A DNA stretch of 64,000 nucleotides from Coleofasciculus sp. FACHB-T130. GTDB taxonomy: Bacteria > Cyanobacteriota > Cyanobacteriia > Cyanobacteriales > FACHB-T130. A program made the translations under genes and the position numbers. Numbering within the stretch: the first letter of the stretch is position 1; each line of letters starts with the position of its first letter. The notes under the pieces are model-generated. The model was not told the origin of the DNA and made no database searches. It worked only from the letters and a program-made list of their open reading frames with translations. Of the stretch, positions 1 to 64,000 are shown piece by piece. The stretch spans positions 62,001 through 126,000 of the forward strand of contig NZ_JACJOG010000035.1 of assembly GCF_014695375.1 (NCBI RefSeq), in the 5' to 3' direction.

Positions 1-531
1 CCTCTCAAAACGCTGCTACCAGAATTGCGAACAGTAAACGTTCCAGTTATTTGGGTTAATTGGGGAAATCGTCCTGACTTACTGAATATCAGCGCTAGTG
101 TACGCCATGTTTATAATCCCACCGGCGATGGAGTGGGTTTAGGAGATCCGCTACCCGCGAATGGTGCGCCAGTGCTGATGGTGGGCAGTTGGGCGGCGGC
201 GGTGGTGGATGAATTGGAACCAAAACCGGAAGATATTCGCGTCGATAAGTACCGGATGAGCGGTTTTTGGGATACACCTCTCGACAGCATCTTGCGGAAC
301 CTGGGAAAAACGACTTTGTTTTTTGCCGGAGTTAATGCGGATCAATGCGTGATGGCAACGCTGCAAGATGCTAATTTCCTTGGCTATGACTGCATTTTGG
401 TGAAGGATGGTACTGCTACCACATCCCCAGAGTATTGCTGGCAAGCCACCCTTTATAACGTAAAACAGTGTTTTGGTTTCGTGGCAGATTCTCAAGCTAT
501 CGTAGAAGCAATTCAGTTGGCTAACCGCTAA
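1..531 (+). CDS. Isochorismatase-family cysteine hydrolase (RutB/biuret-hydrolase-like), 5' end outside window
   Basis: The reading frame is open from base 1, so the gene starts upstream of the window and at least 176 residues are present. The family hydrolyses C-N bonds of amides and ureides with an Asp-Lys-Cys triad. The Lys is seen in VDKYRMSGF, followed by the WDTPLDSIL segment, and the nucleophile Cys in GVNADQCVMAT; the Asp would lie upstream. The Lys-to-Cys stretch resembles ureidoacrylate amidohydrolase RutB and biuret hydrolase, so a ureide-type substrate is likely, but isochorismatase-fold enzymes are hard to tell apart by eye. The cupin gene follows 70 bases downstream on the same strand and may be co-transcribed. 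Two other ureide/pyrimidine loci lie in this window (amidohydrolase pair at 7.1-8.7 kb, URC genes at 24.5 kb). Family call is firm; substrate is inference. Confidence 0.85.
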   Translation, partial: PLKTLLPELRTVNVPVIWVNWGNRPDLLNISASVRHVYNPTGDGVGLGDPLPANGAPVLMVGSWAAAVVDELEPKPEDIRVDKYRMSGFWDTPLDSILRNLGKTTLFFAGVNADQCVMATLQDANFLGYDCILVKDGTATTSPEYCWQATLYNVKQCFGFVADSQAIVEAIQLANR

Positions 532-601
532 TGCTAATCGCCAATGGTAACGAACAATTAGCCATTAGCCATATTGCTCTCTTTTAGAGGAGAAATGCCC
601 G

Positions 602-1057
602 ATGGACTCGTCCCGTTGCATGATTCCGATCGTCAAGTCTCCCAGAGACTATCAAGCCTTTCGCATCAGTCCTGAGGATAGTAATCGGTTAGCGATTGTC
701 TTCGATCCGGCAAGCGCTAACGTTTCATTAACTTTTTGTGTAGAAATTTTTGATGTTGGTGGGAAAACTCCTCCCAATCGTCACCAAATGGCGGTGGAGA
801 TGTTTTTTGTCCTCAAGGGGCAAGGACTGGCAACTTGCGACGGCAAAACCGTCCCGATTCGCCCTGGAGACAGCTTATTAGTACCGCCGACGGGGATTCA
901 TAAAATTGAAAATACAGGTTGCGATCGCTTGTATACGCTGTGCTTTATGGTTCCCAACGAGGATTTTGTGGAACTAATTCGCAGCGGCGTCCCCGTCGAG
1001 TTGGATGAGGAAGATTTAACAGTTCTGAATCGTTCAGATGCGCTTGTCGCCTGCTAA
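602..1057 (+). CDS. Single-domain cupin protein
   Basis: A 151-residue protein with one cupin barrel. Cupin motif 1 is in the HQMAVEMFFVLKG stretch (residues about 60-75) and motif 2 in GDSLLVPPTGIHKIEN (about 97-112), which carries the expected PxG..H..N pattern. Such small cupins bind a metal and act as isomerases, dioxygenases or sensors; nothing here fixes the reaction. The start ATG has an AGAGGAG ribosome site about 9 bases upstream; a nearer ATG at 595 is in another frame and stops early. It follows a cysteine hydrolase by 70 bases on the same strand, so a joint role in degrading a small nitrogen compound is possible but not shown. Confidence 0.85.
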   Translation: MDSSRCMIPIVKSPRDYQAFRISPEDSNRLAIVFDPASANVSLTFCVEIFDVGGKTPPNRHQMAVEMFFVLKGQGLATCDGKTVPIRPGDSLLVPPTGIHKIENTGCDRLYTLCFMVPNEDFVELIRSGVPVELDEEDLTVLNRSDALVAC

Positions 1058-1121
1058 AGGTTTGAGAGAAAGAAACGGTTTGTCTGCTTAGTTATTAGTT
1101 ACGAGTCATCAGTGAAGGCAA

Positions 1122-1152
1122 GATACCCGACTTCTGCGAGAAGTCGGGTATC
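1122..1152. terminator. Perfect 14-bp palindrome between convergent genes
   Basis: GATACCCGACTTCT at 1122-1135 pairs perfectly with 1139-1152 around a GCG loop. It lies between the 3' ends of the cupin gene (+) and the exporter gene (-), so it could end transcription from both sides, although no T-run follows. Perfect short-loop palindromes of this kind are often dispersed repeats in cyanobacteria. Confidence 0.55.
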
Positions 1153-1286
1153 TGAACCGCTGGTATCTGATAAGTAAAATTGGATTGTTATCTATAAATT
1201 AATACAAATGAATTCAATAAATCTAGAAAGTCACTTTATCGTGGGCTAAAGTTTAAACTTATCTAAAAAGAGGTTCTTTGGTAAGT

Positions 1287-2120
1287 TTAATTATTAAAAT
1301 TGTTATAGTTTTGCCATGCTTGCCAAAAAACATAAATTGATAAAATTCCTAGCAAGGTGCGAAAGGCTAAGCTGACGACTTCATCGGGCAATTTGGGTAG
1401 AAAGCGCGTGCTTATTTGCGCCCCCAAGAAGCCACCACATCCTAAAAGCAGTCCTTCAACTAACAAAACATTGCCTCTGAAAGCGTGTCCTATAGTCGCT
1501 GATATAGCTGTAATCACGATGACACCTAAACTGGTTTGAATGGCAACTTTGATAGTTTCGCCTAAAAGTAAAATTTGCAGCGGCACCATAATTACACCGC
1601 CACCAACACCAAATAAACCTGCTAGTATCCCAGCAGCACTACCAGTGGCAATTCTGGCAAAATTTGGATTGAAGAAGATGTTTGAATTTCTATGAATAGT
1701 AGATTCGTGGCTGCCTTGAATTTGTAGTTCTTCTTCCTGCTTCTTTTTGATTGTCAACTGCTTGCGTAGTTCAACTAAGTAAATATTTAAAAGTAGCAAT
1801 AAGCCGAAAGCTGTTAGCAGTAAATAGGGACGAAATTGGGTTGCTAAATAAGCACCAATTTGTGCGGTGACTACAGCCGGAAATCCAATAGCAATCACTC
1901 TTTTGAAGCTGAATAACCCCATCCGCCAATTTTGGGCGCTGCCAGAAATTGCTGTGATTAAAATCGCTAGGCTACTGGTGCCAACGGCTTGCACAGGGGT
2001 GTATTTTAAAGCGACTAATAAGGGGACAAGAACCGTACCGCCGCCAATGCCTAAAAATCCCGCGAGAATTCCGGCAAACAGTCCAGCGATCGCAAAAATC
2101 AATAAACTCGTGGTTGTCAT
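1287..2120 (-). CDS. TauE/SafE (TSUP) family membrane exporter
   Basis: A 277-residue polytopic membrane protein. The two half-repeats of the family are visible: GILAGFLGIGGGTVLVPL near the N-terminus and GILAGLFGVGGGVIMVPL near residue 165, each followed by hydrophobic helices; about eight membrane segments are expected. Between them is a charged loop rich in Lys, Gln and Glu (about residues 115-140). Family members export sulfite, sulfoacetate or other organosulfur or C2 anions across the inner membrane. The oxidase gene lies 76 bases upstream on the same strand, so the two may form an operon in which the exporter removes a product. Substrate is not predictable from the sequence alone. Confidence 0.88.
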   Translation of the reverse strand: MTTTSLLIFAIAGLFAGILAGFLGIGGGTVLVPLLVALKYTPVQAVGTSSLAILITAISGSAQNWRMGLFSFKRVIAIGFPAVVTAQIGAYLATQFRPYLLLTAFGLLLLLNIYLVELRKQLTIKKKQEEELQIQGSHESTIHRNSNIFFNPNFARIATGSAAGILAGLFGVGGGVIMVPLQILLLGETIKVAIQTSLGVIVITAISATIGHAFRGNVLLVEGLLLGCGGFLGAQISTRFLPKLPDEVVSLAFRTLLGILSIYVFWQAWQNYNNFNN

Positions 2121-2154
2121 AGTAAAAACGCCTGACGATTGAAGTCGCGGCTAT

Positions 2155-2182
2155 ACAAACAAAGCCTGCCTACGCAGACTAA
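2155..2182. repeat. Dispersed short repeat, copy 1
   Basis: The string AAGCCTGCCTACGCAG in this spacer returns, as its near reverse complement (CTGCGTAGGTAGGCTT), in the leader of the uracil phosphoribosyltransferase gene near 27381-27400. It looks like a small dispersed intergenic repeat. Here it lies between the oxidase stop and the exporter start. Confidence 0.5.
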
Positions 2183-2196
2183 TAGGGATTGTATCG

Positions 2197-3375
2197 CTAC
2201 AACTGTAGCGGCGATAATTGGGTGAGAACCTCGTCTTCTTGACCTGCTGCCCAACTTGCAAAATGCTTGGCTAAGGATGGCACGAATACCAAGGGATTTG
2301 AGAATCCGGAGAAGAGATAAGCACCGTCCACGTTATTGAGTGCGCCGACTAAGGGAAGGCGATCGCTACTAAACGCAACCAAGCAGTGATGCCACTTTCC
2401 GGGTAGATTTTCTAGTGCAGGTAAGATTTTCCCCACCGCAGCACGAAGGTTCGCTTCACTTTGAGCCGCATCAATTTTAGCGTCGGGGTTCGCGATCGCG
2501 CGGCTAATTTGACCGATGCGTAAACTGCCATCTTTGAACTGAATCGCACCCGCATCTAGAATCGGTGGAACAGGCTCATAATCGGGTTCATCCCATAAGC
2601 GATCGTATTCAGGGATAGTTGCTTGGGCTTCTAGTTGAAAGCGTTTGATCTCTGCTGGCATCACCGTTGTCTGCAACTGTACATCAACGGGTGGCGTTTC
2701 GATGAGTTCGGTATGGGTGAAATACAAGCGGATGGGAATACCCGCAGCTTTGAGTAGCGTCCGACTCATTGCACCGGCACAAATAACCGTTTTGGCAGCG
2801 TGGTAGGTTGCCGTTGGGGTTTTGACTCCCTGAATCTTTGAGCCTGTGCCGAGTAGTTCCACCACCCGATCGATTTGCACCTCACCCCCAGCGCGGCGAA
2901 AAGCTTGAGTGTAGCCTTGAGTTAGTTTTTCGGGTTCAATGTGACCGTGACGAACCGTTAAAGCAGCAGCGATCGCATCTGGATTTAGTAGCGGTTCCAT
3001 CTCGCAAGCTTCTGAAACGCTGAGTAACCGAGGCGGAATGGCAAAATCAGCGTAGTTGGCAGCAACTTTCTCCGGATCGTCATCAGTACCAATCGTCAAA
3101 ATTAAATCCAATTCGCGGAACTGAGTATCGGTATCTAATTCCTCAGATAAGATCCGGTGACGCTCAATCCCCTCAGCACATAACTGTCGCGTCAACTCAG
3201 TCGTCCCTGACCAGTAGGCAATTCCACCATAACTATAGCGAGTGGCACCTTGCAGTGAGGCGTGTTGCTCTAACAAAAGAACCGAAAAGCCTTTGATTGC
3301 CAGTTCGTAAGCCAGCGCCGCGCCTGTAATGCCGCCGCCGACAACAATCCAGTCGTAAGTTTTCATCATTGCCAT
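2197..3375 (-). CDS. FAD-dependent oxidoreductase, DAO (glycine/D-amino-acid oxidase) family
   Basis: A 392-residue flavoenzyme. The N-terminal dinucleotide-binding motif is VVGGGITGAALAYELA (about residues 11-26), ending in an acidic residue (LLLEQHAS) that would hold the adenosine ribose. The C-terminal SSDRLPLVG...GAYLFSGF segment is the usual second FAD contact of the DAO family. Family members oxidise primary or secondary amines (glycine, sarcosine, D-amino acids) and release H2O2. The start could be any of three close Met codons (MAMMKTYDW). It is the upstream partner of the TauE/SafE exporter on the same strand. No signal peptide is seen, so it should be cytoplasmic. Substrate is unknown. 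Confidence 0.85.
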   Translation of the reverse strand: MAMMKTYDWIVVGGGITGAALAYELAIKGFSVLLLEQHASLQGATRYSYGGIAYWSGTTELTRQLCAEGIERHRILSEELDTDTQFRELDLILTIGTDDDPEKVAANYADFAIPPRLLSVSEACEMEPLLNPDAIAAALTVRHGHIEPEKLTQGYTQAFRRAGGEVQIDRVVELLGTGSKIQGVKTPTATYHAAKTVICAGAMSRTLLKAAGIPIRLYFTHTELIETPPVDVQLQTTVMPAEIKRFQLEAQATIPEYDRLWDEPDYEPVPPILDAGAIQFKDGSLRIGQISRAIANPDAKIDAAQSEANLRAAVGKILPALENLPGKWHHCLVAFSSDRLPLVGALNNVDGAYLFSGFSNPLVFVPSLAKHFASWAAGQEDEVLTQLSPLQL

Positions 3376-3574
3376 TGGTCATTCCTGCGTCTAATGACGA
3401 TTTTCCTTCCCCGCGCACACACGCTCTGTAAAGCTCTGTAACCCTAACAAGCCTTGGTTTTGCCCGATTTCTGGAAATGCTTTTCGTCGATTTGAAGAAC
3501 CAAAAAGCAGGCAGTTGAAGGGTGCTAAGTGCAGATGCCGACAACTCGTCTTCAGTTCAAAGGAAGGTTAACAC

Positions 3575-4096
3575 ATGGCATTCGGTCTTCGTAAATTTAA
3601 TTACAAATATGTTTCAACGCTGGCGCTACTCGGTGCAGGCGCATTTCTATTGTTGAACTCCCAAGCATGGGCGACAGCACTCACTAACAACGCTTCCGGT
3701 ATTCATGTTTCTAAGACTAACGTAGGCAATACTACCCTCCAAATTGCCGCCCAACCCCAAACCGGCGTCAATCGGCGCGTACAGTTTGCACGGGGGAGAA
3801 GCTCTACTACGATTAAGGGAGCGGTGCCCCTAGGCAAAAAAGACATCTATACTTTCAGGGCACGGAAAGGTCAAACAATTATTACAGAAATAACCTGGGA
3901 AGGCGATCGCGTAGGTGCCGATAACAACGACGAAGGACTGTCTGGCTTCACCTTCGTTTGGCCTAACGGAGAAGTGATGGAACACCCACAAAATATTTAT
4001 TTCCAGGCAACGTCAACAGGCGATTATCGGGTTGTGGTTGCACAGCCTTATAAGCTGACCAATTCCAGATACACATTTAAGTTGACGATTGAATAA
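3575..4096 (+). CDS. Secreted protein with PPC-like beta domain, unknown function
   Basis: A 173-residue protein with a classical signal peptide: basic start, hydrophobic stretch STLALLGAGAFLLL, then a likely cleavage after NSQAWA. The mature part is a beta-rich domain of about 100 residues (KKDIYTFRARKGQTIITEI ... STGDYRVVVAQP ... YTFKLTIE) that resembles the bacterial pre-peptidase C-terminal (PPC) fold, usually a binding or targeting module on exported proteins. No catalytic domain is attached. An AAGGAAGG-like ribosome site precedes the ATG, and a strong hairpin terminator follows the stop, so it is probably a single-gene unit. The exact role is not recognisable. Confidence 0.75.
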   Translation: MAFGLRKFNYKYVSTLALLGAGAFLLLNSQAWATALTNNASGIHVSKTNVGNTTLQIAAQPQTGVNRRVQFARGRSSTTIKGAVPLGKKDIYTFRARKGQTIITEITWEGDRVGADNNDEGLSGFTFVWPNGEVMEHPQNIYFQATSTGDYRVVVAQPYKLTNSRYTFKLTIE

Positions 4097-4131
4097 GGAA
4101 TCGGGCTTAAATAACGTATAAAGTTCGTGTT

Positions 4132-4171
4132 CCCTAGGGATATGGTATTGCCATGCCCCTAGGGTATTTTT
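4132..4171 (+). terminator. Rho-independent terminator after the secreted protein gene
   Basis: CCCTAGGG at 4132-4139 pairs with CCCTAGGG at 4157-4164, with ATGG/CCAT extending the stem inward, followed by TATTTTTAT. It sits 36 bases after the stop at 4096. Confidence 0.75.
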
Positions 4172-4233
4172 ATAGCCGCCCAGCACAGCCACTCAGCACT
4201 CGGTCAGCAGCTAGTAGATAATAAGAAATTTCT

Positions 4234-4875
4234 ATGGAGTTACAAATGCAAAGCTGTCCCTGTTGCTGGAATAAGCGCTTATTTGCGTGGTTGCTATCCA
4301 AAGGCAACGCTGGATATGAAAAACTGGTAAGCGATCGCAAGCGCGATCTATTTTCTGACTTGCACGGCGACGTGTTGGAAATTGGCCCCGGAACGGGTGC
4401 TAACTTCCCTTATTATCCCAAAGACATTCGCTGGATTGGCATCGAGCCGAACCCGTATATGCATCCTTATCTGCGAAAAGAAGCCGAACGAAATGGCTTA
4501 AACAATCCCGATATCCGCAGTATTAGCGCCCAACGACTGGAAGCTGAAGATAACAGTATCGATGCGGTTGTTAGTACCCTTGTCTTGTGTTCGGTGCCGG
4601 ATTTAACGGCAACTTTCCATGAAATCTTGCGAGTTCTCAAACCCGGCGGACGCTTCTTGTTTATCGAACACGTCGCCGCACCCCAAGGTACTTTCTTGCG
4701 ACGGTTACAGGAGGGAGTGCGTCCAGTGTGGAAATTTCTTGCCGATGGTTGCAACCCAGATCGAGAAACTTGGGTAGCATTGGAAAACGCTGGTTTTGAC
4801 CGCCTCAATTACGAAAAGTTTGAGATCGATTTCCCCATTGTTAGCCCTCAAATCGCCGGTGTCGCGACCAAGTAG
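4234..4875 (+). CDS. Class I SAM-dependent methyltransferase (METTL7-like)
   Basis: A 213-residue protein with a Rossmann methyltransferase core. Motif I is VLEIGPGTGANFPYY (about residues 47-61), the acidic motif II is GIEPNPYM, and the motif near the catalytic face is AVVSTLVLCSVPD followed by ILRVLKPGGRFLFIEHV. The N-terminal Cys-rich piece (SCPCCWNKRLF) and the overall layout resemble the METTL7/UbiE-like small-molecule methyltransferases; the acceptor is unknown. The start is at 4234, with an in-frame ATG at 4246 as an alternative. It stands alone between a terminator and the aminotransferase gene. Confidence 0.85.
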   Translation: MELQMQSCPCCWNKRLFAWLLSKGNAGYEKLVSDRKRDLFSDLHGDVLEIGPGTGANFPYYPKDIRWIGIEPNPYMHPYLRKEAERNGLNNPDIRSISAQRLEAEDNSIDAVVSTLVLCSVPDLTATFHEILRVLKPGGRFLFIEHVAAPQGTFLRRLQEGVRPVWKFLADGCNPDRETWVALENAGFDRLNYEKFEIDFPIVSPQIAGVATK

Positions 4876-5000
4876 CAGGATTGTTTGGGAAAGTAATTGA
4901 AGTGCTTGGAGTGCGCTCTTTGTGTAGCCCCAAGTCCGCCTTAAACTCAAGTTCAAGGCTCATCGCTCAAGTCCATTGAAATAAACTAAAATTCTTAGGC

Positions 5001-5019
5001 AGTCTTCTCTTAGAAGACT
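5001..5019. other. Small hairpin upstream of the aminotransferase gene
   Basis: AGTCTTCT (5001-5008) pairs perfectly with AGAAGACT (5012-5019) around CTT, followed by TGATTCTG. It could be a weak terminator for the methyltransferase gene or a leader hairpin 37 bases before the aminotransferase start. Confidence 0.4.
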
Positions 5020-5056
5020 TGATTCTGTTAGCCAGGAATTAAGCTCCGGGCGGGTA

Positions 5057-6448
5057 ATGCGACTGGTGAAAGATGTGACAACCAACTTATCGTTAGCGTC
5101 GAGCTTAAAGTCGCCTGTAACAAGGTTGAAAGTTTATCCTAGATTGCGTCTGCATATTAGCTTTGCCGACCTTGCAGCAAGTTTTTTTTCCTTTCTTTAC
5201 TTCCCAAACAGAGAGCAAATCATCCGAGACATTCAACTTGACTGGCTGGGGCGAGAACTTTTAGAAACACAATACGAGCGCGTCAAAATTCTCCCTAAGC
5301 CTGGATTTAAGCGTAGATGGGACGAGCAAATTGATGAATGTAGCAAGGTTCTAGTTACACTTTCAGTTAGAACAGCTCTCGATCTGCTGCTACAGTCATT
5401 AAACCTTCCTGCTGGGTCGGAAGTCTTGATGAGTGCTGTCAATATTCGGGATATGGTTGATGTGGTGAAACGGCATGGGTTAGTGCCGATACCCGTTGAT
5501 ATTTCCTTAGATACGCTTGCACCCGATCTCAATTTACTGGAATCTCTGATTTCGGAAAAAAGTAAAGTTTTGATTGTGGCACATTTATTCGGCTCGATTA
5601 TCAATCTGGAGCCTTATGGCGAACTGTGCAAGAAACACCAGATTTTCTTAGTAGAGGATTGTGCCCAAGCTTTTGCCGGTGACAAATATCACGGTTATCA
5701 GGACGCAGATGTAAGTTTATTTAGTTTTGGCCCGATCAAGTCCTGTACCGCGCTTGGGGGAGCGATCGCTATCATTCGAGAGCGATCGCTTGCTCAACAA
5801 ATGAGAGAGATCGAGCAACAATATCCCTCCAAGAGCGAGCCTTGGTTTTTTAAACGTATCCTTAAGTATTTTTGCTTAAAGCTTTTTTCCATTCCTTGGA
5901 TATATTACCCTCTACTGGTTTTTATTAAATACTTGGGAAAGAATCTCGACTCCGCGATCAACTCAATGACACGGGGGTTTTCTCAAGGAGATATTCTGAC
6001 AAAAATTAGGTATCGTCCTCCGACTCGGATGCTGGTTCTTTTGAGGCGGAGATTAAGAACCTGCAATACCCAATGGTTTGAAAGGCGGTCAAAAAATGCC
6101 CGCAAATTTCTGTCTCTTCTCAAACCCGAAATTCCTTGCCCCGGAAGCCAAACTGAGTACAACTCGTTTTGGGTTGTTCCCATACTGGTTTCAAATCCCC
6201 CAGCGATGATGGCAAAACTTAGAGAGCAAGGTTTTGACGCTACTCAAGGAAATACCAGTTTGACCTTTATAGATATAGATATAGATATAGATAACGCTTC
6301 GTCAGGTGACAAACCAGCGACTGAAGGAGCTGAGAATGCACAACGGCTGATCCAGCATGTGCTATACCTGCCCGTGTCTGAATCTTTACCGGAAAATGAC
6401 CTAGTGTGTCTTGCACAATTAATCAATTCCATGAAGTGTGCCCCATGA
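5057..6448 (+). CDS. DegT/DnrJ/EryC1-family PLP aminotransferase (sugar-aminotransferase type)
   Basis: A 463-residue fold-type I PLP enzyme. Key positions: VEDCAQ with Asp201 for the PLP ring nitrogen, and SFGPIKSCTALGGA with Lys228 as the likely Schiff-base lysine. The family usually aminates keto-sugars for cell-surface glycans or antibiotics. The protein is longer than the usual 370-400 residues: about 80 extra N-terminal residues and a hydrophobic stretch around residues 270-300 (ILKYFCLKLFSIPWIYY...) could associate with the membrane. Near residue 410 an Ile-Asp run (IDIDIDID) is encoded by a six-base tandem repeat. No sugar-nucleotide genes are adjacent, so substrate is open. Confidence 0.8.
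   Translation: MRLVKDVTTNLSLASSLKSPVTRLKVYPRLRLHISFADLAASFFSFLYFPNREQIIRDIQLDWLGRELLETQYERVKILPKPGFKRRWDEQIDECSKVLVTLSVRTALDLLLQSLNLPAGSEVLMSAVNIRDMVDVVKRHGLVPIPVDISLDTLAPDLNLLESLISEKSKVLIVAHLFGSIINLEPYGELCKKHQIFLVEDCAQAFAGDKYHGYQDADVSLFSFGPIKSCTALGGAIAIIRERSLAQQMREIEQQYPSKSEPWFFKRILKYFCLKLFSIPWIYYPLLVFIKYLGKNLDSAINSMTRGFSQGDILTKIRYRPPTRMLVLLRRRLRTCNTQWFERRSKNARKFLSLLKPEIPCPGSQTEYNSFWVVPILVSNPPAMMAKLREQGFDATQGNTSLTFIDIDIDIDNASSGDKPATEGAENAQRLIQHVLYLPVSESLPENDLVCLAQLINSMKCAP
6269..6294 (+). repeat. In-frame hexanucleotide microsatellite in the aminotransferase gene
   Basis: About four and a third copies of ATAGAT/AGATAT in tandem encode the Ile-Asp run near residue 410 of the aminotransferase. 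The unit is six bases, so copy-number change keeps the frame and only alters the number of ID pairs. Confidence 0.8.
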
Positions 6449-6641
6449 CAGCAAAAATGTAAGGGCGACTAGGCGGACTGAATACGCACATATCCCCAAG
6501 CTTGAGGCGGTGGGACTAAATTCGCATGCATCAGGATGCTCCTCCCAAAGCATGATTTTTATTATGAAATTGAAATTCTGTCAAGATAATTAAAAAAGAT
6601 GTTATATTAGTTTACATAGGTTCACACGAGGTTACACATTC

Positions 6642-6830
6642 ATGCGATACACCAATAAAGAAGGGAATACCCTAACCCTCGATGAGTGTATGACTGCCGA
6701 CAGCTTCTTTATGGAGGCTGATGTGTATGTCGGCGAACCACTAGAGATGCATTTCGACGAAAAACAAGAGCTAAAAGCAGGCAAGAAACCGAAGAAAGCA
6801 GTAGCAGCCAATCCAAGCGATCGCACATAA
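6642..6830 (+). CDS. Small acidic/lysine-tailed protein of 62 residues, unknown function
   Basis: A 62-residue ORF starting MRYTNKEGNTLTLDE, with an acidic centre and a lysine-rich C-terminal part (KQELKAGKKPKKA). A GAGG ribosome site lies about 10 bases before the ATG, and a plausible promoter (TGTCAA at 6579-6584, TATATT at 6603-6608, 18 bases apart) precedes it. The start context, codon pattern and isolated position support a real gene; no family is recognised. No membrane segment or signal peptide. It is followed by a tRNA-like stretch and a terminator. Confidence 0.55.
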   Translation: MRYTNKEGNTLTLDECMTADSFFMEADVYVGEPLEMHFDEKQELKAGKKPKKAVAANPSDRT

Positions 6831-6893
6831 ACCGCTCCCTACGAAGGTGTAATGGCTTTACTGTTGCAGAAACTTCAAAAATTAAAGAATTCT

Positions 6894-6982
6894 GGAAGTG
6901 TTACAGAGTGGTTGTTAGAGCGATTGACACCCATAGCAAGATCGGGGGTTTGAAAAAGCTCAACACGGCTAAAACACTTTCC
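6894..6982 (+). pseudogene. Possible degenerate class II tRNA (Ser-like) or structured 3' UTR
   Basis: GGAAGTGT at 6894-6901 pairs with ACACTTTCC at 6974-6982 with one bulged T, closing an 89-base segment, the size of a tRNA-Ser. The piece CAGAGTGGTTGTTAGAGCG after the 5' stem looks like a D arm, and GGGGGTTTGAAA is T-loop-like. The anticodon and T stems do not fold cleanly, so if it is a tRNA it is decayed. It could instead be a structured 3' end of the small-protein transcript. Confidence 0.22.
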
Positions 6983-7010
6983 TAAACCGGATATCTCTTC
7001 TCTAGACATT

Positions 7011-7039
7011 AACCTCGGCATACACAACCGAGGTTTTTT
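7011..7039 (+). terminator. Rho-independent terminator
   Basis: AACCTCGG (7011-7018) pairs perfectly with CCGAGGTT (7028-7035) around a 9-base loop, running directly into TTTTC. It ends transcription coming from the small-protein gene and the tRNA-like element, and it also separates them from the convergent amidohydrolase gene. The rest of 6831-7150 shows no other feature. Confidence 0.8.
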
Positions 7040-7150
7040 CTTGGGATACCCTTTAACTTTTGGGCAACGATAGATCAGAAACCCCCGTACCCCGACGTTA
7101 TCAGGGATGGGATTTCTAAAAACTGAATCTCGATAACGAGATGTATCGGG

Positions 7151-8551
7151 TTAAGCGCGATCGCCATTTGCAATCGGTACTGAAATGATCCCCTGTGCCT
7201 CCAGTACCGCCGCCACCCGGAGAATCAGCGTCTCGTTGTAAGGTGCGGCGATGATTTGCACTCCTAAAGGCATGGCATCGGGGCGATGAATGGGGACAGA
7301 GAGAACCGGCAAACCAATAAAAGATAGGGGTTGCGTGAAGAGTCCTAGGTGGGGACGGACTAGCACCTCCTCGCCAGCGATCGCCATTTTTTCTTGTCCA
7401 ATCGGAGGGGCAATGCAGGGAGTGGTTGGGGCGAGAATGATATCAACCTCGCTGAAGATTTCCCGAACGCGATCGCGGTACCATTGCCGAAATCTTTGCG
7501 CCTGAATGTACCAGCTTGCTGGAATGAGGGCACCGGCTAGAAAGCGATCGCGGGTTGCCGGATCGAAATCTTGAGGACGCGATCGCAAGGAAGCTAAATG
7601 CAGATTCGACCCTTCACTCGCCGTAATCACATACGCCGCCGCCCTTGCCCGATGGGGTTCCGGGATGGTGACAGTTTCTTGCACGCCTAACGCCCGCGCG
7701 ACATTAGCAACCGCTTCCAACGCTTCTGGTTCTGCACCTTGGGCAAAATAAACATCCGCCACGGCAATTCGCAACCCCTCAATGCTCCGTTTGAGGTACG
7801 GCAAGCACGGTTCTGGGGGGCGAGTTGTACAAACCGGATCTCTGGCATCTGCCCCTTGCAAGACATCAAAAACGGCAGCTAGGTCGCGCACGGAACGGGC
7901 AAACGGCCCAATATGATCGAAGCTACTCGAAAACAATCCCGCGCCTGCTCTTGACAAACGCCCATAAGTCGGCTTAAAGCCGAAAACTCCGCAAAATGCC
8001 GCAGGAACGCGGATCGAGCCGTTCGTATCCGAACCCAGCGTCAGCGGCACTAACCCAGATGCCACAGCAGCCGCAGAACCTCCAGAAGAACCTCCGGTAA
8101 CGCGAGTCAGATCGTGGGGGTTTGCTGATGTACCGTAGTGGCTGTTTTCAGTGACAAAGCCGTAAGCATACTCATCCATATTCAGCGCCCCGACTAGGAC
8201 GGCACCTGCTTGTTTGAGTTTGGCGACGGCGGTGGCGTCTTGGATCGCTGGAGGATTTTCGGCGTTAATTTTTGCGCCTGCGAGGGTGGTTAAACCCGCG
8301 ATATCGAAGAGATTTTTAACGGCGAAAGGTACCCCTGCTAAAATACCCGGATCGTCGCCTTGAGCGATCGCGCGATCGATGGTTTCGGCGTCCGCAATTG
8401 CCGTCTCAGCCGTAACAGCCGTAAAACAGTTCAGCGTCTGATTCTGGTCGGCAATTCTCGCCAAGGTAGCAGCAACGACGGCTTTTGCTGAAACTTCAGA
8501 ATTCCGCACGGCATAGGCAATTTGAGTAGCGTCAGGATAGGCTTGGCTCAT
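7151..8551 (-). CDS. atzE: AtzE-family amidohydrolase (amidase signature enzyme)
   Basis: A 466-residue amidase-signature protein. The Ser-cisSer-Lys triad can be placed at Lys79 (GVPFAVKNLFDIAG), cis-Ser155 (TGGSSGGSA) and Ser179 (GSDTNGSIRVPAA). Amidase-signature enzymes hydrolyse amides, carbamates and ureides. The small gene directly upstream encodes an AtzG-like subunit whose stop overlaps this start by four bases; that pairing is characteristic of AtzE, the 1-carboxybiuret hydrolase of the cyanuric acid pathway, rather than of GatA. No GatB/GatC or AtzD/AtzF gene is in the window, so the natural substrate may be another ureide. The symbol denotes family only. Expressed as a two-gene operon from the 8.7-9.1 kb spacer. 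Confidence 0.85.
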   Translation of the reverse strand: MSQAYPDATQIAYAVRNSEVSAKAVVAATLARIADQNQTLNCFTAVTAETAIADAETIDRAIAQGDDPGILAGVPFAVKNLFDIAGLTTLAGAKINAENPPAIQDATAVAKLKQAGAVLVGALNMDEYAYGFVTENSHYGTSANPHDLTRVTGGSSGGSAAAVASGLVPLTLGSDTNGSIRVPAAFCGVFGFKPTYGRLSRAGAGLFSSSFDHIGPFARSVRDLAAVFDVLQGADARDPVCTTRPPEPCLPYLKRSIEGLRIAVADVYFAQGAEPEALEAVANVARALGVQETVTIPEPHRARAAAYVITASEGSNLHLASLRSRPQDFDPATRDRFLAGALIPASWYIQAQRFRQWYRDRVREIFSEVDIILAPTTPCIAPPIGQEKMAIAGEEVLVRPHLGLFTQPLSFIGLPVLSVPIHRPDAMPLGVQIIAAPYNETLILRVAAVLEAQGIISVPIANGDRA

Positions 8552-8733
8552 GGTTGAAACACGGGTGCGGCTTCGATTTCATCGGGCAGAGGAAACTCGT
8601 TGACGAGTTGCGCGATCGCAGCAATTTTACTCAGATTCTCCACCACACCTGGATGGTGTTCTGGAGCCAGCGGCAAATCAATTAATTTTGCCATCAAATT
8701 GACATATTCTTCAGCGATGTCGTCAGTGGTCAT
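8548..8733 (-). CDS. atzG: AtzG-like small subunit (DUF4089)
   Basis: A 61-residue helical protein (TDDIAEEYVNLMAKLIDLPL ... IAAIAQLVNEFPLPDE) ending in the PVFQP tail typical of AtzG/DUF4089, a GatC-like fold. In known systems AtzG wraps around AtzE and is needed to form the active heterotetramer. Its stop overlaps the amidohydrolase start by four bases, which implies translational coupling and a fixed ratio. Size and context make the call much firmer than sequence alone would. Confidence 0.8.
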   Translation of the reverse strand: MTTDDIAEEYVNLMAKLIDLPLAPEHHPGVVENLSKIAAIAQLVNEFPLPDEIEAAPVFQP

Positions 8734-9129
8734 TGCGGAAAAGAGAATGGCTAATGGTGCGGATTACTTGGGCAGATCCCCGATTAGTTCGATGAAAGCA
8801 GACTAACTTTCGCGGAGGGTTTGCATAAGTTTATTCAGATGCGAACTCTATGCGCCAAGTATTTTTTTGTTTTCATGTCGTTTTTATCAACTGAGTTTAA
8901 TTTAAATTTTATGAATAAATTTCCAGAGCGATCGCATTGAATGAACGAGATTCGCGTGAATTTAGATACTAAAACCCAAAGATACCGGGAAAAAGTGGCG
9001 AGTTGCGATTTTGAGCGCGATCGCTGCTAATCATTGCGAAACCTAACAACTCAATAAATAATCCATAAGGTGAATGCCAAAAAATTGTCATCTACCTTAG
9101 GGTTAAAAAAGCCTTGATGAAGGTGCGCT
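8734..9129. other. Divergent promoter spacer, no gene seen
   Basis: 396 bases between the divergent AtzG and histidine kinase genes. It is AT-rich, holds HIP1-type GCGATCGC-related sites near 8928 and 9018, and must contain both promoters. No ORF, strong hairpin or remnant is evident. Confidence 0.6.
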
Positions 9130-12100
9130 TTGGATTTCGATCTTGAAAGGTTCATGCTGAAAGTAACACGCTCCCAACTCTTGAGCTATGGCGTGGTTGT
9201 ATTGAGTGTGGTGGTAGCTCTGCTACTGACACTCCTGTTACAGCCACTGATGGGACCGCTCATTTTCCCCTTCTTTTATGCAGCAGTGTCGATTAGTGCC
9301 TGGTATGGTGGCATGGTTCCGGGGCTGCTAGCTGCAATTTTATCGGCTTTAGTTACCAATTTCCTCTTCTTAGGGCCGCTCTATTCTTTAAACGTCGCCA
9401 GCACGAGCCTTGTAGTGCGACTGGGTGTATTTATTCTTGTGACGTTCCTGATCAGCTCGCTGAACTCAGAACTACACACTGCAAAACAGCGGCTAGAGAC
9501 GAGTCTGCTGAAGCTACAAGCAAGTGAGAAGCGCTATCGTCGCCTCATCGATACTGCCAACGAAGGCATCTGGACAATCGATACCCAAGGACGGACAGAC
9601 TACGTCAACCAGCGAATGGCGCAAATGCTGGGATACAGGGTGGAAGAAATCCTGGAACGATCCATTTTCGACTTTGTGGATGAAGCGTCGCGCCAGGAAG
9701 CACTGCAAAAAATACTACAACCCAACCCAGACGTCACCGCTCAATATGACTTGCAGTTCCGCCGCAAAGACGGCTCGGATCTCTGGGCAATTGTATGTAC
9801 CAGTCCAATTTTCAGCGACATGGGGGAATTCCTCGGCACGCTTGCCATGATTACCGATGTCAGCGATCGCAAGCAAGCAGAGTTGGTGCTACAGGAGTCC
9901 ACCCGTCGCGTTACGAACGTCCTAGAGAGCATCACTGATGCGTTTGTCGCTTTGGATCGCCAGTGGCGGATCACCTATGTAAACCATGAAACAGCGAGGC
10001 TCAACGGGCAAAAGCTGGAGGAAATCGTTGGAAAAACTCACTGGGAGCAATGGCCTTGGTCAGTAGGGACGAAAGTTGAGCGAGAATATCGACGGGCAAT
10101 TACCGAGCAGGTGGCTGTCCATTTCGAGGTGTTCTACGAGCCGTTAAGCATCTGGTTAGAGATCCATGCTTATCCTTCCGAAGACGGGCTGAGCATTTAT
10201 TACCGGGACATCACCGAGCGCAAGCAAGCGCAGGAGACGCTGGAAAAAAAAGAAAATGAACTCCGCCTGATTACAAATGCCTTGCCAGTCCTGATTGCCT
10301 ATATCAATTCAGAACAGCGCTATTGCTTTCACAACAAAGCCTATGAAGAATGGTTCGGGGATTCTGGCACGCAAGTGAATGGAAAGCAAGTTCGGGAGGT
10401 TCTGGGCGAAGCCGCTTATGAAGCGACTCGTCCGTATATTGAGACAGTCTTGTCAGGAAAACAAGTTACTTACGAAACCAAACTCCCCTATAAAGATGGT
10501 GATACCCGCTACATCAGTGCCACTTACATTCCCCAGTTTGACAGTCTTGGGCAAGTTGAAGGATTTGTCGGCTTAGTTAGCGATATCAGCGATCGCAAAG
10601 CATCTGAGGAAGCGTTGCGTCGCTCGGAAGAGCGCTTCCGCAGACTCTTCGACTCCAACCTGAGCGGCGTTGCCTTCTGGAATTTGGATGGTTTCATCAC
10701 TGAAGCCAATGACGCTTACCTCCGCTTGGTTGGCTACACCCGCGAAGAATTTACCGAATTGGGAAAAATCAGTTGGAAAAACCTAACGCCCCCAGAGTAC
10801 CAACACGTAGATGAGCGAGCGATCGCAGAGGTTCTAGCAACGGGAGTTTCCAATATTTACGAGAAAGAGTACGTCCAACGGGACGGCAAGCGAGTGCCGA
10901 TCGTTCTGGGGATTGCCTTGCTTAACGACTCTCAGCAAGAGGGTGTCGCCTTTTTACTGGACATTAGCGATCGCAAACAAGTAGAGGCAGAACGCGCTTT
11001 GCTTTTATCCTTGGAGCAAATCGCCCGTGCGGAAGCAGAAACTGCTAAAGAGCAAGTCTCCAATATTCTCGAAAGCATCACCGACGGCTTTCTCGCCTTC
11101 GACCGCGAGTGGCGTTTTACCTACGTTAACCGCGAGGGAGCCAGAACTTTGGGTCGTTCCTCGGAAGAACTTCTGGGCAAGAACTTCTGGGAAGAGTTGC
11201 CAGAAGTTGTCAATACCCGCTTCGATCAGATGTACCGGCGGGTAATTGCCGAGCAAGTGCCTCTGGAACTGGAAGATTATTACCCACCGTTCGACGCTTG
11301 GTTTGCCGTCCGCGCCTATCCTACCGAAACCGGAGGGCTATCGGTATACTTCCGCAACATTAGCGATCGCAAGCACGCTGAAGCCGCCTTAAGCGAAAGT
11401 GAAGAACGCTTTCGCTTAATGGCAGATACGGCTCCCGTCTTGATTTGGATGTCTGGTTTAGACAAGCTCTGTTACTACTTCAATAAACCCTGGCTGAACT
11501 TTACCGGACGGACAACGGAAGAAGAGATGGGCAACGGTTGGATGGAAGGAGTTCATCCTGACGATCTCCAATTTTGTTTAGACACTTATGTAAATGCGTT
11601 TGATGCTCGTCAAGATTTAAAAATGGAATATCGCCTCAGACGCTTTGATGGGGAGTACCGATGGCTTCTAGATATTGGGATTCCCCGATTTACGCCAGAG
11701 GGCATTTTTCTGGGTTATATCGGCTCGTGTATCGATATTAGCGATCGCAAAGAAGCTGAAGCATCGATTCGACAACTCAATGAAAAGTTAGAAAAACGGG
11801 TCCAAGAACGGACTGCTCAACTAGAAGCTGCTAATAAAGAACTTGAATCTTTCTCCTACTCGGTTTCCCATGACTTGCGGGCACCACTTCGCCATATTAG
11901 CGGTTTCGTGGACTTGCTCCTAAAACGGCTAGGGTCAACAACCCTCGATGAAACCAGTCTGCGTTATCTCAAAACGATTGCCCAGACCACTAAACAAGCC
12001 GGAGTTCTCGTCGATGAACTGCTCGCCTTTTCCCGCATGGGGCGCACTGAGATGCGCTATGCATCGATTAATATGGATCGGCTGGTTCGAGAAGTCCAAC

Positions 12101-12519
12101 GCGATCTAGAGCCGGAAATCAATAACCGGGCGGTAACTTGGCAACTTGAAAACTTACCTGAAGTCCAAGGCGACCCTTCCATGTTACGGCTGGTACTCCA
12201 GAATCTGATGGCGAATGCTATTAAGTACACGCAGACACGCACCCATGCCGAAATAGAAATTGGCAGCACTGACAATGAGTCTGAGGTTGTCTTTTTTATT
12301 CGTGATAATGGCGTAGGATTCGATATGCAGTACGTACACAAACTTTTTGGCGTATTTCAGCGCCTGCACAGCCAACAAGAGTTCGAGGGGACTGGCATTG
12401 GATTGGCGAACGTCCAGCGAATTATCCATCGTCATGGCGGTCGAACCTGGGCAGAGGGTGCGGTAGAGGGTGGAGCAACTTTCTACTTCTCATTGCCAAA
12501 ATTGGCAGGAAAAACATGA
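9130..12519 (+). CDS. Membrane multi-PAS sensor histidine kinase
   Basis: An 1129-residue sensor kinase. Residues about 12-115 contain four hydrophobic helices like the KdpD-type DUF4118 membrane domain. Six PAS/PAC units follow, each closed by a SDRK or TERK motif (MITDVSDRK, YRDITERK, VSDISDRK, LLDISDRK, FRNISDRK, CIDISDRK); units 2 and 5 are close copies (VLESITDAFVALDRQWR / ILESITDGFLAFDREWR), pointing to internal duplication. A coiled coil leads to HisKA with His914 in SVSHDLRAPLRHISGF, the phytochrome-type H-box, and a HATPase domain ending GTGIGLANVQRIIHRHGG. The TTG at 9130 has GAAGG upstream; ATG 9154 is an alternative start. It forms a unit with the response regulator 70 bases downstream. 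The signal is unknown. Confidence 0.9.
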   Translation: MDFDLERFMLKVTRSQLLSYGVVVLSVVVALLLTLLLQPLMGPLIFPFFYAAVSISAWYGGMVPGLLAAILSALVTNFLFLGPLYSLNVASTSLVVRLGVFILVTFLISSLNSELHTAKQRLETSLLKLQASEKRYRRLIDTANEGIWTIDTQGRTDYVNQRMAQMLGYRVEEILERSIFDFVDEASRQEALQKILQPNPDVTAQYDLQFRRKDGSDLWAIVCTSPIFSDMGEFLGTLAMITDVSDRKQAELVLQESTRRVTNVLESITDAFVALDRQWRITYVNHETARLNGQKLEEIVGKTHWEQWPWSVGTKVEREYRRAITEQVAVHFEVFYEPLSIWLEIHAYPSEDGLSIYYRDITERKQAQETLEKKENELRLITNALPVLIAYINSEQRYCFHNKAYEEWFGDSGTQVNGKQVREVLGEAAYEATRPYIETVLSGKQVTYETKLPYKDGDTRYISATYIPQFDSLGQVEGFVGLVSDISDRKASEEALRRSEERFRRLFDSNLSGVAFWNLDGFITEANDAYLRLVGYTREEFTELGKISWKNLTPPEYQHVDERAIAEVLATGVSNIYEKEYVQRDGKRVPIVLGIALLNDSQQEGVAFLLDISDRKQVEAERALLLSLEQIARAEAETAKEQVSNILESITDGFLAFDREWRFTYVNREGARTLGRSSEELLGKNFWEELPEVVNTRFDQMYRRVIAEQVPLELEDYYPPFDAWFAVRAYPTETGGLSVYFRNISDRKHAEAALSESEERFRLMADTAPVLIWMSGLDKLCYYFNKPWLNFTGRTTEEEMGNGWMEGVHPDDLQFCLDTYVNAFDARQDLKMEYRLRRFDGEYRWLLDIGIPRFTPEGIFLGYIGSCIDISDRKEAEASIRQLNEKLEKRVQERTAQLEAANKELESFSYSVSHDLRAPLRHISGFVDLLLKRLGSTTLDETSLRYLKTIAQTTKQAGVLVDELLAFSRMGRTEMRYASINMDRLVREVQRDLEPEINNRAVTWQLENLPEVQGDPSMLRLVLQNLMANAIKYTQTRTHAEIEIGSTDNESEVVFFIRDNGVGFDMQYVHKLFGVFQRLHSQQEFEGTGIGLANVQRIIHRHGGRTWAEGAVEGGATFYFSLPKLAGKT

Positions 12520-12534
12520 AAATTAAAAATGCAA

Positions 12535-12574
12535 AATTAAAAATTAAGAAGAATAAATTTTTTAATTTTTAATT
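12535..12574 (+). other. AT-only inverted repeat between kinase and response regulator genes
   Basis: AATTAAAAATTAA (12535-12547) is the exact reverse complement of 12562-12574 with a 14-base loop. It lies in the 70-base spacer inside the likely operon and could shape the mRNA or tune downstream expression; a GGGGGA ribosome site follows just before the regulator ATG. Confidence 0.5.
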
Positions 12575-12589
12575 GATACAGGGGGATGA

Positions 12590-13051
12590 ATGAAAGAATT
12601 GAAACGAATTTTGCTAGTTGAAGATAGTCCCAACGATGTTGAGTTAACACTCGCAGCGCTAGAGGAAAACCATCTAGCGAATGAAGTGGTGGTCGTGCGC
12701 GACGGGGAGGAAGCGCTAGATTATCTCTATCGACGGGGGATTTTTAAGCTGCGGATTGAAGGGAATCCGGTCGTGGTACTGCTAGATCTAAAATTACCCA
12801 AAGTGGATGGGCTGGAAGTGCTAGCACAGTTGAAGTCTGACCCTACGATGAAAGTAATCCCAATCGTCATGCTGACTTCTTCACGGGAAGAGCAAGATCT
12901 GATTAGGAGTTACGATTTAGGGGTGAATGCTTATGTTGTGAAGCCAGTTGATTTTCATGAATTTGTGAACGCCATCAAGGAAATCGGGCTTTTTTGGGCA
13001 GTCGTCAATCAGCCACCACCTGGTTCTTTACCCATTGCCTGTACTGTCTAA
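12590..13051 (+). CDS. Rcp1-type single-domain response regulator
   Basis: A 153-residue receiver domain with no output domain. Acidic pair Glu11-Asp12 (LLVEDSPND), phospho-acceptor Asp66 (VVLLDLKLPKVDG), Thr in MLTSS and Lys in VVKPVDF are all present. The long loop with YLYRRGIF between beta2 and beta3 is typical of Rcp1-like regulators that serve phytochrome-type kinases, which fits the SHDLRAP kinase encoded just upstream. It probably passes phosphate on by protein contact rather than by binding DNA. Confidence 0.92.
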   Translation: MKELKRILLVEDSPNDVELTLAALEENHLANEVVVVRDGEEALDYLYRRGIFKLRIEGNPVVVLLDLKLPKVDGLEVLAQLKSDPTMKVIPIVMLTSSREEQDLIRSYDLGVNAYVVKPVDFHEFVNAIKEIGLFWAVVNQPPPGSLPIACTV

Positions 13052-13255
13052 GCAGGTAGAAGAAATTAAGCATTCATGATGGAGTTTATTCATGAAAACA
13101 AGGGATTATAAACGAAAAATTTTTAAGTTATGAGTTTTAAATTTGGAATCAAAAAAAAATCTAATCACTCAAAATCAAAACTTTCGTTTTCAGCTTTAAG
13201 CAGTAATGTTGATTTCCACGGTTGCGCTGAATAATCAAAAAAAGGTTTGAGTCCT

Positions 13256-15910
13256 GTGAAAGTACTGCGTATCCTCCTACTCGAAGACAGTCTGCTAGAT
13301 ACAGAACTCATCTATGCGAATTTAAGCAATGGTGGGATTGACTGCGAGTTGGTGCAAGTAGAGACGCGCACTGACTTTGTTACAGCACTAGAAACAGACT
13401 CTTTTGACTTGATTCTCTCAGATTACTCACTGCCGTCGTTTGATGGCATCTCAGCGCTGAAAATCGCTCGCTCCCTTTGCTGCGATGTGCCATTTATTTT
13501 TGTCTCGGCGACGATTGGCGAGGAATTGGCGATTGAGACTCTGAAAAACGGTGCGACAGACTACGTGGTGAAGCAACGGCTAGAGCGACTGGTGCCATCA
13601 GTCATGCGAGCTTTGCGAGAAAGCCAGGAACGCAGCGATCGCAAAGCTGCGGAACAAGACCTACACAAAAGCCATGAGCGGCTCAAGCTTCTATCGGAAA
13701 CCGCAAGCAAGTTACTGTTGAACGATCGACCGCAAGAACTAATCGATAACCTATTTCAAGAACTTTCTTCTCATCTAGGACTTGAAGTTTATTTCAACTA
13801 CTTGGTCGATCGGGAAAAACAACTTCTGCATTTAAACTGTTGTGGTGGAGTTTCCGAGCAAGTTTCCCAAGAAAGAGAGTGGTTGGATTTGGGTGAAACT
13901 GTGTGTGGACGTGTCGCTTTAGAGCGTCACCACTTCGTCGCAGAGAACATTCAGCAATCGACAGACCCGAAAATAGAAATGGCGCGATCGCTAGGGATTA
14001 CAGCTTATGCTTGTCACCCGTTACTCGCCCACGGTCAGCTCATGGGAACCCTTTCTTTTGGCACCCGCAACCGCATCCGTTTCGAGACGGATGAAATTGA
14101 ATTGATGAAGGTTGTTTGCGATCAGGTAGCGATCGCATTAGAACGCGCCCAAATGTTGACCCGTCAACGGCAATATACCAGCCGTTTGCAACGCCTCGCA
14201 GAGGCATCCGTTTCCATCAACTCAACCCTATCTCTCGACGAAATGCTATCGCTGATTACCGCACAGTCCCGCGAAATCATCGGGACACATCAGTCAGTCA
14301 CTAGCATCACGGTAGGCGAGAACTGGGAACAGGCGATTAACTCAGTCTCTCTGTCAGATAAGTACGCGCAGTGGCGAGATTACAGTGAAACAACCGATGG
14401 TTCTGGCATCTATGCACTGGTCTGTAGCATGAAGCGCCCGATGCGGATGACGCAAGCCGAACTAGAAGCACATCCAGCTTGGCGAGGTTTTGGGAAGGCG
14501 GCTGACCAGCACCCACCGATGCGGGGTTGGCTAGCTGTACCCCTGATCGGTCGGAATGGAAAAAATATCGGTTTAATTCAGCTTTCCGACAAATACGAGG
14601 GGGAATTTACCGAAGAGGATGAAGCCATTCTGGTACAAATGGCTCAGATGGCATCGGCGGCGATTGATAATGCACAGCTTTACCAAGAATCTCAGCAAGC
14701 GAATCGCATGAAAGATGAGTTCTTGGCGATACTTTCTCACGAGTTGCGATCGCCGCTCAACCCAATCCTCGGTTGGACGCAACTACTCCGCACCCGAAAG
14801 TTTGACCAAGCTACCACTGCTCGTGCGATTGAAACCATCGAGCGCAATGCTAAATTGCAGACACAGCTCATTGATGATTTGCTGGATGTCTCGCGGATCA
14901 TCCGCGGAAAAGTCGGTCTAAATATCTCCCCAATCAACCTAGTCTCTACCCTTGAGGCAGCTATCGACACGGTGCGTCTGGCGGCTGACGCGAAATCGAT
15001 TCAGCTTCAGTCTTTCCTCGATCCAACGGTCGGGCTGGTTTCGGGCGATTCCAGCCGCATACAACAAGTTGTTTGGAATTTGCTCTCAAACGCGATTAAG
15101 TTTACGCCGGAAGGCGGTCGTGTTGAGATAAGACTGTCAATGGTCAGCGGTCAAAAGTCATTCGCCAACGAACGCGAACTCATGACAAATGAAGGACTCA
15201 GGACTTATCGCAACTATGCCCAAATTCAAGTCCTCGACACCGGGAAGGGCATCCGTGCTGACTTTTTGCCCCATGTCTTTGATTACTTCCGACAAGCGGA
15301 TGGCTCAACGACTCGGAAGCACGGTGGACTGGGACTCGGTTTGGCAATCGTGCATCATTTAGTAGAACTGCACGGTGGGACTGTCTACGCAGAAAGTCCG
15401 GGCGAAGGACAGGGAGCAACTTTCACAGTAATATTGCCACTTATCAAGAGTGAGGCGAAAAAACTAACAATGGAAGAAGATGTTTTATTGGGTTCTGAAT
15501 CCTCCGTCGGCAGCGCTTTACTCGATGGCGTGCGAGTACTGGTTGTGGACGATGATACTGACACGCGGGAATTTCTGACCTTCATGCTGGAACAATATGG
15601 CGCTGAAGCGATCGCAGCGGCATCGGCACAAGAAGCATTTGAGCGAATCCCTCAAGTCAGACCGGATGTTCTGGTGAGTGACATTGGGATGCCCGACGAG
15701 GATGGCTATTCTTTGCTTGGGAAAGTGCGGAAACTGGATGCCAGCCAAGGAGGAGAGACTCCGGCGATCGCGCTGACTGCCTATGCGAGGGAAGAAGACC
15801 GCACGCAGGCTCTCTCGGCAGGCTTTCAGATGCATTTGGCGAAGCCAGTTGAGCCAGATGAATTGGCGAATGTGGTTGCAAAGCTGGCGGCAAGCACTTC
15901 AAATCGATAA
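13256..15910 (+). CDS. Hybrid sensor kinase REC-GAF-GAF-HisKA-HATPase-REC
   Basis: An 884-residue hybrid kinase if GTG 13256 is used; AAAGG lies ten bases before it, while the in-frame TTG at 13247 has no room for a ribosome site. Domain order: receiver (acceptor Asp in LILSDYSLPSFDG), two GAF domains (about residues 145-300 and 315-470), HisKA with His495 in AILSHELRSPLNPILGW, HATPase ending HGGLGLGLAIVHHLVELHGG, and a C-terminal receiver (VLVSDIGMPDEDGYSLL). No membrane segment is seen, so it is cytoplasmic. The N-terminal receiver suggests input from another kinase, perhaps the PAS kinase upstream. The GAF domains lack an obvious CBCR bilin-binding Cys motif. Confidence 0.92.
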   Translation: MKVLRILLLEDSLLDTELIYANLSNGGIDCELVQVETRTDFVTALETDSFDLILSDYSLPSFDGISALKIARSLCCDVPFIFVSATIGEELAIETLKNGATDYVVKQRLERLVPSVMRALRESQERSDRKAAEQDLHKSHERLKLLSETASKLLLNDRPQELIDNLFQELSSHLGLEVYFNYLVDREKQLLHLNCCGGVSEQVSQEREWLDLGETVCGRVALERHHFVAENIQQSTDPKIEMARSLGITAYACHPLLAHGQLMGTLSFGTRNRIRFETDEIELMKVVCDQVAIALERAQMLTRQRQYTSRLQRLAEASVSINSTLSLDEMLSLITAQSREIIGTHQSVTSITVGENWEQAINSVSLSDKYAQWRDYSETTDGSGIYALVCSMKRPMRMTQAELEAHPAWRGFGKAADQHPPMRGWLAVPLIGRNGKNIGLIQLSDKYEGEFTEEDEAILVQMAQMASAAIDNAQLYQESQQANRMKDEFLAILSHELRSPLNPILGWTQLLRTRKFDQATTARAIETIERNAKLQTQLIDDLLDVSRIIRGKVGLNISPINLVSTLEAAIDTVRLAADAKSIQLQSFLDPTVGLVSGDSSRIQQVVWNLLSNAIKFTPEGGRVEIRLSMVSGQKSFANERELMTNEGLRTYRNYAQIQVLDTGKGIRADFLPHVFDYFRQADGSTTRKHGGLGLGLAIVHHLVELHGGTVYAESPGEGQGATFTVILPLIKSEAKKLTMEEDVLLGSESSVGSALLDGVRVLVVDDDTDTREFLTFMLEQYGAEAIAAASAQEAFERIPQVRPDVLVSDIGMPDEDGYSLLGKVRKLDASQGGETPAIALTAYAREEDRTQALSAGFQMHLAKPVEPDELANVVAKLAASTSNR

Positions 15911-15964
15911 CTGCTAATTCTAATAGATGAATATCAATAGAAATTGTGGTTTGTACAATTGGGT

Positions 15965-16031
15965 AGTTTTTCGCAGCGATCGCTAGTCTTAACCTTAGAG
16001 TTTTTCGTAGCGATCGCGAGTCTTAACCCTT
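15965..16031. repeat. Two-copy tandem repeat built around HIP1 sites
   Basis: AGTTTTTCGCAGCGATCGC...TAGTCTTAACCTT (15965-15996) is repeated with few changes at 15999-16031. Each copy holds one GCGATCGC palindrome. The remainder of the 15911-16499 spacer is AT-rich with no gene or strong terminator seen, and must carry the promoter of the ABC transporter operon. Confidence 0.7.
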
Positions 16032-16499
16032 CCAAGGTTAATCAAACTTTTTTTAAATTTAATAAAACTTAATCTTATATTAACGAGGATTTTACCACTT
16101 TTAGGTCTGCAACTCAAACCCCCCAGGAAAGTTTTTTGTTTATAGCTTGCTATCTCTTTGGAAGGTTGATCTCTCATTAATAAGAAATTAATTTACTGAT
16201 ATCAAAGCATTTTTATCTATCAGAAATAAACAGTTTGTACTCCTAGCAGAACCAGAGACGATCTCAGTTCAGCCTAGGAACGCTTCTGCAAACTTTGCCT
16301 TTTTCAAAGGAATCATCTGCATTGATGACAAGCTGAAACTTTATCTGTAGCACGAGCTTTTTTTCGGGCTTCTTATCAGAGTATTAAGCAATTTTAAGCA
16401 AAGTGAGTAAGCTAGCCATCAAATAAGCCGGTTGAGAAAATTTAATTGTCTTTATTTGTTTCCCAATCAACTATTAAACCTTTGCTTGATAAAGCAACA

Positions 16500-17828
16500 A
16501 TGTTATATCGCCAATCGGTAAACAAACTGCGAAAATTCCTACCAAACCTCCGCTCTTTGCGTCGCTTTGGGATATCTATTCTTCTTTTCTTGGGCATCGT
16601 ATTGTTTAGCTGGTTCGTGATGGCTCAGCAGCCAGTCACGCTCAACCTGTTGCTGCCTGCCCCAGATGCCCCACCCTTGCAGCGGATGATCAAAGACTTC
16701 GAGGCAGAGAATCCAGGCATTCGCATCAACATCGTTGAAGGTCCTAACGCTACAAACTTGGTTGAAGACCTCTATACCTCTGCTTTCATCTTGGGAGAAT
16801 CTCCTTATGACCTGGTGGTCATGGATATCATCTGGACGCCAAAATTTGCGGCGGCGGGTTGGCTGCTAGACCTCAGCAACCGGATTTCCCAAGACGAATT
16901 GGCAGCATTTTCACCCAATGATGTCGAAGGGGGACGTTACGAAGGCAAGCTGTACCGACTGCCAATTCGTTCTGATGCGGGGATGCTCTACTACCGGAAA
17001 GACTTGCTAGCAGAAGCCGGATTGCAGCCGCCAGAAACTTTTCAAGATTTGATGGCAGCTTCCAAAACCTTGCAGAAGGCAGGAAAGGTAACATGGGGCT
17101 ACCTCTGGCAAGGTCGCCAATACGAAGGAGCGGTGGCAATGTTTATGGAGGTTCTCGAAGGCGCTGGTGGCTTCTGGGTGAATCCCGACACGTTAGAAGT
17201 TGGGTTAGATCGACCGGAAGCCTTAAGAGCCATCGAGTTTTTGCGCGGCACCGTTCAGGAGGGTGTTGCTCCGCCTGGGGTGACAACCTATCACGAAGAA
17301 GATACCCGACGCTTCTTCCAAAACGGTCAGGCAGCGTTTTTAAGAAGTTGGCCTTATGTCTGGCCCTTAGCGAATGAAGAGACTTCGCCCATCAAGGGAA
17401 AAATCGGGATTAAACCGATGGTTCACGCCGCCGGTCAAAGTGGGGCGGCTTGCCTAGGCGGCTGGGGTTTTGGAATTTCTAAATCCTCTCGACATCCAGA
17501 GGAAGCCTGGAAAGCGATTCAATACTTTACCAGTGAAGAAACACAGCGGCAATTCATATTGAAAGAGGGCTATCTGCCCAGCCGACGGGCATTATTTACA
17601 GACCCACAGATTGTCACTAAATACCCCCACTACCCGCAGATTTTAGAGGTGGTGCAAAAAGCCGTCTTACGTCCGCCGATTGCACAATATGCCCAAGCCT
17701 CTGATATTTTGCAACGCTACCTCAGTGCCGCACTCACCAACCGAACGAGTCCGGAAAAAGCAATGCAATCTGCCGCCAATGAAACGCGCCGACTCCTCAA
17801 CGCGGGTCAAGCGAAACCGTCGGCATAA
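16500..17828 (+). CDS. ABC transporter sugar-binding protein
   Basis: A family 1 solute-binding protein of 442 residues from ATG 16500 (a TTG at 16446 would add 18). The N-terminus has a basic stretch, a hydrophobic segment (FGISILLFLGIVLFSWFVMA) and probable cleavage before QQPVTLN, placing it in the periplasm, possibly anchored. The mature part shows the usual MalE/ThuE-like features: DAPPLQRMIKDFEAENPGI, YDLVVMDIIWTPKFAAAGWLLDL, and GGWGFGISKSSRHPEEAW near residue 340. It heads a four-gene importer operon for an oligosaccharide or compatible solute such as trehalose, sucrose or glucosylglycerol; the sequence does not say which. Confidence 0.9.
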   Translation: MLYRQSVNKLRKFLPNLRSLRRFGISILLFLGIVLFSWFVMAQQPVTLNLLLPAPDAPPLQRMIKDFEAENPGIRINIVEGPNATNLVEDLYTSAFILGESPYDLVVMDIIWTPKFAAAGWLLDLSNRISQDELAAFSPNDVEGGRYEGKLYRLPIRSDAGMLYYRKDLLAEAGLQPPETFQDLMAASKTLQKAGKVTWGYLWQGRQYEGAVAMFMEVLEGAGGFWVNPDTLEVGLDRPEALRAIEFLRGTVQEGVAPPGVTTYHEEDTRRFFQNGQAAFLRSWPYVWPLANEETSPIKGKIGIKPMVHAAGQSGAACLGGWGFGISKSSRHPEEAWKAIQYFTSEETQRQFILKEGYLPSRRALFTDPQIVTKYPHYPQILEVVQKAVLRPPIAQYAQASDILQRYLSAALTNRTSPEKAMQSAANETRRLLNAGQAKPSA

Positions 17829-17842
17829 CCAGGCAACCCTGT

Positions 17843-17897
17843 AAAAGGCAAAAGTCAATCAAAACAATTGCATCATTTGCGGTTTCTTTTGCCTTTT
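17843..17897 (+). promoter_or_regulatory. Inverted repeat between binding-protein and permease genes
   Basis: AAAAGGCAAAAG (17843-17854) is the exact reverse complement of 17886-17897 with a 31-base loop. Placed just after the binding-protein stop, it could act as a partial terminator or mRNA stabiliser, raising binding protein over membrane components, a common layout in ABC importer operons. Confidence 0.45.
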
Positions 17898-17955
17898 CAC
17901 CTTGGACTTTTTACTTGTTTAAGAGTTAGTCTTTTGAATTTTTACCTTTGACTTC

Positions 17956-18867
17956 ATGATGAACCTGAATACAATCCGAGGTCGGGAACAACGCACGGGC
18001 TGGATCTTACTACTGCCTGCCTTGCTTGTCCTGTTATTGGTCTATGGCTACCCGATTGTCCGGGCATTCTGGTTGAGTTTGTTTACGAAGAACCTAGGAA
18101 CCGAGTTGCAACCTGTCTTCGTGGGTCTGGATAATTACGGGCGGATGGCGGGGGATGGTCGTTTCTGGCAGAGTTTCTGGACAACAACAGTCTTCACTAC
18201 CTCAGCCGTCATTATCGAGCTATTACTAGGGCTGGGAATCGCTCTGGTTCTGACTCAGAAATTTCGGGGAAGAAGCTTGGTGCGAACGACAGCTATCTTA
18301 CCGTGGGCATTACCGACTGCTCTGATCGGTCTTGCCTGGGGTTGGATTTTTAACGACCAGTTTGGCGTTGTCAACGACATTCTCAGACGAGTCGGTCTCA
18401 TAGAAGGTGGGATTAACTGGCTGGGAGATCCAACGCTGGCATTGATGGCGGTGATCTTTGCCGATGTTTGGAAAACCACGCCGTTTATCAGCATTCTGCT
18501 CTTAGCTGGGTTGCAGTCGATTTCGCCTGACCTCTACGAAGCCCATTCGATTGATGGAGCAACCCCTTGGCAAAACTTCACTAGAATTACGCTACCGTTG
18601 CTGATGCCGCAAATCTTAATTGCACTGCTATTTCGATTTGCCCAATCTTTCGGGATTTTCGACTTGATTGCGGTGATGACAGGTGGCGGGCCTGGAGGTT
18701 CGACGGAAGTGGTCTCGCTGTACATCTACTCCACCGTGATGCGCTACTTAGACTTTGGTTATGGTGCGGCGCTGGTGGTAGTGACCTTTACGTTGCTGAT
18801 TGTAGCAGTAGCGATCGCTAGTTTCTTGCTCAGTCGCTCTCGTGCCAAAACTTCAGGAGCCGCTTAA
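17956..18867 (+). CDS. Sugar ABC transporter permease 1 (MalF/ThuF-like)
   Basis: A 303-residue inner-membrane protein with about six helices. The EAA loop that docks on the ATPase is LYEAHSIDGATPWQNFTRITLPLL (about residues 194-216), in the exact form of sugar importer permeases. It forms a pair with the next gene, which starts four bases after this stop. Together with the binding protein and the ATPase it makes a complete type I carbohydrate importer. Confidence 0.93.
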   Translation: MMNLNTIRGREQRTGWILLLPALLVLLLVYGYPIVRAFWLSLFTKNLGTELQPVFVGLDNYGRMAGDGRFWQSFWTTTVFTTSAVIIELLLGLGIALVLTQKFRGRSLVRTTAILPWALPTALIGLAWGWIFNDQFGVVNDILRRVGLIEGGINWLGDPTLALMAVIFADVWKTTPFISILLLAGLQSISPDLYEAHSIDGATPWQNFTRITLPLLMPQILIALLFRFAQSFGIFDLIAVMTGGGPGGSTEVVSLYIYSTVMRYLDFGYGAALVVVTFTLLIVAVAIASFLLSRSRAKTSGAA

Positions 18868-18870
18868 GTT

Positions 18871-19755
18871 ATGACTGTCATTCCCCAAGAACGCCCAACC
18901 GCTCCAACCCCAACCAAGGGGAAAAAGTTTTCCTGGAAAAAAATCTTAATGCCCCTGGCAGTTGCCCTGGTAGTAATCTTCTGCCTAGCGCCAGTTTTAT
19001 GGCAACTGCTGACTTCATTCAAAGTCAATGAGGATATTGCCGCCGTTCCCACGGTCTATTTTCCCACTCGATACACCCTTGCTCACTACATTGAGTTATT
19101 CGTTCGTCGTCCGTTTTGGCGCTACATCTTAAATAGTGCCTTCGTCTCGATTACTTCCACTGCTCTAGCTTTAGCCATTGGGGCACCCGCGGCTTACGCT
19201 CTGGCACGATTGCATCTTCGGGGCGGCAAAGTTATCCTTGCTGGTGTCTTAATCATTACTTTATTCCCTGGAATTTTGTTGTTCTTGGGACTGTTAGAAA
19301 TTGTCCAGGCATTTCGCTTGGGTAACAACTATTTGGCGCTGATAATTCCTTATACCGCCATCAATTTACCGTTGACGATTTTAGTGCTGCGAAGCTTTTT
19401 CGAGCAATTGCCAAAAGATTTGGAAGATGCTGCTAAAGTCGATGGTTATAATACGTTCCAAATGCTGACGCAAATCTTACTGCCGATGACGGTTCCAGCT
19501 TTGGTAACAACTGGAATTCTCACCTTTATTTTTGCTTGGAACGAGTTTATCTTCGCCCTCACCTTTATTACTCGTGAAGATATGAAGACGATTCCGGTTG
19601 GGGCTGCTCAATTAGGCGGTGCGTCCCTATTTGAAATTCCATACGGGCCAATTGCTGCGGCAACGGTCTTGGGAACTTTGCCCCTAGTTTTACTGGTGTT
19701 GTTCTTCCAGCGCAAGATTGTCCAAGGTTTAACAGCGGGTGCTGTTAAAGGATAA
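18871..19755 (+). CDS. Sugar ABC transporter permease 2 (MalG/ThuG-like)
   Basis: A 294-residue inner-membrane protein with six predicted helices; the first follows the basic KGKKFSWKKILM stretch. The EAA loop is DLEDAAKVDGYNTFQMLTQILLP (about residues 188-210). It starts three bases after the first permease stops, so the two are co-translated and should form the heterodimeric channel. Confidence 0.93.
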   Translation: MTVIPQERPTAPTPTKGKKFSWKKILMPLAVALVVIFCLAPVLWQLLTSFKVNEDIAAVPTVYFPTRYTLAHYIELFVRRPFWRYILNSAFVSITSTALALAIGAPAAYALARLHLRGGKVILAGVLIITLFPGILLFLGLLEIVQAFRLGNNYLALIIPYTAINLPLTILVLRSFFEQLPKDLEDAAKVDGYNTFQMLTQILLPMTVPALVTTGILTFIFAWNEFIFALTFITREDMKTIPVGAAQLGGASLFEIPYGPIAAATVLGTLPLVLLVLFFQRKIVQGLTAGAVKG

Positions 19756-19773
19756 AGGGATGAATTTTGAGTT

Positions 19774-19797
19774 TTGAGTGATGAATGAATCACTCAA
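19774..19797 (+). other. Hairpin and short direct repeats in the spacer before the ATPase gene
   Basis: TTGAGTGAT (19774-19782) pairs with ATCACTCAA (19789-19797). Further on, AACTTTCAACCTTCAAC occurs twice (about 19848-19864 and 19873-19889). The 145-base spacer is thus repetitive and non-coding, which supports the downstream ATG 19901 as the ATPase start. Confidence 0.5.
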
Positions 19798-19900
19798 CCT
19801 TAAAAATCATCCCTTTTCTCAGACTGAGCCAGAAACCGAGGTAAAAAAACTTTCAACCTTCAACTTTCTGCAACTTTCAACCTTCAACCTGTTTAAAATC

Positions 19901-21001
19901 ATGGCTAGACTCGAACTCCGAAACTTAAATAAAACCTATAATCCGAAAGTCATCCCGGTCAAAGACGTTAGCTTGAGCGTAGAAGATGGTGAGTTTCTCA
20001 CGTTACTTGGACCTTCTGGATGCGGTAAATCTACCATTCTGCGGTTGATTGCAGGTTTGGAAGAACCCACTCGCGGTCGGGTCTCGATCGGGGATAAAGA
20101 TGTCACAAACTTGCGACCGGGCGATCGCGACATTGCAATGGTATTTCAAAGCTATGCCCTTTATCCTCACATGACGGTTTACGAGAATATCGGTTCTGGT
20201 CTCAAACTGCAAAAAACACCCCCGGAAGAAATTAAACAACGGGTGGCAGAAGCTTCAAGAGTATTGGGATTAGACGAATTAATGAGCCGCAAACCGGGTC
20301 AAATGTCTGGCGGACAACGGCAGCGGGTCGCCCTAGCACGGGCTTTGGTACGCCGTCCTCATGTCTTTTTATTAGATGAACCCCTAAGTAACTTGGATGC
20401 GCTGTTGCGGGAAAACGTCAGGGCTGAAATTAAGCAATTATTTGAATCTCAACACGTTCCAGTTGTTTACGTCACCCACGACCAGACAGAAGCGATGACG
20501 CTTTCTAGCAAAGTGGCTGTTCTCAACAAGGGCGATGTGCAGCAACTTGACCCCCCCGAACGTATTTATAATAATCCGGCAAATCTATTTGTAGCTGGGT
20601 TTGTGGGCAGTCCCCAGATGAATTTGTTAACGCTGCCTTGCCAGGGAAATTCCGCCATGCTAGGTAATTTTAGAATCCCGCTGCCGGAAGTTCCAACCGT
20701 GCCGCCGCAGATTGTGTTGGGGATTCGTCCGGAAAATGTTCGCATTGCACAACCTGAAGATAGAAACACCGTTCGGGGTCGGGTGTTTTTGGTAGAAAAC
20801 TTGGGGATGAACAACTTAGTAAGCGTACGGGTTGAGGGTTCTGCTGGCGAACCCACGACAATTCGTACCTTGTTACCGACGGATCGGCGCTGGAGTGGCG
20901 AAGATATAACACTGGCATTGCCACTTCAGAATATCCACTGGTTTGATGTGCAGACGGGGGATGCTGTTTTTAGACGGCAACCGCTTGCGGTTGGGCGTTA
21001 G
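19901..21001 (+). CDS. Sugar ABC transporter ATP-binding protein (UgpC/MalK-like)
   Basis: A 366-residue ATPase from ATG 19901 (MARLELRNLNKTYN); longer readings from 19778 only add repetitive spacer sequence. Walker A is GPSGCGKST, the Q-loop VFQSYALYPHMT, the ABC signature MSGGQRQRVALARAL, Walker B VFLLDEPLSNLD and the H-loop VYVTHDQTEAMT. The C-terminal 130 residues are the OB-fold regulatory domain of MalK/UgpC-type ATPases, which can serve several importers. It is the last gene of the operon and is followed by a hairpin. Confidence 0.93.
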   Translation: MARLELRNLNKTYNPKVIPVKDVSLSVEDGEFLTLLGPSGCGKSTILRLIAGLEEPTRGRVSIGDKDVTNLRPGDRDIAMVFQSYALYPHMTVYENIGSGLKLQKTPPEEIKQRVAEASRVLGLDELMSRKPGQMSGGQRQRVALARALVRRPHVFLLDEPLSNLDALLRENVRAEIKQLFESQHVPVVYVTHDQTEAMTLSSKVAVLNKGDVQQLDPPERIYNNPANLFVAGFVGSPQMNLLTLPCQGNSAMLGNFRIPLPEVPTVPPQIVLGIRPENVRIAQPEDRNTVRGRVFLVENLGMNNLVSVRVEGSAGEPTTIRTLLPTDRRWSGEDITLALPLQNIHWFDVQTGDAVFRRQPLAVGR

Positions 21002-21053
21002 GCAACACTAAAGCTTCATTTTGCAATCAGAAAAAATTTTTGTTTGACTCGGT

Positions 21054-21087
21054 CAAAGAGCCAGGGGATTGTTTCCCTGACTCTTTG
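21054..21087. terminator. Hairpin between convergent ATPase and porin genes
   Basis: CAAAGAGCCAGGG (21054-21066) pairs with CCCTGACTCTTTG (21075-21087) with a single C-A mismatch and an 8-base loop. It lies 53 bases after the ATPase stop, ahead of the convergent porin gene. There is no good T-run, so the efficiency is uncertain. Confidence 0.6.
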
Positions 21088-21203
21088 CTATGCCCCTAAA
21101 TCTGCGAAGACTCTACAGAGCTTGCCTGTGCTATGCACCGCTACGCTAACAAGTGATCGCGTTTCGGTAATGCTCAGAATGGTAACAGGATTAAAACACT
21201 TTC

Positions 21204-23021
21204 TTAAAACACAAAACTGGTGCGGACGGTGCCGACATAAATTAGATCGTTGTTAGCATTGTGTTCGGGATTTGTAATTACAAAAAATCCTGGGGTAATC
21301 GCAATATTATCAGTGATTTGATAGCGGTAAAAGGCCTCTAAATGTAAGGAGGTATCGGGATCTTCGCGCCCAACAACATCATTTTCAATCGCTTTAGGCG
21401 GTTGACCAATCACGAATCCGAGCAGATTACCCAGTCCACCGACATCGGGCAAAGCAAAGCTTAAAGCCCACGTAAAGATTTTGGCATCGCTGCCTTTATG
21501 TGGATCGGATTCGGCACGAGCATTAATTAACCCTGTCCAGCCGGAAATGTTGAAGTTAGGAGAGACTTGATAAGAGGCTTGTAATCCATAAGCATTGGTA
21601 GAAAGATTCGCACCATTAAAAGGGTCTTCGGCGTTACGACTGCCTTTGCCAGTGACGATGTTATAAGAATGAATATAAGTCAAACCCACACTCAGACTGT
21701 CTGTAGGATATAAAGTGACTTGAGCGATCGCGCCGTAACGACCCCCAAATAGACCCGTTTCCGCTTGATTGGTGTTCGATGCGAGATATCCCAAAGACAG
21801 CCGCACCGCTCGACTAATGCGATATTCTAAACCAAACCCCGTGCCTCCATTCAACCCGAATAGCTGCGATTCCCCGGCAAAGTTAGAAACGGTGCCAAGA
21901 AGAGAATTGTTGATATAGGGATTGAGGGTAGGCGTAAAATCACCAAAGCCAATCCCGATAATACCAAAGTAAACAATCGCTTGTTCTGTCACCGGATACC
22001 GATAGAACAGTCCGCCAATTTGAATGTCATTCTCGTTGTTTCCGGTGAATGAGAGTTTGGCGAAGTTAGTTCCCGTCACCGTTGCAAAGTTAGGAGTATT
22101 TTGAGCAGCTAATCGGGTTCTCAACAAGTCTTGACCAGAGAAACTGGTATCAAAATTCAATTCAACTCGGTTGCTGAGGACAACATTCGCATCGCCATCC
22201 TGGTTGTTGATTTCACCGCCACCAACTCCACTGACGGCAAACAGGATTTCTCCCCGGAGTCTGGTTGTCGTGGAAAAGCGTTGTTCTTCTAACTGAGTAA
22301 CGGATGCTTCTAAGTTACCGACGCGAGTTAACAAGGTTGCGAGTTCTGGTGCAAATTCCGTTTGCAATCGTTGCAATGTCGCTAAATCTTCTTGGCTGGC
22401 AAGTTCGCCAGTTGAGGTTTGAATGAGTTGATTGATTCGATTGAGACACGCATTCAACCCGGCGGCAAATTCATAGCGACTGAGTGCGCGGTTGCCTCTA
22501 AAGGTGCTGTCGGGATAACCTGCAATGCAACCATAGCGCTCGACTAGGGATTCCAGCGCCTGGAATGCCCAGTCTGTCGGCTGCACATCGGAAAGTTGAG
22601 TGACGGAAGTGACTTGCTCCATCGAGTCAGCTTCTAGCTCATCTAGGCTGGTTAGCTCCAAGCCGTCGATGGTTTGCGCTATTGTTGTCGCTTTTTCGCT
22701 TAACTCTGTTTCAATAACTGATTCAATAACTGGCGCTTCCGGTAAATTTGGATTGAGATCGGCAGGAGTCGGCTCAGATAGAACGGCAACTGAACTGACA
22801 TCTATGCTGATATCTATTGGTGAAAGCTCGGTGCTGTTTGCTCCTGGTGGCTCCTGGGTTTCTGGGGTAGATGAGGCAATTGTTTCTAAGGAAGTGGTAT
22901 TAGGTTCGGTATTGGCAATTTCTGTGGCGATCGCTTCTATAGCAACGGCACGATTGCACAATAGCAAAGCGACACCCCAGATGCCTATACCAAGTCCTAA
23001 AGCCCGGAATAGCTTAAACAT
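21204..23021 (-). CDS. SLH-domain OprB-type porin (cyanobacterial outer-membrane porin)
   Basis: A 605-residue porin from ATG 23021, chosen because GGAGGA sits four bases upstream; the in-frame GTG 15 bases before overlaps that ribosome site. Signal peptide: FRALGLGIGIWGVALLLC to about RAVA. A long low-complexity Ser/Thr/Glu segment (residues 25-140) is followed by an SLH domain (LSDVQPTDWAFQALESLVERYG ... YPDSTFRGNRALSRYEFAAG) that binds peptidoglycan-linked polymer, a coiled coil (LLTRVGNLEASVTQLEEQ), and the OprB beta-barrel ending in the terminal Phe (VRTSFVF). This layout is the standard cyanobacterial porin, which passes ions and small solutes. The minus-strand leader carries a hairpin. 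Confidence 0.92.
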   Translation of the reverse strand: MFKLFRALGLGIGIWGVALLLCNRAVAIEAIATEIANTEPNTTSLETIASSTPETQEPPGANSTELSPIDISIDVSSVAVLSEPTPADLNPNLPEAPVIESVIETELSEKATTIAQTIDGLELTSLDELEADSMEQVTSVTQLSDVQPTDWAFQALESLVERYGCIAGYPDSTFRGNRALSRYEFAAGLNACLNRINQLIQTSTGELASQEDLATLQRLQTEFAPELATLLTRVGNLEASVTQLEEQRFSTTTRLRGEILFAVSGVGGGEINNQDGDANVVLSNRVELNFDTSFSGQDLLRTRLAAQNTPNFATVTGTNFAKLSFTGNNENDIQIGGLFYRYPVTEQAIVYFGIIGIGFGDFTPTLNPYINNSLLGTVSNFAGESQLFGLNGGTGFGLEYRISRAVRLSLGYLASNTNQAETGLFGGRYGAIAQVTLYPTDSLSVGLTYIHSYNIVTGKGSRNAEDPFNGANLSTNAYGLQASYQVSPNFNISGWTGLINARAESDPHKGSDAKIFTWALSFALPDVGGLGNLLGFVIGQPPKAIENDVVGREDPDTSLHLEAFYRYQITDNIAITPGFFVITNPEHNANNDLIYVGTVRTSFVF

Positions 23022-23081
23022 AGTTCCTCCGCACACCTGTATACACGCTGGTGAAAGCGCTGAGTCGGCAAAGACAACCTG

Positions 23082-23103
23082 TGAAAAACTCCCTAGTTTT
23101 TCA
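23082..23103 (-). promoter_or_regulatory. Leader hairpin of the porin gene
   Basis: TGAAAAACT (23082-23090) and AGTTTTTCA (23095-23103) form a perfect 9-bp stem with a 4-base loop, about 60 bases upstream of the porin start on the minus strand. It may be a 5' UTR structure controlling porin expression. Confidence 0.45.
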
Positions 23104-23276
23104 AAATCTTTTGTAGTTAGGTTAAAACTCGGTTGTTCTCAGCTTTGCTCAACCGCGCTTTAAAAATTAATCTGTAGCTTGATTTTATCTATTATTTTCC
23201 GATTTTTAGCTGATTTGATGCAGTTATTGACATTCTGTAAACTTAGAAGCGGCGAATGAGAACTGCACAAATCTGA

Positions 23277-23432
23277 AGGGAATTATTAGGAGCGATCGCT
23301 CAAATCTTAAATGAAGGTTTAAAATTATATGTTCAAGGCGGAGCTACTTTTAAAATTCTTTGCTATAAAAAAGGTAAGAAAGATAAAGCATCCTTCTTAG
23401 GTAGCATTGTTGCTTATCATTTTCATGAATAA
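23277..23432 (+). pseudogene. Start-less ORF remnant
   Basis: The frame from 23277 reads about 51 protein-like residues (RELLGAIAQILNEGLKLYV... to YHFHE) and then stops, but a TGA lies directly before it and no start codon is present. It looks like the C-terminal piece of a lost gene; the family is not recognised. It lies in the 526-base divergent spacer between the porin and DUF2808 genes. Confidence 0.25.
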
Positions 23433-23547
23433 TTGTTGAAGATGATATACGCGATCGCTTTGCCGTAAATGGCTCTCCCTTTAGAAAAGCTTTCCAAGTT
23501 CGTGAATCGCATCTACCAGACACTCGCACCCCTAGGAGGTCACAACA

Positions 23548-24102
23548 ATGAAGCGTCTTAAGCAATTGTCTCTGGCATTAATTGCAGGCACTCTTACCTT
23601 TGGCGTCGGCGCTTCTGGAGTAAACAATCCATCAGCGCAGGCGATTCAATTCTCAAATGGCAGAAGTTCTTTTGGTGTTCCTTTTCAATTAAGTAATACC
23701 AGAACGAGTCAAGCCAGCGTCCGGTTCAGAGGCGCAAGCTATTACTTCACTTTTAACTTACCAAAAACGGCGTCTCAATCTTTAAATCGAGTAACAATTC
23801 GTCAAAATGGTGGCAATTTAGTTGAATTCGATTCTGCCAGAACTAAAGCGTTTCTCAATGAGGAACCCAAAGAGAATTGTAAGTTGGGCGAAGTAAAAGT
23901 TGACAAAAAAACTCAGGAAGTTGACCTAGTATTCGATCCCCCAATTCAACCCGGTCAAACTGTAACGGTTGCCATTGGACCCTTTGAAAATCCTAGTGTT
24001 TCTGGGATTTATAACTTTGGCGTGTCAGCGTTTCCTACAGGCGATAAACCCGAAAAGCAATTTTTAGGTTATGGTCCTTTGCGCTTTTTTGATGCTCGGT
24101 AA
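23548..24102 (+). CDS. Exported DUF2808 protein
   Basis: A 184-residue protein with a signal peptide (KRLKQLSLALIAGTLTFGVGASG, cleavage near PSAQA). The mature domain (VRFRGASYYFTFNLPKTASQSLNRVTI ... CKLGEVKVDKKTQEVDLVFDPPIQPGQTVTVAI ... GPLRFFDAR) matches the pattern of DUF2808, a cyanobacterial exported family of unknown function. A strong AGGAGG (23534-23539) lies eight bases before the ATG, suggesting high expression. A terminator follows 30 bases after the stop, so it is a single-gene unit. Confidence 0.85.
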   Translation: MKRLKQLSLALIAGTLTFGVGASGVNNPSAQAIQFSNGRSSFGVPFQLSNTRTSQASVRFRGASYYFTFNLPKTASQSLNRVTIRQNGGNLVEFDSARTKAFLNEEPKENCKLGEVKVDKKTQEVDLVFDPPIQPGQTVTVAIGPFENPSVSGIYNFGVSAFPTGDKPEKQFLGYGPLRFFDAR

Positions 24103-24131
24103 AGTTTGTATTATCAATAAAGCCAAGCCGC

Positions 24132-24164
24132 AACCGCTGGGGAGTTTTCTCTAGCGGTTTTTTC
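24132..24164 (+). terminator. Rho-independent terminator after the DUF2808 gene
   Basis: AACCGCT (24132-24138) pairs with AGCGGTT (24153-24159), followed by TTTTTC. Confidence 0.82.
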
Positions 24165-24332
24165 GTGAATATTCTTGACAATATAGTGATTCTCGGTTAA
24201 GCATGATTTCTCTGTATCGGCGTTGTATTGTAGTGCGGGGATCGTCTGCCGCGATCGCGCCGAGCGAACTTACTCATATAGCCTAACTAGGGCTAAAAAT
24301 CCTCTAAAAAACTCAAGGGAAAAAAGTTAAGC

Positions 24333-24344
24333 ACAAACGTTTGT
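24333..24344. promoter_or_regulatory. 12-bp palindrome, possible repressor operator for the URC genes
   Basis: ACAAACGTTTGT is a perfect palindrome with the central CG seen in LacI/PurR-type operators. It lies about 240 bases upstream of the GTP cyclohydrolase-like gene, in an otherwise AT-rich spacer (24165-24584) with no other feature. No regulator gene is adjacent, so function is speculative. Confidence 0.35.
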
Positions 24345-24584
24345 ATAGATGAATTCATGGAAGTATAGCGATAGGATTAGATTTCTATTAAGTTAATTTA
24401 AAAATCTGGAAATTGTATAAGTTTGTAGCAAATAATACTAAATGAAAGGGTAGCAACCACAAACAGATTTGGCTGTGCAGGATACTCCGAGAGCCAAAAT
24501 CCCCTTGCTATGATGAGAGCTTATTTCCAATTCCCTGCGTAGATTGCCCTAGACGACATCTTGAGTGCATCTTGTGAGCTATTT

Positions 24585-25850
24585 ATGGAAAACCCAAAAA
24601 AAGTATCTTCGCATAAGCATATTGTTTTAACATCCCATCCCGGTAAATCGGGTAAAAAATCCGTTTCCGTTCATTGGGGAGAAAGCGATCCGATTAAACG
24701 AGGACCCATTATTGGGACATTAGCGAACCCAAATCAACGGAATGCAATTGGCACGCATTCGGGATCTTATGCCGTTTATCGGGCACTTGCGATCGCATCT
24801 GGCGCACTCCAGGCAAATCACCGCGCCGATTTAACCAATACTTCTCCGGTTGTCCACATTGGGCCATATCCCAGTTGGGCAGATGCGAACAAAATTGTCT
24901 CACTCGATCCATTTGGAGCAATTGTGGGTGAAGTTTTCCCTTCATTTTATGAAGAGGGGTACGATATTCGTCCCACCATTGCTGTCACCAAAGCTCACAT
25001 TAATATGCCGGAATTGCAAGATTCTGTGGCAAAAGGGCGCTTGCAAGTTGACGGTCAAATTATCAAAAATAACGGTAATTTAGTCGTCACAAAGGTCGCA
25101 ATCGATCCAGTCTGGTATTTACCAGGGATTGCCAAGCGACTCAACATTGAAGAAAGCGATTTACGTCGCATTCTCTTCCAGCAAACAGGCGGGATGTTCC
25201 CAGAATTGGTAACGCGCCCAGATTTACACGTATTCTTACCACCGATTGGCGGCACGACGATTTATCTGATTGGCGATGTCGCCGCAATTACAGATCCCAA
25301 CCGACTGCTTGCCGTGCGGGTACATGATGAATGCAACGGTTCAGATGTGTTTGGTTCCGATATTTGCACTTGTCGCCCTTATCTGGTGCATGGCATTGAA
25401 GTCTGCGTCCAGACAGCACAAGCAGGCGGCGCAGGGGTGATTGTCTATTTCCGCAAAGAAGGTCGTGCCTTGGGCGAAGTAACTAAATTTTTAGTTTACA
25501 ATGCCCGGAAGCGTCAGGAAGGAGGCGATCGCGCAGATGCCTATTTTGCCCGGACTGAATGCGTGGCAGGACTTCAAGATATGCGGTTTCAAGAACTGAT
25601 GCCGGATGTGTTGCATTGGCTAGGAATTACGCGAATTGACCGCTTGGTGTCGATGAGTGATATGAAATACAACGCGATTACAAATTCTGGCATTAAGGTA
25701 ATCGAACGCATCCCGATTCCCGATGATTGGATTCCAGAAGATGCGTGGGTGGAAATTGCTGCCAAGCAAGCCGCCGGTTACTACACGCCGGGAGAAGTGC
25801 CCACTGCGACAACTCTGGCAGAAATTAAGGGACGGGGTTTAGGGGATTAG
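24585..25850 (+). CDS. GTP cyclohydrolase II-like protein of the uracil catabolism type (URC1)
   Basis: A 421-residue protein from ATG 24585 (a TTG at 24561 would add eight). Residues about 30-200 match the extra N-terminal domain (GTP_CH_N) of long GTP cyclohydrolase II homologues; residues 205-390 are the RibA-like domain. The zinc cysteines are Cys250, Cys261 and Cys263 (DECNGSDVFGSDICTC), with the same spacing as in RibA. The segment after them is divergent (KEGRALGEVTKF in place of the RibA QEGRNIGL; DRADAYFART in place of GYDTVEAN), so it is unlikely to be the riboflavin enzyme. In the URC pathway of fungi and some bacteria, URC1 acts with URC4 (DUF1688) and uracil phosphoribosyltransferase; both follow here in order. 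Family assignment strong, exact reaction less so. Confidence 0.85.
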   Translation: MENPKKVSSHKHIVLTSHPGKSGKKSVSVHWGESDPIKRGPIIGTLANPNQRNAIGTHSGSYAVYRALAIASGALQANHRADLTNTSPVVHIGPYPSWADANKIVSLDPFGAIVGEVFPSFYEEGYDIRPTIAVTKAHINMPELQDSVAKGRLQVDGQIIKNNGNLVVTKVAIDPVWYLPGIAKRLNIEESDLRRILFQQTGGMFPELVTRPDLHVFLPPIGGTTIYLIGDVAAITDPNRLLAVRVHDECNGSDVFGSDICTCRPYLVHGIEVCVQTAQAGGAGVIVYFRKEGRALGEVTKFLVYNARKRQEGGDRADAYFARTECVAGLQDMRFQELMPDVLHWLGITRIDRLVSMSDMKYNAITNSGIKVIERIPIPDDWIPEDAWVEIAAKQAAGYYTPGEVPTATTLAEIKGRGLGD

Positions 25851-25858
25851 GTTTTTTA

Positions 25859-25898
25859 ACGCAAAGGTACGCAAAGATTAACGCAAAGGTACGCAAAG
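25859..25898 (+). repeat. Two tandem copies of an 18-base repeat
   Basis: ACGCAAAGGTACGCAAAG occurs at 25859-25876 and again at 25881-25898, separated by ATTA. Each copy contains ACGCAAAG twice. It lies between the URC1 and URC4 genes and runs into a hairpin. Confidence 0.8.
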
Positions 25899-25917
25899 TT
25901 AATCTTTGCGTTTTTAT
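25891..25917 (+). terminator. Hairpin with T-run between URC1 and URC4 genes
   Basis: ACGCAAAG (25891-25898) pairs with CTTTGCGT (25904-25911) around TTAAT, followed by TTTTATTG. It looks like an intrinsic terminator, yet the next gene starts six bases later, so it may be leaky or act as an attenuator at the URC4 start. Confidence 0.55.
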
Positions 25918-25922
25918 TGTTT

Positions 25923-27158
25923 ATGAGCAATTCTGAATCGGAAGCGATCGCATATTTGAGGAGTCCGGCGGCAATTCGGGAAAGATGCGATCGCCTCTTT
26001 CTTTTAGGCTGTGAAGACAAACTGCGTTACTTTCGAGTTGATTTAACCCAGTTAGAGAAATGCGCTGATTATGTCATCGGGGTGATGCGCGATGACTATC
26101 CCGATCTCGATATTCCTTTTCACAGTCGCTGGCGACATTTTGAAGTTGGAAATTTGCCTCGTCTTTTGGAACTTGAACAAGCTTTAACGAGACTGACTGG
26201 ATTAGAAAAAGCGAAAGTTAAGTTTGATTTAGCGATTGTTAGCGTTTTACTGGATGCAGGCGCGGGCACTCATTGGCAGTATTGCGAACCAGAAACGGGA
26301 CAAGTGTTTCGGCGTTCGGAAGGCTTAGCCGTGGCTAGCTTCCGAATGTTTTTCCAAGGTGCTTTCTCTAGTCACTCGAAATCACCATTACAGGTAGATG
26401 CCGATGGACTCCTACAGTTAACAGAAGACGCTTTAGTGCAAGGTTTCCAAGTTAGTGAAAAAAATCCGCTGGTTGGGGTGGAAGGGCGCGTTCAGCTGCT
26501 ACAGCGTTTGGGACAAGTCCTCGCTCAAAATCCTAAGTTTTTTGGCACCGAAAGCCCGCGTCTTGGTAATCTAGTCAATTATTTGTGGGATAGCAGCAAT
26601 CATGGACAACTGGCTGCGAGTAAGGTGTTGAGTGCAGTTTTGGAGGGGTTGGGGGAAATTTGGTCGGGGAGACTTGCGATCGCTGGGGTAAACTTAGGCG
26701 ATGTGTGGATTCATTCAGCTTTATCGGGAGATAAGAAAAGCGACAATTATGTGCCGTTTCACAAACTCTCCCAGTGGTTAACGTATTCTCTTTTAGAACC
26801 CCTTCAGAAACTCGATTTAAAAATCACTGGACTAGAGGAACTTACAGGTTTGCCCGAATATCGTAATGGCGGTTTATGTCTAGATACTGGATTGTTACAA
26901 GTCAAAGATTCAGCAGTTTTGCAGGAACGTCATCCAGTAGGTTCTGAGGTAATTGTAGAATGGAGGGCTTTAACGGTTAGTTTGTTAGATAAAATTGCGG
27001 CAACGATTCGACAAAAGCTGAATATGACTGCTGATGAATTACCCCTAGTAAAAGTTTTACAAGGAGGAACTTGGAGTGCGGGGAGAAAAATTGCCACACA
27101 ATTACGAGAAGGCGGCGTTCCTCCAATTGAAATTGCGAGTGATGGAACCGTGTTTTAA
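25923..27158 (+). CDS. DUF1688 protein, URC4-type uracil catabolism
   Basis: A 411-residue protein from ATG 25923. The sequence (AIAYLRSPAAIRERCDRLF ... IPFHSRWRHFEVG ... FDLAIVSVLLDAGAGTHWQY ... SEGLAVASFRMF) is the DUF1688 family, known as URC4 in the alternative uracil degradation pathway. Its biochemical step is not settled. It follows the URC1-like gene by 72 bases and precedes the uracil phosphoribosyltransferase gene. No ribosome site is evident; the ATG sits just after a hairpin with a T-run, so translation may depend on that structure. The C-terminal part (LKITGLEELTGLPEYRNGGL ... GGTWSAGRKIA) is also typical of the family. Confidence 0.87.
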   Translation: MSNSESEAIAYLRSPAAIRERCDRLFLLGCEDKLRYFRVDLTQLEKCADYVIGVMRDDYPDLDIPFHSRWRHFEVGNLPRLLELEQALTRLTGLEKAKVKFDLAIVSVLLDAGAGTHWQYCEPETGQVFRRSEGLAVASFRMFFQGAFSSHSKSPLQVDADGLLQLTEDALVQGFQVSEKNPLVGVEGRVQLLQRLGQVLAQNPKFFGTESPRLGNLVNYLWDSSNHGQLAASKVLSAVLEGLGEIWSGRLAIAGVNLGDVWIHSALSGDKKSDNYVPFHKLSQWLTYSLLEPLQKLDLKITGLEELTGLPEYRNGGLCLDTGLLQVKDSAVLQERHPVGSEVIVEWRALTVSLLDKIAATIRQKLNMTADELPLVKVLQGGTWSAGRKIATQLREGGVPPIEIASDGTVF

Positions 27159-27222
27159 TAGAAATTAGCTGGTGAATATAGCAATGCTCTATTGGATGCA
27201 GTATGGTTTAACCCCACCCCTG

Positions 27223-27316
27223 CCCCTCCCCGTAAACAGGGAGGGGTTAAATATTCCCTCCTGCTTGTAAACGGAGAGGGGTTAAATATTCCCCCCTCTC
27301 CGTGAACGGAGAGGGG
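27223..27316. repeat. G/C-rich intergenic repeat with nested palindromes
   Basis: GGAGGGG/GGAGAGGGG followed by TTAAATATTCCC occurs twice in tandem; CCCCTCCC (27223-27230) pairs with 27239-27246, and CCCCTCTCCG (27293-27302) pairs with 27307-27316 around a 4-base loop. A related C-rich run appears again near 29680-29715. This is a dispersed cyanobacterial intergenic repeat type and may interrupt or modulate the URC4-upp transcript. Confidence 0.7.
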
Positions 27317-27380
27317 TTGGGGGTGAGGTTCTTTTATATATTGCACTCAAGTGAAAAGGAATTTTTGCTTATTTTTTAAG

Positions 27381-27407
27381 CCTGCGTAGGTAGGCTTTGT
27401 CTTTGTG
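27381..27407. repeat. Dispersed short repeat, copy 2, in the upp leader
   Basis: AAGCCTGCGTAGGTAGGCTT forms a small hairpin and is a near inverse copy of the repeat at about 2155-2182. It lies 30 bases before the uracil phosphoribosyltransferase start. Confidence 0.5.
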
Positions 27408-27430
27408 CATCTTTCGAGAGGAATTTATTA

Positions 27431-28066
27431 ATGAATGCTGAAGTCACTGTAATCGAACATCCCTTGATCCAACATAAATTAACCCTGATGCGCAAAACGG
27501 AAACTAGCACAGGAAAATTTCGCAATCTCCTCAAAGAAATCGGGATGTTGTTAGCTTACGAGGTGACGCGAGATTTACCGCTAAAATATGAAGAAATTAA
27601 GACGCCTATTGCCCCGATGTTGGCACCGATGCTGGCTGCTGAAAAGAAGATGGTAATTGTCTCAATTATGCGGGCAGGACAGGGGATTTTAGATGGAATT
27701 TTGGAACTGATTCCTTCCGCAAGAGTTGGGCATATTGGTTTATATCGCGATCCGACTACTCATGTAGCGATCGAGTATTATTTCAAGGTTCCGAATGATA
27801 TTGAACAGCGAGATATTTTAGTTGTCGATCCCATGTTGGCAACCGGAAATTCAGCCGTCGCGGCGATTGACAGAATTAAGGAAGTTAGCCCGATGTCAAT
27901 CAAGTTTTTGTGCTTGCTGGCAGCACCAGAGGGGATTGCACACTTACGCCGCGAACACCCGGACGTGCCTATTTATACGGCGGCGATTGACGAAAAATTA
28001 GATGAACACGGTTATATTGTCCCAGGACTTGGGGATGCAGGCGATCGCTTGTACGGGACAAAGTAG
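27431..28066 (+). CDS. upp: Uracil phosphoribosyltransferase
   Basis: A 211-residue enzyme that makes UMP from uracil and PRPP. The PRPP-binding motif is [19 protein letters not shown] (about residues 134-152), the flexible loop [20 protein letters not shown] precedes it, and the uracil-binding C-terminus [20 protein letters not shown] is intact. A GAGAGGAA ribosome site precedes the ATG. Upp normally serves salvage, but here it follows URC1 and URC4, in which pathway UMP or a phosphoribosylated intermediate feeds ring opening. It ends 10 bases from the convergent HAD gene. Confidence 0.95.
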
Positions 28067-28076
28067 CGATTTGCGC

Positions 28077-28736
28077 TTAGGATTTGATGATTGAAATCAG
28101 TTGGGAAATCTCGTTAACAACAAAAGTTGGGTTGAGTGCTAAACATTTTGCGCGATCGCCATAGCCATAAGTAGCCCAACAAGCATCTAATCCAGCATTT
28201 TTAGCAAACATTAAGTCTACATGACTGTCGCCAAATACTAAAACTTCGTTACTTTGGATGTCTGGATAAATTGGCTGGATGACTGAGTGGAATAATCTTG
28301 CATCCGGTTTGGTTGGCGTTTGTCCGTCATCGCCAATAACCAGATCGAAGTCAGTATTAATTTTTAGCTTTTCTACAGCAAGCTTTAAAAACTTAGTGTG
28401 TTTGACGCTAACAATTGCTAAGTTCAAACCCTCGGAGGATGCAGCTTGAATCACTTGCTTCACTCCCGAAAATAAATTGATTTTTAATAAACCTTCTGTT
28501 TGGTAAAAGTGTCTGTAAGTTTGAATCCATGTAGGAATTTCTTCGGGCGCGATCGCTGGATGGAAAATCGGGAAAGCCTCGGCAAGCGTAACGCCAATGA
28601 CTGAGCGAATCTGTTCCTCATCTGGCGGGTCAATGTTAAATGTTTGGAAGGTTTTAATAACGCAGGATATGATAGCTGGATGCGTAATTGCTAAAGTGCC
28701 ATCAAAGTCAAAAATAATTAACTGATATCGACTCAT
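28077..28736 (-). CDS. HAD-superfamily phosphatase (Gph/PGP-like)
   Basis: A 219-residue HAD hydrolase. Motif I is IIFDFDGTL with Asp10 and Asp12, motif II the Ser in AIVSVKHTK, motif III a Lys in GQTPTKPDARLF, and motif IV GDSHVDLMFAKNAG. A helical C1 cap lies between motifs I and II. Such enzymes dephosphorylate phosphoglycolate, nucleotides or sugar phosphates. Its start overlaps the stop of the nucleoside-type permease by four bases, and it converges on upp; a nucleotide phosphatase role in pyrimidine turnover is therefore possible but inferred from position only. Confidence 0.88.
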   Translation of the reverse strand: MSRYQLIIFDFDGTLAITHPAIISCVIKTFQTFNIDPPDEEQIRSVIGVTLAEAFPIFHPAIAPEEIPTWIQTYRHFYQTEGLLKINLFSGVKQVIQAASSEGLNLAIVSVKHTKFLKLAVEKLKINTDFDLVIGDDGQTPTKPDARLFHSVIQPIYPDIQSNEVLVFGDSHVDLMFAKNAGLDACWATYGYGDRAKCLALNPTFVVNEISQLISIIKS

Positions 28737-29668
28737 TGTTCGCGACTTTCGGGAATGTAAGGAATACCGAGGGCGGCGGGAGGGGTTGATTTGCCAGCTA
28801 ATCCCACTAGCGCCAATAGCGCAATGACATAAGGCAACATTACTAAAAATTGATAGGGAATATTCAGATTAAAGGCTTGAATTCGCAGTTGCAAAGCTTC
28901 TGTAGCACCGAATAACAAGCAAGCTAAAGCCGTACTGATGGGATGCCATCTGCCAAAAATCAAAGCTGCAAGGGCGATAAAACCTCTTCCTGCACTCATA
29001 TCCTCTACAAAGAATCTGACGTGAACTAATGTTAGATAAGCTCCTCCTAAACCGGCGAGACAGCCGCTGAGAGTGACTGCAACATAGCGTACCTTAGTGA
29101 CAGAAACGCCAGCCGTATCCGCAGCACGGGGATATTCTCCAACGGCACGTAAAGATAAGCCTAAACTTGTACGAAATAGCAGGTATGTACTCAGGGGAAC
29201 TAACAGAAATAATAAGTAAATTAAGGGGTCTTGATTAAACAAGAGATTACCGATAACTGGAATATTTTTTAATCCGGGAATGCCGATGATTTGAATGCCT
29301 GGTAGCTGCTGCGCCTGACCGCTATTAAATAAGACACGCGACCAGAAAGAAGTTAATCCTGCTGCTGTAAGATTGATGGCAAGTCCAGATACTAATTGAT
29401 CGACACGCAAGCTAACGCACAGATAGGCATGAAGCAGTCCAACCAATCCCCCGATGACGATTGCTAACAGCATTCCCAGCCAAACATTGCCGGTAAAAAA
29501 TGCTCCTGCTGCACTCGCAAATGCCCCGGAGAGTAACATTCCTTCTAGTCCAATATTTAGCACTCCCGATCGTTCGGAAAAAAGTCCGCCAAGGGCAGCA
29601 AAGGCTAATGGTACTGAGAGGCGCAGGCTGGCAATTAGATAGTCGGTGAAAAAGTTGAGATGATCCAT
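28733..29668 (-). CDS. ABC transporter permease, nucleoside/simple-sugar type (BmpA-system)
   Basis: A 311-residue inner-membrane protein of the BPD_transp_2 family with eight or more helices. The start (LSVPLAFAALGGLFSERSGVLNIGLEGMLL) is characteristic of permeases that work with BmpA-type lipoproteins to import nucleosides. Such importers have two permeases, an ATPase with two nucleotide domains and a binding protein; none of the others is in this window, so they must be encoded elsewhere or have been lost. It is coupled to the HAD phosphatase gene and faces the URC/upp genes, suggesting uptake of pyrimidine nucleosides or bases. Confidence 0.85.
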   Translation of the reverse strand: MDHLNFFTDYLIASLRLSVPLAFAALGGLFSERSGVLNIGLEGMLLSGAFASAAGAFFTGNVWLGMLLAIVIGGLVGLLHAYLCVSLRVDQLVSGLAINLTAAGLTSFWSRVLFNSGQAQQLPGIQIIGIPGLKNIPVIGNLLFNQDPLIYLLFLLVPLSTYLLFRTSLGLSLRAVGEYPRAADTAGVSVTKVRYVAVTLSGCLAGLGGAYLTLVHVRFFVEDMSAGRGFIALAALIFGRWHPISTALACLLFGATEALQLRIQAFNLNIPYQFLVMLPYVIALLALVGLAGKSTPPAALGIPYIPESREQ

Positions 29669-29912
29669 GCTGAATCGGGAACCTCTCCCCCAACCCCTCC
29701 CCTGCGAGGAAAGGGGAGAAAGATCCCTTCCAGATAAAAAATTTCTTCTTCCCGCTCCGATTAGGAGCAGGAAGAGAGATGCGAAGGGGGCTGGAGGTTA
29801 TGTTTTTTGTTGTCTCGTGCAGTAAAAATTAAATCCTTGCTTTCTTTACCTCATTGTGAAGGTTTGGGGGAAAGCGCGATCGCTTATGAGAGATAAACAG
29901 ACGCGATCGCAC

Positions 29913-31697
29913 TTAAACTGGCAGTGCTGGAGTCGTCTGAGAAGTCCCTGCCATCGCCCCAGAGTAAACCAGACCCCGTTGCATATCTAGGGTCAAAATC
30001 GCCCCATCCCGAATCATTTCCGTCGCCTTCTTGACGCCCACAATCACCGGCACCCCAAGGCGTAAGCCAATCACAGCCGCATGACTGGTTAGGCTTTCAT
30101 CCTCAGTAATAATCCCAGATGCCTTGCGAATTGCTTCCACATAATCGGCATTTGTGCCCGGTACTACCAAAATTTCCCCATGATTGAAATTTCCCACCTC
30201 TCTAGCAGTACGAGCCACTCGCGCTCGACCGCTCACCGATCCCTGACCAATCCCAATTCCCTTGCCAAGAATGGATGTCACCACCTCAACTTTAATCAGG
30301 TCGGTTGAACCAGAGATACCTTGGAGCGTCCCGGCAGTCATTACCACCAAATCTCCTTCAGCCAGCAGCTGTTTCTCCAGCGCCACATTGATTGCCGCTT
30401 GGAACGTCTGACCCGCAGAAGGCAAATCCAGCACTAGAAGCGGCTTCACGCCCCACACCATCTGCAACTGCCGCGCCACGTCTACATGGGGAGTCACTGC
30501 CAGAACGGGCGTTGAAGGTCGAAACTTAGAAACATTTCGGGCAGTGGCACCACTTTTAGTCAACGACATAATCGCAGCTGCCCCTAGCTGCTCAGAAATT
30601 TGACCAACCGCCTGACTAATCGCATTCGTGATCGAGCGAGTGGTGCCCCGGACGTTCCGGGCGATTTGTTCTTGCTCAATCCGCACGGCAATCCGCGCCA
30701 TCGTCTCCACCGCTTCGACGGCGTATTTACCCACCGCTGTCTCGTTGGAGAGCATCACGGCGTCGGTTCCGTCCAAAATCGCATTGGCGACATCGGAAAT
30801 TTCAGCACGGGTGGGACGGGGATTGTTCACCATGCTGTCCAACATCTGAGTTGCCGTAATCACCGGAATCCCCAGTTGATTTGCCGTGGCAATCAGCCGC
30901 TTTTGCAGAATTGGGACATCCTCCGCAGGCAATTCTACGCCCAAGTCACCACGAGCTACCATGACACCATCGCTGAGCGAGAGAATCGCTTCCATTTGGT
31001 CGATGGCTTCGTGCTTTTCAATCTTGACAACCACCGGCACTTGCTTACCAGCACTAGAAATCAGCTCTTTAATTTCCAGCACATCCTGGGGGTTGCGGAC
31101 AAAGCTCAGCGCTACCCAGTCAACCCCTTGGTCAAGACCAAACATCAAGTCTTTACGGTCTTTGTCAGTTAGCGCCTTAATTGACAGATAGACGCCGGGG
31201 AAATTCACTCCTTTGTTGTTAGAAAGTGGGCCGCCGACGACAACGCGACAGTGCAATTCCCGCGCCGTGCGGTCTACCTGCTCGACCCGCATTTCCACTT
31301 TGCCATCATCCAAGAGAATCGTTGCCCCGTTTGGAACTTCATCTGCTAGAGGTTCGTAGGTGACAGAGCTAATTTCTTGGGTGCCTGGGACAGGGTGACT
31401 GGTTAGGATGAAGCGATCGCCCTTATTCAGGACGATAGACCCCGTTTCAAACCGTCCCAAACGAATTTTCGGGCCTTGCAAATCTTGCAAAATGCCCACC
31501 GGCTGATTCAGTTCAAAAGCCATCTGGCGGATCAAGCGAATGCTCCGCTGATGGTCTTCATGAGTTCCATGAGAAAAGTTGAGGCGCAGGGTCGTCGCAC
31601 CCGCTTCAATTAAAGCGCGTAAGACCTCTGGGCTACTGGTAGCAGGGCCAATCGTTGCGACAATTTTTGTCCGGCGCTGGGGATTTCGCAGTTGCAT
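29913..31697 (-). CDS. pyk: Pyruvate kinase with C-terminal PEP-mobile domain
   Basis: A 594-residue pyruvate kinase from ATG 31697 (MQLRNPQRRTKIVATIGPA); a longer reading from 31745 adds 16 unlikely residues. Substrate and metal motifs: RLNFSHGTHEDH, the catalytic Lys region VVKIEKHEAIDQ, MVARGDLGVELP and ATQMLDSMVNNPRPTRAE. Residues 475-590 add the extra C-terminal domain with GIITEDESLTSHAAVIG, the phosphohistidine-type motif found in pyruvate kinases of cyanobacteria and bacilli. It transfers phosphate from PEP to ADP at the end of glycolysis. It appears to be a single-gene unit. Confidence 0.95.
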   Translation of the reverse strand: MQLRNPQRRTKIVATIGPATSSPEVLRALIEAGATTLRLNFSHGTHEDHQRSIRLIRQMAFELNQPVGILQDLQGPKIRLGRFETGSIVLNKGDRFILTSHPVPGTQEISSVTYEPLADEVPNGATILLDDGKVEMRVEQVDRTARELHCRVVVGGPLSNNKGVNFPGVYLSIKALTDKDRKDLMFGLDQGVDWVALSFVRNPQDVLEIKELISSAGKQVPVVVKIEKHEAIDQMEAILSLSDGVMVARGDLGVELPAEDVPILQKRLIATANQLGIPVITATQMLDSMVNNPRPTRAEISDVANAILDGTDAVMLSNETAVGKYAVEAVETMARIAVRIEQEQIARNVRGTTRSITNAISQAVGQISEQLGAAAIMSLTKSGATARNVSKFRPSTPVLAVTPHVDVARQLQMVWGVKPLLVLDLPSAGQTFQAAINVALEKQLLAEGDLVVMTAGTLQGISGSTDLIKVEVVTSILGKGIGIGQGSVSGRARVARTAREVGNFNHGEILVVPGTNADYVEAIRKASGIITEDESLTSHAAVIGLRLGVPVIVGVKKATEMIRDGAILTLDMQRGLVYSGAMAGTSQTTPALPV

Positions 31698-31840
31698 GGG
31701 GCAAAATTCAGGGACAGAAGAGGACTGCGTGTAACAGGAAAGCAAAGGGATACTATCACATTTGTTCCAACTCCTATTAGGGCTTTGGAGCTGGTTCCCC
31801 TCTCTACTGTGTGGGTATTATACTAAAAAGCTTATTGATT

Positions 31841-32344
31841 TTACGGGTTTATCGGGTCGCTTCGGTCTTGGTTGAGGGGTTTCCCGGTCTCAGGTGCCGG
31901 TTTCTTTTGACCCTCAGCAAGCGGCTTGTAAACTAGACCGGAAGGCATAATTGTCCCGGTGAGATCGGCACCTGTCACGTCAAATGCTTCCTTCGCTTTG
32001 ACTCCTTGTAGACTCGCATACTGCAAGTTCGCAAACCGCATCTTCGTACCGCTGAGGTTCGCGCCATTAAGAACCGCATTGTTCAAATTCGCCTTTTCCA
32101 AGGTGGCTGCTGTAAGATCGGCTCCAGCTAGCACGACACTGGTGAGATTGGCATTGAGTAGATTGGCACCCTTCAAGTTGGCACCGCTGAGGTCATACCC
32201 AGTTAAGTTCACATTGCTCAAGTCACAAAATTGGCATTCTTTATAAATTAATAATCTCTGAACGTGTTCTGGATTCTCTGCTTTGACCGGCACTGCAAAG
32301 CAGACAGGCATCAACAGGGCTACAGCGAGGATTCCTGGTTTCAT
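31841..32344 (-). CDS. Exported pentapeptide-repeat protein, short
   Basis: A 167-residue protein with a signal peptide (KPGILAVALLMPVCFAVPVKA). The start of the mature part has LLIYKECQFCDLSNVNLTGYDL, a Cys-x-x-Cys pair before about 14 A(N/D)LXX pentapeptides (residues 44-118), which fold as a right-handed quadrilateral beta-helix. The C-terminal tail is Pro/Lys-rich. The same signal-K.C..CDL-repeat layout recurs in the next gene upstream, so the two are paralogues. The function of exported pentapeptide proteins in cyanobacteria is unknown. Confidence 0.88.
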   Translation of the reverse strand: MKPGILAVALLMPVCFAVPVKAENPEHVQRLLIYKECQFCDLSNVNLTGYDLSGANLKGANLLNANLTSVVLAGADLTAATLEKANLNNAVLNGANLSGTKMRFANLQYASLQGVKAKEAFDVTGADLTGTIMPSGLVYKPLAEGQKKPAPETGKPLNQDRSDPINP

Positions 32345-32475
32345 GGGAGGCTAGCCAACGGAGGAGATGAGTATCGATTGAACTGCCAAGACGCCCTCTG
32401 GGTAGCCATGCGCGATCGCGCTATAGAATGCACAAAATCAGAACAAAAGAGTCAATGGGGATAGAATGCGATCGC

Positions 32476-33768
32476 TCAATATCCATTCAATCCAATGACA
32501 CCTTTGAGCTTAGCATCCTTCCAGTTGGCACCCGTCAGGTTGGCATTCGCTAAGCTAGCTTGACCCAAATCTGTTTGAGTCAAGTTGGCATAACTCAGAT
32601 TAGTATTTCCTAAATTGGCACCCCGGAGATCGGCACTGCTGAAATTGGTGTAACTCAAATTGGCTCCTGTCAAAATAGCATTCGTCAGATTGGCACTTTC
32701 TAGGTTGGTACCCATCATCGACGCACCGCTTAAATTGGCAGACCGCAAATTCGCCCCGCGCAAGTTTACACCGCTGAGATTAGCACCGTTGAGATTGGTA
32801 CTATCCAGATAAGCATCCTGGAGGTTAGCACCCGCTAAATTAGCGTTGGTGAGGTTGGCAAGCGGCAATTTGGCATTGGTTAAATCAGCATCGTTGAATT
32901 TAGCACCCGTCAAATTGGCACGATTGAAACCAGCACCCGTCAAATTGGCACCCGTCAAATTGGCATTTGTGAGCGTAGCACTTTGAAAATTCGCTGCTGT
33001 CAGCGATCCTTTTTGCAGATTGGCACCCGTGAGAATTCCCCCATTCAAGTCAGCATTATTCAAAGAAGCCTGACTCAAATCAGCATTGCTCAAGTTGACA
33101 CTATCCATATTGGCAGTCTCTAACTGGGCATTATTCAACTTGGCACCTGTAAGATTGGCACCGGCTAAGTTAACAATTTGCATCTGAGCATCTTTTAGGT
33201 TTGCCCCGCCTAAATTGGCACCCGAAAGATTCGCTTCGATCAAATTCGCTTGTCCGAGATTTGCACCGACTAACTGAGCAAAATTCAGTTGAGTTTGGGC
33301 TAGCTGGGCACGCTCTAGCTTAGCGCCCGTGAGGTTCGCTGCATATAAGTTTGCCCCCCGCAATTTAGCGTCTGTTAAATCAGCAACAATTTTATTTGCA
33401 GCCACCAATTTTGCCTGTCTCAAGTTCGCCTTTTCCAAATTAGCGGCAGTTAGTTTGGCACCGTTGAGCTGGGCACCCTCTAGCTTAGCGCCCGAAAGGT
33501 CAGCCGCCGTTAAATCCGCACCGTCAAGCTGGGCATTCTTCAAGTCGGCGTTTCTGAGATTAATCCCCCTGAGTTGGGCATCTTTTAGGTCACATCCAGG
33601 GCAAGTTTTCAGCGTCAGTAACTTCTGCAAGTCTTTGGAGTTTGCCGCTTGGGCTGGGGTTGGTAAGCCAAGCGTTAACACTCCGACGGCTGAAGTCGCA
33701 GCTAAACAAACCAAGCCCGCGAAGGCGGGCTTAAGGACAGCAAATTGATTAACGAGTTTTGGGCGCAT
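32476..33768 (-). CDS. Exported pentapeptide-repeat protein, long
   Basis: A 430-residue protein with a signal peptide (FAGLVCLAATSAVGVLTLGLP, cleavage near PAQA) and then LLTLKTCPGCDLKDAQL, the same Cys-x-x-Cys opening as its shorter neighbour. Residues about 60-415 are an almost unbroken run of some 70 A(N/D)LXX pentapeptides with few irregular units, predicting a long rod-like beta-helix in the periplasm or outside the cell. The DNA is correspondingly repetitive (AGATTGGCACC-like units on the plus strand). No second domain is attached. Function unknown. Confidence 0.9.
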   Translation of the reverse strand: MRPKLVNQFAVLKPAFAGLVCLAATSAVGVLTLGLPTPAQAANSKDLQKLLTLKTCPGCDLKDAQLRGINLRNADLKNAQLDGADLTAADLSGAKLEGAQLNGAKLTAANLEKANLRQAKLVAANKIVADLTDAKLRGANLYAANLTGAKLERAQLAQTQLNFAQLVGANLGQANLIEANLSGANLGGANLKDAQMQIVNLAGANLTGAKLNNAQLETANMDSVNLSNADLSQASLNNADLNGGILTGANLQKGSLTAANFQSATLTNANLTGANLTGAGFNRANLTGAKFNDADLTNAKLPLANLTNANLAGANLQDAYLDSTNLNGANLSGVNLRGANLRSANLSGASMMGTNLESANLTNAILTGANLSYTNFSSADLRGANLGNTNLSYANLTQTDLGQASLANANLTGANWKDAKLKGVIGLNGY

Positions 33769-33801
33769 GGGGCAGTTCTTTGAGCCGCGATTAACAACTA
33801 C

Positions 33802-35160
33802 TTAAGAGCCACGATACTGGATGCGGTAAATCCGGTTATTGGCTTCTTCCGTCAGCAGCAAACTCCCATCGGGTAGCACGAGTAACCCCACCGGACGCCC
33901 CCAGGTGGTTGGGACAGAGGGGTCAAGCAGGAACCCAGTGAGAAAGTCTTCATAGTAGCCCTGAGGACGCCCGTTAGAGAAGGGGGCAAAGACAATTTTG
34001 TAGCCGGTGCCTTGGTTACGGTTCCAGGAACCGCGAAAGGCGACAAAAGCGCCATTGCGATATTTTTCTGGAAAGGTATTACCGTCATAAAACTGCAATC
34101 CCAAAGCAGCCGAGTGGGCTTGGAAAAGAACGTCGGGCGTCTTTGTTTTCGCTACCAGGTCGGGACGTTTGCTTTTTCCGTTGACCAGATGACGCGGGTC
34201 AAGGAGATTTGGTGCCAGGTAGGCGTAAGGCCAGCCATAGAATTCTCCCTGTTGGATGCGGGTTAGATAGTCGGGTACCAGGTCGTCGCCCAGTCCGTCT
34301 CGTTCGTTCACGGCGGTATACAGTTCGCCAGTGGTGGGGTGAAAGTCGAGTCCGACTGGGTTGCGTAAACCGTAAGCAAAAGTTTGCTGGTTGGAACCGT
34401 CTAGGTTCATCACCTGTACAGAGGCGCGGGGGATGGGTTCTTCTGAAGCGTTGGATGCCGACCCAACTGAGACGTAGAGCTTTTGCCCATCGGGTGAGGC
34501 AACGACGTTGCGCGTCCAGTGCTGGTTGTAGCCGCCGGGGGTTAAGTTAGCGATTTTTTCGCCGGTTCCGGTGAGTTGTTGTTGTCCTTGCGTGTAGGGA
34601 TACCGCCGGACTTCGCCTGTGTTGCCGAGGAAGAAGTATCGGCCCGCAAAAGTCATGCCAAAGGGGATATTTACCCCATTTTGGGAACTGGCAAAGGTTT
34701 GGCGGACATCAGCGACGCCATCGCCGTTAGTGTCGCGCAGCAAGCGAATCTGGTTTTGTCGCGTTTCGGTCACTAACACGTCACCGTTCGGGGTGAGTGC
34801 CAGCCAGCGGGGTGCATCTAATCCATCGGCAAAAACGTTGACGACGAAACCAGCCGGGACGCGCAGGGTGGGGTTTTGCGGGATAGGCACCACGTTGGGC
34901 GAGTTGGAGGCACTGTCGCTGGCGTAGGGTTTAGGTAAGTTATCGAGGGTGATGCGAATCGGTTGGGGTGTGAGTGGTTCGGTTCGCACCACGTTGTTGG
35001 TTTGCGTCGCTTGGGAAAGCTGTTGGTTCGGCTGTGCCGGAGTTTCTGTCGGCTGTTCGGTTGGTTGAGTTGTCTGGGGGTCGAGAGAGGCCTGAGTCGA
35101 GTCACAGGCGGCTACTGTAGTCAGGATGAGCAGCAGCAGCAAGAAACGTATCGATTTCAT
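33802..35160 (-). CDS. PQQ-type sugar (sorbosone) dehydrogenase family lipoprotein
   Basis: A 452-residue lipoprotein from ATG 35160, chosen because it gives a compact signal peptide (KSIRFLLLLLILTTVAAC) with a lipobox Cys; an ATG at 35196 adds 12 residues before it. After a Gln/Thr/Pro-rich linker (residues 24-80) comes a beta-propeller: VNVFADGLDAPRWLALTPNGDVLVTE, YVSVGSASN, YGLRNPVGLDFHPTTGELY, and a C-terminal RPVGLLVLPDGSLLLTEEANNRIYRI. This is the pattern of soluble glucose/sorbosone dehydrogenases that use PQQ in the periplasm. Whether PQQ is made by the host is unknown, so the enzyme may bind another ligand. Confidence 0.87.
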   Translation of the reverse strand: MKSIRFLLLLLILTTVAACDSTQASLDPQTTQPTEQPTETPAQPNQQLSQATQTNNVVRTEPLTPQPIRITLDNLPKPYASDSASNSPNVVPIPQNPTLRVPAGFVVNVFADGLDAPRWLALTPNGDVLVTETRQNQIRLLRDTNGDGVADVRQTFASSQNGVNIPFGMTFAGRYFFLGNTGEVRRYPYTQGQQQLTGTGEKIANLTPGGYNQHWTRNVVASPDGQKLYVSVGSASNASEEPIPRASVQVMNLDGSNQQTFAYGLRNPVGLDFHPTTGELYTAVNERDGLGDDLVPDYLTRIQQGEFYGWPYAYLAPNLLDPRHLVNGKSKRPDLVAKTKTPDVLFQAHSAALGLQFYDGNTFPEKYRNGAFVAFRGSWNRNQGTGYKIVFAPFSNGRPQGYYEDFLTGFLLDPSVPTTWGRPVGLLVLPDGSLLLTEEANNRIYRIQYRGS

Positions 35161-35327
35161 GTCAAAAGGTGGGAACTCTAATTCCAGGGTAGTCATTGAA
35201 GACTAGAGTGCGATCGCGCTCATGCGAAGCGAGGCGTTAGCCTAGCGCAGAAAAAGTCAGTTCGCACTCTTCGTTTCAGATCGAGTATTTAGTTAGCCGC
35301 TGCTCACCCTACACCTGTTCCTAAATA

Positions 35328-36413
35328 TTATTTCTTGAAGTAATTATTCATCAATTTTTTAGATTCCTGCTCCAATTGTTCGATTAAAGTCTGTTGACTT
35401 TTCTCAGGTAAGGTTTTAAAAATGCTTTCGTAAGATTCGTTAAATGTTTCTATTACATCATTCACAAATAATTGAAAAACTTTGTCTATTGCTTTTGGGT
35501 CTTTACCAGAAACCCGGCCTACTTTTGATAGAGTATTCATCAATCTATTTTCTGTAACCAATGCAAGCATCGCCTCATGGAGCCATTTTTCATCACTCAA
35601 ATAGTGAGAAGATGTTGCTAATTTTTGGTCGCCCCACTTTTCTGCCTGATGGAATCGGCTCTCTTCAGCGAATTTTGGAATTTTTCTCTTCAAAACCGGC
35701 CTAATTCTTCCCTTGGAAGTATCTATATAGATCGACTTTACAGGTTTAATGACAATCCCTTCCGCCTGATTGCTAAACGGCAATTTGGGTAAACCTAATA
35801 AGGCAGGAATGGTAGAATCAAACTCTATCTTCTGTGCAAGCGCTTGTTCGTATTTTCCAATAAATAGCGGTTTGGCAGCCAGCATTTCTACTTGCTGAAA
35901 TAATTTTAGAGCTTCGTCATAATCTATATAATCCCGTTGGGCAGCTTTGCTATTCTCTTCAACAGCAATATCAAAAGCACAAAACTCAATTTTAGGTGAA
36001 TAATAGATTCCTGTTTGGACAGCCTGAACACTAGGAACAGTCACTACGTCAGGATGGGGATATTCTCCGCCAAACAATTCCCCATACACAGAAACTCTAA
36101 ACGTTTGCGGACGTTCCAACTGGATAATTTTGAATATATCTTTGGCTTGTTGGGCTAATTTATATCTAAGCGTTTGATATCCAAAAAAGTCTTCGTCTGG
36201 CTGCAATAATTCTTTTCTCTTGGCAAAGCGAACGTCTGAGCCGTCTGCGATTATACAGAAATTCGCCCCGTGAATCTTTTCAGTTACGGCCCAATTCGTT
36301 TTCTTGAAAATGCGATAATCTGATTCTGTCAAATTCCAATTATTCCAGCTTTCCGGTATTTTTTCATAGCTGATATGCGTGCAGCCGGTGAAGTTGCTTT
36401 CTTGTTTGTCCAT
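35328..36413 (-). CDS. Rnl2-type RNA ligase family protein
   Basis: A 361-residue nucleotidyltransferase. Motif I is TEKIHGANF with Lys46 as the adenylated residue; further motifs are VYGELFGGEYPH, FCAFDI (motif IIIa), AEGIVIKP (motif IV) and RPVLKRK (motif V). The KIHGANF form is typical of T4 Rnl2-like ligases, which seal 3'-OH/5'-PO4 nicks in double-stranded RNA. Residues 245-361 form a helical C-terminal domain that is not part of the catalytic core. Base composition is AT-richer than the neighbouring sugar dehydrogenase gene, which hints at transfer. Nearby STAND ATPase genes make an RNA-repair or defence role conceivable. Confidence 0.85.
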   Translation of the reverse strand: MDKQESNFTGCTHISYEKIPESWNNWNLTESDYRIFKKTNWAVTEKIHGANFCIIADGSDVRFAKRKELLQPDEDFFGYQTLRYKLAQQAKDIFKIIQLERPQTFRVSVYGELFGGEYPHPDVVTVPSVQAVQTGIYYSPKIEFCAFDIAVEENSKAAQRDYIDYDEALKLFQQVEMLAAKPLFIGKYEQALAQKIEFDSTIPALLGLPKLPFSNQAEGIVIKPVKSIYIDTSKGRIRPVLKRKIPKFAEESRFHQAEKWGDQKLATSSHYLSDEKWLHEAMLALVTENRLMNTLSKVGRVSGKDPKAIDKVFQLFVNDVIETFNESYESIFKTLPEKSQQTLIEQLEQESKKLMNNYFKK

Positions 36414-36626
36414 CGGTTTTATTTTTTTGGAAAGAAGCTGAGAGAATGCGATCGCGTAGCTGGTTGAGGGATGCGATCGCGCTTGAGCCGCTTGTGGGTT
36501 GAGTGCCTATGTAATTCAGATCACTCGAAAGGCTGAGAATTTTCACACGTTACTCATCTAAGCGATCGCTCGGCGAGACGCAAAGGAGTGAGATATTAAA
36601 TATCGTAGAGTTGACGCCCAACAACC

Positions 36627-36845
36627 ATGCTTCCCCAAATCCAACTGCTCCCCGGTGCTATCTCTGAAATCCTAGCCTCTGTTAGCGAAACTGGTATTCT
36701 GACTCTGGCTGACCGTTATGGACTGATGGCAGCCGCTCTGGATGAGTCCTTGGATGAGGAAGAAAGAGGTTGCGTCAACAGACTGCTGCGTTCTGTCCTC
36801 AAAGGACGGGTAACAGTAGTGGCTGACCTCTCCGCTGCCGCTTAA
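36627..36845 (+). CDS. Small conserved-looking protein of 72 residues
   Basis: A 72-residue protein: LLPGAISEILASVSETGILTLADRYGLMAAAL, then an acidic turn DESLDEEERGCVNRLLRSVLKGRVTVV. Helical throughout, no signal peptide or membrane segment. The composition is regular and protein-like, and the gene stands alone in a spacer with HIP1 sites on both sides. Similar small proteins are common in cyanobacteria but I cannot name a family. No clear ribosome site is seen. Confidence 0.6.
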   Translation: MLPQIQLLPGAISEILASVSETGILTLADRYGLMAAALDESLDEEERGCVNRLLRSVLKGRVTVVADLSAAA

Positions 36846-37066
36846 TCTCAAAGTCAGAAAGTGTGCATTGCTGCCAGGACAATGGGCGTTGAACTCAGCA
36901 GCGATCGCATTTTAAAATTTTGAGCCAAAATCGCAACTAGATGAAGCTTCAAGCTTATCAAGAGCGATCGCGTCTTTAGTCTCGGTTTAGGAGATGCGAT
37001 CGCTATCATAGTTTCCTATTTATTATTGACAAATAACTTAAGGAGGTTGAGAGTGCCTGATTATCA

Positions 37067-39529
37067 TCAGTCTTCTTCAGCTTCGAGCCAGCTTTGAATT
37101 GTTTCACTGGAAATACCTGCAAGCGAGTGATTCAATATTGCTTTCAGTGTTTCCATACCACCTAGTTTTATTACTCTGAGCAGCTTACCTTTGAGGGTAG
37201 AATTCTGCTGAATTTCCTGAGATAGAAGCAACAGTCGGTCATCTGCGCTCTGAGCAGAGTATTCCTCAGACAGTTGATTCAGTAATAATTTAATCTCTGC
37301 TGTTGCTTCAATTATGAATATCTCTTTGTCTGTGAGACGGAGAACTCTTTGGAGTTTTTTTAACTCTTTGCGGCTAGATTTATTGAATAGGGATTCATAC
37401 TTTATTGATTCATTAAACGCTTCGGAATACTCCCAAAGTTTTCGTCTATTATCTTCATAAGGTTTTAGAATTTCCCGTTCAATCTCGTTAGCTTCTTCAG
37501 GCCGCAATTCTAGCTGATTACGCATTACGTTCAGAATTCTGCGACCAATTGGAGAGATAGTTCCATCACTAACAAAACTTTTAACTTCTTGACGGTAGCT
37601 GCTCTTAGAATTTTCCAGAGCAGCTTCTAATTGTGGTATAAATTGCTTCCTAATTTTCCTAACATCTTCTTCTTTAAGTCTTAATGTTGCCTGTAAATTA
37701 TCTAATAAAGTGCGAGTAGATGACGATAGCGAATTTTCTTGGTGAGTTAATTTTAGTAAAAAGTCTCGGTATTCTTCTAGATTTCGTTGGTATTGTGTCC
37801 AAGCATTAATTTGTGCTTCAATTACTACTTTCTGTTCATCGTTGAGTTTTACTACGTTATATAAATGTTGTATAAAGGAAATATCATTTATTTTAGAGAC
37901 ATACTTAGGGCGTAGCTCTTCAACTAAAAGCCGCAAAGACTGATTATTTTGAAGGAGTAATGACTGAGCGAATTGCTCTCTTGCCAACTCAAACTTTCCT
38001 TGCAGTATTAAGTTTTTTGCATATACTAATAGAGACTGTAAAAATCCCTCTTTAGTACGTATCGGGTCAACTTTGTAAGCTCGCTTGAAAAGTTCCACAG
38101 CCTTGTCAAACTCCTGGACATCTAAGTATGCCTCTGCCAAATCGAATAAAGCGCTAAAGTGGTTAGGATTGGCTGTTAAAACTTGCTTATAGAGTTTGAT
38201 GGCATTTAGTGTGTCACCTCGCTGACGCATTAGAGGTGCTAGTTTGTAGAGGCGATGAGCTTCTGGGTCAAGGTTCTCTAGTTCAAATATTTCTCGTCGT
38301 AGGGAGTACCGCTTTACTAACCAACGACGAACCAATTCAACTGTTACTTTGTAAGTATTAAGTTTCAGCGGTAGCGGATTTCCGGCAAGCCCTAAGTGTT
38401 GTAAAAAATTCCATTCGAGCAATTGCTCCTCTGCTTTACGCAATGGTTCTGTTAAGATAACCCCAAACTGCTTTAACAGATTTAAGGCTTCTCCTTCAAC
38501 AACACCAACTTCTAAAGTTCCTCCAAACTGCTTTAACAGGTTTAAAGCTTCTCCTTCAACAACACCACCTTCTGGAGTTCCATCTTTTGTAGAACTGGCA
38601 ACATGCTCCTGCTGAGCTTCTGCTACTGCTGAGAAAAACACCCGCTCAGGAATAGGCAACCCATCCCGAAACCATGCCAGTCCACCTTCACCAATTTCAA
38701 TCGCCTTGTTTACAATGCTCTCTACATCTGCTCGAGTCACCTGCCAACGCTGTTCCTCCCTGGCATTTGCGAAAAGAGCAAAGCAAATTACTTGCGTAAA
38801 ATAAGGATGCCCGGCTGAGAGTTCTAAAATTGCATCGATCACCTCAGAGTTGTATTCCAGCACATCCTTAGCAGGTTCGATAATTAGCCGTTCTGCACCG
38901 CGCCTGTCTAGCAGACTAATTTCCTGCCTGGGTGCTTCCCTAAACAAACCCAGTAGAGTTGGCATATCGGTCAGTCGCCGTCCTACAACTGGGATGATAA
39001 ACAGTTCCGGTTGCTGATAAACGATGGATTGTAAATAGGGGAAAAAGTGATTAGCCGCTGTATCGGGGTTACAGTCGCCTAAAACATCGAATTCATCCAA
39101 CAGAAGTACAAGATTCTTACCGCCGAGAACCTGATAAATTTGGGGCAAGAAATCATCAGCAAAGACCTGTGACTGTTTTTCCAGTTCGGATTTTGTAGGC
39201 AGAGTTGCCTTGTCTTTGGGCAATCCTAGGTGATCGATAATGTCTCTAGCAAGTTCGTGTAGAACTTCACTCAGTGGTTTCTGGCTTTTACCTTCAAGTG
39301 AAAGGGAAACAAAGACGAACTTTTCTAGATGGACAAAGTTAGGAATTTGGCACAGTACAGATGACTTACCAATGCGGCGCTGACCATGTAAGAGAATGAC
39401 TTTAGCGCTTTTGTTGAGATTGTCTTGAATAAACTGGAAAAGCTCCTCCCGCCCAAAGAAGTATTCTGGTTCGTAGATTGGGCGACCAATAATATAAGGA
39501 TTCTCCTTCCAATCTTCTGAAGTAGCCAT
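37067..39529 (-). CDS. STAND/AAA-type ATPase with TPR and helical repeat C-terminus
   Basis: An 820-residue signalling ATPase. N-terminal NTPase: PYIIGRPIYEPEYFFGRE, Walker A GQRRIGKSS with Lys55, Walker B LVLLLDEFDVLG, and the GHPYFTQVICF segment of the family. A winged-helix part (residues 280-410) contains a 20-residue tandem duplication (VVEGEALNLLKQFG twice). TPR-like helices follow (residues 435-510, with ANPNHFSALFDLAEAYLDVQEFDKA). Residues 590-760 hold three copies of a roughly 30-residue helical unit ending in L.L...E...IE, as seen in cyanobacterial kinases and STAND proteins. STAND proteins act as switches in stress or conflict responses. A second, broken ATPase gene lies just upstream on the same strand. 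Confidence 0.87.
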   Translation of the reverse strand: MATSEDWKENPYIIGRPIYEPEYFFGREELFQFIQDNLNKSAKVILLHGQRRIGKSSVLCQIPNFVHLEKFVFVSLSLEGKSQKPLSEVLHELARDIIDHLGLPKDKATLPTKSELEKQSQVFADDFLPQIYQVLGGKNLVLLLDEFDVLGDCNPDTAANHFFPYLQSIVYQQPELFIIPVVGRRLTDMPTLLGLFREAPRQEISLLDRRGAERLIIEPAKDVLEYNSEVIDAILELSAGHPYFTQVICFALFANAREEQRWQVTRADVESIVNKAIEIGEGGLAWFRDGLPIPERVFFSAVAEAQQEHVASSTKDGTPEGGVVEGEALNLLKQFGGTLEVGVVEGEALNLLKQFGVILTEPLRKAEEQLLEWNFLQHLGLAGNPLPLKLNTYKVTVELVRRWLVKRYSLRREIFELENLDPEAHRLYKLAPLMRQRGDTLNAIKLYKQVLTANPNHFSALFDLAEAYLDVQEFDKAVELFKRAYKVDPIRTKEGFLQSLLVYAKNLILQGKFELAREQFAQSLLLQNNQSLRLLVEELRPKYVSKINDISFIQHLYNVVKLNDEQKVVIEAQINAWTQYQRNLEEYRDFLLKLTHQENSLSSSTRTLLDNLQATLRLKEEDVRKIRKQFIPQLEAALENSKSSYRQEVKSFVSDGTISPIGRRILNVMRNQLELRPEEANEIEREILKPYEDNRRKLWEYSEAFNESIKYESLFNKSSRKELKKLQRVLRLTDKEIFIIEATAEIKLLLNQLSEEYSAQSADDRLLLLSQEIQQNSTLKGKLLRVIKLGGMETLKAILNHSLAGISSETIQSWLEAEED
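38461..38580 (-). repeat. Two-copy 60-bp tandem duplication inside the STAND gene
   Basis: 38461-38520 and 38521-38580 are about 90% identical. The 60-base unit keeps the frame and encodes EGEALNLLKQFG-containing 20-residue blocks, so the gene remains open. Confidence 0.9.
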
Positions 39530-39653
39530 TCTCGATCAACTTCTCCCTTGTAGAATTCTATTCTTCCTCAGCAGAAGGGCATTACTGCGAACGCTCAATT
39601 TAAAAAACTCAGCCAAAAATTGACAAAAGTTCAAGGCAGTTTTAAGTTGCTTC

Positions 39654-40924
39654 TCAAGAAGTAGCCTTTAAAGTACCCACTATCCATTCAATCAATGACT
39701 TGGCTGCTTCTCTAGACTGCCATACTTGTTGGATCACCTTTTTAACTCGCTGTGCTTGCTCACGGCTCATCAGCTTAAGAAACACCTTCTCTCGGTTCTG
39801 AAGTTCTACGTTATCGCTGTTCTCAATTTCCCGAATCACCCACCACTCCATCATAGAAGAAGCAAAAGAATAGACCTTTTTTTCTTGCTGTACGGTGTGC
39901 TTAACCATCCCTCTCTCTTCTAGATCAATCAGCTCTCGACTCCGCTGGCTGAGAATTAAGTCAATATCAACCAGAGCGTACTGTTCTTTTCTATTTAAAC
40001 GACCTTCCAAAGGGCATAGAGCAATCAGCATCAAAAGGAGTTGTTCTACCTCAGTTGACCACTTCCATGCATTATGGAAGAACTGCTCACTCCGGCTTTG
40101 AAAATCCCTTGTAAATGCCTCAAGGTCTGGTGTTTGTTAGCAGCAAGAGTGTCATACAACAAATATCCTGCAATTTGAAGCAGAGCAGGATGTCCACCAG
40201 TAATCTCTAAAACCCCTTTTCTTAGAGTGGGTGTAATAGGCAGGACAAACAGAGAATTAATCTCGTTGTTAGAAAATGGTCTAAGTGGTAGAAAGAGATA
40301 GTGGTTGTACCACGGAGAGCCGCCTGGAGGAAGTTTAGGCCCCAGTTCATTTAAACGCCGGAATGACATCACAATAGTTGACAGGTATCGACCTTCCTGA
40401 CTGTGAACTGCCAAATCCCGAAACTCGCTTAAGAAGGTTAGCATCTCCGCTTCTGTGTACTGATCGTTGGGATAGAGAGCCACATCATAGTCGTCTAGCA
40501 ACAGTAACAAGAATTGGTTCTGCTGCCCAATTTGCCGCAATACCCGACGTAAATCTCCCTTATCTACTGTTTCCTTTTGCAACAACTGCTCAATAGCAGT
40601 CTGTAAGGAGCCATTATCCTCTGCCTGCTCTTTCAATAGGCTAAGTACCTCTCTCCAAAAGAAAGAAGGCTTAAAAGGATAGATCCCGGAACAGTTGAGA
40701 TAAACAATAAATGCTTTTGATGGCTTAAGTCCTTGCATCTGCCAAGCTTGAGGCGAAGCTAAATACTGTAATAGAGAGGACTTGCCAATGCCTGTGCTGC
40801 CATAAAACGCCGCGTGACCACACTTGGAAATCTGATCAAATGCAATTTTGACTTCAGAGGTGCGTCCTATAAAGGATTCTAAAGGAACGCGACCTCCAAC
40901 AAAAAAAGGGTTTTGCGATACCAT
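39654..40924 (-). pseudogene. Second STAND/AAA ATPase, broken by a one-base frameshift
   Basis: The N-terminal ORF (40924 down to 40046) has FFVGGRVPLESFIGRTSEV, Walker A GSTGIGKSS with Lys48 and Walker B LLLLLDDYD, up to GHPALLQIAGYLLYDTL. It then runs into nonsense. In the neighbouring frame the text continues sensibly: TPDLEAFTRDFQSR and QFFHNAWKWSTEVEQLLL, joining directly to LIALCPLEGRLNRKEQYAL and a winged-helix end at 39654. The break is at about 40129-40140 (TGTTTGTTAG on the plus strand), where one added base would restore a protein of about 423 residues. No X-XXY-YYZ slip site is present, so this is a mutation or a sequencing error rather than programmed frameshifting. Confidence 0.8.
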
Positions 40925-41042
40925 CGTGACTTGACTTGCCTAGAGAAATTTGGGAAAGGAGCCTGCTTTGTCTATAAGCAGAGTTTATCTGATTGAGATT
41001 AGGGCGCTCGCTTCATCACACCAAGCCACTTCATCTCTATAT

Positions 41043-41330
41043 ATGCCCTCGACTATTCATCCTGTACTTGCTTATAACGAGAGTTTAATCCCAGGCACCT
41101 CTTTGTCGGATAGAGTTGAGCTAGCGAAGCGGGAAAACCTGGCGTTAGAAGTAGCTAACACGGGGAATTTTCCAGTTGAACTGTATCGGCAATATCAAGT
41201 TAGCACTGTGCAAGCTTACGCGATGCATGAGTTTCATCCACTGCACTGCGATCGCTACCAACTTCAAGAAGCTTTGGCGTCCAAGCAACTGCTTCACCGA
41301 CTCGCGCTTGGCTTAACCCACCGAAACTGA
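41043..41330 (+). pseudogene. Truncated sugar-phosphate isomerase/epimerase remnant
   Basis: From ATG 41043 the frame reads HPVLAYNESLIPGTSLSDRVELAKRENL, LEVANTGNFPVELY and VQAYAMHEFHPLH, which resembles the first strands of xylose-isomerase-like TIM-barrel enzymes. It stops after about 95 residues, far short of the usual 270-300, and its tail runs into the 3' end of the convergent CpcT/CpeT-like gene. The rest of the barrel is missing. It is therefore probably a remnant left by deletion or insertion of the neighbouring gene. Confidence 0.5.
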
Positions 41331-41974
41331 TAAGGTTCGCCTTTTGAACCCCAAACTTGATTACCAGCGGCATCAAAAGCCCGATCTAATGTGTCCATTC
41401 CAGTAGAATTCAACACAATTCGATTTGTTACTTTTACTGCGCCTTTGTAGTCGCTGGAACAACCTGCCTTCGGCGTCTCGCCGATGTAATTCTCACCGTC
41501 AGGTTTTAAAAATACGCTGCATTTAGCAGCACCAATATCGGTTAATTTGATGACACGCTTTGCTTCTGGTTTGCTACATAGACCAATCAAAGCTTCTGGT
41601 GTTGGTGGTTTAAATGATTGCGATTCTATGCTTTGGTTATCAGCACTGGGGGCAATTTTTAGGAATCTCTGCCGATAGGGTTTGGCAAGATTCTGGGACA
41701 TCGCTTGTTCTTGGTAGAGGAAAACTACCTTGGGATTTTTTTTAGTATTTTCTATGCTGACTTTGCAGGTAGTCATTCTCACATTTGGGGTTTTGGGATT
41801 GGCTTGCGCTTGTGCAGACGTGTCCATTACTCCGACTAAATGCGACACTACTTCCCCAACTTGTTGCTGCATTGGTATCGATTGGATATTCGTTGCTGGA
41901 CGCGAATAAGCCGCTGTGCCAGTTGAGGAGACAAGGGCGATCGCGATCAAACTCCGAGTTCTTGTATTCTTCAC
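41294..41974 (-). CDS. CpcT/CpeT-family protein with a signal peptide
   Basis: A 226-residue protein. From about residue 60 it follows the CpcT/CpeT chromophore-lyase family: VVFLYQEQAMSQNLAKPYRQRFLKI, a Cys followed by VFLKPDGENYIGETPKAGC, and the C-terminal VWGSKGEPYQFRWV. Lyases of this family attach phycobilin to phycobiliprotein cysteines in the cytoplasm. This one instead begins with KNTRTRSLIAIALVSSTGTAAYS, which looks like an export signal, so it may act outside the cytoplasm and not be a normal lyase. No phycobilisome genes are nearby. The family call is moderate to strong; the function is open. Confidence 0.72.
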   Translation of the reverse strand: MKNTRTRSLIAIALVSSTGTAAYSRPATNIQSIPMQQQVGEVVSHLVGVMDTSAQAQANPKTPNVRMTTCKVSIENTKKNPKVVFLYQEQAMSQNLAKPYRQRFLKIAPSADNQSIESQSFKPPTPEALIGLCSKPEAKRVIKLTDIGAAKCSVFLKPDGENYIGETPKAGCSSDYKGAVKVTNRIVLNSTGMDTLDRAFDAAGNQVWGSKGEPYQFRWVKPSASR

Positions 41975-41989
41975 AATAGTCTCCCAGTG

Positions 41990-42406
41990 CTAATCAAAAA
42001 CATAACGTTCGGCAACGCGCCAGTAGCGAGAAAAGCGTTTAAGGTCAATATATCCGTCGTATTTTACAAATGGCTCAACAGATAACACTTCGATAGGAAG
42101 CGATTCCTCAATTTTGTCGCAAATGTGGTCAAATCGCGGGCTAGGACTCTCTGCTGTAACGACTCCATCAGCATTGTGTTCCTTGGCAAAAGCGATAACT
42201 TCAGCAGCGACATCACCGCGTCGAATCGTTACTGGCAGTTCTAGCAAACACTCATAAATAAAAGTAATCCGCTTGAGACTCAGCTGCCACTCTTCAATCA
42301 AAGCATCGTCCCAAACCCATATCGCGGGGCTTTCAGGGTATGCTTGCAATGCGGGATTTCCAAGACTTAAACAGTCTCCATGCATCCAAATAATCGGCTG
42401 TTTCAT
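41990..42406 (-). CDS. Photolyase/cryptochrome N-terminal alpha/beta domain as a separate ORF
   Basis: A 138-residue protein from ATG 42406 (KQPIIWMHGDCLSLGNPALQAY). The pattern WVWDDALIEEWQLSLKRITFIYECLLELP and VIAFAKEHNADGVV is that of the antenna-binding Rossmann-like domain which normally forms residues 1-130 of a DNA photolyase. Here it stands alone, downstream of the gene for the FAD domain, reversing the normal order. A GTG at 42451 would extend it by 15 residues encoded by a 15-base tandem repeat; that extended frame is continuous with the FAD gene apart from its TAG stop. Probably works as a complex with the FAD half. Confidence 0.75.
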   Translation of the reverse strand: MKQPIIWMHGDCLSLGNPALQAYPESPAIWVWDDALIEEWQLSLKRITFIYECLLELPVTIRRGDVAAEVIAFAKEHNADGVVTAESPSPRFDHICDKIEESLPIEVLSVEPFVKYDGYIDLKRFSRYWRVAERYVFD

Positions 42407-42421
42407 TAATTCAAGGCTCAC

Positions 42422-42451
42422 GCACTCAAAACTCGCGCACTCAAAACTCAC
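42422..42451 (-). repeat. 15-bp tandem repeat between the two photolyase ORFs
   Basis: GCACTCAAAACTCGC (42422-42436) is followed directly by GCACTCAAAACTCAC (42437-42451). Read on the minus strand it codes for repeated SFECA/V and joins the FAD-domain frame to the alpha/beta-domain frame. Confidence 0.8.
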
Positions 42452-42454
42452 GCA

Positions 42455-43324
42455 CTACCGACGCTTCTTCCCGCGCTGAAAACTCTTGCTACCGCCACTT
42501 CGATCGAAGCTTTGAGCTTTAGGAAACAATCGCTTCTCTAGTTCATCGTAGCTGCCCTCGAAGTCACAATGACCGTACAGGGGGCATTGGCGGCAATAGA
42601 CGCCATCCGTATAGCGTTCTAAGTTCTCCCGGTTAAAGAAATAAGGCTTTTGGCTAAAGGTGCTGGCAACCCACTGCCAGGAGAGATTATTGCTGGCTGG
42701 ATCGCCATCCAGTAAGTGTTGCAGAAACCATCTTGCCCCGACTTGCCAACGAATCCGCCGCCAGTGAACTAGGTAAGCGGCTAGCCACATTCGCCCGTGG
42801 TTGTGCAGGTAGCCAGAGGAGTGCAAGTCGCGGCTAAAACTGTCAATACAGACCATGCCGGTGCTACTTTTGTCAACATCTTCCGGTAACTTTTCGGCAT
42901 AGTCTTTGGCTGTGTAGCCTGTCTTGTAAGGCTCTTGATCTTCCCAAATGTCGTTTCCCAGCTTGGCATAGAGACGCTGCCAGTAATCGCGCCAGCCGAG
43001 TTCGTTGATGAGTTTTTGTGCGTCATCTCGGTTTTCCACTTTGTCCAGCACAGCATCCCGCACTTCTGCCAAGCTCAAGACGCCGTAGCGGAGATAGGGT
43101 GAAAGGCGCGTGACTGCGCCACTAAAAGAATTGCGCGTTTTGGCGTAACGGGCGGGATCTACTTGACTTAAGAAGGCTTCTGCGGCTTTACGTCCTCCTA
43201 CGGTGGTAGCGATCGCGTCATCGCGTTCGGTGACGGTAGGGAATTGTTCGCGGAGATAGGTAATTAAATCGTCGCGGCTGGCAAAATCTCGCCGCATATC
43301 TCGATTATTTGGCGTGGCGTTCAT
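42455..43324 (-). CDS. Photolyase-like FAD-binding domain protein with four-cysteine cluster
   Basis: A 289-residue protein equal to the C-terminal, FAD-binding half of a DNA photolyase: TRLSPYLRYGVLSLAEV, ELGWRDYWQRLYA, SSGYLHNHGRMWLAAYLVHW and LLDGDPASNNLSWQWVAS are the flavin-pocket segments. Four cysteines stand out: Cys159 (GMVCIDSF, 13 residues before GYLHNH) and Cys244, Cys247, Cys253 (YCRQCPLYGHCDFEG). This arrangement resembles the 4Fe-4S site of FeS-BCP photolyases. The C-terminal tail is basic (SKSFQRGKKRR). The alpha/beta domain is encoded downstream in the same frame after one TAG codon. DNA repair with light is the likely role, not proven. Confidence 0.85.
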   Translation of the reverse strand: MNATPNNRDMRRDFASRDDLITYLREQFPTVTERDDAIATTVGGRKAAEAFLSQVDPARYAKTRNSFSGAVTRLSPYLRYGVLSLAEVRDAVLDKVENRDDAQKLINELGWRDYWQRLYAKLGNDIWEDQEPYKTGYTAKDYAEKLPEDVDKSSTGMVCIDSFSRDLHSSGYLHNHGRMWLAAYLVHWRRIRWQVGARWFLQHLLDGDPASNNLSWQWVASTFSQKPYFFNRENLERYTDGVYCRQCPLYGHCDFEGSYDELEKRLFPKAQSFDRSGGSKSFQRGKKRR

Positions 43325-43404
43325 CGGTTAGCGATCGCTCCAAACTTTTCACTCCAAACTTATCGAGTGTAACAAGCCAGCCGCCTTCTTGCGCTCTTCA
43401 AAAG

Positions 43405-43440
43405 CAAAAAAGCCGCTTTCTTTGAGAAAACGGCTTTTTC
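43405..43440. terminator. Bidirectional Rho-independent terminator
   Basis: AAAAAGCCG (43407-43415) pairs with CGGCTTTTT (43431-43439), and the inner CTTTC/GAAA extends the stem; A-run and T-run flank it. It ends the SLH-protein transcript (stop at 43446, minus strand). Confidence 0.85.
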
Positions 43441-43445
43441 GGAAC

Positions 43446-44129
43446 TTATTGGATTGGTAAGCTCGCTGGCAAAGGTAAATCTTCTTCCAACATCGGTGCG
43501 GGTGCTTCTTGTCGCTCCAAAAATTTACTCAAGGCGTAAGCCATATCCCCTCTCGTCATCGGATTTAGGGGATTCAGATTGCCTTGTTCATCGGGATTAG
43601 CAAATCCCTCGTAAAGTGCAGTTGCCATCGATTTTTTAGCCCAATCCGGTATATTCCCGGAATCTGGATACTTCGCAAGAATTTTAGCAACGGTGTCATT
43701 CGGAAACTGAAATACACCGTGAGCTTGGGCAAAGATAGATAAAGCTTCAGCGCGATTGATTTTTTGGTTGGGGAAGAACATATCTCCCCGATATCCCTTC
43801 ATAATGCCAGTTTTTAAAACTGTCTGAATGTCGTTATATGCCCAGTGGGAAGAAGGTACATCTTGAACTGAAATAACTTCTTGTTTGGTGGCACCCGCTC
43901 GTTTGTCCAGTTTAAAAGTTTTGACCAAAATTGAGGCAAGTTCTGCACGACTGATGAATTGTTCTGAACGAAACTGTCCATCAGGATATGCAGTCATTAA
44001 TTTGGCAGCAATCACCTGTTCGATGGGGTCAGATGGGGCGTCTGAAGCAGGTTGTGTTTGAGCAGAAACAACTGCTGGAAAACATTGTAGAAACCCCAAT
44101 AGAGAAAGAGTGCCCAGGATCTGACGCAT
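43446..44129 (-). CDS. Exported protein with three SLH domains
   Basis: A 227-residue protein from ATG 44129 (a GTG at 44141 would add four residues). Signal peptide RQILGTLSLLGFLQCFPAVVSA, cleavage before QTQ. Three SLH repeats follow: AYPDGQFRSEQFISRAELASIL, SSHWAYNDIQTVLKTGIMKGYRGDMFF..INRAEALSIF and IPDWAKKSMATALYEGF..NPMTRGDMAYAL. SLH triplets bind cell-wall polymers, so this is a periplasmic or surface protein with no further domain. It is a single-gene unit with a clear terminator. Confidence 0.88.
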   Translation of the reverse strand: MRQILGTLSLLGFLQCFPAVVSAQTQPASDAPSDPIEQVIAAKLMTAYPDGQFRSEQFISRAELASILVKTFKLDKRAGATKQEVISVQDVPSSHWAYNDIQTVLKTGIMKGYRGDMFFPNQKINRAEALSIFAQAHGVFQFPNDTVAKILAKYPDSGNIPDWAKKSMATALYEGFANPDEQGNLNPLNPMTRGDMAYALSKFLERQEAPAPMLEEDLPLPASLPIQ

Positions 44130-44678
44130 AATTAAAATCACTTTTCAGTTGCTAACTTCACTGTATAAACACTGGAACCAAATCTTCATCGCCCATTCGG
44201 GTCAATCCAAGCGGGGATGTTGGCAATAATGGTGACGAATCTGGAGTTTGCAAAGTTGCAACCAGTGCTAAGACCGTGGATGCTTCCGAGGAGCCGTTGC
44301 AAAAAGTGGCATTCGCTGACGACGATCCCGGCTAAGAGCGCATAGGAAGAAGGCGATCGCAACAATCAGCCTAGACACTCCCAACCTAAACAATCGGAAC
44401 CTCTCGAATTATTAACTTCCTTAGAAATCGCCACATTCGCTTCTGATAGCTGTGTCATAATTACGATCCTTAGATATCAAGTTCTTAACTAGGTGTAGCT
44501 CACTCACTTTATTTTTATGAACTTTCACAGCGAAAACAGAAATTCCTACTCCTAAGCTGGTGAACTAGGATGAGAAGGGACAACTGGGAAAAGGGGAAAG
44601 ATGAAGTCTCAAAAAAGGCGTACACCCACTTCCTTTATCTGCCATCCCTGGTTTGTTCGGATTGCGCGATCGCTTTGG
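44130..44678. other. Spacer with weak coding-like remnant only
   Basis: About 550 bases between divergent genes. One plus-strand frame near 44210-44335 reads NNGDESGVCKVATSAKTVD-like text up to a stop but has no clear start or family; it could be a decayed ORF. The promoters of both flanking genes must lie here. No terminator or large repeat is seen in this part. Confidence 0.4.
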
Positions 44679-44744
44679 CGTATGCCGCAGTTAGCGGCTA
44701 CTCGCTCTAGCGTATGACCGCAAGTTAGCGGCTACTCGCTCTAG
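44679..44744. repeat. Two-copy tandem repeat upstream of the kinase gene
   Basis: CGTATGCCGCAGTTAGCGGC...TACTCGCTCTAG (44679-44710) is repeated with two insertions at 44711-44744. Each copy includes a small CCGC-AGTTA-GCGG hairpin. Confidence 0.75.
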
Positions 44745-44759
44745 CTGCTCCCGCTAACT

Positions 44760-44782
44760 GCAACTGCTCGCGTAGCAGTTGC
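44760..44782 (+). promoter_or_regulatory. Leader hairpin of the Ser/Thr kinase gene
   Basis: GCAACTGCT (44760-44768) pairs perfectly with AGCAGTTGC (44774-44782) around CGCGT, 36 bases before the kinase ATG. Could control translation or end upstream transcription. Confidence 0.5.
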
Positions 44783-44817
44783 ATAAACTCATTCAACCTG
44801 CGTTCGTTCTCTCACAC

Positions 44818-46614
44818 ATGAGCAACTTTCCAGACTTATCCAGCCACGGTTATCAGGTCGTCCGAGAATTAGGACACAACCGCGCCGGTGGTCGAGTAAC
44901 CTACCTGGCGCTCAATCTGAAAACTCGGCAACCCGCTGTCATTAAACGGTTTCAGTTTGCTAAAATCAACGCCACCTGGTCAGACTACGACGCCTACCAG
45001 CGCGAAATTCAAGTGTTACAGGGACTGAATCATCCCGGAATCCCCCGCTACCTAGATTCCTTCCAAACATCCGATGGCTTTTGCATGGTTCAGGAGTATA
45101 AAAAAGCACCGTCTTTAGCCGTACCTCGTAGCTTCGACCCGGATGAAATTAAGAAAATTGCCGTCTCTTTATTAGAAATTCTTGTTTATCTGCAAAATCG
45201 CATTCCCACCGTTATCCATCGAGATATTAAACCCGAAAATATCTTGGTCGATGGCAACATCAATGTTTTTTTAGTTGATTTTGGTTTGGCTCGAATTGGG
45301 GATGGGGAAGTGACGATGAACAGCGTGGCAAAAGGAACTTTAGGGTTCATGCCGCCCGAACAATTATTTCATCGCCAACTCACTGAAGCCTCAGATTTAT
45401 ATAGTTTGGGAGCAACGCTGATTTGCTTATTAACTGGCATCAAATCTTCTGAGATTAGCCAGTTAATTGATGATGATTATCGAATTAATTTCAAGCATCT
45501 CGTTCCCAAGCTCAGTCTGCGGTGGATTGACTGGTTGCAAAAGATGGTGGAAATCAAACCAAAAGACCGCTATCCTAACGCAGCGATCGCCTTGGAATCT
45601 CTCAAGCCTATCTATGTGATTCGCGTACCCGAAGCGAAGCTGAGTAAACCCATCCTAGAATTTAAGGCAAGAAAATTAGGTGAAAGGGTGACTCAAACAA
45701 TCGCAGTTACGAACTCGATTCCTGATACCCTTCTGGAAGGAAATTGGGAAGTGGCACCCCACGAAAGCGATCCCCCCCATACACCAGATACTCACACTTG
45801 GATTTCTTTTGATTCCGTTAAGTTTGAGAACAATCAGGCGAAGTTTAAAATCAATGTGAATACCAGCCGGTTGATGGCAGATAAAACCTACGAGCGACAT
45901 CTGTTATTACACACAAATTCTCTGCCAGAAACTCACGATATTACTGTTAAGATTCAGACTGCCCCGGTTCCGATTGCGAACAAAAAACTACCTTATATCG
46001 CGCTCGCTTTACTGGTGACACTTGCTGCCTCGGCGGCTTGGATTGAGGGAATCGCTTGGGGCGGAACGATTGCCCAAGTTGGGGCGATGGGTGTGGTCAT
46101 GGCTGGGTTTATCACGCTGTTTGTCGCTGCATTTGGTGTGGCAGCAGCGGCTACGGCGGCGGCTGGGGCTGTGTTTGTCGCTAAGCTTCTATCCAGGTAT
46201 AAAGTTAAGTTTGCGGGTATAGACACGGTTGTAGCTTTGTTGGTTGCGGGAATTGTCGCTTTTTTTGTGACGGGTTTTGGCGAGCAATTTAGAGCGGCAA
46301 ATTCGGCGGCGGTTGGGTTTGAAGCGGTGGATTTTGCTGTATTTATGGCTGGTTTTGGGGCGCAGAGTCTGGCAGTTAGTTGTTTGAAAAGAGGATTTAG
46401 TCCCAATCTCGCGATTGGGGTGTCGCTATTAGCAATGGCGTTAGGCATGACTTTAGGAGTTGGCTTCCAAGTTGGATTGCTAAATCCTTTGGTGATGGGC
46501 GCTGTTTTGGCAGTTGGTTTACCTTTGGGAACCATCTTGTTCTATCCCCCTTTTGAGCGGGCAAGGTTAATTGGTAACTATCGCAAGTTTGAGCAACATT
46601 TGATTAAGCCGTAG
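44818..46614 (+). CDS. Membrane Ser/Thr protein kinase
   Basis: A 598-residue kinase from ATG 44818; the in-frame TTG at 44779 overlaps a leader hairpin. Gly-rich loop GHNRAGGRVTYLA, Lys in PAVIKRFQF, catalytic loop VIHRDIKPENIL with Asp136, and DFGLAR are present, so the kinase should be active. Residues about 285-395 form a beta-sandwich-like domain (KLGERVTQTIAVTNSIPDTLLEG ... HLLLHTNSLPETHDITVKI). The C-terminal 200 residues contain about six Ala/Gly/Val-rich membrane helices. The usual bacterial layout puts the sensor outside after one helix; here the beta domain and a multi-helix membrane block follow the kinase, which is unusual. No partner gene is adjacent. Confidence 0.88.
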   Translation: MSNFPDLSSHGYQVVRELGHNRAGGRVTYLALNLKTRQPAVIKRFQFAKINATWSDYDAYQREIQVLQGLNHPGIPRYLDSFQTSDGFCMVQEYKKAPSLAVPRSFDPDEIKKIAVSLLEILVYLQNRIPTVIHRDIKPENILVDGNINVFLVDFGLARIGDGEVTMNSVAKGTLGFMPPEQLFHRQLTEASDLYSLGATLICLLTGIKSSEISQLIDDDYRINFKHLVPKLSLRWIDWLQKMVEIKPKDRYPNAAIALESLKPIYVIRVPEAKLSKPILEFKARKLGERVTQTIAVTNSIPDTLLEGNWEVAPHESDPPHTPDTHTWISFDSVKFENNQAKFKINVNTSRLMADKTYERHLLLHTNSLPETHDITVKIQTAPVPIANKKLPYIALALLVTLAASAAWIEGIAWGGTIAQVGAMGVVMAGFITLFVAAFGVAAAATAAAGAVFVAKLLSRYKVKFAGIDTVVALLVAGIVAFFVTGFGEQFRAANSAAVGFEAVDFAVFMAGFGAQSLAVSCLKRGFSPNLAIGVSLLAMALGMTLGVGFQVGLLNPLVMGAVLAVGLPLGTILFYPPFERARLIGNYRKFEQHLIKP

Positions 46615-46668
46615 TCAGGCAATTTGGCTCACGCCGCGTGCAACTTTTTTTAGGGAGTTTAGGCAAAG

Positions 46669-46697
46669 GCTTTCAACCTGTCAAACAGGTTGAAAGC
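46669..46697 (+). terminator. Perfect 13-bp hairpin after the kinase gene
   Basis: GCTTTCAACCTGT (46669-46681) pairs with ACAGGTTGAAAGC (46685-46697) around CAA. No long T-run follows, so it may be a dispersed palindrome working as a weak terminator. Confidence 0.55.
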
Positions 46698-47386
46698 TTT
46701 AAGGTAAGAGATTTATCTTCAGGAGCGGGGACGGTTTCTTCACACACCAAGGATATTCATGCCGTGAATCCTGGCAATCATCCGATTTGTTCAGGCTGGT
46801 GGTAATCTCTTTGGCTAAAGAATAATCGGATGTTTATACAGATATCTCAGGATTTTGAGGGCGATCGCACAAAGCAGAAATATGTTCCCAGATATTTGTG
46901 CCAAATTAATCTTCCAGTCACTCCGGCAATCGTCCCAAAACTGCCTCCGATAGGACCTAAAATATTTCCGACTCAATTGTTTGAGTCATTCTATAGCGAT
47001 CGCGCAGTTAATCCTGCTTTAAGGTGTAAGCTTAAGGTGCTTTCATCCAAAGCGATCGCACTTCTACTCTTTGCCATAGTCCGGTTGTCCGTCAGCATCA
47101 AAAAAATTTCGCAGCCCGCTTTTGTTAATCCCTCTTATCTAGAGCTACCAGCCGAATGCTACTGCATACAGCTTTAAGCTCATCCTTTCATTGATTAACA
47201 GTTTTTTTTATCACTCCAACTTTTACTAGCCTTGTTAGGATACAATTGTCGGCTGAGTAAGAACTACCAGATGCTGCCTCTCGATAAGCGAGGAAATAGT
47301 CTACACTGCAAGGACTCGCTTCTGGGAGCGGCTAATACACCTGCCTCCAAAACAACCTTATTACCACTCTCCTACACGAGCCTCTT
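46698..47386. other. Spacer before the polysaccharide locus, no convincing gene
   Basis: About 690 bases with three HIP1-type sites and AT-rich text. A 115-codon plus-strand frame at 46830-47177 has no ribosome site and irregular composition, and I do not accept it as a gene. The promoter of the tyrosine autokinase gene is expected here. Confidence 0.5.
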
Positions 47387-49600
47387 ATGGAAACTAGACA
47401 ATACACAGAAGATATAGATTTTAAAAAATACTGGCTTATCCTCAAACGGCGTTGGCTACCCGCCAGTACCGTCTTTATATTTACAGTTGCACTCGCCGCC
47501 GCATTTGCGTTCTTAAAAAAGCCTACCTACGAAGCCGAAGGGAGGCTTTTGTTTAAGAAGCAAAATACGACTTCTGCCTTAGTCACAGAGGCGGGGGCAA
47601 AAATCGGACAGTTGGAACCGCTCAATGTCTTGAATACTCCTCTGGATACAGAAGCCGAGATAGTCCGTTCTGAGCCTCTGATACAAGAGACGATAAATTC
47701 TCTAAACCTAAAAGACAAAAAGGGAGATCCCCTAAAACCTGCTGATTTCCTAAAACAGCTTACGGTAAAAGGGATCAAAGGAACCGATGTTTTGCAGATA
47801 TCCGTTAAAGGCAAAGATCCCCAGGAAGCTGCAAAGATAGTCAACAAACTGATGGATTTGTATCGCGAGAAGAATGTACTTAATAACCGCGCTCAAGCAG
47901 CGGCGGCTCGCGAATTTATTAGTAAGCAGCTACCGAAGACTGAAGCCACTGTTCGTCAAGCAGAAGCCGCTTTGCGTAGTTTCAAAGAACAGAATAACAT
48001 TGTAGCTCTAGAAGAAGAAGGAAGCTCAGCCGTAAAAGCGATCGCAGAGCTAGACAGCAAAAAAGCGCAAACTCAAGCTGAACTTGAAGATGCAACTGCT
48101 AGAGTCGCCGCCTTCCAAAGTAAGATAGGACTGAATTCACAGCGGGCTATGGCTCTAAACTCGCTCAGCCAATCTCCCGCAGTTCAGCAAGTGCTGATAG
48201 AACTCCAAAAAATTGAAGGCGAGTTGACAGTTGAGCGCACCCGCTTTCAGGATGAAAACCCCAAAATAATTAATCTCGAAAGCAAACAAGCGGCATTAAA
48301 AGCTTTACTACAGGAACGGGTAGGAGAGATTGTTGGCACCAACCAACAAGTATCCGAAGCAAATTTACAAATTGGGGAACTTGAACAAAAACTGACCGCA
48401 GAATTAGTCAATGCAGAAGTGCAACGCTTAGGTTTGGCTAATCAAGTGACTTTTTTATCTCGCGCTCAGGAGGCGTACAAACAAAGAGCGAACATTTTAC
48501 CTAGATTGCAACAGGGTCAGCGGGATTTACAACGGCAAGTAGAAGCCGCGCAATCTACCTACCAAATTCTTTTAAAAAATCTTCAAGAGGTTCAGATTGC
48601 GGAAAATCAAAATGTAGGCAACGCTAGTTTAATTTCTGCCGCTACAGTTCCAGAAAAGCCCGTAGGTACTCGCAAGCTAATAATCATAGCTGCCGGAATT
48701 GTTGCAGGCAGTCTACTTTATGTAATTACTGCTTTCCTTGTAGACCTGAAAGATCCAACTATCAAAACTGCCAAGGAGGTGCGGGAGTTATTTAAATATA
48801 CTGTCCTGGGAATGATTCCTTCTTTGAAGAAAAAAGTTACTTTTCGCAGTAAGAAACTAGAAAGAATTCTTCCGCAGCTTCCTGTTAGAGATAATCCACA
48901 TTCGGTTATCAGTGAAGCTTACCGTATGCTTCAGGCAAACTTGAAGTTTCTCAGTCCAGATCAAGAGCTGAAAGTCATTGCGGTGACAAGTTCTGTTTCT
49001 AAAGAAGGCAAGTCTACAGTTTGTGCCAACTTGGCTATCGCTATGGCTCAACTAGGAAGACGAGTTTTATTAATAGATGCGGATCTGCACCATCCCATGC
49101 AGCATCATATTTGGGACTTGACTAATGCAATTGGTCTGAGCGATGTCATCGTTAATCAAGCTGAGTTTGAGATGGCTGTGCGCGAAGTGATGGATAACCT
49201 GGATGTGCTTCCTTCCGGGGTAATTCCTCCTAATCCATTGGCTCTTGTTGACTCAAAGCGGATGGCTGGATTAATTGACAATTTTTCTAAAGACTACGAT
49301 TTTATAATCCTTGATACGCCTCCAATTGTTCTGGTGGCAGATGCTCTGGCAGTAGGCAAGATGACTGATGGTATGTTATTGGTAGTTCGCCCAGGCGTGG
49401 TTGATACTGTCAGCGCTGCTGCTTGTAAGCAATTTTTGGTACAGTCAGGTCAGAAGGTCTTGGGCTTGGTCGTCAATGGTGTGATTGTGGAAAACGAACC
49501 TGATAGTTATTTCCACCATGCCAAGGCATACTACAAGGAAGATGCCAGTACGCCAAAAATGCTGACAGCGAAGGCTCCTAAAAATAGCGATCGCGCTTAA
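47387..49600 (+). CDS. Polysaccharide co-polymerase / tyrosine autokinase (Wzc-like)
   Basis: A 737-residue protein. Wzz domain: cytoplasmic start, helix 1 (WLPASTVFIFTVALAAAFAF), a long periplasmic coiled coil (residues 60-420, rich in Ala/Glu/Gln), the Pro-Gly-type helix 2 (LIIIAAGIVAGSLLYVITAFL). The BY-kinase domain follows with Walker A SVSKEGKST (Lys542), Walker A' LLIDADLHHP and Walker B FIILDTPP. The C-terminal tail has only a small tyrosine group (YFHHAKAYYKED), shorter than the usual cluster. It controls chain length and export of the exopolysaccharide made by the following genes. A terminator about 85 bases after the stop separates it from them. Confidence 0.93.
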   Translation: METRQYTEDIDFKKYWLILKRRWLPASTVFIFTVALAAAFAFLKKPTYEAEGRLLFKKQNTTSALVTEAGAKIGQLEPLNVLNTPLDTEAEIVRSEPLIQETINSLNLKDKKGDPLKPADFLKQLTVKGIKGTDVLQISVKGKDPQEAAKIVNKLMDLYREKNVLNNRAQAAAAREFISKQLPKTEATVRQAEAALRSFKEQNNIVALEEEGSSAVKAIAELDSKKAQTQAELEDATARVAAFQSKIGLNSQRAMALNSLSQSPAVQQVLIELQKIEGELTVERTRFQDENPKIINLESKQAALKALLQERVGEIVGTNQQVSEANLQIGELEQKLTAELVNAEVQRLGLANQVTFLSRAQEAYKQRANILPRLQQGQRDLQRQVEAAQSTYQILLKNLQEVQIAENQNVGNASLISAATVPEKPVGTRKLIIIAAGIVAGSLLYVITAFLVDLKDPTIKTAKEVRELFKYTVLGMIPSLKKKVTFRSKKLERILPQLPVRDNPHSVISEAYRMLQANLKFLSPDQELKVIAVTSSVSKEGKSTVCANLAIAMAQLGRRVLLIDADLHHPMQHHIWDLTNAIGLSDVIVNQAEFEMAVREVMDNLDVLPSGVIPPNPLALVDSKRMAGLIDNFSKDYDFIILDTPPIVLVADALAVGKMTDGMLLVVRPGVVDTVSAAACKQFLVQSGQKVLGLVVNGVIVENEPDSYFHHAKAYYKEDASTPKMLTAKAPKNSDRA

Positions 49601-49635
49601 ACAAGCATTAATCGATTACTTACTTCTAGCTCGAA

Positions 49636-49676
49636 CCATAAGCGTACCGTTGTAAGGACGTTCTATACGCTTATGG
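49636..49676 (+). other. Long-stem hairpin after the autokinase gene
   Basis: CCATAAGCGTA (49636-49646) pairs with TACGCTTATGG (49666-49676) with a 19-base loop. It precedes the T-run terminator at 49686. Confidence 0.55.
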
Positions 49677-49685
49677 CGAATCCTC

Positions 49686-49719
49686 TTCTCCTAACCGTGT
49701 TCGGGGTAGGAGAATTTTG
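49686..49719 (+). terminator. Rho-independent terminator of the autokinase gene
   Basis: TTCTCCTA (49686-49693) pairs with TAGGAGAA (49707-49714), with CC/GG extending it, followed by TTTTG. Confidence 0.75.
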
Positions 49720-49965
49720 TTATAGGAAAAGGGCGAGTCCCCTTTCCGTGTAGAGAAGACCGCTGATATACACTTGCTTAAATGCCGTTACGCTGATAAC
49801 CCTCACCAATAGGAGAACTAAGCAAATTCGCTCTTGCAGGCTGCTACTGCGGATCGGCAAAGAAATATCTTCTAGTAGAGAATATTAAAGAAAATTGTAT
49901 TTTTGTATAGTGGCTGTCAAATTACACTTTTAAATACAGACTTCCTTAGCAGTTTATATCCGATG

Positions 49966-50326
49966 CCTCGGAAAGTTAATTGTAAAGTACACAAGTACAA
50001 TTTATACAATTAAGCGGCTTTACGTATAAACTCAGTTCGCATCTTCCATAAGTAGTATTCATAATTCCTACTTTTGATAGTAGTAATAGGCTTCGGAAAG
50101 TTAATTTCAAAGTACAATTCATAAAACTAAGTAATCTTACGTATAAACTCAGTTCGCATCTTTCATAAGGAGTATTTATAATTCCTCTTTTTGATAGTAG
50201 CAATAGGCTTCGGAAAGCCAATTGCAAAGTACAATTCATAAAACTAAGTAATCTTACGTATAAACTCAGTTCGCATCGTCCATAAGGAGTATTTCATAAC
50301 TCCTACTTTTGATAGTAGTAGTAGGA
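49966..50326. repeat. Three-unit tandem repeat, 117-125 bp per unit
   Basis: Units begin with CCTCGGAAAG at 49966 and CTTCGGAAAG at 50091 and 50208. Shared text includes AAGTACAATTCATA, TACGTATAAACTCAGTTCGC and TTTTGATAGTAG. Units 2 and 3 are nearly identical; unit 1 is more diverged and slightly longer. Each unit carries two small hairpins (for example AGGAGT..ACTCCT and CTAC..GTAG). Unit length and continuous homology exclude a CRISPR array. The rest of the 49601-50702 spacer shows no gene. Confidence 0.9.
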
Positions 50327-50702
50327 GTAACGAGTTCTCTTCTAGAGTGGTATTAGATTGGGTAAAAGCTTAGGAATGGCTGGGTCAGGGTTTTTCGGGT
50401 TTGGGAGAAATTATTAGGCAGTGTTAAAATTGAGCCATTTTTTGCCTTCATAGCGTCTTGAACCTCATTATAAAGTTGCCATGAAGTCAAGTGGAAAATT
50501 TGAGAACTTTCTGTAAAATCTGGCAAATTCCATTTACTTAAGTAGGGTTATACAGTAATCTAAGCAATTATGAGGAAGAGAATCTCAGACTCTCAAATCA
50601 GCTAAGCAATCATGCTGAAATAAATCTACTGACAGACTGCTTAATTAATCTTTGCCACAACAAAAAAACAACCAATACACCTAGCTATATATAGGTATTG
50701 TT

Positions 50703-51950
50703 ATGCGTAAACCTGTTTTGACTATCTTCTACCAGTTCAATCCGAGTAGCATTAGCATCGGGGGTATACAAACAGTCATACGCACTTTTGTTAAATATGC
50801 TCCTAGCGAGTTTGAAATCCGACTGGTAGGAACGGAGAACGATCCATCGCAACCCATAGGAGTATGGAGAGACGCCCAGTTGGCAGGCAGAGAGATCCGC
50901 TTTATGCCCTTGTTTTTTATAGAAAACGATAACTTTAAAAAATTAGTACCAACCACTATTAAATATACGGCTGCCCTTTTGGGTCGGAATTTGAGTTCGG
51001 ATTTCATGCACTTTCACAGGCTGGAACCCACACTTTTTACTCGCAACTGGTCAGGAGAAAAGACTCTCTTTATTCACAACGATATTCAAAAGCAAATTAA
51101 TTCTGCGGACAAAAAAAATGCGATTCTGTGGCAACGTTTTCCAGCAGCATATTTTGCTATCGAACGCTATCTTGTAAGTCAGTTTTCTCAAATCTTGTCG
51201 TGTAATACTGAATCGGTGCAACATTACCAGCAGCATTACCCAGAGATAGCAGAGCGCATTTCCTACGTCAAAAACACAGTAGATAACGAAATCTGCTACC
51301 CATTGACCTTAGATGAACGAGAGAAAGGTAGGCGCACACTTGCACAGCAGATGGGTTTAGCGGAAGATACACGCTTTATTCTATTTGCTGGTCGCCTTCA
51401 CGCCCAGAAAGACCCCGTCTTGCTAGTCCGCTCCATTGCTGCCCTGAACAATTCAAATGTTCACCTCCTCATAGCAGGCGATGGAGACTTAAAGGATAAG
51501 CTACGTTCTGAGATTTCCCGCCTTGGATTGTCCGGACAGGTAACGCTGCTGGGGCCATTAGCCCAGGCAGAACTTGCACAGTTGCAACGTGTATGTAGTG
51601 TTTTTGTACTAACGAGCGCCTATGAAGGTCTTCCTATGGTCGTTCTCGAAGCACTTGCCAGCGGTACGCCAGTGGTGACAACCCAATGCGGCGAAACTCC
51701 AAACCTACTCACTACTGATAGTGGAGTGGTGTGCGAGGAGCGATCGCCAGCCGCAATTGCAGATGCCTTGCGGAAGGTACTGCACAACGGTGGAGATTAT
51801 CCAATCGAGGCGTGCGTTAAAGCTGCCAAACCTTACAGTGCCAAGACTGTCGTGGGTGATATCTACAGCGATATGCTAAGCCGCTGGCAACAGCGGAATT
51901 TGTCTACTAGCCAGATTAATCAAAAAACTTTTACCGGGGTTTCGCCATGA
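50703..51950 (+). CDS. GT4-family glycosyltransferase
   Basis: A 415-residue GT-B fold enzyme. The donor half has the classical ILFAGRLHAQKDPVLLVRSIAAL segment, GDGDLKDKLRSEI, and the EX7E-type region VLTSAYEGLPMVVLEALASGTPVV (residues about 300-325). The acceptor half starts with TIFYQFNPSSISIGGIQTVIR. It should add one sugar from a nucleotide sugar to the growing lipid-linked repeat unit at the inner membrane. Its stop overlaps the next glycosyltransferase start by four bases, so the two are translationally coupled. It follows a long repeat-filled spacer that must hold the promoter. Confidence 0.92.
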   Translation: MRKPVLTIFYQFNPSSISIGGIQTVIRTFVKYAPSEFEIRLVGTENDPSQPIGVWRDAQLAGREIRFMPLFFIENDNFKKLVPTTIKYTAALLGRNLSSDFMHFHRLEPTLFTRNWSGEKTLFIHNDIQKQINSADKKNAILWQRFPAAYFAIERYLVSQFSQILSCNTESVQHYQQHYPEIAERISYVKNTVDNEICYPLTLDEREKGRRTLAQQMGLAEDTRFILFAGRLHAQKDPVLLVRSIAALNNSNVHLLIAGDGDLKDKLRSEISRLGLSGQVTLLGPLAQAELAQLQRVCSVFVLTSAYEGLPMVVLEALASGTPVVTTQCGETPNLLTTDSGVVCEERSPAAIADALRKVLHNGGDYPIEACVKAAKPYSAKTVVGDIYSDMLSRWQQRNLSTSQINQKTFTGVSP

Positions 51951-53134
51951 AAATTGCCGTAATTGGAGCAAAAGGGTTGCCTGCTAAACAGGGTGGTATC
52001 GAGCACCACTGTGAAGAAATTTATTCACGGGTTGTGGAACAGGGTCATGAAGTGGATTTGTTTGCCCGTTCCTCATACACTGGAGATGTTTCGCTCAGCC
52101 ACTATAACGTTCATGGTGTGAAGGTTGTTTCTATACCCAGCTTGAATATCAAGGGAATGGATGCTCTGTTGAGTTCGGCGCTGGGAGCGATCGCTTGCAA
52201 TGCGAAGCGTTATGATATCGTTCACTTCCATGCTTTAGGACCAGCCCTCTTTACTTGGCTACCCAAAATTGCTTCCTCGGCAAAAGTTGTTGTTACCTGT
52301 CATGGCTTAGATTGGCAACGTGCCAAATGGAACAAAGCTTCTAGCGACCTAATCCGTCGCGGCGAACGTGCTGCTGTCCGCTTCTCTGATAGCATGATCG
52401 TCGTCTCAGAGGAACTGCGCTCATACTTTAAGGAAACTTACGGTAAGGAGACAATTTATATTCCTAACGCACCCTCAAATATGGGTGATTCAGACCCTAC
52501 TTTTAGCTATGGAACTTCGCTAGGTCTGGAACAGGGACGCTATATTCTATTTTTAGGTAGACTCGTACCGGAAAAGTGCCCCGACTTACTCATCAAAGCC
52601 TTCCAAAACCTTCAGCAAGAAGGATGGAAACTCGTCATGGTGGGCGGTACCAGCGATACCAATGAGTTCACCTCGGAGATCACCGAGATGGCGGCGAATA
52701 ACAAGAACATCATATTCACAGGTGAACTTAGAGGTCCCCGTCTTGCAGAAATCCTTCGGGGTGCGGGATTGTTTGTACTTCCTTCTGAGTTGGAGGGATT
52801 ACCTCTATCAATGTTGGAAGCAATGCAGGAAGGTGTTCCCGTACTCGGTAGTGACATTCCCGTGCATCAGCAATTGATTGGCAAAAACCGAGGGATGCTT
52901 TTCCAGGTAAAAAATGTAGACTCCTGCCTCCGCAGCTTGGAATGGGCAATCAATCACCAGAATGAATTGGCGGTAATGGCTAAAAACGCCCAGAGTTATG
53001 TGCAAGCACACTATACCTGGAACCAGATTACTAGCGAAACATTGGAGTTGTACAGAACACTCACCGCCCTTGCTCCCCTAGACAACGAAAACGGCAAACG
53101 AATTCCAGTTCCATCAGACCTGGTCAAGGCTTAA
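51947..53134 (+). CDS. GT4-family glycosyltransferase (rhamnosyltransferase-like start)
   Basis: A 395-residue GT-B enzyme. The N-terminal segment IAVIGAKGLPAKQGGIEHHCEEIYSRV is typical of GT4 enzymes often annotated as rhamnosyl- or mannosyltransferases. The donor half has YILFLGRLVPEKCPDLLIKAF and LFVLPSELEGLPLSMLEAMQEGVPVLGSD. Start ATG overlaps the upstream stop (ATGA). It is the last gene before a terminator, so the pair forms a two-gene unit of the exopolysaccharide locus. Confidence 0.92.
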   Translation: MKIAVIGAKGLPAKQGGIEHHCEEIYSRVVEQGHEVDLFARSSYTGDVSLSHYNVHGVKVVSIPSLNIKGMDALLSSALGAIACNAKRYDIVHFHALGPALFTWLPKIASSAKVVVTCHGLDWQRAKWNKASSDLIRRGERAAVRFSDSMIVVSEELRSYFKETYGKETIYIPNAPSNMGDSDPTFSYGTSLGLEQGRYILFLGRLVPEKCPDLLIKAFQNLQQEGWKLVMVGGTSDTNEFTSEITEMAANNKNIIFTGELRGPRLAEILRGAGLFVLPSELEGLPLSMLEAMQEGVPVLGSDIPVHQQLIGKNRGMLFQVKNVDSCLRSLEWAINHQNELAVMAKNAQSYVQAHYTWNQITSETLELYRTLTALAPLDNENGKRIPVPSDLVKA

Positions 53135-53190
53135 AAGCGCTGTTGCATTTCTAAATTGTCAATATAACTTAATATTTTCCTGCCAGGTGA

Positions 53191-53230
53191 TAGGGGCGCA
53201 CAAATAGCTGTACGCCCCTACTATTTTTTG
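53191..53230 (+). terminator. Rho-independent terminator after the glycosyltransferase pair
   Basis: TAGGGGCG (53191-53198) pairs with CGCCCCTA (53213-53220), with ACA/TGT continuing inside, followed by CTATTTTTTG. The same TAGGGGC..GCCCCTA arms occur in a hairpin near 63370. Confidence 0.82.
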
Positions 53231-53541
53231 TCTTTATATTATCTTTATATTTTTTTTACACAAAATAGCCATTAACACTCACTTCACCAGTGTTATAAGC
53301 GCGACACACATATTTACATTCAATTACGTATTTACTAGCAGCATTCAGTTAAAAAACTTAGCTTTCAGGACAAAATCAGAAAAACATCCTTTAATTTATT
53401 TGTAGAAAAATATACTTAAAGCGTCTCCGTATGTTTTCGGGTTTATAAAGGAGTTCTTTACAAAAAATTCAAAAAATTCACTGATGTCAAGACCCTGTAG
53501 TGTTTCATATCCTAGAGGGGTAAACAAAACTATTTACCAAA
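53231..53541. other. AT-rich spacer, presumed promoter region
   Basis: About 310 AT-rich bases before a small membrane-protein ORF. No gene remnant, repeat or strong hairpin is seen. Confidence 0.5.
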
Positions 53542-53748
53542 ATGAACGCCTTTATCAAGAAACTAATTTCTACAAGCGTCATGTTTCTCTTCACGGCTGC
53601 TGGTTTCGTAGTATTGGCATTTTCGGTAGTCTTGATGACGGTTGAATCCCTCGTCTCGTACGTGTTGTCACAAGTAACAGCACTACAAAATCATTCTTTA
53701 ACAGAACGTGTTACTAGCGTGAAAGAACCGTCTTCTGTTAAAGGCTAA
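53542..53748 (+). CDS. Small single-pass membrane protein of 68 residues
   Basis: The ORF starts MNAFIKKLISTS and has one long hydrophobic helix (VMFLFTAAGFVVLAFSVVLM) followed by a short polar tail (HSLTERVTSVKEPSSVKG). A GAGGGG lies about 20 bases upstream, farther than usual. It lies inside the polysaccharide locus, convergent with the 3' end of the GH74 pseudogene. No family recognised; it could be a small accessory membrane protein of the export system. Moderate support only. Confidence 0.5.
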   Translation: MNAFIKKLISTSVMFLFTAAGFVVLAFSVVLMTVESLVSYVLSQVTALQNHSLTERVTSVKEPSSVKG

Positions 53749-53825
53749 TGCCTTGGTACTTTTCGGGTAAATTTAACCAGTATTCAGGGGCGAATTGCGT
53801 GTACGGGCGCGGAAGATAAAGCAGC

Positions 53826-55258
53826 CTACTCCTTGGAATCGTCAGGAGTTCCGTAGTAGATGCCCCTGCCATTGGTACCAACGAAAACCAAGCCAAACTG
53901 TTGCCAACTCGCCTCCATCGCATTTGGCTCGCCAGGGATGGGATTTTGGCTAGAACCAATGCTTATCCAAGTTTTACCTCTGTCGAGAGAACGGAAGATT
54001 CCCTCGCCCATACCAGAAATTTTTCCATACAAATAAAGCGCTGGAGTTGTCCTTCCGGTCTGCGGTTTCCCGAAAGTAAACAAATGCGCCTTTTCTACTG
54101 AAGGCAGCTTAGCAAACGTTTTGCCACCGTCTGTGGAGTGGAATAAACCTTCCTAGTCTAAGCTGAGCCAGACTTCATTTTTCGCATCTGGAACTGTTTT
54201 CAGCGCATACGAATAGTAGTCACTCCTAATATTGGGAATCGATGAGTTGACAACGCTAAAGGATGCACCTTGGTCAGTGCTGCGGTAAACTTTGCTGTCG
54301 CTGTAATAGTAAAAAGTATTTCCATCTACTTTATTCGCCACCAAGGGCTGATCTCAATACCAGGGACATTCTGAGCAATTTGGTAGTCCAGACACTGCAC
54401 TCCCTGAAGCGCCGCCATTAGTGGTGCGTAGGGGTAGAGCTTTACTTACAGCTACAACAAACAAGTTTGGATTAGTTGCCGATATCGCTACGCGCAGTGG
54501 TAATTGATGCCGGAAACGACGCAAACTTCTTCCAGGTTAATCCAGCGTCTGTTGAAGTTGCTTCTGTATAAGTTGAGTGCCACCTTGAACCGCCAACGCG
54601 GACGAGATGCCAACGCTCTTTGGTAAGCGTTGGGGAAAAAGAAGCGACTTTCGCCCATTGTCGCGCCTGCATCCGAGGATCTCCACACCCCATCGTGCCG
54701 CGAATCAATGAAAATAATGTTGGAGTTAGCCGGATTCAGAGCTAGTCTTTTTCCCACCCAGCAATGCTCAACATTACTGTCTATCCCTAAGTTTATGTTT
54801 AGTTTAGTCCAGTTTTAACCTCGCTCTGTGGACTTAAAGATTGATCCTTTGGGTTGCCGCTGGGAGTATTTACCTGCTGCCATGTAAACGATATTTGGGT
54901 TGATGGGATCTGTTGCGATCGCTTCTTCCCCGTAACATGTTTTCTCTTTCATTGTGAAGCTGTCATGTAATCGAATGCAGGTTTTATCTTCGGCATTCCA
55001 GCGATAAAAGCCACCAACGTCGGTTCTGATCTAAACCAGATCCTTTTGTGCGTTGTAAGTATAAACACCTGTAACAAACCCTCTACTGCCTATCGACACG
55101 TTAGCCCAGCGACGTAGGAAGTGGGTGCCATCGGTACGGACACAAAATCCGCGCCTACAATCGGCTGTTGGTTGCTACCTATTGCTACTAGCAGTACACC
55201 CAAGCATAGTGCCAATAAACACAGGAGCCACAGCCCGATGGAGAAGTTTTAATATCAT
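53826..55258 (-). pseudogene. Decayed GH74 xyloglucanase-like lipoprotein gene (paralogue of the intact copy at 61-63 kb)
   Basis: Read from ATG 55258 the minus strand gives a lipoprotein signal with lipobox (TMLGC), then pieces that match the intact 725-residue paralogue in order: WANVSIGSRGFVTGVY, IRTDVGGFYRWNAEDK, VYMAAGKYSQRQPKGSIFKS, RHDGVWRSSDAGAT, then TFYYYSDSKVYRSTDQGASF and finally MEASWQQFGLVFVGTNGRG to the stop at 53826. Several stops and frameshifts break it. After SFSPTLTK the text jumps to VRVGG, so about 245 codons (paralogue residues about 218-463, including the second catalytic Asp) are deleted. The orientation is inverted relative to the intact gene. Confidence 0.92.
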
Positions 55259-55635
55259 GATTGCCTAAACACTGGTAAGATTACAGACATTTTGCAGAGA
55301 ATAATGTAAGTTATCTATTTCATAAAGTTGAAGTTCTAATGAAGAATTATCAAGCCTTCCATAGCTCAATGCCAAATGTGTAAATATTCAGTGTCTTTAT
55401 AAAAGCTTTAAACTTTGGGGGGGAATTCTCACAAATCCACACTGTTGTCTGTGGTAAATTAAATTTGCTTGCTTAAAAAGAGATTGGCACCCAAGTACGA
55501 TCGCTTTAACTGTTGCTGAGATATTTTTGCCAATCTCTACTAGCGTTAGTAGCAATTGACTATTTATTCAATGAAATATGCTGACGACCTTAGAAGGCCG
55601 TCTACTGATGCAGTAGCGATGAACCAAGGCAAACT
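55259..55635. other. Spacer with a 10-bp inverted repeat
   Basis: AGAGATTGGC (55479-55488) pairs with GCCAATCTCT (55529-55538) across 40 bases. The spacer lies between the divergent GH74 pseudogene and the flippase unit and should hold the promoter of the latter. No gene is seen. Confidence 0.5.
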
Positions 55636-55647
55636 AAGGAGAAAAAT

Positions 55648-55830
55648 GTGCTGGAGCTGAGCCACCTGCTCAAAAAATTGATGAGCATTCTACCGATTTT
55701 CCCGCATCTTGCGCCGCTAAAGACTCCCAAGCTGCGATCGCTATCTATAAATCTCTTTTTCTGGAAGTCTTCATTGGTAGAACATCAAGGATTTCTCCGT
55801 AATATTTGCTACTTTGAGGGACAAGCATGA
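55648..55830 (+). CDS. Possible small protein translationally coupled to the flippase
   Basis: A 60-codon ORF from GTG 55648. AAGGAG (55636-55641) lies six bases upstream, and the stop overlaps the flippase ATG as ATGA. These two signals suggest real translation or a leader peptide that couples to the flippase. The peptide (LLKKLMSILPIFPHLAPLKTP ... LFFWKSSLVEHQGF) is basic and hydrophobic without a known family. It could also be a leftover of a lost gene. Confidence 0.4.
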   Translation: MLELSHLLKKLMSILPIFPHLAPLKTPKLRSLSINLFFWKSSLVEHQGFLRNICYFEGQA

Positions 55831-57227
55831 ACCTGAAAACGCAAGTCATGCGGGGAGGAGTCTACCTGGTACTGCGTCAGGGACTGGGAGTATTCATCAG
55901 TCTGGCAGGAGTGATGCTAGTTACCAAAGTCATAGGACCGGAGAAATACGGTCTCTATGCTGCCACCATCAGTATATTTTTGTACCTTCAGATGCTCAGC
56001 CAGCTAGGCATTGAAGTTTATCTGGTGCGGCGGGAAGGGGAAGAGGAACTCGGAGTATATCACCAAGCTTTCACCCTGCTGTTGCTGCAAGCGTTTACAG
56101 GAATGCTTTTAGCTTTTTTGGCGCTTCCCTTAATAGAAAGCTGGGTGAACATCCAAGGGTTTCGCCCGGTAGCGCAAGTCTTGTTTCTGGGACTTCCCGT
56201 AGTTCTCCTCAATCAAGTCCCGATGGCTCGGCTAGAGCGCAATCTAGATTACAAGCGGGTAGCTTTAATTGAACTTCTCGGTCAGTTAGTTTACTACGTG
56301 ATAGCCTTTCCAATGGCTTTTCGGGGAGCCGGAGTTTGGGCACTGGTGGCTGGATGGTGGCTACAGCAAGTTCAAACTCTAGCACTACTCTACTGGAGTG
56401 CCGGATATCGTCCCCGCTTTGCTTGGAATTGGGTTTTAGTTAAGCAGATGCTGGGATACAGCATCGGATTTTCTACCTCAGTCTGGGTGTGGCAACTACG
56501 TACTCTGATCAACCCCCTGCTAGTAGGTAGATACGCTGGTGCCGAGGCAGTGGGATATGTAGCCCTAGCCATCCGGATCATCGACATTCTCAGTTTCGTA
56601 AAAACCGCAACGTGGCGGATTTCCATTGCCACCTTGGGGCGCTTGCAGGGAGATCGAAAGCGGTTACGGAGAGCTGTCACTGAGGGCATGGGCCTTCAGA
56701 TATTAGCTTTAGGACCCCTGCTCGTAGTAGTCAGCTGGGCTTTGCCTGTGCTTATTCCATTGGTGTTTGGCGATCGCTGGCTTCCTGTAGTGGCGATCTA
56801 TCCTTATATCGCCTTGAGCAATCTGACCAACTCCATGTTTAATATGCATTCCTCAACCCTCTACGTTTTGCGGCGGAACTGGGAAGTTACAGTTTTTCAC
56901 ATCGTGTATATGGCTCTTTTTGTAGGAGCAGCATTCGTGCTGTTACCCCGCTTGGAATTAGTGGGATACGGCTGGGCTGAGGTGGCGACTTTAGCGAGTT
57001 ATATTGTCATCCACTTCTACCTAGTGCGGGACATTGGCAGTCCTGACTATCGATTGGCTGGCTTGTGGTGCGGGACCTTTGGAATAGCTTTGTTTGCCTA
57101 CCAGTTAGGATGGTGGGTAGTTTTGGGCTTAGTAGTCGTGGCATTGTTGCCCAGTACCCAGCAGAAGCTGAGAGATTATATTAAAAGTATCAAAGGAGTA
57201 AAGCAGGAAAAATCATCCGAAGCTTAA
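55827..57227 (+). CDS. Polysaccharide flippase (Wzx/PST family)
   Basis: A 466-residue membrane protein with about 12-14 helices. The start LKTQVMRGGVYLVLRQGLGVFISLAGVMLVTKVIGPEKYGLYAA is typical of PST/MVF oligosaccharide flippases, which turn lipid-linked repeat units to the periplasmic face. The short C-terminal tail is Lys-rich. It is followed by the polymerase/ligase gene 125 bases on, and by two glycosyltransferases, as in Wzx/Wzy loci. Confidence 0.92.
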   Translation: MNLKTQVMRGGVYLVLRQGLGVFISLAGVMLVTKVIGPEKYGLYAATISIFLYLQMLSQLGIEVYLVRREGEEELGVYHQAFTLLLLQAFTGMLLAFLALPLIESWVNIQGFRPVAQVLFLGLPVVLLNQVPMARLERNLDYKRVALIELLGQLVYYVIAFPMAFRGAGVWALVAGWWLQQVQTLALLYWSAGYRPRFAWNWVLVKQMLGYSIGFSTSVWVWQLRTLINPLLVGRYAGAEAVGYVALAIRIIDILSFVKTATWRISIATLGRLQGDRKRLRRAVTEGMGLQILALGPLLVVVSWALPVLIPLVFGDRWLPVVAIYPYIALSNLTNSMFNMHSSTLYVLRRNWEVTVFHIVYMALFVGAAFVLLPRLELVGYGWAEVATLASYIVIHFYLVRDIGSPDYRLAGLWCGTFGIALFAYQLGWWVVLGLVVVALLPSTQQKLRDYIKSIKGVKQEKSSEA

Positions 57228-57352
57228 CGCCACCTTCAACAAAAACTGCATCATCCTAGAAACTTGTCAAAAGTCATTTTCTCCCCCCTCACCCGACTGA
57301 AAAGACCTAGACTTGAGTTGAATTCTAGATACTTTTACCACCCTCTAAAGTC

Positions 57353-58645
57353 GTGAATCCACTCCTAAATTTCGCTGAAAAGAGATTCTCGGTTCTGGCG
57401 CTGCTAGTGTTCTCAGGATTATTAAACTTTGCCAGCTTAAACAATGCGTCGGAGGGAACAGCTGGCTACGCTGTTTATGTTCCTTCTGTGTTTGACAAGA
57501 TTATATCGCTGCTACAGTTGGGAGTCTATGCCGGGACAATTTTCTTTATTATTGCCCGGTTCAAAAGTGTTGTTCGTCCAGCTTTGAGAGACGTTTTCTT
57601 ATGGGGTTTAGTCGCAACAATTGTAATCTCATTTTTTTGGTCTGATTTCCCGCCTATTTCTAGAAAAGCTGGCATCAATGTGTTACAAACAACCTTGTTT
57701 GGACTGTATTTTGCTTCGCGCTATACCTTGAAAGAGCAAGTACGCATAATAGCGTGGGCGCTGGGTATAGGAGCAGTAATTACCGTAATGTACACCCTAG
57801 TTTTTCGGGGAGGTGGAATAGAAAGTGGAACTCATGCAGGAGCTTGGCGGGGGCCTTTGTTACACAAAAACCTCTTGTCTCGCCTGATGCTGGTACCAGC
57901 ATTGTCTACCTTACTTGTGGCTCTGAACGTTCGCAAATATCGTTACTTGGTATGGGGTGTTTGTGGTATTTGCGTTGGCGTGATTGTACTTACAACTTCA
58001 AAAACTGCTTTAATCATCTTCTTGACTTTGATAATTCTCTTGCCTTTTTACAGCGCTTTACGGTGGAGCGACAACTTAGCTATTCCCTTCTTCATTACAT
58101 TGATATTAATCGGTGGAAGTCTAGCTACATGGGGCGTGGCAAGTTGGGATAACTTGCTGTTTAGCTTAGGCAAAGATCCTACCCTCAGCGGTCGTACAGA
58201 GATTTGGGATGCTGTAATAGAAAAAATCTGGGATCGCCCTTGGTTAGGCTATGGTTATCAGGGATTTTGGCTGGATGGAGGGGAGTCGGAATATGTTTGG
58301 CGTGTACTTCGCTATAAGGTATACCACGCTCACAATGGCTTTTTAAACTTGACGGTTGATCTCGGCTTTGTAGGGATATTCTTTTTTGGGATTAGTATTA
58401 TTTTCACCTATTTTAGAGCCATAAAATGGGTGCGTTCCACTAAAGAACCCGAAGATTTATGGCCGATAACCTACGTGACGTTTTTACTAATGTATAACTA
58501 TACCGAAAGTACAATTGTAGAACCGCACTCTCTGTTTTGGATATTGTATGTATCAGTAACCTTATCATTGAAGCGCCTCCCAATGTCGAATATTAGGTCG
58601 TTTGAGACGGAGGAAAGAAAAGAAGGATTAGTTGAAACAACGTAG
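57353..58645 (+). CDS. O-antigen ligase/polymerase family protein (Wzy-like)
   Basis: A 430-residue membrane protein with about ten or more helices, beginning at GTG 57353. The large periplasmic loop and the following LSGRTEIWDAVIEKIWDRPWLGYGYQGFW and YHAHNGFLNLTVDLGFVGI are the family's signature region. It should polymerise repeat units or attach the glycan to its acceptor outside the inner membrane. Its place after the flippase supports the polymerase reading. The start has no strong ribosome site. Confidence 0.88.
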   Translation: MNPLLNFAEKRFSVLALLVFSGLLNFASLNNASEGTAGYAVYVPSVFDKIISLLQLGVYAGTIFFIIARFKSVVRPALRDVFLWGLVATIVISFFWSDFPPISRKAGINVLQTTLFGLYFASRYTLKEQVRIIAWALGIGAVITVMYTLVFRGGGIESGTHAGAWRGPLLHKNLLSRLMLVPALSTLLVALNVRKYRYLVWGVCGICVGVIVLTTSKTALIIFLTLIILLPFYSALRWSDNLAIPFFITLILIGGSLATWGVASWDNLLFSLGKDPTLSGRTEIWDAVIEKIWDRPWLGYGYQGFWLDGGESEYVWRVLRYKVYHAHNGFLNLTVDLGFVGIFFFGISIIFTYFRAIKWVRSTKEPEDLWPITYVTFLLMYNYTESTIVEPHSLFWILYVSVTLSLKRLPMSNIRSFETEERKEGLVETT

Positions 58646-58750
58646 TAAGGTTAGCAATAAATTTACCAACTTTTTCAAGTAACCCTTCCCTTAACTCCTC
58701 CCCAGAGAGCGGGAATTAGGGAATAGAAGTATTTTCAACCTCAAATAAAA

Positions 58751-59848
58751 ATGTCTAGCATAACAATTTTTCTTACTTCCCTATATGGCGGTGGCGCTGA
58801 GAGAGTCCTCGTTAATTTGGCTCGTGGTTTTGTCGAGCAAGGCTTAAGCGTAGACTTAGTTTTAGTTAAGGTGGAAGGACCTTATCTGTCTCTAGTACCG
58901 CCAGAGGTGAGAATTGTGGACTTGAAAGGTAAGCGGCTGCTATCAAGTCTCCCCGCCTTGGTACGCTATCTGAAAGAAAATAAACCTACAGCTTTGCTTT
59001 CGGCTTTGGAAGATACGAATATAGTGGCTTTGTTGGCTCGAAGGCTGGCTGGTGTATCTACAAGAGTGGTAGTGAGCGTACATAACACCCTGTCTCAGGA
59101 GGCGCAAAACTCTAAGCAGCTGAAAAGGCGAATTGCACCTTACTTGGTACGCTGGTTTTACCCGATGGCTGATGCAGTTGTTAGTGTGTCTCAAGGGTCG
59201 GCTGATGATTTGGTGCATCTAGGATTAGCAAAAGAGCAAATCAAAGTTATTTACAACCCAGTTGTTACCCCGGATCTGTTCAAAAAAGCCAGTGAACTTG
59301 TGGAACATCCTTGGTTTGAGGCGGGACAGCCTCCGGTGATTTTGGGTGTGGGACGCCTGGAAAAGCAGAAAGACTTTCCTTCTTTGATTCGCGCCTTTGC
59401 TCAAGTGCAACAACAGCGTCCGGCGCGGCTGATGATTTTAGGGGAGGGAACGGAGCGATCGCAGCTTGAAGCTTTGGTGCAGGAATTGGGTATAGCATCG
59501 AATGTGGCTTTACCTGGGTTTGTGGCAAATCCCTATGCTTATATGGCATCTTCAGCAGTATTCGTCCTATCTTCTTTATATGAAGGATTGCCTACTGTAC
59601 TCATTGAGGCGATCGCTATGGGAACCAGGGTAGTTTCTACCGATTGTCCTAGCGGGCCAGAAGAGATTTTAGCAAACGGAAAGTACGGTCAGTTAGTCAG
59701 TGTTGGAGATGTCAAAGGTTTAGCAGAAGCGATCGCGACTACCTTAGATAAGCCTTCTGACTCGGAAGCACTGCGGCTAAGAGCTGATGAGTTCTCCCTG
59801 GAAAAGTCTGTAGCACAGTATCGGCAAGTATTGGGTATTGATTCATAG
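58751..59848 (+). CDS. GT4-family glycosyltransferase
   Basis: A 365-residue GT-B enzyme. Start TIFLTSLYGGGAERVLVNLARGF is the acceptor-side signature; the donor half has VILGVGRLEKQKDFPSLIRAF, LMILGEGTERSQLEALV and VFVLSSLYEGLPTVLIEAIAMGTRVVSTDCPSGP. This form is common in enzymes adding N-acetylgalactosamine or galactose to exopolysaccharide units, but the donor cannot be fixed here. About 105 bases separate it from the polymerase gene. Confidence 0.92.
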   Translation: MSSITIFLTSLYGGGAERVLVNLARGFVEQGLSVDLVLVKVEGPYLSLVPPEVRIVDLKGKRLLSSLPALVRYLKENKPTALLSALEDTNIVALLARRLAGVSTRVVVSVHNTLSQEAQNSKQLKRRIAPYLVRWFYPMADAVVSVSQGSADDLVHLGLAKEQIKVIYNPVVTPDLFKKASELVEHPWFEAGQPPVILGVGRLEKQKDFPSLIRAFAQVQQQRPARLMILGEGTERSQLEALVQELGIASNVALPGFVANPYAYMASSAVFVLSSLYEGLPTVLIEAIAMGTRVVSTDCPSGPEEILANGKYGQLVSVGDVKGLAEAIATTLDKPSDSEALRLRADEFSLEKSVAQYRQVLGIDS

Positions 59849-59925
59849 GCATTGCTGTGTTCTTCCCAAGCTTGCTGCTATAACTGTCACTACTCAAACC
59901 AGACGCTCATAACAACACTAAAAGT

Positions 59926-60873
59926 ATGAACAGCAACCCTAAAGTTAGCATCGCCATTAATAACTACAATTATGCTCGTTTCCTATCACAGGCAATTGAT
60001 AGCGCCCTAAGCCAAACCTATCCCCACGTCGAGGTAATTGTGGTGGACGATGGTTCTACTGACAATTCACGAGAAGTTATTGCCAGTTATGGCGATAAAA
60101 TTCTCCCGGTGCTAAAGGAAAATGGGGGACAAGCTTCAGCTTTCAATGCAGGCTTTGCCGCGAGTAAAGGAGATATTGTTTGCTTTTTGGATGCTGACGA
60201 CACTTTTATACCTGAAAAAGCAGAAAAAGTAGTAGAAGCATTAGGCGATCGCCCAGATTTAGGTTGGTGTTTCCATCCTCTTAAATTTGTGGACGAAAAG
60301 TTAGTGGAAATAAATGATAAAAAACTTAAAACCAGTCCCGATTTATTCCGCGAGTACGATTTGACACAGTTAACTAAAAGTGGCAGATTCTACAAAAACT
60401 TTCCTTACCCCTCTACCTCTGGTCTTTGCTTGAAACGGTCACTCTTACAACAAATTCTGCCAATGCCGGATAAAGCAGGAAGCACTTTGCTCAATGATGC
60501 TTTTTTAATTTTTAGCTCATTAGGGCTAAGTAAAGGTATCGTTTTGGATAAGGAATTAAGTCTTTATCGGGTACATGGGAAGAACGCCAATGCTATCGGA
60601 AAAGAGACTAAGGGGAAATCAAAAGACTATCAGAAGCGAACCGCCAAGATCAATATCCTTTTAGGCTATTGGATAGGAGTCAAATTCTCATCATTTTATG
60701 AGTTTTCTAACCACATGATGGCGACAGGAATGGGTGTGTATCTCCGGAATGGAGAAATGGATGCGGAGTTTAAAAAACTTGTTAAAAATCATCTTGCCAC
60801 CGTAAAACCGATAGATAAACTAAAAATCTATATTAGAGCTTTCTATAATTTTGTAAAAAACCCTAAATATTAA
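59926..60873 (+). CDS. GT2-family glycosyltransferase
   Basis: A 315-residue GT-A enzyme. KVSIAINNYNYARFLSQAIDSAL and VEVIVVDDGSTDNSREVI carry the first Asp, and CFLDADDTF is the DXD metal/donor motif (near residue 90). The C-terminal 100 residues are Lys-rich and may contact the membrane. It probably adds a further sugar to the repeat unit. It precedes the GH74 gene by 119 bases on the same strand. Confidence 0.92.
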   Translation: MNSNPKVSIAINNYNYARFLSQAIDSALSQTYPHVEVIVVDDGSTDNSREVIASYGDKILPVLKENGGQASAFNAGFAASKGDIVCFLDADDTFIPEKAEKVVEALGDRPDLGWCFHPLKFVDEKLVEINDKKLKTSPDLFREYDLTQLTKSGRFYKNFPYPSTSGLCLKRSLLQQILPMPDKAGSTLLNDAFLIFSSLGLSKGIVLDKELSLYRVHGKNANAIGKETKGKSKDYQKRTAKINILLGYWIGVKFSSFYEFSNHMMATGMGVYLRNGEMDAEFKKLVKNHLATVKPIDKLKIYIRAFYNFVKNPKY

Positions 60874-60992
60874 ACTTAAGCAATATAACTTCTCGTACAC
60901 CATCAATTTACTGGGAATGAAATCGGGAATGAACAGAGACTTACACAAATAATTCATTGGGGTTCATCTGTGTTTATCTTTGGTTATAGATT

Positions 60993-63170
60993 ATGAAAAT
61001 ACCAAAATTTATCGCTTTGACTGGTTTGCCTATTTTGGTGGGAATTATTGCTGCGTGTGCCACTAGCAACCAACAACCGCAAACATACAAAAGCCTTGGC
61101 ATAGCATCTGTAGCCGCAGCACCCATCTACTCGATCGGGGGAAATGGATATCGCTGGGCTAACGTTTCTATAGGTGGAGGTGGGTTTGTTACAGGTGTCT
61201 ACCCCCATCCTTTAGAAAAGGATCTTGTTTATATCAGAACTGACGTTGGTGGTTTTTATCGCTGGAATGCAGCAGATAAAAGTTGGATTCCTTTAAATGA
61301 CAGCTTTCCACTTGCCCAAAAAACTTATTACGGGGGAGAAGCACTAGCCGTCGATCCAAATGATGCGAATATTGTCTACATGGCGGCAGGCAAATACTCC
61401 CAGTGGGAGCCGAAGGGGTCAATTTTCAAGTCTAGCGATCGCGGAAAAACTTGGACTAAGTTGAAGATAGACTTAGGGATGGACAGCAACTCCGAAGAGC
61501 GGTGGGCAGGAGAAAGGTTAGCTGTCGATCCGTCTAACTCTAAAGTAATCTTGTTTGGTTCGCGGCACGATGGGTTGTGGAAGTCGTCTGACGCGGGGGC
61601 GACATGGGCTAGAGTTACTTCTTTTTCCCCAAATCTGACAAAAGGAATTGGAATTTTAGGCATTGCGTTTGACAAGCGCTCGCCCGGTTTAGTCTACGCG
61701 AATGTCTATGGAGATGGAATCTATCAATCTACTGACACGGGTAATACTTGGAGCAAAATCCAAGGAAGCCCGACACAGGCACAGCGAATGGCTGTTTCCA
61801 GCAACAGTATTCTCTACGTTACGCACAAATCAGGAGTTAGCAAATATGCTGGTGGAACCTGGAGTAACATCACTCCAGATGGCAAGCCAGCGTTTTTCAA
61901 TGCCTTGGGTGTTAACCCAACGAATCCCAATCATTTAGTAGTATCTTTAGGTCAAATAACTAGCAAAATCCTCTATAGTTCCTTAGATGGGGGAGCGACT
62001 TGGACAGAAAAAAAGGCAAATATAAACCACACGGTTTCTTGGTGGCATGATGCCATGTTTGAATCGTGGGTTTCAGCAATTGAATTTGACCCGAAAGTGC
62101 CGGGAAAAGTTTGGTTGACGAATGGTTCTGGAATTTGGCAAACAGACAATATCAACGCCAATCCGGTTACTTGGGCTAACTATCAGCAAGGACAAGAAGA
62201 GATAGTCGCTTTCGCCCTAGCTGCACCTCCAAAAGGTGCTGTGTTATTGAGTGGTGTAGCCGATGTAGACGGTTTCAATCACAACAATGGGCTTAATTCT
62301 TATCCATCGAAAAGGATGGGCGGTATCGGACCTTGGCCTCAGCATACTTACGGTATTACCTACTCTGAAAGCGACCCGTCGCGGGTGGTGCGGGTTGGTG
62401 GTGTGGAGTGGGAACCAATCCACAATGGCGGAACAACTTCGACAGACGGCGGATTGACTTGGAAGAAGTTTGGGTCATTTCCCTCAAAGGCAATGCCGTT
62501 GCGCGTAGCTATATCGGCAAATAACCCAAACAATTTTGTCGTGACTCTCAGCGAGGCTCAGCCGATACAGACAACTGATGGCGGCGCGTCATGGGGTAAA
62601 GTGTCGGGGCTACCTAATGGGGCTAAAGGCCCCTGGTATTGGGGTGAGCCGTTGGCCGCAGATAAAGTAGATGGCAACACGTTTTACTATTACAGCGAAG
62701 GCAAAGTTTATCGCAGTACTGATAGGGGCGCATCGTTTCAGGTTGTTAACTCATCGATTAAAAGCGAGTATTGGGCAGATTTGTGGTGCAGGCTGAAAAC
62801 AGTTCCGGGTGTGAAAGATGAGGTGTGGCTTAGTCTGGACTGGAATGGTTTGTACCGTTCAACAGACGGTGGCAAGACGCTGACTAAGCTGCCTTCAGTA
62901 GAGAGGGCACATTTGTTCGCCTTCGGGAAACCGCCGGATGGCAGCACGACTCCGGCACTTTATCTGTATGGAAAAGTTGCTGGCATGGGCGAGGGAATTT
63001 TTCGTTCTCTTGATAGAGGCCAAACTTGGACGAGCATTGGCTCTCAAGAGAATCCTATCGGTGGTGAGCCAAATGTGATGGAGGCGAGTTGGCAGCAGTT
63101 TGGGCTGGTGTTTATCGGTACCAATGGTAGGGGCATCTACTACGGAAAACCAGATGGTTCCTCTGGATAG
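60993..63170 (+). CDS. GH74 xyloglucanase-like lipoprotein
   Basis: A 725-residue lipoprotein: FIALTGLPILVGIIAAC with the lipobox Cys22. The mature protein is two seven-bladed beta-propellers with BNR-type blades (FKSSDRGKTWTK, WKSSDAGATWAR, YQSTDTGNTW, YRSTDRGASF, FRSLDRGQTW). The pattern YRWANVSIGGGGFVTGVYPHP, IRTDVGGFYRW (Asp84) and VADVDGFNHNNG (Asp424) matches the two catalytic Asp regions of GH74 endo-beta-1,4-glucanases and xyloglucanases. It probably cleaves a beta-1,4-glucan-like backbone, perhaps the polysaccharide of this locus, during release or turnover. A decayed inverted copy lies at 53.8-55.3 kb. A strong terminator follows. Confidence 0.88.
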   Translation: MKIPKFIALTGLPILVGIIAACATSNQQPQTYKSLGIASVAAAPIYSIGGNGYRWANVSIGGGGFVTGVYPHPLEKDLVYIRTDVGGFYRWNAADKSWIPLNDSFPLAQKTYYGGEALAVDPNDANIVYMAAGKYSQWEPKGSIFKSSDRGKTWTKLKIDLGMDSNSEERWAGERLAVDPSNSKVILFGSRHDGLWKSSDAGATWARVTSFSPNLTKGIGILGIAFDKRSPGLVYANVYGDGIYQSTDTGNTWSKIQGSPTQAQRMAVSSNSILYVTHKSGVSKYAGGTWSNITPDGKPAFFNALGVNPTNPNHLVVSLGQITSKILYSSLDGGATWTEKKANINHTVSWWHDAMFESWVSAIEFDPKVPGKVWLTNGSGIWQTDNINANPVTWANYQQGQEEIVAFALAAPPKGAVLLSGVADVDGFNHNNGLNSYPSKRMGGIGPWPQHTYGITYSESDPSRVVRVGGVEWEPIHNGGTTSTDGGLTWKKFGSFPSKAMPLRVAISANNPNNFVVTLSEAQPIQTTDGGASWGKVSGLPNGAKGPWYWGEPLAADKVDGNTFYYYSEGKVYRSTDRGASFQVVNSSIKSEYWADLWCRLKTVPGVKDEVWLSLDWNGLYRSTDGGKTLTKLPSVERAHLFAFGKPPDGSTTPALYLYGKVAGMGEGIFRSLDRGQTWTSIGSQENPIGGEPNVMEASWQQFGLVFIGTNGRGIYYGKPDGSSG

Positions 63171-63250
63171 GCGGCTTCATCTTCCACGCGGGCGATCGCG
63201 CTCTGTCACTGAAAGTTTGCTTTTTCCCGCTCCCAGCCTCCAACTTGAAA

Positions 63251-63294
63251 CGCCTGTGATGAGGTTCAGCCTCATCACAGGCGTCAGCTTTTTT
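63251..63294 (+). terminator. Strong Rho-independent terminator
   Basis: CGCCTGTGATGAGG (63251-63264) pairs perfectly with CCTCATCACAGGCG (63270-63283) around TTCAG, followed by TCAGCTTTTTT. It ends the GH74 transcript. Confidence 0.9.
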
Positions 63295-63366
63295 AATTAA
63301 CTTTGCTTTGTATAGCGTCCCATCAGTTCTACAGCCTCCAAAATATGACCTTGCTACGGATAAAGC

Positions 63367-63396
63367 TGTAGGGGCACAAAGGTTTGCGCCCCTACA
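63367..63396. repeat. Dispersed palindrome
   Basis: TGTAGGGGC (63367-63375) pairs with GCCCCTACA (63388-63396) with a 12-base loop. The arms match the terminator stem at 53191-53220, so these are likely copies of one dispersed element; here it lies between convergent genes. Confidence 0.6.
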
Positions 63397-63454
63397 ATCG
63401 TTACGTTTTATTTGAGCTCCGCAGGAGGCAGAGCCTCAGGGATGACAAGGCGTT

Positions 63455-63982
63455 TTAAGTCGAGGGAACCAACCGTTTCCGCAAGGATTCGGCGCGGCGC
63501 TTGGCGGTGCCATTGTCAGGCTCGTGCTTCAGCGCTTCCTCATAGCTTTCCAACGCCTGAGCAGTTAACTTCTTCTTCTCGTAAACATGACCCAGATTAT
63601 TGAGCGCCGTGACATAATTTGGAGCTATTTTCAAAGCTTCTTTGTAGTTGCGAATCGCTACGTCGTACTGCTCTTGGGAGAAGTAAGCAAAGCCTAAGGC
63701 ATTGTAGATAGGCGCGAGGTTTTCCTCTTCGGCATCCTCAGCTTTGAGTGCTTTTTGAAGCAGCGAGATTGCCTGGGTGTAAAGTTTTTTATCTAAATAG
63801 ATGCTGCCGAGTTCGTAAAACTCTTGGGTTGTGCATTTGTCGTTTTGCACCTTATTTTGCAGCCGAGAGAGGACACTTTCAACTTTGCGGGTTTTGAAAA
63901 CCTGGCGCACAACTGCCCAACCGGCAACGGCAAGCAGTACCAGCAACAAGGAGAGATAAAAAATTGCCAGAGAGTTATCCAT
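63455..63982 (-). CDS. ycf37: TPR protein, Ycf37-like photosystem I assembly factor
   Basis: A 175-residue protein with an N-terminal membrane anchor (SLAIFYLSLLLVLLAVAGWAVV) and three TPR units: TTQEFYELGSIYLDKKLYTQAISLLQKAL, APIYNALGFAYFSQEQYDVAIRNYKEAL and VTALNNLGHVYEKKKLTAQALESYEEAL. The anchor, the ESVLSRLQNKVQ linker and the C-terminal AKRRAESLRKRL agree with Ycf37, a thylakoid protein that helps assemble or stabilise photosystem I. Length fits the family. This supports a cyanobacterial host. No photosystem genes are adjacent within the window. Confidence 0.82.
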   Translation of the reverse strand: MDNSLAIFYLSLLLVLLAVAGWAVVRQVFKTRKVESVLSRLQNKVQNDKCTTQEFYELGSIYLDKKLYTQAISLLQKALKAEDAEEENLAPIYNALGFAYFSQEQYDVAIRNYKEALKIAPNYVTALNNLGHVYEKKKLTAQALESYEEALKHEPDNGTAKRRAESLRKRLVPST

Positions 63983-64000
63983 TGCCCTTCAAATACAGAG

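What the first reader, a model, noticed from the sequence alone, without database searches (positions are those of the whole stretch)
41990..43324. Photolyase split and circularly permuted: FAD domain first, alpha/beta domain after, joined by a single in-frame TAG
In normal photolyases and cryptochromes the alpha/beta domain is N-terminal and the FAD domain C-terminal in one chain. Here the FAD domain (289 residues) is encoded first; its TAG stop (42455-42457) is followed in the same frame by TGC, GTG and an open frame through a short SFEC repeat linker into a complete alpha/beta domain ending at 41990. Two readings are possible: two subunits made from one mRNA, or some readthrough giving a permuted fusion. 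Either would be an unusual photolyase architecture.
Basis: partly seen in the sequence, partly recalled or inferred. Interest (0 to 1): 0.75.

Follow-up and report, generated by a model that had tools for sequence, protein, structure and literature searches.

The report
Two-gene photolyase with reversed domain order
A light-driven DNA-repair enzyme is made here as two separate proteins, one carrying the flavin and probably an iron-sulfur cluster and the other the light-antenna fold; the arrangement was already published for marine Synechococcus, and here it proves to be a faithful two-part partnership in many cyanobacteria and a single fused protein in some Deinococcus.

Summary
In detail: a FAD-domain ORF (43324-42455, minus strand) ends in TAG and is followed in frame by an alpha/beta-domain ORF ending at 41990. 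Both are photolyase domains by profile and predicted fold. Read-through is not supported. In 56 relatives with the pair adjacent, gaps run from -4 to +469 nt, with all frames and all three stops; 13 overlap by 4 nt. Of 291 sampled Cyanobacteriia genomes, 64 have both genes, none the FAD gene alone, one the alpha/beta gene alone, 226 neither; in 16 of the 64 the genes are unlinked. Best reading: two proteins forming one heterodimeric photolyase. This is phr4/phr5, published in 2022 for marine Synechococcus (PMC9426592), so the window pair is a new member of a known kind. Added here: pairing kept even when unlinked; FAD-then-alpha/beta single-chain fusions on three Deinococcus plasmids; class-I (CPD-type) active-site residues, against the published (6-4) inference; one sampled family without the four cysteines (8 of 8 genomes); and an alpha/beta partner beside the 'short photolyase-like' gene of Synechococcus elongatus or a sister species.

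The parts
42455..43324 (-). phr4-type gene: FAD (catalytic) domain of photolyase, 289 aa plus TAG stop
   Evidence: PF03441 E 2.1e-23; predicted fold matches photolyases, e.g. 1iqr Z 13.8; 80 kept cyanobacterial loci with relatives at 69-86% identity
42455..42457 (-). TAG stop between the two ORFs; not conserved (TAA 26, TGA 19, TAG 11 in 56 relatives with the pair adjacent)
42407..42454 (-). 48-nt intergenic spacer, open and in frame
   Evidence: spacer of the nearest relative is 21 nt
42417..42456 (-). 2.7 copies of a 15-bp tandem repeat that reads as the SFEC 'linker'
   Evidence: Tandem Repeats Finder
41990..42406 (-). phr5-type gene: alpha/beta (antenna-type) domain of photolyase, 138 aa plus stop; most likely start ATG 42406
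   Evidence: PF00875 E 4.8e-5, under cut-off; fold Z 12.8 to 3zxs; start position from relatives
42848..42850 (-). codon of Cys159, first of four cysteines expected to hold the Fe-S cluster
   Evidence: invariant in 81 of 81 aligned; 16 residues before Asn175, as Cys350 is before His366 in PhrB (residue numbers from passages of PMC4619345)
42593..42595 (-). codon of Cys244 (expected Fe-S ligand)
42584..42586 (-). codon of Cys247 (expected Fe-S ligand)
42566..42568 (-). codon of Cys253 (expected Fe-S ligand)

Best explanation
The two ORFs are phr4 and phr5, a two-gene photolyase. Phr4 is a catalytic subunit with FAD, a probable [4Fe-4S] cluster and a class-I, CPD-type active site. Phr5 is a separate alpha/beta subunit, probably carrying or shaping the antenna-chromophore site. 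They are translated as two proteins from neighbouring genes (here with a 48-nt repeat spacer, in 13 of 56 adjacent relatives, by title mostly Nostoc and other Nostocales, with a 4-nt stop/start overlap) and associate in trans into a complex equivalent to one ordinary photolyase. Shown here: domain identities, conservation, co-occurrence even when unlinked, no conserved read-through or frameshift arrangement, natural FAD-then-alpha/beta fusions, conserved cofactor and active-site residues. Inferred: physical association, antenna role, Fe-S occupancy, and the lesion repaired (CPD more likely than (6-4)).
For: Domains. One CDS with both domains on 3 Deinococcus plasmids; two genes overlapping by 4 nt on a fourth. 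FAD and alpha/beta distances correlate at r 0.94 over 42 pairs. Joint model of the read-through chain: pTM 0.78, which suggests but does not prove docking. Class-I residues kept in 91 phr4-type rows: W111, N175, W218 in 91, E108 in 89, M179 in 86; in PhrB the H366N change abolishes (6-4) repair (PMC4619345 passages). Published: disruption of phr4 lowered UV-C survival of Synechococcus RS9916 (PMC9426592 passages).
Against: In the published E. [quoted passage not shown] The authors infer (6-4) repair from the cysteines and the UV-C effect. A recombinant short photolyase-like protein is reported to repair CPDs without an alpha/beta partner (Xu 2021; abstract recalled, paper not held), so Phr5 may not be needed for catalysis. 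The ORF2 Pfam score is under the curated cut-off, and universal stress proteins follow photolyases closely in the fold list (Z 10.0 at rank 25). No interaction data. G074 has the alpha/beta gene alone. The Fisher test ignores shared ancestry, as does the distance correlation.
Confidence: 0.85

Rival explanations
1. Read-through (or frameshift) makes a single FAD-alpha/beta chain: the reader's second reading, and akin to the +1 frameshift idea published for marine Synechococcus.
For: In-frame single stop here and in L001; 8 of 43 non-overlapping relatives have an in-frame single stop against about 3.8 expected; natural fusions exist in G255 and Deinococcus; the picocyanobacterial junction is reported as fixed (PMC9426592).
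Against: Of those 8, six stops are TAA, and some are close relatives; gaps run from -4 to 469 nt in all frames; 16 of 64 genomes have the genes unlinked; the spacer differs in length and repeat content even from the closest relative.
Confidence: 0.05
2. Phr5 is not a structural partner but an independent, functionally linked protein (for example a chromophore carrier or a regulator) that is needed in the same light-repair context.
For: Weak similarity to PF00875; Usp-family hits in 9 of 32 members and universal stress protein folds not far down the structure lists; one genome has Phr5 alone (G074); unlinked genes in 16 genomes.
Against: Best fold matches are photolyase alpha/beta domains; fused to the FAD domain in members of two phyla.
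Confidence: 0.08
3. A decaying conventional photolyase gene, broken and rearranged.
For: Two ORFs joined by a single stop look like a broken gene at first sight.
Against: Reversed domain order; dN/dS of about 0.1-0.2 in both ORFs; conserved pair across the class; a conventional photolyase exists elsewhere in the genome.
Confidence: 0.01

Closest known systems
Phr4/Phr5 (and fused Phr6) of marine Synechococcus and Cyanobium, PMC9426592 (2022; abstract and passages seen)
   Same: FAD-domain gene followed by photolyase-domain gene, four cysteines with the same spacing (C169, C254, C257, C263 there; C159, C244, C247, C253 here), fused form in two Cyanobium; Nostoc punctiforme said to have the same gene set.
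   Different: There a fixed 7-bp junction, a proposed +1 frameshift and a predicted (6-4) activity; here an in-frame TAG, a variable spacer across the class, frequent unlinking, and class-I active-site residues.
Short photolyase-like proteins (SPL; Xu 2021, recalled and via passages of PMC9178010 and PMC9649867)
   Same: Short FAD-domain photolyase, some with four cysteines and a Fe-S cluster, similar to class I/III; S. elongatus SePhrC was filed as an SPL.
   Different: SPLs are described as lacking the alpha/beta domain and proposed as ancestors; here the alpha/beta domain is present as a second gene, also beside the FAD gene of G031 (S. elongatus or a sister species).
NewPHL / Phr7 single-strand CPD photolyases
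   Same: FAD domain first in the chain; nearest FAD relatives of Phr4 in the published tree (PMC9426592); called an inverted domain topology in a passage of PMC13274461.
   Different: Carry a C-terminal Z-domain in one chain (PMC9426592). In five plasmid proteins that I take for this type or near it the alpha/beta profile found nothing, four of five lack Cys159 and none has Cys244, 247 or 253.
FeS-BCP (6-4) photolyases such as PhrB
   Same: Four Fe-S cysteines, the first one 16 residues before the lesion-site residue.
   Different: Conventional order in one chain; His366 where Phr4 has Asn175 (correspondence taken from spacing and from the paper's H366N exchange, not from an alignment with PhrB).
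Class I CPD photolyases
   Same: Active-site Glu, Trp, Asn, Met, Trp conserved.
   Different: Alpha/beta domain N-terminal in the same chain; no cysteines at the four places in the seven class I rows.

Membership tests
Phr4/Phr5 pair (PMC9426592) | FAD-domain gene with a neighbouring separate alpha/beta photolyase-domain gene, FAD gene first | tested here: met
Phr4/Phr5 pair (PMC9426592) | Four cysteines with the spacing 85, 3, 6 | tested here: met
   C159, C244, C247, C253 against C169, C254, C257, C263 in the paper
Phr4/Phr5 pair (PMC9426592) | 7-bp junction with a change of frame (reported for the picocyanobacteria studied; I do not take it as defining) | tested here: not met
   In-frame TAG and 48-nt spacer here
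Phr4/Phr5 pair (PMC9426592) | Protection against UV | not testable with these tools
   needs a mutant
SPL class | FAD domain without an N-terminal alpha/beta domain in the same chain | tested here: met
SPL class | No alpha/beta domain partner at all (the sense in which the class is offered as a one-domain ancestor) | tested here: not met
   Phr5 gene adjacent; also in G031, whose class I photolyase is 481 of 484 identical to the Anacystis (S. elongatus) structure 1owl
FeS-BCP (6-4) photolyase | Lesion-site His (His366 of PhrB) | tested here: not met
   Asn in 91 of 91 phr4-type rows at the place of A. nidulans N349; need for His from PMC4619345; no direct alignment with PhrB was made
CPD-type (class I) active site | E283, W286, N349, M353, W392 of A. 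nidulans photolyase (roles recalled) | tested here: met
   E108, W111, N175, M179, W218
Photolyase alpha/beta domain (ORF2) | PF00875 above the curated cut-off | tested here: not met
   23.8 bits against 26.6; 25 of 32 members of the alignment hit at E 0.01 or better
Photolyase alpha/beta domain (ORF2) | Fold best matched by photolyase alpha/beta domains | tested here: met
Programmed read-through | Stop and frame conserved among relatives | tested here: not met

The most novel reading that the evidence does not exclude
The Fe-S 'short photolyase-like' enzymes of cyanobacteria are not one-domain photolyases but obligate two-subunit enzymes whose antenna domain is supplied in trans. If this holds, they cannot serve as simple one-domain ancestors of the photolyase family, and the reversed fusions in Cyanobium-like G255 and in Deinococcus arose independently by joining neighbouring genes. 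The Fe-S cluster also does not mark (6-4) specificity, since the active site is CPD-type and one cyanobacterial family keeps the pair without the cysteines.
Probability: 0.55. Interest if true: 0.62.

Novelty: new member of a known kind. Interest (0 to 1): 0.45.

Why it matters
A photolyase whose catalytic and antenna domains are separate proteins allows a direct test of what the antenna domain does, by adding or removing a whole subunit. The near-perfect co-occurrence of the two genes, kept even when they lie far apart, questions the published view that short photolyases work without an alpha/beta domain and are the family's ancestor, and the active-site residues question the published prediction of (6-4) repair.

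Tried and rejected
Read-through and frameshift as the general mechanism: rejected on gap, frame and stop variation and on unlinked pairs. The mild excess of in-frame single-stop cases (8 against 3.8 expected of 43) is reported; some of the eight are close relatives. Operon with the neighbours: among the 80 loci the CpeT-family gene downstream and the SLH gene upstream are found only in L001, so I take them as incidental. Promoter and terminator scans gave no more than shuffles. Viral copies of the alpha/beta protein: none confirmed in viral contigs, none in phages. The alpha/beta profile found nothing in five NewPHL-like plasmid proteins (E 1e-3). Docking of the two domains in the usual photolyase way could not be measured: no coordinates are given out, and the structure search of the joint model was filled by the FAD domain. 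Trees have long branches, so the placing of Deinococcus QL22 and of family f35 is left open. In the tree I left out seven loci: duplicates (L082, L083, L114, L117, L120) and two further rows (L115, L119); L112 and L122 did not pass the FAD profile and were not in it. A motif count missed the fused G255 because its cysteines are spaced wider; residue-by-residue checks replaced it.

Full report
OBSERVATION. On the minus strand ORF1 runs from ATG 43324 to a TAG at 42457-42455 (289 aa), and the same frame stays open to the next stop at 41992-41990. ORF1 is a FAD_binding_7 protein (E 2.1e-23). ORF2 hits DNA_photolyase at E 4.8e-5, slightly under the curated cut-off. Relatives place the start of ORF2 at ATG 42406. 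The 48 nt between are a spacer with 2.7 copies of a 15-bp repeat. The nearest relative, Trichocoleus sp. FACHB-40 (L001), also has TAG and an in-frame spacer, but of 21 nt.

DOMAINS. An AlphaFold2 model of ORF2 alone (46 sequences, mean pLDDT 80, pTM 0.74) matches photolyase and cryptochrome alpha/beta domains best: Rhodobacter CryB Z 12.8, rmsd 2.2 over 110 residues; Thermus photolyase Z 12.4. The first named universal stress protein stands at rank 25 with Z 10.0, so the margin is real but modest. Foldseek ranks class II photolyases first. A profile comparison with class I N-terminal domains gives 91% and E 1e-6. The joint read-through chain gave mean pLDDT 74 and pTM 0.78; its FAD half matches photolyases, including PhrB (5kcm, Z 13.4, 245 residues, 3.4 A). 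The pTM suggests that the two domains pack, but I could not examine the interface.

PARTNERSHIP. A scan of genome contigs found 329 stretches with ORF1 relatives and kept the best 80, all cyanobacterial by title, at 69-86% identity. Among these 80 the alpha/beta gene lies directly downstream in 56, 4.1 kb away in one, and was not found in the fetched DNA of 23, of which three contigs end within 600 nt. In the 56 adjacent pairs the stop is TAA 26, TGA 19, TAG 11; gaps run from -4 to 469 nt with median 81; 13 have a 4-nt overlap; frames 0, 1 and 2 occur 21, 14 and 21 times. In an even draw of 291 Cyanobacteriia genomes the alpha/beta profile (E 1e-10) hits 65 and the FAD profile (E 1e-60) hits 64; the 64 are all among the 65; 226 have neither. 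The exception, G074 (98% complete, 250 contigs), has the alpha/beta gene with no FAD-type gene beside it and no phr4-type match in the genome. Of the 64 pairs 46 lie within 1 kb, 2 within 1-5 kb and 16 are unlinked: 10 on one contig from 88 kb to 4.9 Mb apart, 6 on different contigs; for these six the FAD gene has at least 5 kb of contig downstream without the alpha/beta gene. Fisher's test gives 3e-64, but relatives are not independent. Both genes are also absent together in a family of which other sampled members have both (G289 in f6). Unlinked yet present together in each sampled case means that the two proteins can act in trans.

FUSIONS. G255 encodes both domains in one 582-codon open frame, like the published phr6. 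On three Deinococcus plasmids one CDS holds the FAD domain followed by the alpha/beta domain (D. psychrotolerans, sp. AJ005, D. wulumuqiensis), and on a fourth (sp. QL22) two genes overlap by 4 nt. In the FAD tree G255 groups with a split pair of its own family (G146, 99/93) and the Deinococcus trio forms its own group (100/100), so the fusions look independent, though the trees have long branches. FAD and alpha/beta distances correlate at 0.94 over 42 pairs; shared species history explains part of this.

COFACTORS AND LESION. Four cysteines (159, 244, 247, 253) are invariant in 81 of 81 aligned sequences, in 4 of 4 Deinococcus and in the fused G255. Their spacing equals that of Synechococcus Phr4, and C159 sits 16 residues before N175, as C350 sits before H366 in PhrB (numbers). 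The eight genomes of one family (f35) keep the pair but lack all four cysteines, 8 of 8. The lesion-site residues follow class I enzymes: E108, W111, N175, M179, W218, present in 89, 91, 91, 86 and 91 of 91 rows. Some FAD-site residues named for the Anacystis enzyme differ, for example T240 to V71 and W280 to L105. PhrB loses (6-4) repair when His366 becomes Asn (PMC4619345, abstract and passages), and the place that I take as equivalent is Asn in 91 of 91 here. I therefore expect CPD repair rather than the (6-4) repair predicted in PMC9426592. This rests on residues alone, and the published UV-B and light/dark results (next paragraph) do not favour it.

LITERATURE. PMC9426592 (abstract and passages seen; its supplements not seen) describes phr4/phr5 in marine Synechococcus and Cyanobium, the fused phr6, the four cysteines, the reversed order and a possible +1 frameshift, and says Nostoc punctiforme has the same gene set. 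Its experiments: disruption of phr4 lowered survival after UV-C but not after UV-B, and phr4/phr5 protected E. coli against UV-C, not significantly differently in light and dark. PMC9178010 (passages) files S. elongatus SePhrC as an SPL. In G031, whose class I photolyase is 481 of 484 identical to PDB 1owl, the phr4 and phr5 genes are 3 nt apart. Whether Table S2 of PMC9426592 already lists this I could not see. Listings for circularly permuted, reversed, split or inverted photolyases showed no other paper on this pair (one search listed 20 of 49); a passage of PMC13274461 speaks of an inverted domain topology of NewPHL/SPL proteins. A listing on Deinococcus photolyases (15 of 16 shown) led to one paper that I looked into, on D. 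gobiensis, in whose passages I saw no such fusion. The held library is open-access only.

VERDICT. A real, conserved, two-protein photolyase, orthologous to published phr4/phr5. The in-frame TAG is most likely a local accident. The new content lies in the comparative evidence, which bears on how short photolyases work and on their place at the root of the family.

Noticed in passing
window 41294-41974 (-): CpeT/CpcT-family gene (PF06206, E 4e-52) starts 15 nt after the end of phr5; the same neighbour was found only in L001 among 80 loci.
   Followed up: partly
window 40046-40924 and 37067-39529 (-): Probable ATPase genes near the pair; the first hits NACHT and AAA families, the second was not scanned and only looks by eye like an AAA protein with repeats.
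   Followed up: no
L090 3660-4091 (-) (genome G074): phr5-type gene without a detected phr4 in a 98% complete draft genome; either an assembly gap or loss of the catalytic gene.
   Followed up: partly
L095, L097, L132-L137 (eight genomes of family f35): phr4/phr5 pair without any of the four cysteines, with a much diverged phr5 (E about 1e-18 to 1e-23).
   Followed up: partly
L124 2216-3556 and 3543-5021 (Persicobacter plasmid): The open frame of a short-photolyase-like protein overlaps that of a second photolyase-like protein, a possible two-photolyase operon; no annotation in the record.
   Followed up: no
spacers between phr4 and phr5 in several loci (e.g. L012, L016, L023, L040): The intergenic spacers often consist of short tandem repeats of about seven bases, different between lineages (seen by eye).
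   Followed up: no
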